Assembly: GCA_003558105.1 (NCBI GenBank)
Contig: PWMS01000108.1
Coordinates: 1-42,760, forward strand
Reading direction: 5' to 3'
Source of the DNA: Mollicutes bacterium
GTDB lineage: Bacteria > Bacillota_I > Bacilli_A > Izemoplasmatales > Izemoplasmataceae
Length of the DNA stretch: 42,760 nucleotides
The first letter of the stretch is position 1. Every line of letters begins with the position of its first letter. The position numbers and the translations under genes were made by a program. Below are positions 1-42,760 of this stretch, piece after piece. The notes beneath the pieces are model-generated. The model made no database searches and was not told the DNA's origin. It was given only the letters and a program-made list of their open reading frames with translations.

Positions 1-2
1 CC

Positions 3-773
3 TTCTTAGTTGATACCTACAACACCTTAAAAAGTGGGATTCCCAACGCCATTAAAGTCATCAAAGAACAGCTCAAGCCCCATGGCTATAAAAAATACGC
101 GATTCGCATCGATTCCGGCGACTTAACCTACCTTTCTAAAAAAGCCCGCCAAATGCTCGATGAAGCCGGTCTAAAAGAATGTAAAATCGTCGCTTCAAAC
201 GCACTCGATGAGCACCTTATCCGTGCTTTGATCGGCCAAGGTGCCCCAATCGATATCTTTGGTGTGGGCGAGCGTTTGATTACCTCAAAAAGCGATCCTG
301 TTTTTGGTGGGGTCTACAAACTAGTCGCCACCGAAACTAAAGACGGCACCATCGAACCAAAGATTAAAATCAGCGATAACCCAGAAAAAATCACCACCCC
401 CCACTTTAAAAAAGTCTACCGCATCTACGATAAAGATACCCACAAAGCATGCGCAGACTTACTCGCTTTACACGATGAGACCATCGATGAATCTAAACCC
501 TTAACCCTCTTTGACCCCACCCATACATGGCAACAACAAACCTTCACCAACTACTACGTCAAAACCTTACAAAAAACCATCTTTAAAAATGGTGAACTCG
601 TTTATCAAAGCCCAGATATCAAAACCATCAAAGCTTACTGCGAACAAGAAAAAGCCACACTTTGGGAAGAAGTCCATCGCTTTGATTTTCCCCATCAGTA
701 CTACGTGGATTTAAGCGAAAAGCTTTGGGATCTAAAACACAACCTTATTAAAGAACGAAAACAATCATCCTAA
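3..773 (+). CDS. pncB: nicotinate phosphoribosyltransferase, C-terminal part (truncated by window start)
   Basis: The frame is open from base 3 upstream of the listed ATG (FLVDTYNTLKSGIPNAIKV...IRIDSGDLTYLSKKAR...IVASNALDE...IDIFGVGERLITS), which matches the NAPRTase family pattern. Confidence 0.93.
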   Translation, partial: FLVDTYNTLKSGIPNAIKVIKEQLKPHGYKKYAIRIDSGDLTYLSKKARQMLDEAGLKECKIVASNALDEHLIRALIGQGAPIDIFGVGERLITSKSDPVFGGVYKLVATETKDGTIEPKIKISDNPEKITTPHFKKVYRIYDKDTHKACADLLALHDETIDESKPLTLFDPTHTWQQQTFTNYYVKTLQKTIFKNGELVYQSPDIKTIKAYCEQEKATLWEEVHRFDFPHQYYVDLSEKLWDLKHNLIKERKQSS

Positions 774-780
774 ATATTTT

Positions 781-815
781 AAGGCGCTTAACCCCACGTT
801 AAGCGCCTTATTTGT
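781..815 (+). terminator. Rho-independent terminator after pncB
   Basis: Perfect 11-bp stem AAGGCGCTTAA / CCCCACG / TTAAGCGCCTT followed by ATTTGTT. Confidence 0.75.
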
Positions 816-845
816 TATAATGATAATAGAAAGAGGAGGCATGTC

Positions 846-1343
846 ATGCAAGTAAAACTTGGCAACCGTATGTTTGATTTAAAAGGCAACACCATCGCTG
901 TTGGCGATCAAGCCCCAGACTTTAAAGCCACCGCGAAAGATTTAAGTCAAAAACATTTACACGATTTTAAGGAAGCGATCATCGTTTTAACCATCGCCCC
1001 ATCGATCGACACCAGCGTTTGTGCCTTTCAGACAAAAAAATTCAACCAAATCTTAGACGACAAAGAAAACGTACACGTCATCGCCATCACCAACGACTTA
1101 CCGTTTGCGCAAAAACGCTGGTGCGAAGGTGAAGGGTTAGAAAACGCCACCATCCTAAGCGACCACAAAGATTTAGACTTCGGCTTAAAATACGGGGTTT
1201 TAATCGAAGCGGTGCGGCTTTTGGCTCGCGCGGTATTCATCCTCGATCAAGACCGTAACGTCATTTATAAAGAAATTGTCGAAGACACCAGCGCGCACCC
1301 CGATTACGATCAAGCCTTAAAGATCATCAACCAAAGCGCTTAA
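846..1343 (+). CDS. tpx: thiol peroxidase, atypical 2-Cys peroxiredoxin
   Basis: GNxxxLKGN...VGDQAPDF, peroxidatic TSVCAFQTKKFN, and NDLPFAQKRWCEGEGLENA with resolving Cys. RBS GGAGG upstream. Confidence 0.93.
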   Translation: MQVKLGNRMFDLKGNTIAVGDQAPDFKATAKDLSQKHLHDFKEAIIVLTIAPSIDTSVCAFQTKKFNQILDDKENVHVIAITNDLPFAQKRWCEGEGLENATILSDHKDLDFGLKYGVLIEAVRLLARAVFILDQDRNVIYKEIVEDTSAHPDYDQALKIINQSA

Positions 1344-1366
1344 CCTCACATTTGTGAGGTTTTTTC
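1342..1366 (+). terminator. Rho-independent terminator after tpx
   Basis: AACCTCACA/TGTGAGGTT hairpin followed by a T-run. Confidence 0.8.
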
Positions 1367-1443
1367 TTTATTATCCAAGTCTCTATGGTATCATTGAGAT
1401 GTAGGTGTAACCAAAAAATCACCGATCACAAGGAGGCTTTATC

Positions 1444-2430
1444 ATGCCCACCAGCTCTTTAGGTCAACGATTAAAACACTACCGCATCCAAGCGAATCTT
1501 TCACAAAAAGCCGTGGCTGAGGCTTTAAATGTCAGCGATTCGGCGATTTCAAAATACGAAAAAGACAAACGGCATCTCACCCCTGAGATGTTAAAGCAAT
1601 TCGCCGGTCTTTATGGTGTTTCTCTGGATACACTTTTAGATGTCGAATCTAGCGCGCACGAAGACAAAGTTCCCATCACCATCAAAGCCCCCTACAAAAC
1701 CCCAACCTCAAAAACCACCATCGTGTTTGGCGGTGGTCTATACCTTGGGTTGATGCTTATGTTGCTGGGTTTCTTTGATATCGCCCTTTGGCTTATCATC
1801 GTTTTTGCCTTCGTTTTAATGGGGTATCAAATGTATCATTTCTTTTTACACGAAGGCCGGATTACAAGCTTAAAACTGGTCGATAAAACCGCCAAGCTTA
1901 GCTACCGTTTTGATGAGGATAAACCGCGCGAAAAGTATCTAAACGAGCTTTTACTACTTAGTTTTTTTGTCTTTTTATCCGCGTTGATCATGGTGATGTT
2001 CATCTTACCTCTAACCACCGATTTTAGCGATCCTTATGACCTGTTTTTAGCGATGATTTTACTTAACCTCCACCTTGGGTATATGGTGTATGTTTGGTAT
2101 AAACGCAGTTTGAAAAAATTCTTACCTAAAGATTTGCGACACTATGATGTCAATCATCGTTTGAATACCTATAAATGGCTCGTTTTTCATTGGCTTCATG
2201 ATATCACCCTCATCTATTTTGTCTTGATGCTTGGTTATACCTTTAGTGAAACGACCATACAATTTACCTTTAACGAACAACTCTTCTTTATCAGCACCAT
2301 CGGTTTTTATTTTATTTTCACGAAACGATTCATCTATATCAATAACCTCGCGCACCACGCTTATGTTTTGACCGTTACTGGCCAAAATGGCCAAACCTCG
2401 GACAAATCCAGCTCAGACTTGCAAACATAA
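1444..2430 (+). CDS. XRE-family HTH transcriptional regulator with C-terminal membrane domain
   Basis: N-terminal HTH_3 (LGQRLKHYRIQANLSQKAVAEALNVSDSAISKYEKDKRHL) followed by several hydrophobic segments. Confidence 0.88.
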   Translation: MPTSSLGQRLKHYRIQANLSQKAVAEALNVSDSAISKYEKDKRHLTPEMLKQFAGLYGVSLDTLLDVESSAHEDKVPITIKAPYKTPTSKTTIVFGGGLYLGLMLMLLGFFDIALWLIIVFAFVLMGYQMYHFFLHEGRITSLKLVDKTAKLSYRFDEDKPREKYLNELLLLSFFVFLSALIMVMFILPLTTDFSDPYDLFLAMILLNLHLGYMVYVWYKRSLKKFLPKDLRHYDVNHRLNTYKWLVFHWLHDITLIYFVLMLGYTFSETTIQFTFNEQLFFISTIGFYFIFTKRFIYINNLAHHAYVLTVTGQNGQTSDKSSSDLQT

Positions 2431-2486
2431 CGCGCTTTGTTAGACTGAAATTAGGCGCACCAAACGGTGGGTTAAGGATGGGGGAA

Positions 2487-2520
2487 GAAAAGACAGGCAC
2501 GTGTCTTTTCTTTTTCTTTT
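2487..2520 (+). terminator. Rho-independent terminator
   Basis: GAAAAGACA / GGCACG / TGTCTTTTC stem followed by a T-rich tract. Confidence 0.75.
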
Positions 2521-2538
2521 AACATCGATGTAGAAAGC

Positions 2539-2567
2539 TTGACAAAACAGCTTTAAGACCATAAAAT
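2539..2567 (+). promoter_or_regulatory. sigma-A type promoter of htpG
   Basis: TTGACA (2539-2544), 17-nt spacer, TAAAAT (2562-2567), about 25 nt upstream of the htpG start. No CIRCE inverted repeat seen. Confidence 0.65.
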
Positions 2568-2592
2568 CATAGATGGAAATGGAGTTGATATT

Positions 2593-4500
2593 ATGGCAAA
2601 AACCAAAGCGTTTCAAACCGAATCAAAAAAACTACTCAATTTGATGATCAATTCAATCTACACCCACAAAGAAATCTTTTTAAGAGAACTGATCTCTAAT
2701 GCGTCGGATGCGATCGATAAACGCCATCATCTTTCCCTCACCGACGATAAGGTTGATGCGGCCGATGATTATGAAATCTTTATCGAGACCGACGAAGAAA
2801 ACCGCACCTTAACCATCCACGACAACGGCATTGGTCTAACCGAAAAAGAACTAGAGACCCAACTTGGGACCATCGCTGAGAGCGGGACAAAAAACTTTAT
2901 CGAAACGTTGGAGAAAAAAGATGCCCTTGAGACCATCGGCCAATTTGGCGTCGGGTTTTACAGTGCCTTTATGGTATCCAAACGCGTCTTTGTGAAAACC
3001 AAATCACCCTACAGTGAAGAAGCCTACCTTTGGCAAAGTGAAGGCGAATCCACCTACCAAATCGAGCCCACCAAAAAAGATACGACCGGGACCTCTATCA
3101 CCTTGGTTTTAAGGGATGACGATGAGGAAAACGAAGAAGACTATTCGACTTACTTAAAAGAAGCCACCATCAAACAAACCATCAAGAAGTATAGCGATTA
3201 TGTACGCTATCCTATCAAGATGAAAGTAAGCCAAGAAGTCCCCGATGAAAACGACGAAGACAAAACCGTGACCAAAGAAACCATTGAAACCCTAAATTCT
3301 ATGGTTCCCATCTGGAAGCGCCCTAAAAACGAAATCAAGGATGAAGAAATCAACGACTTTTACAAACGCACCTTCAACGATTTTGAAGACCCTTTGCATA
3401 CCGTGCATACCAGCGTTGAAGGCTTGATTACTTATACCGCCTTACTCTTTATTCCGAAAAAACCGCCTTATGATTTCTACACAGAAAACTACGAAAAAGG
3501 TCTCGATTTATATTCCCGCGGCGTCTTCATCCAGGAAAAAAACAAAGACTTAATCCCCGAGCATTTTCGCTTTGTCAAAGGCTTGGTCGATTCTGCGGAC
3601 TTGAGTTTAAATCTTTCTAGAGAGATGTTGCAACACAACCGCCAACTGAAAAAAATCGCGGTCCACATCGAGAAAAAAATCAAAAGCGAACTCGAGAAAA
3701 TGCTTAAAAACAACCGCGAAACCTACGTAGAATTCTACGAAGCCTACGGCAGTAATTTAAAATACGGCATTTACGATCAATTCGGCGCCCACAAAGAAAA
3801 GCTACAAGATTTAATCATGTTTAAAACCAACAAAAGCGACGCATTCATCACCTTAGAAGAATACATCGAAAGAAAACCAAAAGAACAAACACATATCTAT
3901 TACGCCAGTGGCAAAAACAAAGCCCAAATCATGAACCTTCCACAGATGGATCTGATCAAAGATAAAGACTACGAAGTCCTCTTATTTACCGATGATGTTG
4001 ATGAATTTATGGTTCAAGTTTTAAATGCCTATCAAGAGCTTGAATTCAAAAGCATCCAACAAGGCGAAAGCGATCTTTTAGACGACGATACCAAAGAAGA
4101 TTTAAAAACCCAAGAAAAAGCTCACGCCAAATTATTAAACGCGTTAAAGAAAAGCTTAAAAGACCAAGTCAAAGACGTTAAACTCACCGGTAGACTCAAA
4201 GAATCACCCGTTTGTTTAACCAGTGGTGAGGGCCTTTCTTTAGAAATGGAAAAAGTGTTATCAAAAATGCCCAACCAACAAGGCATGAAAGCCGACCGCA
4301 TCTTAGAGATCAACCCCCATCACGAACTCTTCAAAGCCTTAGAAACCATCCATGAAACCAAACCGAAAAAAATCGATGATTACGCCAGCTTACTTTATCA
4401 TCAAGCCCTGCTCATCGAAGGCTATCCGATCGATGATCCTAAAAAAATGAGCGATTTGATGGTCCAACTGATGGTTGAGGCCACCAAAGCCCAATCCTAA
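2593..4500 (+). CDS. htpG: molecular chaperone HtpG (Hsp90)
   Basis: FQTESKKLLNLMINSIYTHKEIFLRELISNASDAIDK, DNGIGLTEKEL, GQFGVGFYSAFMV, SREMLQHNRQLKKI. Confidence 0.97.
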   Translation: MAKTKAFQTESKKLLNLMINSIYTHKEIFLRELISNASDAIDKRHHLSLTDDKVDAADDYEIFIETDEENRTLTIHDNGIGLTEKELETQLGTIAESGTKNFIETLEKKDALETIGQFGVGFYSAFMVSKRVFVKTKSPYSEEAYLWQSEGESTYQIEPTKKDTTGTSITLVLRDDDEENEEDYSTYLKEATIKQTIKKYSDYVRYPIKMKVSQEVPDENDEDKTVTKETIETLNSMVPIWKRPKNEIKDEEINDFYKRTFNDFEDPLHTVHTSVEGLITYTALLFIPKKPPYDFYTENYEKGLDLYSRGVFIQEKNKDLIPEHFRFVKGLVDSADLSLNLSREMLQHNRQLKKIAVHIEKKIKSELEKMLKNNRETYVEFYEAYGSNLKYGIYDQFGAHKEKLQDLIMFKTNKSDAFITLEEYIERKPKEQTHIYYASGKNKAQIMNLPQMDLIKDKDYEVLLFTDDVDEFMVQVLNAYQELEFKSIQQGESDLLDDDTKEDLKTQEKAHAKLLNALKKSLKDQVKDVKLTGRLKESPVCLTSGEGLSLEMEKVLSKMPNQQGMKADRILEINPHHELFKALETIHETKPKKIDDYASLLYHQALLIEGYPIDDPKKMSDLMVQLMVEATKAQS

Positions 4501-4516
4501 ACAAACCCCTAAGCAC

Positions 4517-4552
4517 AAAAAGATGTTCATCACATGGTGAACATCTTTTTTC
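4517..4552 (+). terminator. Rho-independent terminator after htpG
   Basis: 13-bp perfect stem AAAAAGATGTTCA / TCACATGG / TGAACATCTTTTT plus T-run. Confidence 0.85.
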
Positions 4553-4606
4553 ATATCGAGCCCACCTTAGCTAAAATCATGTTATAATTGACGCGGAGGG
4601 ATTCAT

Positions 4607-6145
4607 ATGAGACAAGCTTATATCAATTTACACATGCCATTTACCCAAAATAACGCCTTTATCATTGAAGATGGCCACTTTACCTTAGTAGGCCGCAAAG
4701 GCACCATCTTAAGACAAAACATCGATGAAATCATCGATTTGCAAGACAAAACCATCCTGCCCGCCTTTCATGATTCACATATGCATCTTTTAGGCCTTGG
4801 TTGGCAACGATCCATCTTTGATGTTGCGAAACTAAACAGCATTGAAGCAATCCAAGCCACCGGTAAAAAGCGTCCCGAACAATTTATCATGGGCCGTGGT
4901 TTTCACGAACAAACCACCGAAGAAAAACGCACTCTAAACAAACAAGATCTAGACGCGATATCAACCGAAAAACCCATCGTCATCTACCGCGCGTGTGGCC
5001 ACGTGCTTTTTGCCAATTCAAAAGCGATAGAAATGGCCCTCGCCTTACAACCCAAGTTTACCTCTGAATGGTTTGATGAGGGCATCTTTAAAGAAGAGGA
5101 CATGGACTTTATCAAAGCCATCTTCCCCACCCCAAGCCTAGTTGAAATCAAAGGCTATATTTTAAACGCGCAAGCCCACTTGCTTAAAAACGGCATTACC
5201 AGTGTTGGCAGTGACGACTACCACATCTTTGAAACCGTGCCTTATGAAACGGTTAAAAAAGCCTTCAAAACGCTCGTTGATGAAGGCAGACTAAAACTCA
5301 ACGTCCTCGAACAAGTCAACTTACCCAAAATAGCCGATTTAAAAGATTATCTTAAAAAAGGCTATGCCCACGAAAGTTATGGGACCTTCACCGAAGGCCC
5401 CTTAAAACTATTGGCCGATGGTTCCCTAGGCGGCCATAGCGCCTATATGAAAGCCCCATACGCCGATAAAGATACCAAAGGCATCGAAATCTTCAATCAA
5501 GCGGCCTTAAAAGAGCGCATCGAACTCGCACGCAGCAAACGCATGGATTTCGCCATACACGCCATCGGCGATCAAACCGCAGAAACCATCATCGATATCA
5601 AAGCATCCTTCAACGATGATCCCCTAGCCTACCGTGATTCTATCATCCATGCGCAACTTTGTGACACCGCCCAAATCAAACGCATGGGAGAACTTAACTT
5701 AGGGGCCCAAACCCAACCGATCTTCTTAAACAGCGACATTCCTATTATCGAAGAAAGATTGGGCGCCCGAGCTCAAAAAACCTATCTATTCAACACCATG
5801 ATCAACGAAGGCGTTTTAACCACCCTTTCGACCGATGCGCCGATTGAAGATGTCAATCCTTTTGAAAACCTCTACGCCGCGACCACCAGAAAATCGATTA
5901 AACACCCCGATTATCCCCCGTTTTTAAAAGAAGAAGCCATCCCCATTCGCCAAGCCCTAAAAGCCTATACCATCACCCCAGCTTACTTCGCTTATAAATC
6001 CAAAAAAATCGGCGCAATCAAAAAGGGCTATGAAGCCGATTTTATCGTCGTCGACCATTTTAATCCGCAAAACCCAAAAAGCTTTTTAAAAACCGACGTT
6101 CTAAAAACCTTTCACGCTGGTCGGTGTGTCTTTGAAAAAGCTTAA
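4607..6145 (+). CDS. amidohydrolase family protein (YtcJ-like metal-dependent hydrolase)
   Basis: FHDSHMHLLGLG, LADGSLGGHSAYM, FAIHAIGDQTAE, STDAPIEDVNPFENLYAA, GAIKKGYEADFIVVD. Confidence 0.9.
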   Translation: MRQAYINLHMPFTQNNAFIIEDGHFTLVGRKGTILRQNIDEIIDLQDKTILPAFHDSHMHLLGLGWQRSIFDVAKLNSIEAIQATGKKRPEQFIMGRGFHEQTTEEKRTLNKQDLDAISTEKPIVIYRACGHVLFANSKAIEMALALQPKFTSEWFDEGIFKEEDMDFIKAIFPTPSLVEIKGYILNAQAHLLKNGITSVGSDDYHIFETVPYETVKKAFKTLVDEGRLKLNVLEQVNLPKIADLKDYLKKGYAHESYGTFTEGPLKLLADGSLGGHSAYMKAPYADKDTKGIEIFNQAALKERIELARSKRMDFAIHAIGDQTAETIIDIKASFNDDPLAYRDSIIHAQLCDTAQIKRMGELNLGAQTQPIFLNSDIPIIEERLGARAQKTYLFNTMINEGVLTTLSTDAPIEDVNPFENLYAATTRKSIKHPDYPPFLKEEAIPIRQALKAYTITPAYFAYKSKKIGAIKKGYEADFIVVDHFNPQNPKSFLKTDVLKTFHAGRCVFEKA

Positions 6146-6175
6146 ATTTTATGTGATAAAAAAAGGACTGATACG

Positions 6176-6772
6176 ATGAAACCACGCCTCAAACAATACT
6201 TGCACCATAGCCTGATCACCTTGGAACTGACCTTGATGTGGGCTTTGGTGAGCCTCCTTTCTTTAGGCCTTTTACTCGGGCCTGCCACGGTGGCCTTATA
6301 CCATATCTTATTCCATCTTATCCACAGCAACAAACGCCCCGATAATCTCGTCTTACGCTTTAAAAAAAGCTTAACCATGAGTTTACCACAAAGCGTTATA
6401 TTCACCCTGCTTTCTTTAGGGTTGATGCTGCTGCTTTATGCCGTCATCTTCCAAATTGAAACGACCTTTCTCATCATCCTTATTTATTTCATCTTCTTAG
6501 AAATCTTACTCATGCTTTTATTTTCTTTTCCCATCATGGCCCTTTTCAAACACGATAAGATGCGGATTTTACTAAGAACCAGTTTCTTAATCGCCAACAT
6601 GCACGGTTTAACCAGTATCTTAGTCGTCTTATTACTCGTTATCATGGGCCTCTTAGCCTGGGCTATTCACCCGCTCATCATCGCCATTTATCTGCCCTTG
6701 TATTTTTATCTTAGCACCGCGTTATACAAACGGGTTTTAATCCAATACATCGCCAAAGAAAAGAAGTCCTAA
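6176..6772 (+). CDS. DUF624/YesL-like integral membrane protein
   Basis: Four to six hydrophobic segments. N-terminal layout (LTLMWALVSLLSLGLLLGPATVALYHIL) resembles YesL/DUF624. Confidence 0.65.
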   Translation: MKPRLKQYLHHSLITLELTLMWALVSLLSLGLLLGPATVALYHILFHLIHSNKRPDNLVLRFKKSLTMSLPQSVIFTLLSLGLMLLLYAVIFQIETTFLIILIYFIFLEILLMLLFSFPIMALFKHDKMRILLRTSFLIANMHGLTSILVVLLLVIMGLLAWAIHPLIIAIYLPLYFYLSTALYKRVLIQYIAKEKKS

Positions 6773-6792
6773 AAAACAGGACTTCTTTTTAA
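6760..6792. terminator. bidirectional terminator between convergent genes
   Basis: Perfect stem AAAGAAGTCCT / AAAAAAC / AGGACTTCTTT that contains the plus-gene stop (6770-6772) and abuts the minus-gene stop (6789-6791). Confidence 0.75.
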
Positions 6793-8801
6793 ATCGTCTC
6801 AAGGATGCCGCCTTTGATCAATTGAATCATCGTATCGCTTGTGATCGGACAAAACTGGATGCGCCTAAATTGCTGTAACTCTTTAATGATTTCGACATCA
6901 TCCATCTTTTTCTTGTACGGTCTTTCATCGTGCATCGTCGCCACCGCATCTGAGATCGCCAATATTCGACCCCCAAGCGAAATCTTGTGTCCTTTAATCC
7001 CTCTAGGATAGCCGCTGCCATCCCACCACTCATGGTGGTCTCTAACAATTTTAGCGACATCTTCTAAAGGTTTAGCATCTTTTAAAACATCGTAACTATA
7101 ACTCACATGCTTTTTGATGTGTTCATATTCTTGGCGGGTTAACCGCGCTTTTTTATTTAATACCGAACTTCTAATCCCGAGTTTACCGACATCATGCAAA
7201 AGCCCGCCCAAATATATCTCCTCAACCATACTATCGTTAAGCGCCATTTTTTCCGCAAGTGACCTCGCCAACGTCGCGACCGCTTCACTATGGCCTTTTG
7301 TATATCGATCATAATAATTCAGTGTTCTGACAAACGTCAAGATGATATCGTCTTTAATATCCAAATTTTGTTTGGTAATGTGATGTTTCAAAAACAACTT
7401 ATTAAAAAGATGGGTAAAATCATGCATTTGTTTGATGCGCGTCGCGGTCATCTCATCGCGCTTCATAAAATCGCATGCAATGATATAGCGTTGTTCAGGA
7501 TTAAAATGAAACACCATATACACCCGGGTTTCAACCGGCATCGAAAGGGTATAAATATTCGCCTCAGGGTAGCTTTTTTCCAAATGTTCTTTAACGTTTT
7601 CTATTAAATAAAACTCTTTATTTCTGACTTTATGAGAATCGTATAGATCGTAAAAATAAGGTATTTTATTGACGCCATACCCTTGCGCATAACGCATTGT
7701 GAGCTCCCCTTTTTCATCGTAGAAACTAAAGAAACGATCCGCTTCATCAAAGACCATCTTCGTCACTTCAAAGGTCTCTTTCGCGTAGACATCACTATCG
7801 TATTTAGACAAAGAAATATCTTTAGAAAGCCTCAAAAACTTATTGACATAATCCAAGGTATGATTGAGATTACCGGTTAATGCCTTTAATTCATCATTTT
7901 GTTGGAGCTTTAAATCATAATAGTATTTCAACGTCATCGAAACCACATACGTCACCAACAAGAAACCCACAAAAGAACCAAAGGAGACCATAAGGTCATT
8001 AAAAGCTAGCGTGTTATCAAAGATGAAGTACCAATAAAACATCGAAATCAACAAGAACTTCGCCAGCAATATCCAATAGGAAAACAAAGTCGCCCCTAAC
8101 AAAAAGAAAAACACGAGCCCATAAAGATGTCGCCCGTAAGAAAAGTTCCAAGCCCCTTGCATGATAAAAGCACTCACAATCACAAAAAGAATCAAGACCG
8201 ACGCATTCAAGGTATATTGTAACGTCGGGTTCAAAAACCGTCTTTTTTGATCGTAATATTTACCCAAATAAAGCAACGGCGTTAAAAGGCCAATCGATAC
8301 CATAATCCCACTGGCGTTTAACACAAACCGCTGCAATAACGTGCCCATCGCATCGTAAGAAAGCTCATAAGCCAAGGCGAACATAAACCCAAAAACAAGC
8401 GCTTGGATGAAGGTAATCGCAAAAAAGCTCAAAAACCCATCCAATAAGTTGCGCGCCATCACCCTTCTTATACGCATAAACCGAAACGATTGTAAAAACG
8501 ATTCTAACATCACCATAAAGATGATGATAACCAAGAGACTATAGAGGATGCCACTAAAAGGATGGCCCAATCTAAAGATTAAGACTTGCGGTAAAAAACC
8601 AGATAGCGACCCAAAGGCAATCGCTGGATAAATCTTCCGACCATAAACCACAGCAAAAAAAAGCGCAACACCCATCGCGGGCATAAAGAGATTGCCGCCA
8701 TAAGGTTCAACCCAAAACAAAAACATGAAAAACCAAAGCAACATCACAAGCATCCCGATGATGACGGCTTTAATTTCAAATGGTTTACCGTGTAAATCCA
8801 T
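6789..8801 (-). CDS. MASE1-like membrane sensor + GAF-like region + HD-GYP phosphodiesterase domain
   Basis: About 8 N-terminal TM helices, then YDRYTKGHSEAVATLARSLAEKM...LLHDVGKLGI...DHHEWWDGSGYPRGIKGHKISLGGRILAISDAVATMHDERPYKK. Confidence 0.88.
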   Translation of the reverse strand: MDLHGKPFEIKAVIIGMLVMLLWFFMFLFWVEPYGGNLFMPAMGVALFFAVVYGRKIYPAIAFGSLSGFLPQVLIFRLGHPFSGILYSLLVIIIFMVMLESFLQSFRFMRIRRVMARNLLDGFLSFFAITFIQALVFGFMFALAYELSYDAMGTLLQRFVLNASGIMVSIGLLTPLLYLGKYYDQKRRFLNPTLQYTLNASVLILFVIVSAFIMQGAWNFSYGRHLYGLVFFFLLGATLFSYWILLAKFLLISMFYWYFIFDNTLAFNDLMVSFGSFVGFLLVTYVVSMTLKYYYDLKLQQNDELKALTGNLNHTLDYVNKFLRLSKDISLSKYDSDVYAKETFEVTKMVFDEADRFFSFYDEKGELTMRYAQGYGVNKIPYFYDLYDSHKVRNKEFYLIENVKEHLEKSYPEANIYTLSMPVETRVYMVFHFNPEQRYIIACDFMKRDEMTATRIKQMHDFTHLFNKLFLKHHITKQNLDIKDDIILTFVRTLNYYDRYTKGHSEAVATLARSLAEKMALNDSMVEEIYLGGLLHDVGKLGIRSSVLNKKARLTRQEYEHIKKHVSYSYDVLKDAKPLEDVAKIVRDHHEWWDGSGYPRGIKGHKISLGGRILAISDAVATMHDERPYKKKMDDVEIIKELQQFRRIQFCPITSDTMIQLIKGGILETI

Positions 8802-8866
8802 CGTCTCACCTCGCCATCATTATAGCATATCTAAAGCGTAAAACGCATCCCTAGAAACCCAAATCA

Positions 8867-8895
8867 TTGCAAGAAACTTAAAAATCATGTATACT
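8867..8895 (+). promoter_or_regulatory. putative sigma-A promoter of the PhzF gene
   Basis: TTGCAA, 17-nt spacer, TATACT; the start codon lies about 36 nt downstream with RBS GGAGG. Confidence 0.5.
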
Positions 8896-8930
8896 AATCA
8901 TACTTTTATTAAAAAAAAGGAGGCTTAAAG

Positions 8931-9788
8931 ATGGATAAAATCATCTACCGCGTCAGTGCATTTCCCTCTGACAACAAAGGCGGCAACGAAGCGGGTGTTG
9001 TTTTAGACTGCGCCGATTTATCGGAAAAAACCATGCAACAAGTCGCCGCGCAAGTCGGCTATTCAGAGACCGCCTTTTTAATGCCATCAAAAAAAGCCGA
9101 TTATAAAATCCGTTATTTCACCCCAATCACCGAAGTCGATCTTTGCGGCCATGCCACGATTGCCGCATTCAATCTGCTGAGAAATTTAGATATCATCACC
9201 CAAGGCCGCTACAGCTTAGAAACCAATCAAGAAATTTTAGAAATTAACGTCAAAGAAAAACACGTCTTTATGCAACTGGGCAAAATGAGCTTAAAAGATG
9301 GTCCGGATAAAACAGAAATCAAACAATCACTCGGCTTAAGCGATGCACAACTGACCAAAAACCCTACAAAAATCATCTCTACAGGGGTCGAAGAAATCTT
9401 TCTTGAAGTTAAGGACTTAAAAACCTTACATCGCTTAAACCTTGATCCACTCCGCCTCCAACGCCTTTGTGAAAAACACCACGTCAAAGGTTTGTATCTA
9501 TTTACCTTAGAGACCCACGACCAAGAATCCCACGCCCAAGGCAGAAACTTTCTACCCGTCTTAGGCATTCCAGAAGAAAGCGCCACTGGCACCGCCTCTG
9601 GCGCCTTGGCAATCTATATGGATCAAGTCCTAAACAAACAACAAAAAGCTTACCGTTTCGAACAAGGTGACGCGATGCAAAAACCTTCGCGCATTCACGT
9701 CGAATTGATCAAAAGCCACCGCGACATCACCCGAGTCAATGTCGGTGGGGCTATGCGCTTTATCGATAAAATCCTCAAATTTATGTAA
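8931..9788 (+). CDS. PhzF family isomerase/epimerase
   Basis: RVSAFPSDNKGGNEAGVVLD, SETAFLMPS, YFTPITEVDLCGHATIAAFNLL, GIPEESATGTASGALAIYM. Confidence 0.92.
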   Translation: MDKIIYRVSAFPSDNKGGNEAGVVLDCADLSEKTMQQVAAQVGYSETAFLMPSKKADYKIRYFTPITEVDLCGHATIAAFNLLRNLDIITQGRYSLETNQEILEINVKEKHVFMQLGKMSLKDGPDKTEIKQSLGLSDAQLTKNPTKIISTGVEEIFLEVKDLKTLHRLNLDPLRLQRLCEKHHVKGLYLFTLETHDQESHAQGRNFLPVLGIPEESATGTASGALAIYMDQVLNKQQKAYRFEQGDAMQKPSRIHVELIKSHRDITRVNVGGAMRFIDKILKFM

Positions 9789-9794
9789 ACTTGC

Positions 9795-9830
9795 CCCCAC
9801 CAAAAAAGCATCGCTTTTTGGTGGGGTTTT
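9795..9830 (+). terminator. Rho-independent terminator after the PhzF gene
   Basis: CCCCACCAAAAAAGC / ATC / GCTTTTTGGTGGGG followed by TTTT. Confidence 0.8.
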
Positions 9831-9909
9831 ATAACTTTCCATTTTTTTTGTAAAAAGCCCTTAAAAAAGCGATAAAACATGCTAAAATAAAACCAAGGGG
9901 GAATCAGTT

Positions 9910-12600
9910 ATGACCAAGGAAGAAAAGCTTTTTAACTTATTAGAAAAACGCTACAAACATCTCATTGAATTACTCGATGAAACCGACGAACAACAAGAAG
10001 CCAAAAAACGCTTGTATAAGAAAAATAACCAAGCCATCGAAAAATCACTGGCCCATTCTTTAACCTTGCACCAAAGCAACAAAGAAACCTTAGACAAACA
10101 TTTTATCAAACTGAAAGAACGCATCCGAAAAATTCTCAATGAAAAACTCAAAACCATCGATGAAGAAAAGACCTACGAAGATCAGGTGTACGATAAACTT
10201 TTAAAAAGTTTAACCGACTCATTTGACAACAAGATAGCCTTAAACAAACTTAAACGTGAAAAAGTCAAAGCGACCTACAACCATGCCGTTAAAACCGCGA
10301 CCGAAACGTCCGTGAAAACCGAAAATGACGCCGAAGCAAAAATCGATAAAGCGGTTCGCACGCATAATGCGCACATGGAACGTTTACTCAGTGAAACCAA
10401 TGAGCTTTACGAAAGCAACGACAAAATCGAAAGTGAAGCCAAAACAACCTTTGATAAAACCGTTAAAAAGATTGAAAGAGACAAACAAAGTGCGCTTACC
10501 AAAATCAAAAAGCATCAAAGCGACTACACCCAATCATTTAAAGAGGCTTTAGCCTCATTAAAAGAATCCTATAAAACCGAAAAGAAACCGCTAGAAAAAG
10601 AAATCAAAGCTTTGATTAAAGACTATGAAAAAGAAATTAAAACCTTGGAAGATGCCCATCAAAAAGAACTTACAAAACTGACCAACTACAAAAACGAAGC
10701 CGTAAAAATCGGCGATTCAAACAAAGCCCACGAATATGAAAAGCAAATTAAACAACTTAAAAAGACCCACCAAGCGACCTTAAAAGAGAAAAAAAACGAA
10801 CATGAAAACACCATGTCACCCGAAGAAGAAAAGCTCGCCATATTTGAAAAAGACTATGAAGATAAATTTAAAGATTTGAAATATACGGCGATCGATCAGA
10901 TCATCGGCTTTTTAAGCGAAATTGAAACCGCCAATACCGATGCTCAGAAAAAAATCGAAGAAGCCAACACCGAATACAACCTCGCGTTAAACGAACATAA
11001 AAGTAAAAAAGATGCGATCAACATCGATTACGAAATCCAAAGCATCAACTTCAACCAAACTCTGCAAGAAAACAAAACCATGGCCGAACACGATAAAAAT
11101 CTAAGCAAACCCAAACGTGACCTCAAAGAAAACGAAGCGCGATTCCAAAGAGATATGGAACTCAACGAACTCGAAAAAGCCGACCGTGTCGCCGAGGAAA
11201 AAAACAAAAAAGATAAGTCTTTAGCCGATGAGAACCACACCTTAGAAGAAAATAAATTATCCTTAGCACACAAACGCTTAAACTATCTTTACGATTACGA
11301 TGTCGAACAACTAAAAATCGAAAAAAACAGACAGTTGATCAAACGCGATGAAACCGAAGAGACCATGCTTATGTCGCATTATATGAAACAAAGTGAAAAC
11401 TACACCGCCTTAAGAAGCGAAACCATCGAAGCTAAAAAAAGCTACGTCGAAGCCTTGGCCAACCAGCAAAAACAAGACCTAGACGAACTATATGAAAAAC
11501 TGCTTAAAGACGCTAAAAGCGATCACGAAGCGATGATTAAAAAGATTGAAACGGCCTATCAAAAAGAAAAAGACATCTATCAAGCCCCTTTGAATGAGCT
11601 TAAAAAAAGCCATGAAAAAACCATCAATGACATGATTAGTGCCCACGCAAAAGAACGCGAACAACTCTCAGAAAGACTCGACAACAGCAACGATAAAAAA
11701 CGCAAAGAAACCTTAAGAAAAGAACTACGAGAACTCGGTGAAAATCATGACGAAATTTTGAACCAAAAGAAAAAGGCACTAAAGAAAAAAGAAGCGGGCT
11801 TTGAAACCATGCTCGCCGATTTAAAAAGCTATAAAAACCGCTCTTTAGAAGAAGCCGAAACCTTGCTTTACCATATCACCGACCAAATCAGCTTAGCCCA
11901 AGAAGAAAACGCCATAGCTGCAGAAAACCTTACAACCAATTTTGATGCCCGCCATTATGAAATCAAGCACCGTGCTAAATTATTCCGAACCTTCCAACGC
12001 CAACGCCAACATGAAACGATTGAAAAAACACACCAGCACCAAAACGAACGCTTACACCGCTTAAACGCCAAACAAAACAAAAGCCAAACCATCCTAGAAG
12101 AACAACTCAAAGCGGTTCAACAGCAATATGAACAAGAATATGAAACGATTAGAAGCGCGATTCAAAAGGCTGAGTTAAGCTACGATAAAACCTTAACCGA
12201 AATCGAAAAGATTAAAGAAGAAAACAACCGTAACCTAAATGAAAGCTATGAGGTTGAAAAAGAACGCCTTGAGGGTTACATGTACAAACTCAACCGCAAC
12301 CATGACCAAGCCATCAAGAAAATCAAAGACGATGCCAAGCAAAATAAAGATGCCTGTTTCGAGCATAAAAAACAAGGCGAAGAGGCCAAAAGCCGTGAAG
12401 AAAACCGACTTAAAAACGCCTTAGAAGTTGAACTCGACACCAAAGACGCCAACAAAAATCAAACAATAGAAAACTATAAAAACCGTGGTAAGGCGCTTAA
12501 ATCTCATATCGATGCCGATATCCATAAACGCTTAAATGAAAAAACCATCACGCGCGTCGATGATGTTTTAAAAGCTGAAAAAGACTACGACATTATTTAA
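9910..12600 (+). CDS. 896-aa predicted long coiled-coil protein, no recognisable catalytic domain
   Basis: Long ORF with RBS (AAGGGGGAA). Almost entirely K/E/N/Q-rich helical sequence, very few prolines and glycines, no Walker A, no TM, no signal peptide. Confidence 0.9.
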   Translation: MTKEEKLFNLLEKRYKHLIELLDETDEQQEAKKRLYKKNNQAIEKSLAHSLTLHQSNKETLDKHFIKLKERIRKILNEKLKTIDEEKTYEDQVYDKLLKSLTDSFDNKIALNKLKREKVKATYNHAVKTATETSVKTENDAEAKIDKAVRTHNAHMERLLSETNELYESNDKIESEAKTTFDKTVKKIERDKQSALTKIKKHQSDYTQSFKEALASLKESYKTEKKPLEKEIKALIKDYEKEIKTLEDAHQKELTKLTNYKNEAVKIGDSNKAHEYEKQIKQLKKTHQATLKEKKNEHENTMSPEEEKLAIFEKDYEDKFKDLKYTAIDQIIGFLSEIETANTDAQKKIEEANTEYNLALNEHKSKKDAINIDYEIQSINFNQTLQENKTMAEHDKNLSKPKRDLKENEARFQRDMELNELEKADRVAEEKNKKDKSLADENHTLEENKLSLAHKRLNYLYDYDVEQLKIEKNRQLIKRDETEETMLMSHYMKQSENYTALRSETIEAKKSYVEALANQQKQDLDELYEKLLKDAKSDHEAMIKKIETAYQKEKDIYQAPLNELKKSHEKTINDMISAHAKEREQLSERLDNSNDKKRKETLRKELRELGENHDEILNQKKKALKKKEAGFETMLADLKSYKNRSLEEAETLLYHITDQISLAQEENAIAAENLTTNFDARHYEIKHRAKLFRTFQRQRQHETIEKTHQHQNERLHRLNAKQNKSQTILEEQLKAVQQQYEQEYETIRSAIQKAELSYDKTLTEIEKIKEENNRNLNESYEVEKERLEGYMYKLNRNHDQAIKKIKDDAKQNKDACFEHKKQGEEAKSREENRLKNALEVELDTKDANKNQTIENYKNRGKALKSHIDADIHKRLNEKTITRVDDVLKAEKDYDII

Positions 12601-12622
12601 AGAATAAGAAGGATCTGATGCT

Positions 12623-14167
12623 GTGGAAAGAAACATACGCAAGAATTTGATGGTTGTATTCATCATCTCACTTGCCATTTTAGGCAGGTTTGTTTTAGAA
12701 TACGCATTCTCGCTCATCTGGGACTTTTTTGACTTTTCCACTGTCCTTGGGTTCGCCGTACGAACCTTTTTTGTCGTCATCTTTGTGATCATTTGGTTAT
12801 CGGTCGCCTTAAGAAGTGAAAACCCCCACAACAAACTACCTTGGTTATTGATTCTATCCTTTGAACCCGTCTTAGGGATTACCTTATTTTTAACCTTCGG
12901 GCGGAACTTTAAAAAATCGTTGCGCTATCAAAAACGCCCCCTCATGGTAAACGACAACTACATCACCAAAGAAGCCAAAGCCAGCGATGATATACTGTAT
13001 GATGCGAACCTTGAAGACCCGTATTTATCGTTTTTTAAAAGTGCCCATAAACTATCGTATCATCAACCTTTTTATGGCAACACCCAAGTCAATGTACTGA
13101 AAAACGGTGAAGCTTTTTATCCGGCCTTAAAAAAAGCGATTAAAAACGCGAAAACATTTATCTTATTTGAATTTTTTATTATGCGCCACGATCAAAGAAG
13201 CTATGAATTCATCAACTTATTAAAAGAAAAAGCCCAAGAAAACATCGACGTTAAAGTAATAATCGATGGGCTTGGTTCCGCACGCTCAAGACGAAAAATC
13301 TTAAAAGCCTTTAAAGATAGTGGTGTTGATATCGTTGTTAATGACCGCATCTATTTTCCCTTGTTCAATACCCGTGTCAATTACCGCAATCACCGTAAAA
13401 TCGTTGTTGTTGATGGGGTTGAAGGCTTTACCGGTGGGATGAATATCGCCAATGAATACGACAACGCCATCGCTCATCCGTATTACTTTAGAGATACCCA
13501 ACTTCACATTAAAGGCTCAGCCACCAAAAGTTTAACCGCCTTATTCTTCAAAGACTACTATTACAACACCAACCATTTTATCGACGATGACATGTATTAT
13601 CCCAACCGCAGTAAAGAGAGTCTAAACACCGTCCAAATCTTACAAAGCGGCCCCGATACCCAAGCGCCCAACATCCGCAATATCTATACCAAGATGATTT
13701 TAAACGCCCAACATTCAATCAAAATCATGACGCCTTATATGGCCTTGGACCAAGAGACACTAAACGCCTTAAAAACCGCCGCGACCAGTGGCATCCAAGT
13801 CGAAATCATTATCCCGGGCATTCCCGATAAATACATCGTTTATAAAGTCACCAAAGCCTTCATCAGCAATTTGCTCAAGGATGGTGTCGATATTTATCAG
13901 TATGACAAAGGCTTTTGCCACGGCAAGATTTTAATCATCGATGATAAAGTCGCTTCGATTGGCAGTTATAATTTGGATTATCGTAGCGCTTTAATCGATT
14001 TTGAAATTACCACCTTAATGCACGGCCCCGTGGTTTTTGATATTTTAAACGATTTTCACGCTGATTTAAAAGACTGCACCTTAATCGATAAAAAGGCTTG
14101 GGCAAAACGGCCTTTATTCTCGAAATTTTTAGAGGGTATTATGAGCATTTTCACCCCAATTATATAA
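12623..14167 (+). CDS. cls: cardiolipin synthase (phospholipase D superfamily)
   Basis: GTG start. N-terminal TMs, two HKD motifs (NYRNHRKIVVVDGVEGFTGGMNIANEY; CHGKILIIDDKVASIGSYNLDYRS). Confidence 0.92.
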   Translation: MERNIRKNLMVVFIISLAILGRFVLEYAFSLIWDFFDFSTVLGFAVRTFFVVIFVIIWLSVALRSENPHNKLPWLLILSFEPVLGITLFLTFGRNFKKSLRYQKRPLMVNDNYITKEAKASDDILYDANLEDPYLSFFKSAHKLSYHQPFYGNTQVNVLKNGEAFYPALKKAIKNAKTFILFEFFIMRHDQRSYEFINLLKEKAQENIDVKVIIDGLGSARSRRKILKAFKDSGVDIVVNDRIYFPLFNTRVNYRNHRKIVVVDGVEGFTGGMNIANEYDNAIAHPYYFRDTQLHIKGSATKSLTALFFKDYYYNTNHFIDDDMYYPNRSKESLNTVQILQSGPDTQAPNIRNIYTKMILNAQHSIKIMTPYMALDQETLNALKTAATSGIQVEIIIPGIPDKYIVYKVTKAFISNLLKDGVDIYQYDKGFCHGKILIIDDKVASIGSYNLDYRSALIDFEITTLMHGPVVFDILNDFHADLKDCTLIDKKAWAKRPLFSKFLEGIMSIFTPII

Positions 14168-14178
14168 AGGAGACAGCC

Positions 14179-15081
14179 ATGATCGAAATCAAACATCTTA
14201 TGAAAAGCTATGAAAAAGTCCAAGCCTTAAACGACGTTAGTTTCACGGTAAAAAAGGGTAGCTTTTTTGCTTTACTCGGACCCAATGGCGCGGGTAAAAC
14301 CACCTGTATTGAAATCTTATCCACCCTGAAAAGACCCTCATCTGGCATGGTCACCATCGATGGGAACCTCTTAGGTAAACGTGATCAAGCCATTCGCGAG
14401 AAACTCGGTGTCGTCTTTCAAGAAAGCGTCTTGGATAAAATGCTGACAGTTAGAGAAAACTTACTTTTAAGAGGGAGACTCTACAAGCATAGCCATGACA
14501 CCATCTTAAAGAAAATCGACCGTTTAAAATCATTCATCGATATCGAAAGTTTCTTAGACCAACGCATCGAGACCCTTTCTGGTGGCCAACGAAGGCGCGC
14601 CGATTTAGCCCGAGCGCTTTTGAATGACCCAGAGATTTTACTGCTCGATGAGCCAACCACAGGCTTAGACCCCCAAGCCAGAGAAAACCTATGGCACTTG
14701 ATTTTAAAATTAAAAGAATCAACCCATATGACCATTATCTTAACGACGCATTATATGGAAGAAGTCAACCTCGCCGATCATGTCATTATCTTAGATCAAG
14801 GCATGATCAAAGCCGAAGGCTCCGCTGAAGCCTTACGAAAAAATCATGCGGGGTATGTCCTTAAGTTCGTGCCCAATGACAAAAACATTGTGAAAACCTT
14901 AAAAGCGAATAACTTTACCTTAAGAAAGCATTACAACACCTACCAAATCCTTTTAAAAGATGGTTATGAAGGCCTTGAAATTCTAAAGCAATATAGAACA
15001 AGCCTGGGTGATTTTGAAATCCTTAAAGGGACGATGGACGATGTCTTTTTAAATATTACAGGAAGGAACCTACGTGATTGA
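14179..15081 (+). CDS. ABC transporter ATP-binding protein (ABC-2 type, DrrA-like)
   Basis: The ATG at 14179 after AAGGAG is preferred over the upstream ATG at 14098. GPNGAGKTT, LSGGQRRRADLARAL, ILLLDEPTTGLDP. Confidence 0.93.
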   Translation: MIEIKHLMKSYEKVQALNDVSFTVKKGSFFALLGPNGAGKTTCIEILSTLKRPSSGMVTIDGNLLGKRDQAIREKLGVVFQESVLDKMLTVRENLLLRGRLYKHSHDTILKKIDRLKSFIDIESFLDQRIETLSGGQRRRADLARALLNDPEILLLDEPTTGLDPQARENLWHLILKLKESTHMTIILTTHYMEEVNLADHVIILDQGMIKAEGSAEALRKNHAGYVLKFVPNDKNIVKTLKANNFTLRKHYNTYQILLKDGYEGLEILKQYRTSLGDFEILKGTMDDVFLNITGRNLRD

Positions 15082-15949
15082 TATGCGCGCATTGATTAAA
15101 CGACACATTAAATGTTATTTAAGAGACCGTTGGGCGGTATTCTTTTCCTTTCTTTCCGTGTTTATCATTTTGATGCTTTTTGTCTTTTTCCTCGGGTCAT
15201 ATTTTGAGGATATCAGCCAACAAGCTGGCATTGACGAAAAGCTCGCAGCCTACATCGTTTATGGCTGGATCTTTTCAGGCTTATTGATGGTCTCTTCGGT
15301 AACCATTCCCTTAGGCTTTTTAGAGCGTATGGTTGAAGACCAAACCACCCGTGCGATGCACGATTTTCAAATAACCCCCTTAAAAAGATATAAAATCGTC
15401 TTTTCCTACCTCGCCGCAGCCGTTATCATCACCCTTTTTATGAACACCTTGAACCTAACGATAGGGCTTGGTATTTTATACTTAAATTCCGGTGAAGTGG
15501 TCCCGCTTTTTAATCTCATTCAAGTGATTATTATCATGGCCTTGATTGCGACCATGTTTTCAGGATTTTTCTTCTTTTTGCTATCCTTTTTCAAAAGCCA
15601 AAACGCCCACGGCACCTTCGCTACCCTCATCGGTACCTTAATCGGATTCTTAGGTGGGCTTTATGTCCCGATTGGGGCCTTATCACAAACCATCCAAAAT
15701 ATCATTAACGCCCTACCCTTCATGCAAGCGGCGGCGCTTTTAAGACAAGCGTATATGGCTGAAGCCCTTGATATGGCCTTTGGCACAAACCAAGCTGCGC
15801 GTGATAGCTACACCAGTTTTTACGGCGTCGAGATTACGCTATTCAACCAAACCCTAAGTAGCCACGTTTTATGGTTGATATTAATTTCCCTAACCATCCT
15901 CATCCTCACCGCTTCAATTTGGCGCATGCGCCATTTAAAAATCGCATAA
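15074..15949 (+). CDS. ABC-2 type transporter permease
   Basis: GTG start overlapping the ATPase stop by 8 nt. Six hydrophobic segments, ABC-2 membrane layout. Confidence 0.88.
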   Translation: MIDMRALIKRHIKCYLRDRWAVFFSFLSVFIILMLFVFFLGSYFEDISQQAGIDEKLAAYIVYGWIFSGLLMVSSVTIPLGFLERMVEDQTTRAMHDFQITPLKRYKIVFSYLAAAVIITLFMNTLNLTIGLGILYLNSGEVVPLFNLIQVIIIMALIATMFSGFFFFLLSFFKSQNAHGTFATLIGTLIGFLGGLYVPIGALSQTIQNIINALPFMQAAALLRQAYMAEALDMAFGTNQAARDSYTSFYGVEITLFNQTLSSHVLWLILISLTILILTASIWRMRHLKIA

Positions 15950-15961
15950 AGGAGAGATTAG

Positions 15962-16489
15962 ATGTCCATCAAAGATGTTTCGCAAATATCCACCAAAAAA
16001 GGAGATAAAGGCAGCTCAAAAAACTACACCAACGAAAGCTTTCACAAAGATGATTTATTGTTTGAGACCTTAGGAACCATCGACGAATTATCCGCAAATC
16101 TAGGCCTTGCCTATCACAAAACCGGTTATGAGCCAATCAAAACCATCCAAAAAACCTTACAAGCCATCAATGCCTTAGTCGCCACCAACCCTGATCATGA
16201 AGCCTACCAAGCTTTAAGAAAAATTAGCGATCAAGACATTGATTTCTTAGAAGATGAAGAAGCCAAGCTTCTAAAAATGGCGGATATCAAACCCGTCTTT
16301 CACCTACCGGGCAGCGATACCAGCGAGGCCAATGCGTACTTCGATTTATCGCGTACCATCACAAGACGGGCTGAACGCATGTTTGTTCGCTTTGTACGCG
16401 GTTCTAAGCGTACAGATCTCGATAAACCGATGGCCTTTTTAAACCGCTTAAGCGATCTTTTGTTTTTAGCGGCTAGAAACTTCAAATAA
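15962..16489 (+). CDS. PduO-type ATP:cob(I)alamin adenosyltransferase-like protein
   Basis: TKKGDKGSSKNYTNES, ETLGTIDELSANLGLA, LPGSDTSEANAYFDLSRTITRRAERMFVRF, FLNRLSDLLFLAARNFK. Confidence 0.8.
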   Translation: MSIKDVSQISTKKGDKGSSKNYTNESFHKDDLLFETLGTIDELSANLGLAYHKTGYEPIKTIQKTLQAINALVATNPDHEAYQALRKISDQDIDFLEDEEAKLLKMADIKPVFHLPGSDTSEANAYFDLSRTITRRAERMFVRFVRGSKRTDLDKPMAFLNRLSDLLFLAARNFK

Positions 16490-16503
16490 GAAAGGAAGAT
16501 ACC

Positions 16504-17367
16504 ATGCCAAAAATAGGCGTTATCACCGACACCAATGCGTGTTTGGACTACTTTAAACATGACGACGACATCCCAATTTTACGCTCCATCATCCACCTTA
16601 ACGATGAGGCGTATTTAGACCACGTTGAACTAAAAGCCGAAGATTTCTACAAACGCTTAAAAGACGACCAATCGATATTCCCCAAAACCTCACAACCCCC
16701 CACCGTAAAAATGATAGAAACCTACGAAAAAATGAAAGAAAAAGGTTACACCGATCTTATCGTTGTGACAATTTCTTCGCATATGTCAGGGATATTTTCA
16801 GCGGCGAATGTCGCCGGTACGACTGTTGATGGCATCAATGTCCATGTATTTGATTCTAAAAGCGTTGCTTTTCCTCAAGCCAAGATGGCCTTAGAAGCCG
16901 CAGAAATGGCTAAAAAAGGCAAAAGCGTCGATGCGATTATCGAACACTTAGACTTTATCCGCAATAACAACCATCTTTATTTTGCGGTCGACACCCTTAC
17001 ATACCTTGTAAAAAACGGCCGTCTTTCTGGTGCCCAAGGCTTTTTGGGATCAATGTTAAAAATCAAGCCTTTGCTCCATATCTCAAAAGAAGGCAAAGTC
17101 GAACCAGTCGAAAAAATCCGTACCTTTAAAAAAGCGGTCGACCGCGTTATCGCGATGTATTTCGAAGAAACCCAAGATCTAAAGAACGTCGAACCTTTTA
17201 TTTGTCATGCCCATAACCCTGAGACTAAAAAATATATCGAAGCGGTCTTAAAAGAAAAAAATCCCAAACTTAAAACCATTTTTTCCATGCCGCTTACCCC
17301 AGCGGTTGGAGCCCATGGCGGCCCAGGGGCCATCGCCCTTGGATACTATATTAAAAAGTCAATTTAA
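16504..17367 (+). CDS. DegV family protein (fatty-acid-binding FakB-like), paralog 1
   Basis: GVITDTNACLDY, TSQPPTVKMIETYE, VTISSHMSGIFSAA, LVKNGRLSGAQGFLGSMLKIKPLL, TPAVGAHGGPGAIALGY. Confidence 0.92.
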   Translation: MPKIGVITDTNACLDYFKHDDDIPILRSIIHLNDEAYLDHVELKAEDFYKRLKDDQSIFPKTSQPPTVKMIETYEKMKEKGYTDLIVVTISSHMSGIFSAANVAGTTVDGINVHVFDSKSVAFPQAKMALEAAEMAKKGKSVDAIIEHLDFIRNNNHLYFAVDTLTYLVKNGRLSGAQGFLGSMLKIKPLLHISKEGKVEPVEKIRTFKKAVDRVIAMYFEETQDLKNVEPFICHAHNPETKKYIEAVLKEKNPKLKTIFSMPLTPAVGAHGGPGAIALGYYIKKSI

Positions 17368-17378
17368 GGAGAAAAATC

Positions 17379-18497
17379 ATGCTTCAACGATATCTTAGAA
17401 AAGTTGAAACGATTTTAAACAGTTTTTATATCGATGAGCACGATAAAAAAACCTATTTAAATGCGCTTAAAAACGATATTGAAACACAAAAAAAAGACAC
17501 CGACATCGAAGCGGATATCTTAGCCAACCTTAAAGACCCAAGGGTCATCGTCGAAGAATTGGCCATGGATTACAAACGCAAACAAAGAATCCCGTTTATC
17601 GATCCCCTCTTAAAATTGATTCCCCTTATGTTGTTGACGGTGTATCTGGCAATTGGATTTACCGCTCAAGTATGGCATCCCAGCTGGTTATTATTCTTAC
17701 TTTGGCCTTTGCTTGTGGTCTTACTTGAATCGATTAACGACCATGAAATCCATCCCCTCTCCTCTGTTACACCGCTGTTGCTTTTGTTTTTGTTTTTAGC
17801 GCTGGGTATCATCTATGGTCTTTGGCATCCAGCTTGGGCTTTATTCTTTTTCATGCCCGTCTTTCCTTTGATCAACTCGCGTTTATCGTTTGAGAAAAAA
17901 GCCGTCTTTTATGCTTTACTCATCCCCACCATCATCATCCCCGTGGTTATCTTTACGTATTATATTTTAAAGACCATCCATCCCGTTTGGGTGTTGCTTT
18001 TACTCGCGTTTTTACCCCTGTTCATCGGTGAGAGACCAACTTTTAAAACGATATTTGGTATCACATTATTTTGTTTAGGTATCATCGGGTATATCACGGT
18101 CTATATGCTTTGGAACCTAGAAGAAAGCCTTTATTTTATAACTTTATTACCCTTCGCGTTTTTCATTGCTAAACCTAAACAAGAGACGTTTAAAACCTTA
18201 TATCAACCTACCCTGATGGTTTTAATGATGCTTTCGCTTTTAAGTTTTATCAGCTTAGGTATATATCTTGAGGCTTTCACCTGGGCTTGGGTGTGTTTCC
18301 TCATCCCCTTATTTTATTATCATCTTAGCGTCAAAACCATGCAAAAACGCCCCTTATCGCTTAGCACTTTTTTCCTGAGTTTATCGCTTTTTGCCTTGCT
18401 TGGTGGTTATTATGGCTACTTCCATCCCGCTTGGCTTTTCTTCTTGCTTATCCCGATATCGAAGATTATCGAGGCTAAACATGTCAAAAAAACATAG
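17379..18497 (+). CDS. polytopic membrane protein with HAAS-like N-terminal helical domain and repeated HPxW two-TM units
   Basis: N-terminal ~70 aa cytosolic helical segment, then about 12 hydrophobic segments carrying repeated WHPSW/WHPAW/IHPVW/FHPAW motifs at ~50-aa spacing. Confidence 0.85.
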   Translation: MLQRYLRKVETILNSFYIDEHDKKTYLNALKNDIETQKKDTDIEADILANLKDPRVIVEELAMDYKRKQRIPFIDPLLKLIPLMLLTVYLAIGFTAQVWHPSWLLFLLWPLLVVLLESINDHEIHPLSSVTPLLLLFLFLALGIIYGLWHPAWALFFFMPVFPLINSRLSFEKKAVFYALLIPTIIIPVVIFTYYILKTIHPVWVLLLLAFLPLFIGERPTFKTIFGITLFCLGIIGYITVYMLWNLEESLYFITLLPFAFFIAKPKQETFKTLYQPTLMVLMMLSLLSFISLGIYLEAFTWAWVCFLIPLFYYHLSVKTMQKRPLSLSTFFLSLSLFALLGGYYGYFHPAWLFFLLIPISKIIEAKHVKKT

Positions 18498-18792
18498 ATT
18501 TTATCGCGCCATCATCATCGTTTTATCGATCGCGCTTATACAACTGTTTATCTTTACACGTATAACCTCATTTTCCCTTATTCCAATCTTAGTCGGTCTT
18601 TTCATCGCGCTTTTAACCACCGCTTTATTACTTTATGTCTTTATCCAAAGTATCAAAGCCATACAGGTCATCTCAAAGCGCGTCGATCAATTGATCGTGG
18701 TTAGTTTAGGCGTTATTATCAATGCGGTTGTACTTTATCTGATGTTTGTGTTAACGTTTAACTATATGAGACTGTTTTTTCAAGTTTTCTAA
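18481..18792 (+). CDS. small membrane protein of unknown function (103 aa)
   Basis: The ATG at 18481 (MSKKHRFYRAIIIV) overlaps the upstream stop by 17 nt. Three hydrophobic segments. Confidence 0.7.
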   Translation: MSKKHRFYRAIIIVLSIALIQLFIFTRITSFSLIPILVGLFIALLTTALLLYVFIQSIKAIQVISKRVDQLIVVSLGVIINAVVLYLMFVLTFNYMRLFFQVF

Positions 18793-18816
18793 TCTGTATG
18801 ATAAAGGTTGATTTCA

Positions 18817-19125
18817 ATGTTTGAACCAAAAATTAAACGCGCGCAGTATCTATTTAAAAATGGTCGCTTTAAACAACATGTATCCAAGGACTTTAAGCGC
18901 TTTAAACCACTTGAAGATCTTAATGTTACACTAAAATTGTCGGGTAAAACCCTCAAGCCTTATCACGATACTCAAACCGATCAACTCGCTTTTGGCTTGA
19001 CCAATCAAAAACAAGACAAGTTATACCTCGTCTTGTTTTCCCCATTGGATTATCATTTTGATGAAGATGCCGCATTTGAATGGTTTGATGTTCATCACTA
19101 CTGTTTTAAAGATAAAGATGAATAA
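18817..19125 (+). CDS. hypothetical protein (102 aa)
   Basis: AAAGG-N9-ATG (MFEPKIKRAQYLFKNGRFK...). The TTG at 18808 lies too close to the RBS. Confidence 0.7.
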   Translation: MFEPKIKRAQYLFKNGRFKQHVSKDFKRFKPLEDLNVTLKLSGKTLKPYHDTQTDQLAFGLTNQKQDKLYLVLFSPLDYHFDEDAAFEWFDVHHYCFKDKDE

Positions 19126-19147
19126 TACCGCCGCGCGGTATTATTTT
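19121..19147. terminator. hairpin terminator spanning both convergent stop codons
   Basis: AATAATACCGC / CGC / GCGGTATTATT, perfect 11-bp stem, then TTTTTT on the plus strand. Plus stop TAA 19123-19125; minus stop 19141-19143. Confidence 0.8.
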
Positions 19148-21159
19148 TTTAGTTTATCGAGTAAGCCTTCTTCAATCAGTTTAAGAGCTTGTTCAACCAC
19201 ATCAGGATGAAACTGACTGCCCTTAGCCTTGTTTAATTCTGCGATGATTTCAGCTTTTGTTTTGGCCTTTTGATGTGGCCAATCATGACCCATCGCACCC
19301 ATCGCTTCACTGATGATTAAAATGTGTTTCTCAAGCGCCATATCTTCGCCTTTTACCTGGTTAGGATACCCCCTACCATCGTAGCGTTCATGATGGTGTA
19401 AAACCAAATCTGCGATCATCATCAAATTTTTCGATTGGGCAATCAAATCATAACCTAATCGCACGTGTTTTTTCATGCTTTCGTATTCTAAAACACTATA
19501 GACGCCTTGTTTATTAACAATTTTTCCAGAGACGCCAATCTTGCCAATATCATGGACAATCCCGGCCCAATAAAGGTTTTGAATATGTTCACCGGACAAT
19601 TCAAACGCCTCACCTAAGCACCGTGCGATTTCACCAACCGTCTTGGAATGCGCGTAGGTCGCTTCATCAAATAAAGCAATAACTTTCAAAAGCGCTGAGA
19701 TAATACTGTTTTTCACAGCATCTTGTTCTAAGGATAAAACTTCAGATTCATAAAAACTGTTCAACAGGATATTGATGCTTTCAAAATACTGCAACACCTT
19801 ATCATCGATGGTCTTCGAACTATCTTTAGCCACATCGAAACTCATCTCAATGATAAAATCGCTACCTAATTTCACCGTCATCAACAAGATTTCTTTCATC
19901 GGTTTCATTTTGGTTTCATCAATCGATTCATCTTGAATGCCCGCTTGAAAATCATGCGTCTCACCACGATAAATCTTGGGCGCATCCAAATGATGGACCC
20001 AATCTTTTGTATCAACTTTCATTTCGTTGAGGTAGTCCAAATCGTGTCCAATCGCATCGATAAATTGAATTTCGCCATTTCTTACAATCAGACAAGCCCC
20101 ATAATCAAAAAGATTAAACATGTTAAAAATCATTTTAAAGACTTTCGAGGCATGGGCATTTTTTTGATCTTCATCAAGGGCGGTTGAGCGCGAAGATAAC
20201 GTCATCAATTCCTGCATTGAGGTAATTAAGCGCGCTAACCGTCGCGTCGCTTCATCTAAAGTTTGGCGTTCATCTTCTAAGGAGAAGAACATGAATTTAA
20301 GTAAAAAAACCAATAGCAATACCAAAAGTAAAAAGATATTGACATCAAACATATAGTAAAAATAATTTGTAAATTCAATACTATGAGGTGGAAAAACCGT
20401 CATGACAATCAAAAAGATAACCGTCGCGATAACAAACGATCGGTAAGGCAATACCATCGCTACCACAAAGGCAAACGGTAAATATAAGAATTTGTGGTTA
20501 TCGTAGTTTAAAAAAGGTATATAATGATTAAAAAACAAAATGGAAAAAACCAAGAGAAAACCATAAAAAAGCAGTTCTTTACGTAAAATATCGGTTTGAT
20601 AAAGACGCCGATTATCATAATCGAGTGCGGCTAGTAATGAGGAAGTAAAAATCAGGATTGAAAAAAAGTCACCAAAAAACCAGATTAAAGCACTGGCGAA
20701 CAGACGGTCCCAACTGATGATGCCTTGAGCCAATAAGACCAAGTGTCCAAGGGTTGTAGCGACCGCCGCGACAATCAGTGCAATCACAGGAAATAACAGC
20801 ATATTTCTTAGATTAACCAGACCACTTAGTTTAAACTTTTTCATTAACCATACGCCTAAACTTAAGGCCAACAAGGCCATAGTGGAACGTAAGACAGCTT
20901 GTGGTAGGGCCGTGATTATTGCTAAGTCAATAATCCAGATCAACCCAATAACATAGCCAACAAAAAGCCCCAACCAAAGGGGAATCATCGCACGTTTTTC
21001 ATATTTCACAAACAAGGCAAACCCAAGCCCAATCGCGGGCCAAATAATGCTCGCTTGCATCGTTAAGGTAAAGCTATGCCCTAAAGGCACCGCAAGCATC
21101 ATGGTGATGAAGATGAACCAAAATACCGGGTCTTTTAGTAACTTAACGATTTTAGTCAT
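19141..21159 (-). CDS. MASE1-like membrane sensor + GAF-like region + HD-GYP domain (divergent)
   Basis: About 8 TMs, then AGIVHDIGKIGVSGKIVNK...LHHHERYDGRGYPNQVKGEDMALEKHILIISEAMGAM...KGSQFHPDVV. Confidence 0.87.
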   Translation of the reverse strand: MTKIVKLLKDPVFWFIFITMMLAVPLGHSFTLTMQASIIWPAIGLGFALFVKYEKRAMIPLWLGLFVGYVIGLIWIIDLAIITALPQAVLRSTMALLALSLGVWLMKKFKLSGLVNLRNMLLFPVIALIVAAVATTLGHLVLLAQGIISWDRLFASALIWFFGDFFSILIFTSSLLAALDYDNRRLYQTDILRKELLFYGFLLVFSILFFNHYIPFLNYDNHKFLYLPFAFVVAMVLPYRSFVIATVIFLIVMTVFPPHSIEFTNYFYYMFDVNIFLLLVLLLVFLLKFMFFSLEDERQTLDEATRRLARLITSMQELMTLSSRSTALDEDQKNAHASKVFKMIFNMFNLFDYGACLIVRNGEIQFIDAIGHDLDYLNEMKVDTKDWVHHLDAPKIYRGETHDFQAGIQDESIDETKMKPMKEILLMTVKLGSDFIIEMSFDVAKDSSKTIDDKVLQYFESINILLNSFYESEVLSLEQDAVKNSIISALLKVIALFDEATYAHSKTVGEIARCLGEAFELSGEHIQNLYWAGIVHDIGKIGVSGKIVNKQGVYSVLEYESMKKHVRLGYDLIAQSKNLMMIADLVLHHHERYDGRGYPNQVKGEDMALEKHILIISEAMGAMGHDWPHQKAKTKAEIIAELNKAKGSQFHPDVVEQALKLIEEGLLDKLKK

Positions 21160-21292
21160 ACTGTCACATCCTAACCGACATCTTTATCATACCATTTTTT
21201 TCATCGTCATGAAATAATTTATCCATTATATTATCGAATAAAAAACGGGTATGTTATAATGAATTGAAAATTTTTTAAAGGAGTCACTAATT

Positions 21293-21919
21293 ATGTCTTT
21301 ATGGGTTGAATGGATCGGATATATCGCCTCATTTATTGTTTTACTTAGCTTATTGATGCGCTCGATTAAACGCTTGCGCTATGTCAATTTGGTAGGGGCT
21401 GTCATTTTTGCGCTTTACGGTTTTTTAATCAGTTCTTACCCCGTATTAATCATGAACTTCGGGATTGTTTTGGTAAACGTATATTACCTAAAACAAATCT
21501 ATGCCACAAAAGATTACTTTAATATCCTGCCCGTCAAGAAAAACGAAGAATACGCCAAAGCACTGATTGATTACCACCGAAAAGATATCGAAAACTTTAT
21601 GCCCTTGCAAAAAAACGTCATTAGCCAATCAGCATTCCGGTTCTTAATTCTTAGAAACATGAACCCCGCCGGCATATTTTTAGCCAAACCCTACGATCAA
21701 GAAACCTTGGAAATCACCTTAGATTACGCCACCCCCGCATTCCAGGATTTCAAAACCGGCGCCTACATCTATAAACAAAACCGTCAAACCTTCCAAGCTT
21801 CAGGCTACAAAAGATTTATTGCACAATCCAAAGGGGCCTCACACCAAAAATACCTAGAAAAAATGGGCTTTAAACCAACCACCATCAACCATCAAAACTA
21901 CTACATCAAAACAATTTAG
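21293..21919 (+). CDS. YgjV-like inner membrane protein with C-terminal GNAT-like domain
   Basis: Three TM helices in ~75 aa (EWIGYIASFIVLLSLLMRSIKRLRYVNLVGAVIFALYGFLISSYPVLIMNFGIVLVNVYYL), then a GNAT-like end (YKRFIAQSKGASHQKYLEKMGFKP). Confidence 0.75.
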   Translation: MSLWVEWIGYIASFIVLLSLLMRSIKRLRYVNLVGAVIFALYGFLISSYPVLIMNFGIVLVNVYYLKQIYATKDYFNILPVKKNEEYAKALIDYHRKDIENFMPLQKNVISQSAFRFLILRNMNPAGIFLAKPYDQETLEITLDYATPAFQDFKTGAYIYKQNRQTFQASGYKRFIAQSKGASHQKYLEKMGFKPTTINHQNYYIKTI

Positions 21920-21920
21920 A

Positions 21921-21950
21921 AAATACGCAGATTTTGCGTATTTTTTTTAT
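21921..21950 (+). terminator. Rho-independent terminator
   Basis: AAATACGCA / GATTT / TGCGTATTT followed by a T-run. Confidence 0.8.
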
Positions 21951-21997
21951 TAATAGTCTTGATACAGTGTTATAATAGCTTTGAAAGAGGTGATGAT

Positions 21998-24184
21998 ATG
22001 TTAGAACTTAAAAAATTATCAAAATATTATCATGATAAACAAACCGTCGTCAAAGCCTTAGATGATATATCGCTAACTTTTGAAAATAACGAGTTTGTGG
22101 TTATTACCGGTGAAAGCGGTTCAGGGAAGAGCACCTTGCTCAATGTCATCAGTGGCTTAGACAGCTACGAAGATGGCGAAATGTTTTTTATGAATCAAGA
22201 AACCTCCTACTTCACCTTTGAAGATTGGGAACGTTACCGTAAAAACCATATTGGTTTCATCTTTCAACACTATAATTTAATCGAAAGCTATACCGTTTAT
22301 CAAAATATAGACATTGCTTCTACGATTGCCCACCCACATCTTGCGGCTCGTGAAAAAACCGTCATGCAATTGATTGAAAAAGTCGGTTTGAAGGGCAAAG
22401 AAAAACAAAAAGCCTCCACCTTAAGCGGAGGCGAAAAACAAAGAGTAGCGATTGCCAGAGCGCTCGCAAAAGACGCGCCCATCATCATCGCCGATGAGCC
22501 GACGGGGAATTTAGATCAAAAAACTTCCAAGACTATCTTAGAACTGTTAAAAGATATTTCCAAAGACAAATTGGTCCTTTTAGTCAGTCATTCTTATGAA
22601 ACCACCAAAGCGTATGCGACTAGACATATTCGCCTCGCTGATGGTGAGGTAATCAGCGATGATAAAAAACGACAAAAACAAACACCTGTGCAAAAAACCG
22701 ATTTAAAAAGCGAACAATTAAACTTTAAAGATCTCTTTTTTATTGGCATTAAAAACTTGCTGGCCACCCCAAAAAAGACGTTGTTTACCCTTTTTGTGGC
22801 GCTTTTTGTGGTTGGCACCTTTGCGCTAATTTATGGTGCTTACGTCCAACAAGCCAACACCGAAAGTTCGCTGGGGGGATTCCGGTATTTTGAAAATCCC
22901 AACCGCATCATGGTGACAAACCGTGATTTATCCGCCTTTAGCGAAGCCGATCTTGCCTACTTTGAATCTTTAGATGGTGTGCAAACGGTCCTGCCCTACG
23001 ATACCATCTTAGGTCTCAGGGCTTACGTGCAAATCATTGGTGATGGCTATCAATTTTTTTATGATGGTTTCTTTAATCATCCTAAAACGATTCAAAATAG
23101 TGATATTAGCGCCGGTAGACTGCCGCAAAATTCAAATGAAGTAATCGTCCGCATGGATGAATTCGACCTCGGTGATACCATCAAAATCAGCATTGAAATC
23201 CCGATGCGTTTTGGTGAAGAAACCGATATTAGAATCTATGAATTTGAAGTTGTTGGTAAACTCACCGGCAATCCTTACCCACCCGTCATCTATCCCCATG
23301 CTGATTTTTTTGAAGATGATGTGATTCGCGCCTTTGGATTATTTATGCACCAAGAGACCATCTTTTTTCCCTACAATAGTTCTTTAGGTAATATCTCCCC
23401 TTCACTTAGTCTCAACAACGAGCTTGAAGCCGATGAGATTATCATCAGCCAATACCTAGCTAGACAGATTAAAAACGATGGGTTTGACGGCGACAACCTA
23501 GTTGTTGGTGATACCATCACCATGGAAATTCTAGAAAAACTTTCCTTACAACCTATCGAAGCCGATTTTACGATTAAGGATATCTCAGAAGACCTCGGCA
23601 ATTACGGCGTGCATATTAGCTTAAGCGAGGAAGGGTTGGTCCATTTATTTGATGATGTCAAGCCTCATCAGATAAGCTTGATGGTGTTTGATTCTTTTGA
23701 TGCCAACCGTGTTTTAGACCAACTCGAAGAAGTCAATGTCCACAGTTTATATCCCGCTGGCATTAGCGATCCCTTAGCGCAAATTGGCCAAGCGATTATG
23801 AACTTGTTTTTAGGTTTTCTCTCGGTAATCGTCTTATTCGTTATGTATTTCATCGGCTATATGGCTCTTAAAAATGTCATGGAAGCCAAACGAAAAGATT
23901 ATGTCATCCTACGTTCAATCGGCCTTTTTAAAAAAGACTTAAACCGACTCAGCATTCTAGAGATCCTGATGGTGATGTTCTTAGCCATCTTCATCGCGAT
24001 GATCGCGTTGATCATCAACGCGAATATCTATGCCTTCTTGCCCAATTATCTAAGGTATTATCAGTGGGGCAACTATCTATTCTTGGCTGTCTTGCTATTG
24101 ATTATGTCGGTCTTTTTAGCCCTTCGTTTCAATCAACGCATCTTCTCAAGAAGCGTCATCACAGCCTTTAAGGATCAGGGGTGA
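21998..24184 (+). CDS. ABC transporter, fused ATPase + FtsX/MacB-type permease (first of pair)
   Basis: ATG at 21998 after [50 protein letters not shown], then 1 TM + ectodomain + 3 TM. Confidence 0.92.
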   Translation: MLELKKLSKYYHDKQTVVKALDDISLTFENNEFVVITGESGSGKSTLLNVISGLDSYEDGEMFFMNQETSYFTFEDWERYRKNHIGFIFQHYNLIESYTVYQNIDIASTIAHPHLAAREKTVMQLIEKVGLKGKEKQKASTLSGGEKQRVAIARALAKDAPIIIADEPTGNLDQKTSKTILELLKDISKDKLVLLVSHSYETTKAYATRHIRLADGEVISDDKKRQKQTPVQKTDLKSEQLNFKDLFFIGIKNLLATPKKTLFTLFVALFVVGTFALIYGAYVQQANTESSLGGFRYFENPNRIMVTNRDLSAFSEADLAYFESLDGVQTVLPYDTILGLRAYVQIIGDGYQFFYDGFFNHPKTIQNSDISAGRLPQNSNEVIVRMDEFDLGDTIKISIEIPMRFGEETDIRIYEFEVVGKLTGNPYPPVIYPHADFFEDDVIRAFGLFMHQETIFFPYNSSLGNISPSLSLNNELEADEIIISQYLARQIKNDGFDGDNLVVGDTITMEILEKLSLQPIEADFTIKDISEDLGNYGVHISLSEEGLVHLFDDVKPHQISLMVFDSFDANRVLDQLEEVNVHSLYPAGISDPLAQIGQAIMNLFLGFLSVIVLFVMYFIGYMALKNVMEAKRKDYVILRSIGLFKKDLNRLSILEILMVMFLAIFIAMIALIINANIYAFLPNYLRYYQWGNYLFLAVLLLIMSVFLALRFNQRIFSRSVITAFKDQG

Positions 24185-24188
24185 GTTT

Positions 24189-26588
24189 ATGATTACCTTA
24201 AAACATATCGATAAAAAATACCACGCCAATCGACGCAATGAAAACCACGTCTTAAAAGATATCAGTCTTGATTTTCCTAAAAAAGGCATGGTTATGTTGC
24301 TAGGTGAAAGTGGCTCAGGCAAAACGACCTTACTCAATATTATCGGCGGTTTGGATAAAGCCCAAAAAGGCCGCATCACGATTAACGATTCAACCTTGGA
24401 AAAATACGATCCGAAACGTTGGGATCTTTTGCGCAACCGTCATATTGGCTATATTTTCCAAAACTTTTATCTCATGCCCCATGAGACCGTGTTTGACAAT
24501 ATTCGCATCAGCTTAAAAATGATTGGTCTTGAAGATGAACACCAAATTGAAAAACGCATCAACGAGTTGTTAAAACTCGTCGGCATGCCGCAGTATAAAC
24601 ACCGCAAAGCAAACCAACTCTCCGGGGGCCAACAACAACGCATCGCCATCGCTAGAGCCCTTTCCAAAGACCCCGATGTTATCATCGCCGATGAACCAAC
24701 CGGCAACCTCGATTCCAAAAACACGATGATGATTATGAATATCCTAAAACAGATCGCAAAAGAAAAACTCATCATCATGGTCACCCACGAAACCCGGCTC
24801 GCCAACCACTACGGCGAACAAATCATCCACATCGAAGATGGCCGCGTCAAATCAAAAGCCGGTCAAACCGCCCAAAGCCCCTTGGACACTACCACAGAAA
24901 GCGATATTTATCTTCAGGATCTTACCCATCACAAGCATCAAACCGAAGCCTCAAAAATCGATTTTTATACCGATCAAAACACCACTGAGTTCAATGCGCG
25001 TTTGATCATCAAAAACAATACCCTATACATCGATATTCAAAATGGGGCCTATCAAAATATCCACATTTTAAAACCCAACGACGATATCTATGTTCACGAC
25101 GCAAAACGAAGCGAGGTCGCCAAAGAAACCCCAAAAGACACAACTTTTAAATTAAGCGAGTTAGACATCCCTGAAAAACGCGCCCAAAAAAGCGGTATTA
25201 TTCCTTGGCGCCACAGTTTAGAACGCGCTTTATCAACCCTAAAACAAAGCTCAAAATTTGCCAAGCTTCTTTATCTAGGCTTTGCCTTTAGCGCCGCGAT
25301 GTTCGCGGTTGCCATTGCGCTTTTTTCCAACATCTATTTCTTTTCTGATGCTGATTTCTTAAGTGAATACAAATACAGTTTTGAAGTAACCTATGAAACC
25401 AAGCCGCCTTTAGAAGACCTTGAAAGCCTCGCTCATGACGGTCCTTTCGACGCCTACTTACCAGATATGGCACCGCACAGTTTCAACATATACCTACCCC
25501 GCTTTTATCACACGCAACCCTCCGCGGTGGTCGATTTTAAAATAGCACCGTTAACGTTAAAAGGCGAACAGGATTTAATCTTGGGTCATTGGCCAACCCA
25601 CCCCACAGACATGATCATCTCCAAACAAGCGGCCGAGCAGATTATCGAAAACCCTCGCTTCAAAGAAAGTGGTGTCAACCACAAAGAGGATTTGTTAAAC
25701 CTAAGCTATGAACATCAAGGCATTAGCTACCGTATCACCGGCATTGTACAAGGCGATGCGCCCCTATTTTACGCTACCTTCGATCATATCTATACCCTTA
25801 AAACGATATCACCCTACACCGCCTATAGCTTGCTTGAAGGAAACCATACCATCCGTGAGGGTCGCACGATCGAAGCCGATTATGAATTTTTAATCCCTTA
25901 TAACGAGACCGAAGCCTTCGAAAGTTTTGAGATGGATATAGACGGGCAAACCTTTGTGGCGGTTGGAAGCTATCAAACAACCCTAGAGGAGGACCCTGAT
26001 TGGATGTTGATGCACGTTGAGGGTTTGAAGTCTATCCAATATCATAGCCAACCAACAGACCGTGAGATCAGCTATATCTTCTATAGTTCTAGTGAACAAG
26101 CCGCCGAAACCTACTTATCCAACCAAAATCATAACTACGAAAACCTCTATCAATCCGAGCGCACGCAAGAAGTTAACCAACGCGTCCAAAGCGCTGGTGG
26201 TCTCATTATTTTCACGCTTGTGGTGATGGGTCTTAGCGCCTTATCCTACTACTTTATCTTACGTTCTTCGATGATGAAACGGATCTATGAAATCGGCGTC
26301 TACCGCGCCATCGGGGTAAGACGAAGCGATATTATGCGCATCTTCCTGATTGAAATCCTCACCCTAACCACGTTCACCTCATTCTTAGGGTATGCCTTTA
26401 TGCGCTATATTCTAGGTTATATCCACAGCGCCACCAGCGGCATCGCCGATATCTTTAACCTCTCATGGATGGTCTTCATCGCTGGTTTAATCATCATCTA
26501 TGCAATCAATACGCTCTTTGGACTCTTCCCTTTATACCGCATCTTAAGAAAAACACCCGCCGAAATTTTAACCACCTATGATCTATAA
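24189..26588 (+). CDS. ABC transporter, fused ATPase + FtsX/MacB-type permease (second of pair)
   Basis: [37 protein letters not shown], then a ~120-aa insert, 1 TM + ectodomain + 3 TM. Starts 4 nt after the previous stop. Confidence 0.92.
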
Positions 26589-26615
26589 AAAAAAGCCATC
26601 TTTCAAAGATGGCTT
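26588..26615 (-). terminator. Rho-independent terminator of the photolyase gene
   Basis: AAGCCATCTTT-C-AAAGATGGCTT palindrome, followed on the minus strand by a run of eight T. Confidence 0.8.
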
Positions 26616-27969
26616 AACGCTTTAACCACGTCTTAACATAATCCTTAATATCACTTTTACGCTTCAAGCCCCCCGCGTTCATATAGCGAAGTTTACCAAA
26701 GACTTCGCGTTCTTTCCACGCTTGGTCATGGCGTCCAAAACACCACGCTACCGACGCATAAGAGATGGGGTCACGCCCATCTAAAAAGTAGGTATTGTTC
26801 AAATCCAAGATCGTTTCATACGCGGTTTTATAATCCTTCGACCACTCGATAATCTTCTTGCCCCAATACATCCGCATGCGGTTGTGCATATACCCAGTTT
26901 TTAACATCTGTGCCATCGCCGCATTAAAATAATCATCGTGCGTCTTTAAAGCAAGATAATCCGCCTTAGTGTAAAGATACCCTCTTTCATCATCGACGTG
27001 TTTTTCCATGGTTTCATAGGCCCACGAAACCGTCATCTTTTCAAAGCGGTCATAACCCTCTAAAAACCAAACAAAATTATACGCCAGTTCTCGGCGCACC
27101 AAAAGTTGTTCTAAAAAAGCATCCGCTGAATCGCTCAGCGTTTCATCGTTCGCGACGCGTTTTTTCACCTCGCGCCACACCAAACTCGGCGCGATATGTC
27201 CAAAATGCAAATACGCCGAAAGATAGCTTACCGCCTGCGCGCAAGCGGGGTTAAAACTACTTTCTTGATAGTGTTTAAGCCCACTATCCAAAAAGGTTTC
27301 CAGCTGTTTTAACGCCTTTTTTTCACCGCCTTGTAAAAACCTTGAAACCGAAATATCCTCAAGATCTAAATCATCCAAAACAGGCAAGGCATCGCTTGTT
27401 GAATCCTGATGTTTAAGCGTGATATCCTCATCTAAAGCCTCAGCCCAAAAAGATGCGGCACTGTTTAATTTTTTCCTAATTGTCCGGGCCGCATATTCAA
27501 CTTTAGAAGACGCCTCATCCACCGGTATAATCACATTGCTGGGGACATAAAAGACCGGAACACCAAGACTATCCGCTTGTTTTGTGATTTTACCTTTTAC
27601 GGTTCTAAGGCCTTTTAAATAGGCATCATCCATCACCACCGCGGTCGCATCCTTCAAAAAAGGGACCACACCTTCATAAAGACCTGCTCTTCGGATGATA
27701 AAGCGTGCTCCAAGGGTTTTAAGTTTGGCTTTAACATCGTTTAGACCTTCCAATAAAAACTTAAAATTCCGGCGATTGCCGTCTTTAAAGGTTTCATCCA
27801 AGACAAACAAAACATAAAGTGGGCGCTTATAATGATTGGCTAACATCATCGCTTCATAAAGCGCATGATTATCCTTTATCCGCTGCGAGGCTTGCATCCA
27901 ATAAAGGATATAGCGACCCTTGTCTTTAAGCTTTGCGTTTGTTTTTCGTTGTCGACGAGTATTTTTCAT
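26614..27969 (-). CDS. class II CPD deoxyribodipyrimidine photolyase
   Basis: YILYWMQASQRIKDNHAL; LDGRDPISYASVAWCFGRHDQAWKEREVFGKLRYMNAGGLKRK is characteristic of class II. Start placed at MKNTRRQRK (27969), preceded by AAGGAG. Confidence 0.92.
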   Translation of the reverse strand: MKNTRRQRKTNAKLKDKGRYILYWMQASQRIKDNHALYEAMMLANHYKRPLYVLFVLDETFKDGNRRNFKFLLEGLNDVKAKLKTLGARFIIRRAGLYEGVVPFLKDATAVVMDDAYLKGLRTVKGKITKQADSLGVPVFYVPSNVIIPVDEASSKVEYAARTIRKKLNSAASFWAEALDEDITLKHQDSTSDALPVLDDLDLEDISVSRFLQGGEKKALKQLETFLDSGLKHYQESSFNPACAQAVSYLSAYLHFGHIAPSLVWREVKKRVANDETLSDSADAFLEQLLVRRELAYNFVWFLEGYDRFEKMTVSWAYETMEKHVDDERGYLYTKADYLALKTHDDYFNAAMAQMLKTGYMHNRMRMYWGKKIIEWSKDYKTAYETILDLNNTYFLDGRDPISYASVAWCFGRHDQAWKEREVFGKLRYMNAGGLKRKSDIKDYVKTWLKR

Positions 27970-27996
27970 CAAAAACTCCTTAAGGGGGATTTTATC

Positions 27997-29226
27997 GTGA
28001 TTGAACATATCCTTATCAAAAATTTTCGAGCCTTTAAAGATGAAACCATCATCTTAGGCGATCACACGCTTTTTATCGGGACCCACAGTTCAGGTAAAAC
28101 CACGATTTTAAAAGCGTTAGACGCCTTTTTTAATCATACCTTTGAAACCGCGTCGATTCGTCACAAACAAAACGATTTCATCGTTGAGATTGCGATCGAC
28201 CAAAAAAACTATCGCAAAGTATTTTCGCCCCCGCATTATCAGTTTAACCCTCAAAAATCCACGGGCGACTTCCAAAATCTACACAGCTACGCCTATCTTT
28301 ACTTACCGAAACAACCCCTCATGATGGAAAACTACATCAATCAATTGATTGGTTTATATTATACGCCAAATTTAGACAAGTTACAAAACGATTTACCGAA
28401 AAATATGCAAGCCCTATTGAAAAAAAACACCCCTTTCATAACCAATAAAACCTTGCAAATGCCTTTAAAACCCCTTAAAATGAACACGAAAAAAGCGCAT
28501 AAAAAAGCACGCTTTACCTATCTAAAAACCCCGAAAGATAAAAAACTTCTATTGGGCATCGATTTAATTGAACAAAGCTTTTTGTTTGAGGATTTCAAAC
28601 CTTTAATCGATAAAACCCATCAATGTTTTATCGTCTCGAAACAAAAACAATTTATCAACAACTTTGATTATCATATTCATCCCTTATACCGCTCCAATAT
28701 CCAAAATGAAGTTGACACCCTAACCAAACCTCTCAATCAAACCAAACAAAAACCCTTCATCCTAGTCGAAGGCAAATACGATGTACCCTGGTTTGAAAAC
28801 GTCTTAAAACGTCTTAACCGTTATCAAGATTACCGGGTCATGCCTTGTGGTGGTTATGGCAACATCCAATTTGTGGAACAACAACTACAAAAAGCCGGTT
28901 ATAAGACCCTAATCATCACCGATGGCGATGTTACACTCGATAACAGTTATAACCTCAAACGCGAGGTTATCGAACAATACGCCGATCACGCTTTTATCAA
29001 CCGACGTTTTAACACCAACTTAAAAGCCGTACCCGGTAATAAACACCGTTTTTTTAAGGCGATTCCCGAAGAAAGCAGTACCATCAAAAGAGTCCTCGCG
29101 ACCTACCCGTTGCATCATCTACCCAACGACAACCCTTTAATTGCAGAGATTAAGCAAATATTAAATGACTATGAAAACAACCAAGGAGGCCAAAAACATG
29201 AAAACCGTATCAAAGAAACATCTTGA
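27997..29226 (+). CDS. compact OLD-like protein: degenerate ABC/SMC-type ATPase N-terminus + C-terminal TOPRIM domain
   Basis: GTG start (VIEHILIKNFRAFKDETIILGDHTLFIGTHSSGKTTILKAL) after AAGGGGG. TOPRIM ILVEGKYDVPWFENVLKRL...CGGYGNIQFVEQQLQKAGYKTLIITDGD. Confidence 0.85.
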   Translation: MIEHILIKNFRAFKDETIILGDHTLFIGTHSSGKTTILKALDAFFNHTFETASIRHKQNDFIVEIAIDQKNYRKVFSPPHYQFNPQKSTGDFQNLHSYAYLYLPKQPLMMENYINQLIGLYYTPNLDKLQNDLPKNMQALLKKNTPFITNKTLQMPLKPLKMNTKKAHKKARFTYLKTPKDKKLLLGIDLIEQSFLFEDFKPLIDKTHQCFIVSKQKQFINNFDYHIHPLYRSNIQNEVDTLTKPLNQTKQKPFILVEGKYDVPWFENVLKRLNRYQDYRVMPCGGYGNIQFVEQQLQKAGYKTLIITDGDVTLDNSYNLKREVIEQYADHAFINRRFNTNLKAVPGNKHRFFKAIPEESSTIKRVLATYPLHHLPNDNPLIAEIKQILNDYENNQGGQKHENRIKETS

Positions 29227-30385
29227 GATTGAAGATTCACTAACCTTAGCGATTAACGCCAAAGCCAAAGCCTTGCAAAAAGCAGGTGAAAGTGTGATTT
29301 CTTTCGCTTCTGGTGAGCCCGATTTTAAAGCGCCCGCAAAAGTCCAAAACGCGGCGATTGAAGCGATCCAAAATAAGCCCATCACCTACACCGCCACCCC
29401 GGGGTTACCAGAACTTCGCAGCGCGATTAAAAACCACCTAAAAAGCGACTTCGCCTTGGACTATGAAACCCAACAAATCCTTGTTACCAACGGTGCCAAA
29501 CAGGCTCTTTATAACGCTTTACAAGTGCTTTGTGAACCCGGCGATGAAGTCATTGTCTTTAAACCTTACTGGGTATCCTACATCCCCTTGATCAAGTTGG
29601 CCGGGGCCAAACCCCTCATCATCAAAAGCGATGATACCTATCAACCTTCTTTAAGTGCGCTAAGAGAGGCCATCACTAAAAATACCAAAGCCATCATCCT
29701 AAATTCACCCAACAATCCCACCGGCGCGGTTTACGATCACGATGTCTTAGAGACAATCGCTTCTTTAAGCGTCGAACACGGCATCTATCTCATCAGCGAT
29801 GAGATTTACGCGAAACTCACCTTTAACGCGACTCATCAATCGCCGCTCAACTTGGTAAAAGCGGCTTATAAAAACACATTGTTGATCAACGGTTTTTCCA
29901 AAGCTTACGCGATGACAGGGTATCGCATCGGTTATGTTGCGGGGCCTGAGGCGCTCATCACAACGATGAAACGCCTGCAAGCGCATGCGACCTCCAATGT
30001 CAATACCATCGCACAATACGCTGCCTTAGCCGCCATGCATTTGGATGATACCGCCATCGAACCGATGGTTGAAGCCTATAAACACCGCCGTCATGTGGCG
30101 TTAAAACTATTTAAAGATATGCCCCTCATCGATGTCTTTAAACCAAGTGGCGCCTTTTATCTTTGGCTCAATATCAAAAAGATCATCGGTAAACACCATC
30201 AAGATACCACCATTAAATCCGCTTATCAGCTCGCAGAATTATTGTTAGAAAAAGCCCACATCGCCCTTGTTCCCGGCGAAGCCTTCGGCGCAGAATATCA
30301 CCTGCGTCTATCGATTGCGACCAGTGAAGAAAATATTCGCGAAGGCTTAAAGCGCTTAAAATCATTTATCGACATGCTTAAGTGA
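29198..30385 (+). CDS. pyridoxal-phosphate aminotransferase, class I/II (aspartate aminotransferase-like)
   Basis: ATG at 29198 after AAGGAGG, overlapping the preceding gene by 29 nt. SFASGEPDFKAPAKV, NSPNNPTGAVY, SDEIYAKLTF, NGFSKAYAMTGYRIGYVAG. Confidence 0.93.
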   Translation: MKTVSKKHLEIEDSLTLAINAKAKALQKAGESVISFASGEPDFKAPAKVQNAAIEAIQNKPITYTATPGLPELRSAIKNHLKSDFALDYETQQILVTNGAKQALYNALQVLCEPGDEVIVFKPYWVSYIPLIKLAGAKPLIIKSDDTYQPSLSALREAITKNTKAIILNSPNNPTGAVYDHDVLETIASLSVEHGIYLISDEIYAKLTFNATHQSPLNLVKAAYKNTLLINGFSKAYAMTGYRIGYVAGPEALITTMKRLQAHATSNVNTIAQYAALAAMHLDDTAIEPMVEAYKHRRHVALKLFKDMPLIDVFKPSGAFYLWLNIKKIIGKHHQDTTIKSAYQLAELLLEKAHIALVPGEAFGAEYHLRLSIATSEENIREGLKRLKSFIDMLK

Positions 30386-30443
30386 TGATAAAGGCTTTAT
30401 TATTTTTAATAAATATCGTATAATACGGGTAATATAGGAGGTC

Positions 30444-30944
30444 ATGCGTATGAAATTTTACATCAATCCATCGCATTTTGCGAAGCGTAGTAGTTTTACC
30501 ATACGCGATGATGCGAAGAATCGTCTTTTCAAGGTGAAAGGAAGGTTCCTTTTTGGTTTAAGAACCTTAAACATTGAAGATATGAATAACGAATTGCTTT
30601 ATGTGACCAAACGTCGTTACACTTTTTCTCCCTTTAAACGCTATATCATCGTTAGCGATGGTGGCGATAAGGTTGCCCACATCAAACGTACTTACGGCTT
30701 TTTCAAGCCGAAGTTTACCATTTATTACGAAGGCAAAGAACTGTTTATTAAAGGGTCTTTATATCAACATAATTTTTCAATCGCCGATGAGTTTAACAAC
30801 CTCGTATCGATGTCAAAAAAAGTCTTTCCCTCCGGCGATGCATACGAAATCGACGTAACCACCGAGAAAAAGCCTTTGTTACATCTTTTCTTGATGATTA
30901 CCATCGATCAGTGTTTACATGAGCGAAAAAAGCTTAGACCATAA
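30444..30944 (+). CDS. LURP-one-related / Tubby C-terminal-like (YxjI-type) protein
   Basis: Single beta-strand-rich domain: FTIRDDAKNRLFKVKGRFLFGLRTLNIEDMNNELLYVTKRR...FTIYYEGKELFIKGSLYQHNFSI. Confidence 0.7.
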   Translation: MRMKFYINPSHFAKRSSFTIRDDAKNRLFKVKGRFLFGLRTLNIEDMNNELLYVTKRRYTFSPFKRYIIVSDGGDKVAHIKRTYGFFKPKFTIYYEGKELFIKGSLYQHNFSIADEFNNLVSMSKKVFPSGDAYEIDVTTEKKPLLHLFLMITIDQCLHERKKLRP

Positions 30945-31599
30945 CTGCAAAATTTGCGGGGGACCCACGCGTCCCCTTTTTGATAGGACCCTTAAAATCA
31001 CCTACGATGTTTGCACAAACTGTAATTTCACCTATAAACAGCCCGAGTATCACATCTCACACGAAAAAGAAAAATCTTTGTACGACCACCACCAAAACAC
31101 CTTTGAAAATAAAGGGTACGTCGATATGTTCATACGGTTTTTAAAGAGAAGCGTCGACCCTTTTATCGTTCAAGGGCAAGCCTTGGATTTTGGTTCCGGT
31201 CCTGGGCCGGTACTCTATGAAATCTTAAAACAACGCGGCTTTGAAACGGCCCATTATGACCCGTACTATCATCCCGATGAAACGGTATTAAAAACGTCAT
31301 ACGATCTGATTACCACCACAGAAGTTTTTGAACATCTTAGCGAGGTTTTAAGCACATTAGAAATCCTGCTAGACTGCCTTAAACCAGGCGGATATCTAGC
31401 CTTGATGACCTCTTTAAGACCTGAGGATGACGACGCATTTTTAAATTGGTGGTATCGTAGAGACCCCACCCATATCGCTTTTCACACCCAAGCTTCCATG
31501 GCCCATATCGAAAAAACCTATCCCATCACCATCGTCTATACAAACGATAAAAACATCATAACGTTTCAAAAAAGGAAGGATAACCATGAAAATTCATAG
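30919..31599 (+). CDS. class I SAM-dependent methyltransferase with N-terminal CxxC...CxxC zinc-ribbon-like segment
   Basis: CKICGGPTRP...CTNCNFTY, ALDFGSGPGPVLYEILKQRGFETAHYDP, TTEVFEHLSEV, LKPGGYLALMTSL. Overlaps upstream gene by 26 nt. Confidence 0.87.
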   Translation: MSEKSLDHNCKICGGPTRPLFDRTLKITYDVCTNCNFTYKQPEYHISHEKEKSLYDHHQNTFENKGYVDMFIRFLKRSVDPFIVQGQALDFGSGPGPVLYEILKQRGFETAHYDPYYHPDETVLKTSYDLITTTEVFEHLSEVLSTLEILLDCLKPGGYLALMTSLRPEDDDAFLNWWYRRDPTHIAFHTQASMAHIEKTYPITIVYTNDKNIITFQKRKDNHENS

Positions 31600-32494
31600 C
31601 ACATTTGAAGAACACCAAACCTATCTAAAAGATAATCTTCCAACCGATTTTGAGGTTATTGACGATAAACAAAAAGCCCAATGGCTCATCACCGGTACCT
31701 TTAAACCAGAAGATTACCATCCCGATTTAAAAGGTGTGATCGTCCCTTTCAGCGGCACCGATCGCATCGATCAAAAGACCATTGAAAAACACGATCTGAA
31801 ACTATTTAACACCACCGTTCACGCGATATATGTTGCTGAGATGGCCGTCAAACTCACCTTAGGTGTTTTAGGTCAAATCAACACCAAAGATCAAAAACTC
31901 GCCCAAGGCGATTGGTCCGGTATTAGAAGCAAACAACCCAGAGAACCATGGATTACCTTAATCGATAAAAACGTCGGTATTTTTGGTTTTGGCCAAATCG
32001 GTCGCAACATCAAACATTTACTGTCAAGCTTCACCAAGCATTTTTATACCATCGACCGCGGGAAAGACTACGAAGATTGCTTGTTGGTCGATGATCTTGA
32101 AACCTTGGTCGAAAAAAGCGATGTTGTGATCATCTCTGCGCCGTTGAGTCCAACGACCAAACACAGTTTTAATGAAGCCATTTTAAACAAGATGCACAAT
32201 AAATATCTCATTAACGTCGGTCGTGGTGATATCATCGAAGAAGCGGCTCTTTATCAAGCCTTAAAAACCAAAACCCTAAAAGGCTTTGCCGCCGATGTTT
32301 GGTTTCACTACCCCAAAGCCACCAACCAAGTGAGGCTACCTTCACAATACCCGATCCATCGTTTTGACAATGTGCTTATGTCCCCGCATTGTGGCGGCTT
32401 TAGTGAAAAAGCACCCGACGTGATGAAAAAAAATGTTTTAGATCGACTTCTAGCGCTAAAAAAAGGCGACTATACCGGACAACTTAAACGATGA
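31586..32494 (+). CDS. D-isomer-specific 2-hydroxyacid dehydrogenase family protein
   Basis: VGIFGFGQIGRNIKHLLSSF, VVIISAPLSPTTKHSFNEAILNKM, LINVGRGDIIEEAALYQALKTKTLKGFAADVW. Confidence 0.9.
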   Translation: MKIHSTFEEHQTYLKDNLPTDFEVIDDKQKAQWLITGTFKPEDYHPDLKGVIVPFSGTDRIDQKTIEKHDLKLFNTTVHAIYVAEMAVKLTLGVLGQINTKDQKLAQGDWSGIRSKQPREPWITLIDKNVGIFGFGQIGRNIKHLLSSFTKHFYTIDRGKDYEDCLLVDDLETLVEKSDVVIISAPLSPTTKHSFNEAILNKMHNKYLINVGRGDIIEEAALYQALKTKTLKGFAADVWFHYPKATNQVRLPSQYPIHRFDNVLMSPHCGGFSEKAPDVMKKNVLDRLLALKKGDYTGQLKR

Positions 32495-33597
32495 AAAAAC
32501 ATCATATCCGTTATGATGAACGCCATACCATGTTCTCTAGAGCGCGCTTAAAACCAGGGACCAAACCCTATCAAGATTTTTATCAAACCCACCCACACTT
32601 AAAAAAAGGTGATGATGCGCTTCGCGGGATGGATTTTATGCAAAACATCCGCAAAAGCCAAACCTTTAAAGACACGTTTTTACCTTTAATCGATAACGAC
32701 GATAACCTCATCAAAGCGTATCATAAAATCACCGAAGAGAAGCCTGTCTCCAAGCAACAAAAACCCATCGATAAAACCCAAATCAAAGCGCTTCTAAAAT
32801 CATTTGGCGCTGTGGATAGCGGAATTGTACGCCTGCAAGAACATCATTATTATAGCCATCATGGTGGGGTCAATGACGTTTTGAATCTTGATAATTATGG
32901 CCACGCGATTAAAGCGCGCTATCGCAGCGCGATTGTCTATTTGGTCAGTATGGACGAAAAAGCCATGCGAAGAGCACCCCATTTTGAAGAAATGTTAGAA
33001 ACAAAAAACGGCTACCATGCCGTGGCCAATATCGGAACTAGACTAACGCTTTATCTAAAAGCCTTAGGTTATCCTACGCTTTTACAAAGCGAAGCGTTTC
33101 ATCTTACCCCACTCGTCCCTTTAGCCTATGACAGCGGGATGGGTGAGATTGGCATGAGCAATCATATCATCCATCCTCAATACGGCGATCGCATCCGATT
33201 GGGTGCGGTTTTAACCGATCTTGATCTCACCCCTGATCAACCGATCGATTTCGGCTTAGAAGCGTTTTGTGCTCAATGCGGACTATGTTTAATCAATTGT
33301 CCCAACCAAGCCATCAAGCATAAAAAGCGCTGGGTCAACAACCGCCAATTTTATCAGTTCGATGAACAAAGCTGTTTTAAAATGTTTAAAACCTCAGGCA
33401 CCGATTGCGGTATTTGTATTCAAAGCTGTCCCTTTTCCTATCACATAGATGCGGCCTTGATCGCAAAGATGAAAGATGACGAAAAAAGCATCGATCACGT
33501 GATCAAAAACCATCTACACCATCACGGGCGTAGACCACGCATCAAAGAGCCACTCGATATCGTCAAAGGAGAAAAAGACCATGAAAACAAGCATTGA
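32491..33597 (+). CDS. reductive-dehalogenase/QueG-like double [4Fe-4S] protein, cytosolic (no Tat signal)
   Basis: LGYPTLLQSEAFHLTPLVPLAYDSGMGEIGMSNHIIHPQYGDRIRLGAVLTDLDLTPDQPIDFGLEAFCAQCGLCLINCPNQAI...CFKMFKTSGTDCGICIQSCPFS. Confidence 0.82.
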   Translation: MKKHHIRYDERHTMFSRARLKPGTKPYQDFYQTHPHLKKGDDALRGMDFMQNIRKSQTFKDTFLPLIDNDDNLIKAYHKITEEKPVSKQQKPIDKTQIKALLKSFGAVDSGIVRLQEHHYYSHHGGVNDVLNLDNYGHAIKARYRSAIVYLVSMDEKAMRRAPHFEEMLETKNGYHAVANIGTRLTLYLKALGYPTLLQSEAFHLTPLVPLAYDSGMGEIGMSNHIIHPQYGDRIRLGAVLTDLDLTPDQPIDFGLEAFCAQCGLCLINCPNQAIKHKKRWVNNRQFYQFDEQSCFKMFKTSGTDCGICIQSCPFSYHIDAALIAKMKDDEKSIDHVIKNHLHHHGRRPRIKEPLDIVKGEKDHENKH

Positions 33598-33814
33598 TAT
33601 TCACGGGTTTACCGAAGCGATGGCCATCAAAGAAATTGAACAAACCATCGCCAAGCTACCAAAAGAAACCAAAGAACTCATCGTGATTCACGGACACAGA
33701 AGTGGCGATGCCCTTAAACAAATGGTCGCTTCGCCTTATAAAATCCGTTCCAAAAGAATAAAACGTCGTCGCTACAGTAAAAATCCTGGCGAGACGATAC
33801 TGGAGTTGTATTAA
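33581..33814 (+). CDS. stand-alone Smr domain protein (77 aa)
   Basis: IDIHGFTEAMAIKEIEQTI...LIVIHGHRSGDALKQMV resembles the DLHG...HGxGxG Smr pattern. Confidence 0.75.
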   Translation: MKTSIDIHGFTEAMAIKEIEQTIAKLPKETKELIVIHGHRSGDALKQMVASPYKIRSKRIKRRRYSKNPGETILELY

Positions 33815-34096
33815 ATGATAAAAACAAGAATCTTTGTGATTTTGATGGCAGGGTTTATCCTCAGTGGCATCTCAGCGACTATCGCTTACTTTTTTGATCC
33901 GGTGAAAACCCTGTTTTTCATCATCGCGATGCTCTTTTTGATGACTTCCTTAATCATGGCACAACTGACCTATGCTTTTTACAGTATGAAAAAAGATGCT
34001 TACGAAAAAGCCATGGATATGAAGCTTTGTCCGCACTGTCAAAAACCGGTTAAACGCAACGACAAAGTTTGTCCGCATTGCCACAAAAATCTTTAG
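33815..34096 (+). CDS. two-TM protein with C-terminal zinc ribbon
   Basis: Two hydrophobic segments, then LCPHCQKPVKRNDKVCPHCHKNL (CxxC...CxxC). Starts directly after the previous stop. Confidence 0.8.
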   Translation: MIKTRIFVILMAGFILSGISATIAYFFDPVKTLFFIIAMLFLMTSLIMAQLTYAFYSMKKDAYEKAMDMKLCPHCQKPVKRNDKVCPHCHKNL

Positions 34097-34119
34097 GTCG
34101 CTAAAAGCGACCTTTTTTT
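34095..34119 (+). terminator. Rho-independent terminator of the 30444-34096 operon
   Basis: AGGTCGCT / AAA / AGCGACCT plus T-run. Confidence 0.85.
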
Positions 34120-34206
34120 AAGAAAAAGCTTTAAACCATAGGCTTTTTTGTTATAATGGAATGTGTGAGAAAGCGCTTTTATTTTGCAAAAATTTGGAGT
34201 GATAAT

Positions 34207-35025
34207 GTGTACAAAATCAAAGACAAAAAAGCCCTGAACAACGACGTGGATTGGATGCGTGTTCATGCCCCCTTAGTCGCACGTAATGCCAAACCTGGAC
34301 ATTTCATCATTTTACGCGTGGATGAGGATGGCGAAAGAATTCCTTTGACCATCGCGGATATCGATGGTGAAGATGTTGATATCATCTATCAAAAACTGGG
34401 GTATTCTACCCAACGTTTAGGCGATATGAATATCGGCGAGACGATCGCCGATTTTGTTGGTCCTTTGGGCCAAGCCGCCCACATCCGCGATAAAAAACAT
34501 GTCGTCGGTGTTGCTGGTGGTGTTGGGGCCGCCCCAATCTTACCACAATTAAGAGCCTACAAAGAACAAGGCACAAAAGTCACCTTGATTCTAGGGGCTA
34601 GAAACGAAGATTATCTCGTCTTAGAAGATACGTTTGAAAAACTTTGCGACCGTGTTATCATCACCACCGATAACGGGTCTAAAGGTCAAAAAGGCATGGT
34701 TACCGACGCCTTAGAACCTTTACTCAAAGACGATGAAAGCATCGATCACGTCATCGCTATTGGTCCTGTTATCATGATGAAATTCGTCGCTAAAATGGCT
34801 CAGGCCTACCAAAAAAGCATCGATGTATCGTTGAACCCGATTATGATCGATGGCACCGGTATGTGTGGTAACTGCCGTGTGGATATCGGTGGTAAAACCT
34901 ATTTTGCTTGCATCGATGGTCCTGATTTTGAAGGCCAAGAAGTGGATTATGATGGCTTGATGAAACGTCAAAACTATTATAAAGATGAAGAACATGTCTG
35001 TTATTTGAGGTTGAAAAATGACTAA
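34207..35025 (+). CDS. nfnA: NADH-dependent ferredoxin:NADP+ oxidoreductase alpha subunit (NfnA-like; FAD/NAD-binding)
   Basis: GTG at 34207 with RBS TTGGAGTG. RNAKPGHFIILR, GVAGGVGAAPILPQLRAY, MIDGTGMCGNCRVDIGGKTYFACIDGPDFEG. Confidence 0.82.
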   Translation: MYKIKDKKALNNDVDWMRVHAPLVARNAKPGHFIILRVDEDGERIPLTIADIDGEDVDIIYQKLGYSTQRLGDMNIGETIADFVGPLGQAAHIRDKKHVVGVAGGVGAAPILPQLRAYKEQGTKVTLILGARNEDYLVLEDTFEKLCDRVIITTDNGSKGQKGMVTDALEPLLKDDESIDHVIAIGPVIMMKFVAKMAQAYQKSIDVSLNPIMIDGTGMCGNCRVDIGGKTYFACIDGPDFEGQEVDYDGLMKRQNYYKDEEHVCYLRLKND

Positions 35026-36403
35026 CAAAACGAGTAGAACAAAAATGCCCGAACAAGCGGTAAATGAACGCATTGATAACTTTTTAGAAGTTGCTTTAGG
35101 CTATTCCATCGCAGAAGCCAAACAAGAAGCTTTGCGTTGTATCGATTGTAAAAACCCCCGTTGCGTACAAGCGTGCCCGGTTGGGGTTAAAATTCCAGAA
35201 TTTATCCAATACATTTTAGACGACGCTTTTGATGATGCCTTTGATATTCTATATGAAGACAATATCCTACCATCGATTTGCGGCCGTGTTTGTCCCCAAG
35301 AAAGTCAGTGTGAAGGGGCTTGTATTTTAGGCATCAAACAAGAACCCGTTGCGATTGGCGCCCTTGAGAGGTTCGTCGGTGATCATGGCATGAAAAACGA
35401 ACTGGCCGACACCAAAATCACCGATGAAAAAAAAGAAAAGATCGCCGTTGTCGGCAGCGGGCCTGCCGGACTTGCCAACGCGGCTTCCTTACGTAAAAGA
35501 GGCTATGACGTAACCGTTTTTGAAGCATTGCACGACTACGGCGGTGTCTTGACTTACGGTATTCCCTCCTTTAGACTCCCAAAAGATATCGTGAGAAAAG
35601 AGATACAAAACCTTGATGATATGGGCGTTAAATTCGTTAAAAATGCCATTATCGGTAAATCCATCACGATCGAACAACTCAAAGAAGATGGGTATGATGC
35701 TATCTTTGTCGGTAGTGGGGCTGGCTTGCCTAGTTCCTTGGGGATACCTGGTGAGAACTTAAACGCTGTTTATTATGCCAATGAATTTTTAACCCGTGTC
35801 AACTTGATGCGATCCAATGACTTTCCTAAGAGTGCCACCCCGATTAAACTCGGTGATAAAGTCGCGGTTGTTGGGGGCGGAAACGTCGCGATGGATGCGG
35901 CTAGAACGGCTAAGCGCATTGGCGCAAAAGAAGTCATGATTATCTACCGCCGCGACCAAGACAGTCTACCCGCACGCCTAGAAGAAATTCATCATGCCAT
36001 CGATGAAGGCATTGAGATGAATCTCCTTTATAACCCGGTTGAAGTCTTTGGGGAAAATCATGAAGTTAAACAAGTTAAATGCGAACGTATGAAACTCGGT
36101 GAGAAGGATAGTTCCGGACGCAGAAGACCCTTGCCAACGGGTGAATATGAAATCTTTGATATCGATGCTTTGATCGTTTCCATCGGTCAAAAACCCAACC
36201 CCATCATCAAACAAAACACGCTGGGCTTAAACACCCATGATTGGGGCGGTATCATCGTGGATGAAAGTTACCAAACCTCAGTTGAAGGGGTTTTCGCTGG
36301 CGGTGACGCCGTCACTGGGGCTGCGACCGTTATCTTAGCGATGGGCGCGGGTAAAGACGCCGCTCAAGAAATGCATGCGTATTTAGAGAAAAAAGCAAAA
36401 TAA
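35018..36403 (+). CDS. nfnB: NfnB / NADPH-dependent glutamate synthase small-subunit-like flavoprotein
   Basis: ALRCIDCKNPRCVQACPVGVKIPEFI, CGRVCPQESQCEGACILG, VVGSGPAGLANAASLRKRGYDVTVFEA, VAVVGGGNVAMDAARTAKRIGA, VFAGGDAVTGAATVILAMGAGKDAA. Overlaps nfnA by 8 nt. Confidence 0.9.
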   Translation: MTNKTSRTKMPEQAVNERIDNFLEVALGYSIAEAKQEALRCIDCKNPRCVQACPVGVKIPEFIQYILDDAFDDAFDILYEDNILPSICGRVCPQESQCEGACILGIKQEPVAIGALERFVGDHGMKNELADTKITDEKKEKIAVVGSGPAGLANAASLRKRGYDVTVFEALHDYGGVLTYGIPSFRLPKDIVRKEIQNLDDMGVKFVKNAIIGKSITIEQLKEDGYDAIFVGSGAGLPSSLGIPGENLNAVYYANEFLTRVNLMRSNDFPKSATPIKLGDKVAVVGGGNVAMDAARTAKRIGAKEVMIIYRRDQDSLPARLEEIHHAIDEGIEMNLLYNPVEVFGENHEVKQVKCERMKLGEKDSSGRRRPLPTGEYEIFDIDALIVSIGQKPNPIIKQNTLGLNTHDWGGIIVDESYQTSVEGVFAGGDAVTGAATVILAMGAGKDAAQEMHAYLEKKAK

Positions 36404-36409
36404 TAAAAA

Positions 36410-36445
36410 AAAGGTCTTTTCATGAAAATGGGAAGACCTTTCCTA
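36410..36445 (+). terminator. putative terminator after nfnB
   Basis: AAAGGTCTT ... AAGACCTTT inverted repeat with an inner TTTTCATGAAAA palindrome. Confidence 0.6.
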
Positions 36446-36517
36446 TTGACAATATAGCGATTTACTGATAATCTTAAAACTATAATGTTTTGAACATCAA
36501 AATAATGGAGGAAAACA

Positions 36518-37375
36518 ATGAAAAAAATTGGTATTGTAGTTTGTGGTAACTCAGGCATCGATTATTTGAAACACGATTATGACATTCGGTTGATTAGATC
36601 TGCGCTGCATGTCGCAGAAGAGACTTATACGGACTTCATCGACATTAAAGCCGATGAATTTTACAAAATGATCAAAGAAAACCCCGAGTACCATCCCACC
36701 ACATCGCAAACCCCCACTGGCGTTATTTTAGAAACCTATGAACAGATGAAAAAAGATGGCTATGAAGAAATTTTAGCGATTACCCTTTCGTCTAAATTAA
36801 GTGGCACATATGAAGGTGCCTTGATGGCGGCCAATATGGTTGAAGGCATCAACGTGACCGTCTTTGATTCAAAAACCGTCGCGTATTCAGAAGCTTATAT
36901 GGCTTTAGAAGCAGCCCGTATGGTCAAAGAAGGCGCCGATATTCCTAAAATTATCGACCGTCTAAATGAGATTCGTGAGAACCAAGGCTTACTCATCAGC
37001 GTTGATACCTTAAAATATTTGGTGAAAAATGGCCGACTTTCCGGTGCGCAAGGTTTCTTAGGCTCATTGATGAAAATCAAACCAATGCTCAGTTTAAGTC
37101 GGGAAGGTAAAGTCGAACCAATCGAAAAGATTAGAACCCGCCAAAAAGCGTTAAAACGCATCGTTGAAAAGTTTACAGAAGAGATTTATGAAAAGCCCAT
37201 GGATGTCTTTATCATCCACGCCAACGCGGAAGACGTTTTAGACAATGTGAAAAAAGAACTACAAAAAGCTCTACCGGATGTGGGTAATATCAACACCTAT
37301 CTTTTGACCCCTGTGGTTGGAGCGCATGCTGGTCATGGCGCGCTTGCGATTGGTTGGATTAAGAAAAAACAGTGA
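36518..37375 (+). CDS. DegV family protein, paralog 2
   Basis: TTSQTPTGVILETYE, ITLSSKLSGTYEGA, LVKNGRLSGAQGFLGSLMKIKPML, TPVVGAHAGHGALAIGW. Confidence 0.92.
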   Translation: MKKIGIVVCGNSGIDYLKHDYDIRLIRSALHVAEETYTDFIDIKADEFYKMIKENPEYHPTTSQTPTGVILETYEQMKKDGYEEILAITLSSKLSGTYEGALMAANMVEGINVTVFDSKTVAYSEAYMALEAARMVKEGADIPKIIDRLNEIRENQGLLISVDTLKYLVKNGRLSGAQGFLGSLMKIKPMLSLSREGKVEPIEKIRTRQKALKRIVEKFTEEIYEKPMDVFIIHANAEDVLDNVKKELQKALPDVGNINTYLLTPVVGAHAGHGALAIGWIKKKQ

Positions 37376-37429
37376 AAAACCTTCTAGGTTTTGTTATAAT
37401 GAAGATGCCATGTAAAAGAGGTGAAACCA

Positions 37430-37873
37430 GTGAATGCAACATCCACGAAAAAAATCATCAACGAATTATTGGTTGAGGTTTTTCATCAGATTTTAAGCAT
37501 CCAACAAGAACACCTTCGCGACCAAGGCGTGACCTTATCGATGACCGAAGTCCACGTACTAGAAGCGATTTCAAAACAAGCAGAACCGACCATGAGCAAA
37601 GTGGCTCTCAAATTACGCGTAACCGTAGGAACCTTAACCACCTCGGTCTCTCGCTTAGTCGAAAAGGGTTATGTCAAACGCCAAAGCAAACCCGGCGATA
37701 AACGTAAAGTCTATTTAAACCTCACAAAAGACGCGCATGACGTCTTAAAAATTCACGACGCTTTCCATGATGAAATGATTGATGCGGCCATAGAAGATTT
37801 GAAATTAGAAGAATCCCCAGAACTCGTTGAAACCTTTCGAAATTTAACGGAGTATTTCAAAAACAAGTATTGA
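37430..37873 (+). CDS. MarR family transcriptional regulator
   Basis: GTG at 37430 after AAAAGAGGTG. VHVLEAISKQAEPTMSKVALKLRVTVGTLTTSVSRLVEKGYVKRQSKPGDKRKVYLNLT. Confidence 0.9.
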   Translation: MNATSTKKIINELLVEVFHQILSIQQEHLRDQGVTLSMTEVHVLEAISKQAEPTMSKVALKLRVTVGTLTTSVSRLVEKGYVKRQSKPGDKRKVYLNLTKDAHDVLKIHDAFHDEMIDAAIEDLKLEESPELVETFRNLTEYFKNKY

Positions 37874-37883
37874 GGTGAGGCCG

Positions 37884-38225
37884 TTGACAATATCCTCAGA
37901 TGTTTTACGGGGCCATCTTGAAACGATCATTTTGAAATTGATTATTGAAAAAGATCGTTATGGCTACCAAATTGCATCGGAAATCAAACAAAGAACAAGC
38001 GGGTCGTTTTCCATGAAGGAAGCGACCCTTTACGCCATGGTCCAACGTTTAGAGAGAAATGAACTCATCACCTCTTATGTAGGGGCCAAATCCCATGGAC
38101 GCAAACGGCGCTACTATAAAATCACCACCTTAGGCATCGCTTACTACAAGGAAAAGCGTAAGGAATGGGAAGAGTTAAAACGTATTATGTCGCTGTTTTT
38201 GGAGGGTCAAAATGAAAAGAATTGA
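37884..38225 (+). CDS. PadR family transcriptional regulator
   Basis: Likely TTG start at 37884 (alternative GTG 37875). LETIILKLIIEKDRYGYQIASEI, SMKEATLYAMVQRLERNELITSYVG, GRKRRYYKITTLG. Confidence 0.9.
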   Translation: MTISSDVLRGHLETIILKLIIEKDRYGYQIASEIKQRTSGSFSMKEATLYAMVQRLERNELITSYVGAKSHGRKRRYYKITTLGIAYYKEKRKEWEELKRIMSLFLEGQNEKN

Positions 38226-38634
38226 CAAATTCCTAAACCGATTGTTTCGCAATCAACATTCAAGCCAAGAATACTTTTCCCAAATTCAAGAAATGCTGTA
38301 TGAAAAAGTTGATGACCTCGTTGAAAAAGGGTATTCTGAGGAAGATGCGGTCAATAAAACGATCGATGAATTTGGCGATGTTGATGATTTTTATTTTTCA
38401 AACATCGAACGTCCCTATGAATACAAACAATTGCGAAAAACCTTACTTTATTACCGTAATATGCTGAGGTTTTCTATCATTGCGACCATCATTTTAACCA
38501 TCATTTACTTTATTGTTAACCACATGTGGGTCTTCAAACCATCCTTTCCTTGGTTAGCGATTGTCTTAACGCTCGCGACATTAATATGGCCGATAGGCTT
38601 GTATTTTAAATTTAAAAGTGTTAAAGGAGACTGA
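38212..38634 (+). CDS. PadR-associated membrane protein with N-terminal HAAS/permease-prefix-like domain
   Basis: IQEMLYEKVDDLVEKGYSEEDAVNKTIDEFGDVDDF followed by two TM segments. Overlaps the padR-like gene by 14 nt. Confidence 0.8.
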   Translation: MKRIDKFLNRLFRNQHSSQEYFSQIQEMLYEKVDDLVEKGYSEEDAVNKTIDEFGDVDDFYFSNIERPYEYKQLRKTLLYYRNMLRFSIIATIILTIIYFIVNHMWVFKPSFPWLAIVLTLATLIWPIGLYFKFKSVKGD

Positions 38635-38637
38635 TTT

Positions 38638-39510
38638 ATGAAAAAAACCGCCGTGGTTGCTGTAAGCACAGGATGCTTGGATTATCTGGATGTACCCCAT
38701 GATAATCTTTTCATCATTCGCTGTAAGATTTTAATGCAAGACAAAACCTACAACGATTTTGTCGATTTAAAAGCCTCAACATTTTATGAAACCATCAAAA
38801 ACGATCCTAGCGTTGTGCCTTCAAGTTCGATGCCTGCTTTAGGTGAGATCACCGAGACTTTAAAAACGATTGAAAAGGCGGGTTATGAAAACGCCTTATT
38901 CATCACCATCTCAAAAGAACTCTCTGGGACCTATCAAACATGTATCATGGCTAAAAACGCTTATGAAGGCAATCTCAACATCGAGATACTAGACTCTAAA
39001 AATGCCGCTATCAGCGAAGGGTTTCTCTCTCTTGAGGCTTTGCGTATGATCGCTGAAGACAAGCCTTTAGAAGAGATTATTACGTATCTAGATAAACTTA
39101 AAACCGCACGCAAACAATACTTTATGGTTGATAATTTACGTTTGCTTGTGAAAAATGGTCGTTTGAGTGGCGCCAAAGGCTTGATGGGCAGACTACTTAA
39201 AATGAAACCAATCTTAGAAGTCAACGACGACGGCAAAATCGTCCCCTTCGAAAAAATCAGAACCCAACGTAAAGCTTTAGAACGCATGGTTGATATTGTC
39301 TTAGAAGATCTAAAGCATCTAGATAATTTCGTGATTACCTACGATACTTCAGACAATAAAGAAGGCTTTGAATATGTCAAACAACGCATCGATGAAGCTT
39401 ACCCCAAAAATGTGCATTACGCCGCGCCCATTACACCGGTCATCGGCGCACATACGGGACATGGCACCGTCGGGATTGCCTATTTCGATATCGATAAAGC
39501 CAAAAAGTAA
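38638..39510 (+). CDS. DegV family protein, paralog 3
   Basis: ITISKELSGTYQTC, LLVKNGRLSGAKGLMGRLLKMKPIL, TPVIGAHTGHGTVGIAYF. Confidence 0.9.
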   Translation: MKKTAVVAVSTGCLDYLDVPHDNLFIIRCKILMQDKTYNDFVDLKASTFYETIKNDPSVVPSSSMPALGEITETLKTIEKAGYENALFITISKELSGTYQTCIMAKNAYEGNLNIEILDSKNAAISEGFLSLEALRMIAEDKPLEEIITYLDKLKTARKQYFMVDNLRLLVKNGRLSGAKGLMGRLLKMKPILEVNDDGKIVPFEKIRTQRKALERMVDIVLEDLKHLDNFVITYDTSDNKEGFEYVKQRIDEAYPKNVHYAAPITPVIGAHTGHGTVGIAYFDIDKAKK

Positions 39511-39513
39511 CCA

Positions 39514-39542
39514 TTGTCAAAAATACCGCATAGTGGTACAAT
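39514..39542 (+). promoter_or_regulatory. putative sigma-A promoter of the Gx-family gene
   Basis: TTGTCA, 17-nt spacer, TACAAT, 17 nt upstream of the ATG. Confidence 0.55.
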
Positions 39543-39559
39543 AACATTCGGTGATTTAG

Positions 39560-40075
39560 ATGCAAACAAAAAAACTCGTCTTATTCAGTATTTTACTCTC
39601 CGTCAGCATCGTCTTAAACATCGTAGAACGGTTTGCGGTTGCTGGTTTTAGTGGTGTGCCCTTTTTTAGACTCGGGCTTGCTAATATCGTCATCCTGATT
39701 ATCTTATATGTCTACGGTAGTAAAGATGCTTTTACCATGCTTATATTAAGAATATTTGTAGTCGGTCTTTTGACGGGCAACCTTGGTGCGCCCACCTTTT
39801 GGCTATCCTTATCTGGTGGCCTTATCGCTTTTTTACTGATGATGCTTTTCAAACAACTACCCGGCTTTACCATCATTAGCGTCTCTCTTATGGGCGCGAT
39901 TGGCCATGCTTTTGGTCAAATATTAATGGCGATTATCATCTTGAGTACCGTCGAAAACATCTATTTATTTCCCTTGCTGATGGTCCTCAGTGTGCCCACC
40001 GGCATATTCACCGGCATGGTCGCAAAAAAACTGATGCGCATCTTAAGCCAACAACTATTCTTAGAACAATATTAA
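39560..40075 (+). CDS. Gx transporter / heptaprenyl diphosphate synthase component I family membrane protein
   Basis: KKLVLFSILLSVSIVLNIVERF...PFFRLGLANIVILIILYVYGSKDAFTMLILRIFVVGLLTGNLGAPTFWLSLSGGLIAFLLM is the Gx/HepI-like pattern. Confidence 0.85.
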   Translation: MQTKKLVLFSILLSVSIVLNIVERFAVAGFSGVPFFRLGLANIVILIILYVYGSKDAFTMLILRIFVVGLLTGNLGAPTFWLSLSGGLIAFLLMMLFKQLPGFTIISVSLMGAIGHAFGQILMAIIILSTVENIYLFPLLMVLSVPTGIFTGMVAKKLMRILSQQLFLEQY

Positions 40076-40108
40076 AAAACGAAATCCCTTGGGATTTCGT
40101 TTTATTTT
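40076..40108. terminator. bidirectional terminator between Gx gene and apbE-like gene
   Basis: AAAACGAAATCCC / TT / GGGATTTCGTTTT, followed by T-rich sequence. Confidence 0.8.
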
Positions 40109-41376
40109 TACCTTTTTTTACGACCATATAAGAAGTAGTATAAGCCAGTAGAAGAGGCAAACAATGTCAAGATGGCCAAAAGCACAACCGTCATAAATAC
40201 GTCACGACCCTCATCACAATCAAAGTCTAAAGTGAAGTGTCTTAAGTATTGTGCTTCGAAAGCCTCACTCATCACCGGCGCTACACAACTATCCTCAAAC
40301 CATATCGCCTCTAAATCATCGCGCGCATTAACATAATCAAGCCCTTCTTCCAAAGGCATAATGAAGACGGCGGTAACCAAGATATCGCCAAAAGCGCCAT
40401 CCTCAGATACCATTGTGACCGCTTTATGGTGATCGGTCGGATAAAGCGTATAAGGATTGATCAAATGGTGATACTTGCGTCCATCGACTTCATAGTAGCG
40501 ATCATAATCACCACTTGTGGTTGCGTTTTTCCCACTTTCCATCTTGATCGTGGCATAGGTGTTTTCTAGGCCAAAAGGATTTTCTGGGTTGGTTATACCA
40601 ATATAGAAGAGATCATTATCGCGATAAGGATGATCGCCATACACCTCAACATTGGAGGTGCCAGCGTTGAGGATAAAGGCTTCAATGCGCTCATCATCCT
40701 TTAATACCTCGCCCAACATCTTTGCGCCATAGCCTTTGGCCATACCGCCAAGATCAAGACGCATCCCCGCTTCGATCATCACTTGATAATTGTCTTTATC
40801 TAAATGAAGCCCTTCAATCCCAACATACGCGTTGGCTGCATCTAAGGTACTTTGTTCGGGGATGGTGCAGTATTGATCTTTTTCTTGTTCGTATATTTCA
40901 TGGGAATTTTCTTCACCCCGCAAAGACTCTTGCCAACCAAGACAACGTTCCCGATGTTCATCCCATACATCGATAACAGGCCCTAAAGTAATATCAAAAT
41001 ACCCGTCTGTAATATCGTAGTATTCAATCGATAGTTCAAGCATATCAAAAAGCAAGGGGTCTACCGTATGGTATTCACCTGGATTATCGTTGATGGTCTT
41101 AACATTAACAAGGCCTTCATAGGCCACAAACCATGTCGATAAACGGTGCGTTTTTTCCAGTATTTCATGAAGTTCATTCGTTAAATCTTCAAGGTCTTCG
41201 CCTTCTTCATGAAACATCCGCATCGCAATCGTCGTATCGTAATAGTTGCTCGTGGTAAAATCTGTGTAAGCGACACTTGATTCGGCATCATCATCAGAAA
41301 AGAAGTATAGAGTGCCAAGGCCAACAATCACAAGCAAACCTAAAATAGCTATTGTGTATTTATTCACATATTTCAT
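40108..41376 (-). CDS. apbE: ApbE family FAD:protein FMN transferase with N- and C-terminal TM segments
   Basis: MRLDLGGMAKGYGAKML, LNAGTSNVEVYG, ATTSGDYDRYYEVDGRKYHHLINPYTLYPTDH. C-terminal VFMTVVLLAILTLFASSTGLYYFLYGRKKR. Start at 41376 (AGGTG RBS) rather than 41394. Confidence 0.92.
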   Translation of the reverse strand: MKYVNKYTIAILGLLVIVGLGTLYFFSDDDAESSVAYTDFTTSNYYDTTIAMRMFHEEGEDLEDLTNELHEILEKTHRLSTWFVAYEGLVNVKTINDNPGEYHTVDPLLFDMLELSIEYYDITDGYFDITLGPVIDVWDEHRERCLGWQESLRGEENSHEIYEQEKDQYCTIPEQSTLDAANAYVGIEGLHLDKDNYQVMIEAGMRLDLGGMAKGYGAKMLGEVLKDDERIEAFILNAGTSNVEVYGDHPYRDNDLFYIGITNPENPFGLENTYATIKMESGKNATTSGDYDRYYEVDGRKYHHLINPYTLYPTDHHKAVTMVSEDGAFGDILVTAVFIMPLEEGLDYVNARDDLEAIWFEDSCVAPVMSEAFEAQYLRHFTLDFDCDEGRDVFMTVVLLAILTLFASSTGLYYFLYGRKKR

Positions 41377-41421
41377 TTTAATCACCTGAATCATTATAAC
41401 ATAAGATATTAAAAATCAAAG

Positions 41422-41450
41422 AAAAAAAGAGACGTCCGAAGACGTCTCTT
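41422..41450 (-). terminator. terminator of the FMN-lipoprotein gene (UUCG tetraloop)
   Basis: On the minus strand: AAGAGACGTC-TTCG-GACGTCTCTT followed by a T-run. Confidence 0.85.
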
Positions 41451-41466
41451 ACAAATGTCTAATCAC

Positions 41467-42474
41467 TTAGTCCAATGCGTTTTGAACTGCTTCAATGTAG
41501 CTAGTAACGGTAACTGTTACACCAGCGATTACATCGTCGCCTTCAAAGTCGCCATCTTCGTTAATGTCATAGCTAGGAACGCCTTGATTTTCAACGATAT
41601 CATCGGCAAGCATTTGTACTTGGGCAACCCACATGATTTCGCCTTCAACTTCACAATCTTCTACAGGTTCACCTGGCCACATATTATAGCCGCAACCATG
41701 GTCTAAAGACATCTTAGTTGTTGCAATACCAGATCTTTCATTACCAAAATGTACCCAATCAACAAGGGCTTCATCAGAAGCTTTCATGTAGATCGTGTCG
41801 ATTCCAATATGCTCAATGTGACCATCGGCATTAACCGCCACCACAGCAATGGTGTTTTGATGACCATCGGTATAACCAAAGTTAATACCAGGTTCATAAT
41901 CGCCTGTACCACTAAATGATGGAACATCGAAGTCTGCAGGACTTTCGTCTTCACCGAGTTTTGCAATCTCAAGTGCATTTTCAACCGCTTCAATGTAGCT
42001 AGTAACGGTAATGGTAACACCAGCGATTACATCGTCGCCTTCAAAGTCGCCATCTTCGTTAATGTCATAAGAAGGGACGCCTTGATTTTCAATGATGTCT
42101 TCAGCGAGCATGCGAACTTGGTCAACCCACATAATTTCGCCTTCAACTTCACAATCTTCTACAGGTTGTCCAGGCCACATATTATAGCCGCAACCATGGT
42201 CTAAAGACATCTTAGTTGTTACATAACCCGTATTCTCGCTACCACGAGCTTCCCAGTTTAATGGGCCATCATCATCGGTTTTAAGATAAACAGAATCGAT
42301 GAAGATATCATCAATATAGCCATCTGCATCCACGTAAACATACGCATACGTATTTTGATGACCGTCTGTATAACCAAGATGTAATCCTGGTTTGTACTCA
42401 CCATAGTCTTTACCACATGCTGCAAGGGTGACCATGACGATTAAAGAAAGGGACACAAATAAAACTTTTTTCAT
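41467..42474 (-). CDS. PplA-like lipoprotein with two tandem FMN-binding domains
   Basis: Signal peptide and lipobox LAAC at Cys20. Two ~143-aa repeats, each with TTKxSL..YNM...(I/V)xW.xQvxMLAxDI and D-V-I-A-G-V-T near the C-terminus. Confidence 0.88.
   Translation of the reverse strand: MKKVLFVSLSLIVMVTLAACGKDYGEYKPGLHLGYTDGHQNTYAYVYVDADGYIDDIFIDSVYLKTDDDGPLNWEARGSENTGYVTTKMSLDHGCGYNMWPGQPVEDCEVEGEIMWVDQVRMLAEDIIENQGVPSYDINEDGDFEGDDVIAGVTITVTSYIEAVENALEIAKLGEDESPADFDVPSFSGTGDYEPGINFGYTDGHQNTIAVVAVNADGHIEHIGIDTIYMKASDEALVDWVHFGNERSGIATTKMSLDHGCGYNMWPGEPVEDCEVEGEIMWVAQVQMLADDIVENQGVPSYDINEDGDFEGDDVIAGVTVTVTSYIEAVQNALD
41470..41898 (-). repeat. FMN-binding domain repeat 2 (aa 193-335)
   Basis: Near-identical to repeat 1 at offset 498 nt (166 aa), including a shared ~50-nt identical stretch over the EF-hand-like/flavinylation region. 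Confidence 0.9.
41968..42396 (-). repeat. FMN-binding domain repeat 1 (aa 27-169)
   Basis: See repeat 2. Confidence 0.9.
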
Positions 42475-42530
42475 TTGAAACGCCTCCTAAATGTTTTCTT
42501 TTTTTATATATTAAGTCTTTCACAACCTGT

Positions 42531-42559
42531 ATTATAGATTCTCTTAAACGCTTTGTCAA
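42531..42559 (-). promoter_or_regulatory. perfect-consensus sigma-A promoter of the FMN-lipoprotein gene
   Basis: On the minus strand: TTGACA (42559-42554), exactly 17-nt spacer, TATAAT (42536-42531). RBS AGGAGGCG at 42488-42481. Confidence 0.85.
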
Positions 42560-42674
42560 TGCTATGTGTGATATAATTTTGTATGACAAACCGTTTTATA
42601 ATTAACCTTCTAAACATCATTAAAGGTAACATTTAAAAGCAGTTATGTTATAATAATTTTGCGAGGCGATGTAA

Positions 42675-42760
42675 ATGAAAAAAAATGATCTTATTTTAAT
42701 AGTTACGGTCTTATTGATAGGCTTAAGTTCATTATTGACAGTCCAAATTATTCAAGCGCA
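42675..42760 (+). CDS. truncated N-terminus of a small membrane-anchored protein, possibly NusG domain II family
   Basis: RBS GAGGCGAT then ATG: MKKNDLILIVTVLLIGLSSLLTVQIIQA. Runs off the window end. Family suggested by sequence style and Gx/ApbE/FMN context. Confidence 0.55.
   Translation, partial: MKKNDLILIVTVLLIGLSSLLTVQIIQA

What the first reader, a model, noticed from the sequence alone, without database searches (positions are those of the whole stretch)
41467..42474. Surface FMN lipoprotein with two near-identical domains and a non-canonical flavinylation motif
Sequence: a lipobox protein carries two ~143-aa FMN-binding repeats, both ending in D-V-I-A-G-V-T-[IV]-T. Established: ApbE attaches FMN to the Thr/Ser of a Dxx[S/T]GA[S/T] motif, and Listeria PplA is a two-FMN-domain lipoprotein in flavin-based extracellular electron transfer. 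Here the S/T-G-A core is A-G-V in both copies, next to its own ApbE. This suggests either a variant ApbE/target pair or altered flavinylation.
Basis: partly seen in the sequence, partly recalled or inferred. Interest (0 to 1): 0.72.

Follow-up and report, generated by a model that had tools for sequence, protein, structure and literature searches.

The report
Surface two-flavin lipoprotein beside flavin transferase
This is a membrane-anchored surface protein that probably carries two covalently attached flavins and passes electrons outward; its unusual flavin-attachment motif proves to be common in its own subfamily, so the finding is real but mostly ordinary.

Summary
Window 41467-42474 (-) encodes a 335-aa lipobox protein with two FMN_bind domains, each with DVIAGVT, next to apbE. 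The domains are 72% identical overall (89% in the C-terminal half, 50% in the N-terminal half). The motif is not an oddity of this protein: in 182 related domains from its class, AGVT is the commonest core (65), V stands at the canonical A position in 143, position -3 is A, S or T, and the acceptor is T or S in all 182. The features fit the FMN-bind2 subtype described in 2024. The lipoprotein sits with apbE, eetB (FAD-export subunit) and the start of a probable eetA; lipoprotein-apbE-eetB recurs across its family and in two other families. The genome has one detected ApbE, catalytic residues intact, and RnfG with a canonical TGAT site, so a dedicated variant ApbE/target pair is unlikely. A published A-to-V substitution still gave about 50% flavinylation. 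Best reading: an ordinary ApbE flavinylates T154 and T320, and the lipoprotein carries electrons outward, probably from Rnf, because no UbiA was found for a Listeria-type quinone route. Covalent flavin on DxxAGVT is untested in the papers I could read.

The parts
41467..42474 (-). two-domain FMN-bind2 lipoprotein CDS (335 aa)
   Evidence: ORF and translation; Pfam FMN_bind 9.1e-8
42415..42426 (-). lipobox LAAC (residues 17-20, Cys20)
   Evidence: direct reading of P0001; C20 invariant in a 40-sequence alignment
41959..42402 (-). FMN-bind2 domain 1
   Evidence: profile A2 match 229 bits
42013..42033 (-). flavinylation-motif equivalent 1, DVIAGVT (T154 = predicted acceptor)
   Evidence: profile-profile register DVIAGVT over DTISGAT
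41470..41904 (-). FMN-bind2 domain 2
   Evidence: profile A2 match 215 bits
41515..41535 (-). flavinylation-motif equivalent 2, DVIAGVT (T320 = predicted acceptor)
   Evidence: direct reading, exact repeat
42531..42559 (-). sigma-70-type promoter TTGACA-17-TATAAT (12/12) upstream of the lipoprotein
   Evidence: consensus scan; suggests a strongly expressed carrier, not shown
41427..41450 (-). intrinsic-terminator-like hairpin between lipoprotein and apbE
   Evidence: scan
40108..41376 (-). apbE, FAD:protein FMN transferase (alternative start at 41394)
   Evidence: PF02424 6.3e-56; aligns to FmnB and T. maritima ApbE structures with catalytic residues kept
40076..40103 (.). bidirectional terminator-like hairpin between eetB and apbE
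   Evidence: scan
39560..40075 (+). eetB homologue (PF07456), substrate subunit of the ECF-type FAD exporter
   Evidence: PF07456 1.9e-33; family assigned to EetB in PMC9973259
42675..42760 (+). start of probable eetA (NusG_II) gene, cut by the contig end
   Evidence: N-terminus MKKNDLILIV.. aligns to a NusG_II protein at the same place in L231; no Pfam match on the fragment itself

Best explanation
The protein is a surface-anchored, two-domain FMN-bind2 lipoprotein. The EetB-type ECF transporter exports FAD. The adjacent, ordinary ApbE transfers FMN from it onto T154 and T320 in the relaxed motif Dxx[A/S/T]GV[T/S]. The doubly flavinylated lipoprotein then relays electrons across the envelope, most likely from the Rnf complex, to an external acceptor. 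Shown here: domains, motif, gene neighbourhood, conserved acceptor hydroxyl, intact ApbE residues, a single detected ApbE alongside canonical RnfG, absence of a UbiA match. Inferred: covalent attachment, direction of electron flow, Rnf as donor, an external acceptor.
For: (1) The acceptor is T or S in 182/182 aligned domains while neighbouring positions vary (A/S/T at -3; V/C/A at -1): this is what selection for a hydroxyl acceptor predicts. (2) Profile-profile comparison puts AGVT exactly over SGAT of FMN-bind1 proteins (prob 97%, E 1.7e-10), and the profile finds the solved protein 2KZX (7.6e-14) with DAISGATI in register. (3) apbE occurs in 91 of 98 genomes with such domains and in 133 of 299 without; the lipoprotein-apbE-eetB triad recurs across its family (f1) and in families f13 and f20, and lipoprotein-apbE adjacency also in f10, f14 and f15. 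PF07456 is EetB, the FAD-export subunit. (4) Residues T256, S257, R262, H273, D301 and T305 of Listeria FmnB are conserved in the window ApbE. (5) A-to-V in the motif of a K. pneumoniae target still gave about 50% flavinylation (PMC12052999 sec. 8). (6) Rnf: two RnfG/RnfD sets in this genome; in G082 the lipoprotein, eetA, Rnf, apbE and eetB lie in one 18-kb stretch, and in G347/G401 an RnfD gene lies a few kb from the cluster. No UbiA.
Against: No experiment shows covalent FMN on any AGVT site. The A-to-V result was a single substitution in a fumarate reductase; A plus V together was not reported. Predicted structures (pLDDT 87 for the whole protein, 79 for one domain) did not retrieve any FMN_bind structure from the PDB with Foldseek. 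Every genome checked that lacks other FMN_bind matches still has RnfD or is incomplete, so ApbE could be kept for Rnf alone. The genome is 83% complete, so missing genes may be assembly gaps.
Confidence: 0.8

Rival explanations
1. Variant ApbE/target pair: the adjacent ApbE has altered specificity for A-G-V-T and is dedicated to this lipoprotein.
For: Adjacent and co-conserved genes; V at -1 is near-constant in the subfamily (143/182).
Against: Only one ApbE is detected in this genome, which also has RnfG with TGAT. Many relatives with exactly one ApbE carry both GAT-type and V/C-type targets, for example G057, G077, G082, G111, G121, G162, G273, G338. Catalytic residues are unremarkable. The -3 position varies A/S/G within the genus.
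Confidence: 0.07
2. Degenerate domain: the FMN-bind2 domains hold flavin non-covalently or have lost flavin and serve a structural role.
For: Departure from the textbook motif at two of seven positions; Foldseek finds no FMN_bind structure.
Against: Acceptor T/S in 182/182 domains, including T/S exchanges; strong linkage to apbE and eetB; both domains keep the motif.
Confidence: 0.1
3. A true PplA-type EET carrier fed by Ndh2 and demethylmenaquinone, as in Listeria.
For: Same gene kinds: lipoprotein, apbE, eetB, probable eetA; two flavin sites as in PplA.
Against: No UbiA prenyltransferase in the genome although all 14 control genomes ring; different domain subtype and motif (Listeria homologues have SGAT, PMC7074142); Thr spacing 166 versus 122 residues in PplA (T143/T265, PMC8906456); Rnf genes occur in related clusters.
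Confidence: 0.12

Closest known systems
FMN-bind2 domain proteins (PMC11334425; two-domain Erysipelotrichaceae protein)
   Same: About 145-160 aa domain with insertions, often in pairs, apbE-associated
   Different: The paper's text does not discuss the AGVT motif or report a flavinylation assay on FMN-bind2; I could not compare with its example sequence
Listeria PplA / FmnB / EetA / EetB extracellular electron transfer locus
   Same: Surface lipoprotein with two FMN sites, ApbE, FAD-export subunit EetB, probable EetA
   Different: PplA homologues have SGAT; no UbiA found here; gene order and domain subtype differ
PDB 2KZX, uncharacterised FMN_bind-like protein
   Same: Closest solved relative by sequence profile (E 7.6e-14), with the shared Y-x-M ... 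W-x-E-Q region and motif position
   Different: Has canonical DAISGAT; single domain
RnfG/NqrC
   Same: FMN_bind domain flavinylated on Thr by ApbE; two RnfG-type genes in this genome
   Different: FMN-bind1-like, canonical TGAT/STGAT, membrane complex subunit

Membership tests
FMN_bind (PF04205) | Match to the family profile above the curated cut-off | tested here: met
   33.1 bits against 22, two stretches; hhalign to FMN-bind1 E 1.7e-10
FMN_bind (PF04205) | Fold shared with solved FMN_bind structures | tested here: inconclusive
   Foldseek against the PDB gave no match for the whole protein (pLDDT 87) or one domain (pLDDT 79); sequence profile matches 2KZX
FMN-bind2 subtype | Longer domain with insertions relative to FMN-bind1, often in even copy number | tested here: met
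   About 145-aa domains, two copies, with an insertion relative to FMN-bind1 in the profile alignment; definition from PMC11334425
ApbE flavinylation substrate | Motif D-x-x-[S/T]-G-A-[S/T] | tested here: not met
   DVIAGVT in both domains; D, G and the final T are kept, S/T is A and A is V
ApbE flavinylation substrate | Acceptor Thr/Ser conserved | tested here: met
   182/182 T or S
ApbE flavinylation substrate | Covalent FMN | not testable with these tools
   Needs co-expression and MS
PplA | Lipoprotein with two FMN sites encoded with FmnB, EetA, EetB | tested here: met
   eetA start probable only
PplA | Canonical SGAT motifs and Ndh2/DMK electron supply | tested here: not met
   AGVT motifs; no UbiA in the 83%-complete genome
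ApbE (PF02424) | Family match and catalytic Ser/His/Asp and metal-site residues | tested here: met
   6.3e-56; alignment to FmnB 7ESA/7F39

The most novel reading that the evidence does not exclude
These lipoproteins are the terminal carriers of a quinone-independent, Rnf-driven extracellular electron export in Mollicutes-like sediment bacteria, using FMN-bind2 domains whose relaxed Dxx[A/S/T]G[V/C][T/S] motif marks an unrecognised main class of ApbE targets.
Probability: 0.3. Interest if true: 0.5.

Novelty: new member of a known kind. Interest (0 to 1): 0.3.

Why it matters
Searches for flavinylated proteins rely on the [S/T]GA[S/T] core. In this subfamily that core is the exception: most domains read AGV[T/S], SGV[T/S] or xGCT. 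If these are flavinylated, the ApbE target set in Bacilli-like bacteria is undercounted and the rule should be relaxed to D-x-x-[A/S/T]-G-[A/V/C]-[T/S]. The locus also extends FAD export plus surface flavoprotein systems to Mollicutes-like bacteria with no detected quinone prenyltransferase.

Tried and rejected
Foldseek of two predicted models against the PDB: no FMN_bind match; kept as a failed test. phmmer of the single protein against the PDB: nothing relevant; only profiles work. 'ApbE with no other substrate' test: G247, G347 and G074 lack other FMN_bind matches, but G247 and G347 have RnfD and G074 is 73% complete, so inconclusive. Dedicated ApbE/target pair: rejected on single-ApbE genomes with both target types. 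Two identical motifs as independent evidence: rejected because the C-halves look homogenised. The original mutagenesis paper (PMID 31834358) is not held; I rely on the review's account. My memory that replacing the motif serine had only a minor effect is unverified.

Full report
What is there. The reverse strand of window 41467-42474 encodes a 335-aa lipoprotein (lipobox LAAC, Cys20) with two FMN_bind domains (PF04205, 9.1e-8). Each ends in GDDVIAGVT[IV]TVTSYIEAV. The domains are 72% identical; the C-terminal halves are 89% identical and the N-terminal halves 50%. Against five close relatives the window's C-halves match at 51-80% and its N-halves at 45-87%. This pattern indicates gene conversion between the C-halves, so the identical motif in both copies is one observation rather than two. 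A consensus-perfect sigma-70 promoter lies upstream of the gene and a strong hairpin separates it from apbE, which suggests an abundant, separately transcribed carrier; this is inference from consensus matches.

Neighbourhood. Downstream on the same strand is apbE (PF02424, 6.3e-56). Beyond it, convergent, is a PF07456 gene (1.9e-33). PF07456 is the family of EetB, the substrate-binding subunit of the FAD-exporting ECF transporter in Listeria (PMC9973259). On the other side, divergent from the lipoprotein and cut by the contig end at 42760, an ORF starts MKKNDLILIVTVLLIGLSSLLTVQIIQA. It resembles the N-terminus of a NusG_II protein at the equivalent place in a relative (PF07009 1e-14 for that relative; 41% identity over 27 residues), so it is probably eetA. 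EetA and EetB genes are often co-located, and eetB with apbE.

Organism. The assembly is unnamed (1.56 Mb, 83% complete). I take these to be soda-lake sediment genomes of the Izemoplasma-like group; that is an inference.

Is the motif special? I aligned the domain (13 sequences) and searched 397 genomes of the class and 396 of the phylum. All listed matches lay in the class. From the fetched loci, 182 distinct domains have an ungapped motif. The acceptor position is T in 137 and S in 45, never anything else. The position before it is V in 143, C in 21, A in 8. The position three before it is A in 105, S in 38, T in 30. The first D is kept in 150 and G in 151. AGVT is the commonest core (65). 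After removing redundancy at 70% identity (134 domains) the picture is the same (48 AGVT; T/S 100%). FMN-bind1 and RnfG proteins from the same genomes mostly have GAT, including some AGAT, IGAT and VGAT. Within the window's own genus the core is AGVT, AGVS, SGVT or GGVT. One caution: the profile was seeded with T/S-containing sequences, although a single column should not decide whether a domain is found.

Which subfamily? The larger domain (about 145 aa against about 120), the insertion and the even copy number fit the FMN-bind2 subtype described in 2024 (PMC11334425). Profile-profile comparison against FMN-bind1 sequences gives 97% probability, E 1.7e-10, with DVIAGVT over DTISGAT. A profile of 15 domains finds the solved protein 2KZX at 7.6e-14 with DAISGATI in register. 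Predicted structures were reasonably confident (pLDDT 87 and 79), but Foldseek did not retrieve FMN_bind structures. I cannot explain this beyond the insertions and possible model error, and I count it as a failed fold test.

Is the ApbE special? Only one ApbE was found in the genome. The genome also has RnfG with DAITGATRTS and a second RnfG with STGAT and VGAT sites, so this ApbE presumably serves canonical targets too. The FmnB residues T256, S257, R262, H273, D301 and T305 are conserved, with E261 replaced by D (numbering from PMC8906456). Many relatives have exactly one ApbE and both target types. A dedicated variant pair is unlikely.

Is it flavinylated? Indirect evidence says yes. The acceptor hydroxyl is invariant. 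apbE is present in 91 of 98 genomes with the domain and 133 of 299 without (Fisher p about 3e-19, relatedness ignored; most of the seven exceptions are incomplete genomes). The lipoprotein-apbE-eetB triad recurs across the window's family and in two other families of the class (f13, f20), and lipoprotein-apbE adjacency in three more (f10, f14, f15). A review of mutagenesis reports that A-to-V in the motif of a K. pneumoniae target reduced flavinylation only to about 50% and that changing the first D had minor effects (PMC12052999). No paper I could read tests AGVT directly.

What does it do? By analogy with PplA it should carry electrons at the cell surface. The donor probably differs from Listeria: no UbiA prenyltransferase was found, although all 14 control genomes had one, while two Rnf-type sets are present. 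In genome G082 an 18-kb stretch holds eetB, apbE, RnfC, RnfD, a 641-aa protein with FMN_bind domains, two Rnf-Nqr membrane subunits, the FMN-bind2 lipoprotein and a NusG_II gene. In G347 and G401 an RnfD gene lies close to the cluster. I therefore favour Rnf as the donor. The acceptor is unknown.

Verdict. A real feature that belongs to a known kind: an FMN-bind2 lipoprotein in an EetAB-ApbE cassette. The useful residue is that the accepted ApbE motif is too narrow for this subfamily, which is testable in one co-expression experiment.

Noticed in passing
L024 / L235:14796-15665 (-), L025, L028 (other genera of the same family): Lipoproteins that fuse one or two rhodanese domains (CGSGTRA loop) to FMN-bind2 domains; in G082 the gene lies in an Rnf-eetA-apbE-eetB stretch. 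A section heading of PMC8397711 says thiosulfate promotes growth of the cultured Izemoplasma strain, so a flavin-linked surface sulfurtransferase is conceivable.
   Followed up: partly
window 41470-42402: The C-terminal halves of the two domains are nearly identical in DNA while the N-terminal halves have diverged, a sign of intragenic gene conversion.
   Followed up: yes
L043:1040-5988 (G036 contig C8) and L015 (G035 contig C5): A same-genus genome has two tandem two-domain FMN-bind2 lipoproteins followed by apbE and eetB; another has at least three tandem domains and an in-frame TAG right after an AGVT motif.
   Followed up: partly
L002:1222-2427 (own genome, contig C53): An RnfG-like protein with two FMN_bind-like regions and motifs DTSTGAT and DVTVGAT, so a non-S/T residue at -3 occurs in this genome's Rnf as well.
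   Followed up: no
window 34156-36403 (+): A split pair resembling the sulfide/dihydroorotate dehydrogenase-like FAD/NAD subunit plus a GltA-like subunit (PRK12778 as two genes), possibly an NfnAB/SudAB-type electron-transfer enzyme.
   Followed up: no
window 16504-17367, 36518-37375, 38638-39510 (+): Three DegV-like (fatty-acid-binding) genes in one window; two were confirmed by Pfam, the first is by resemblance only.
   Followed up: no
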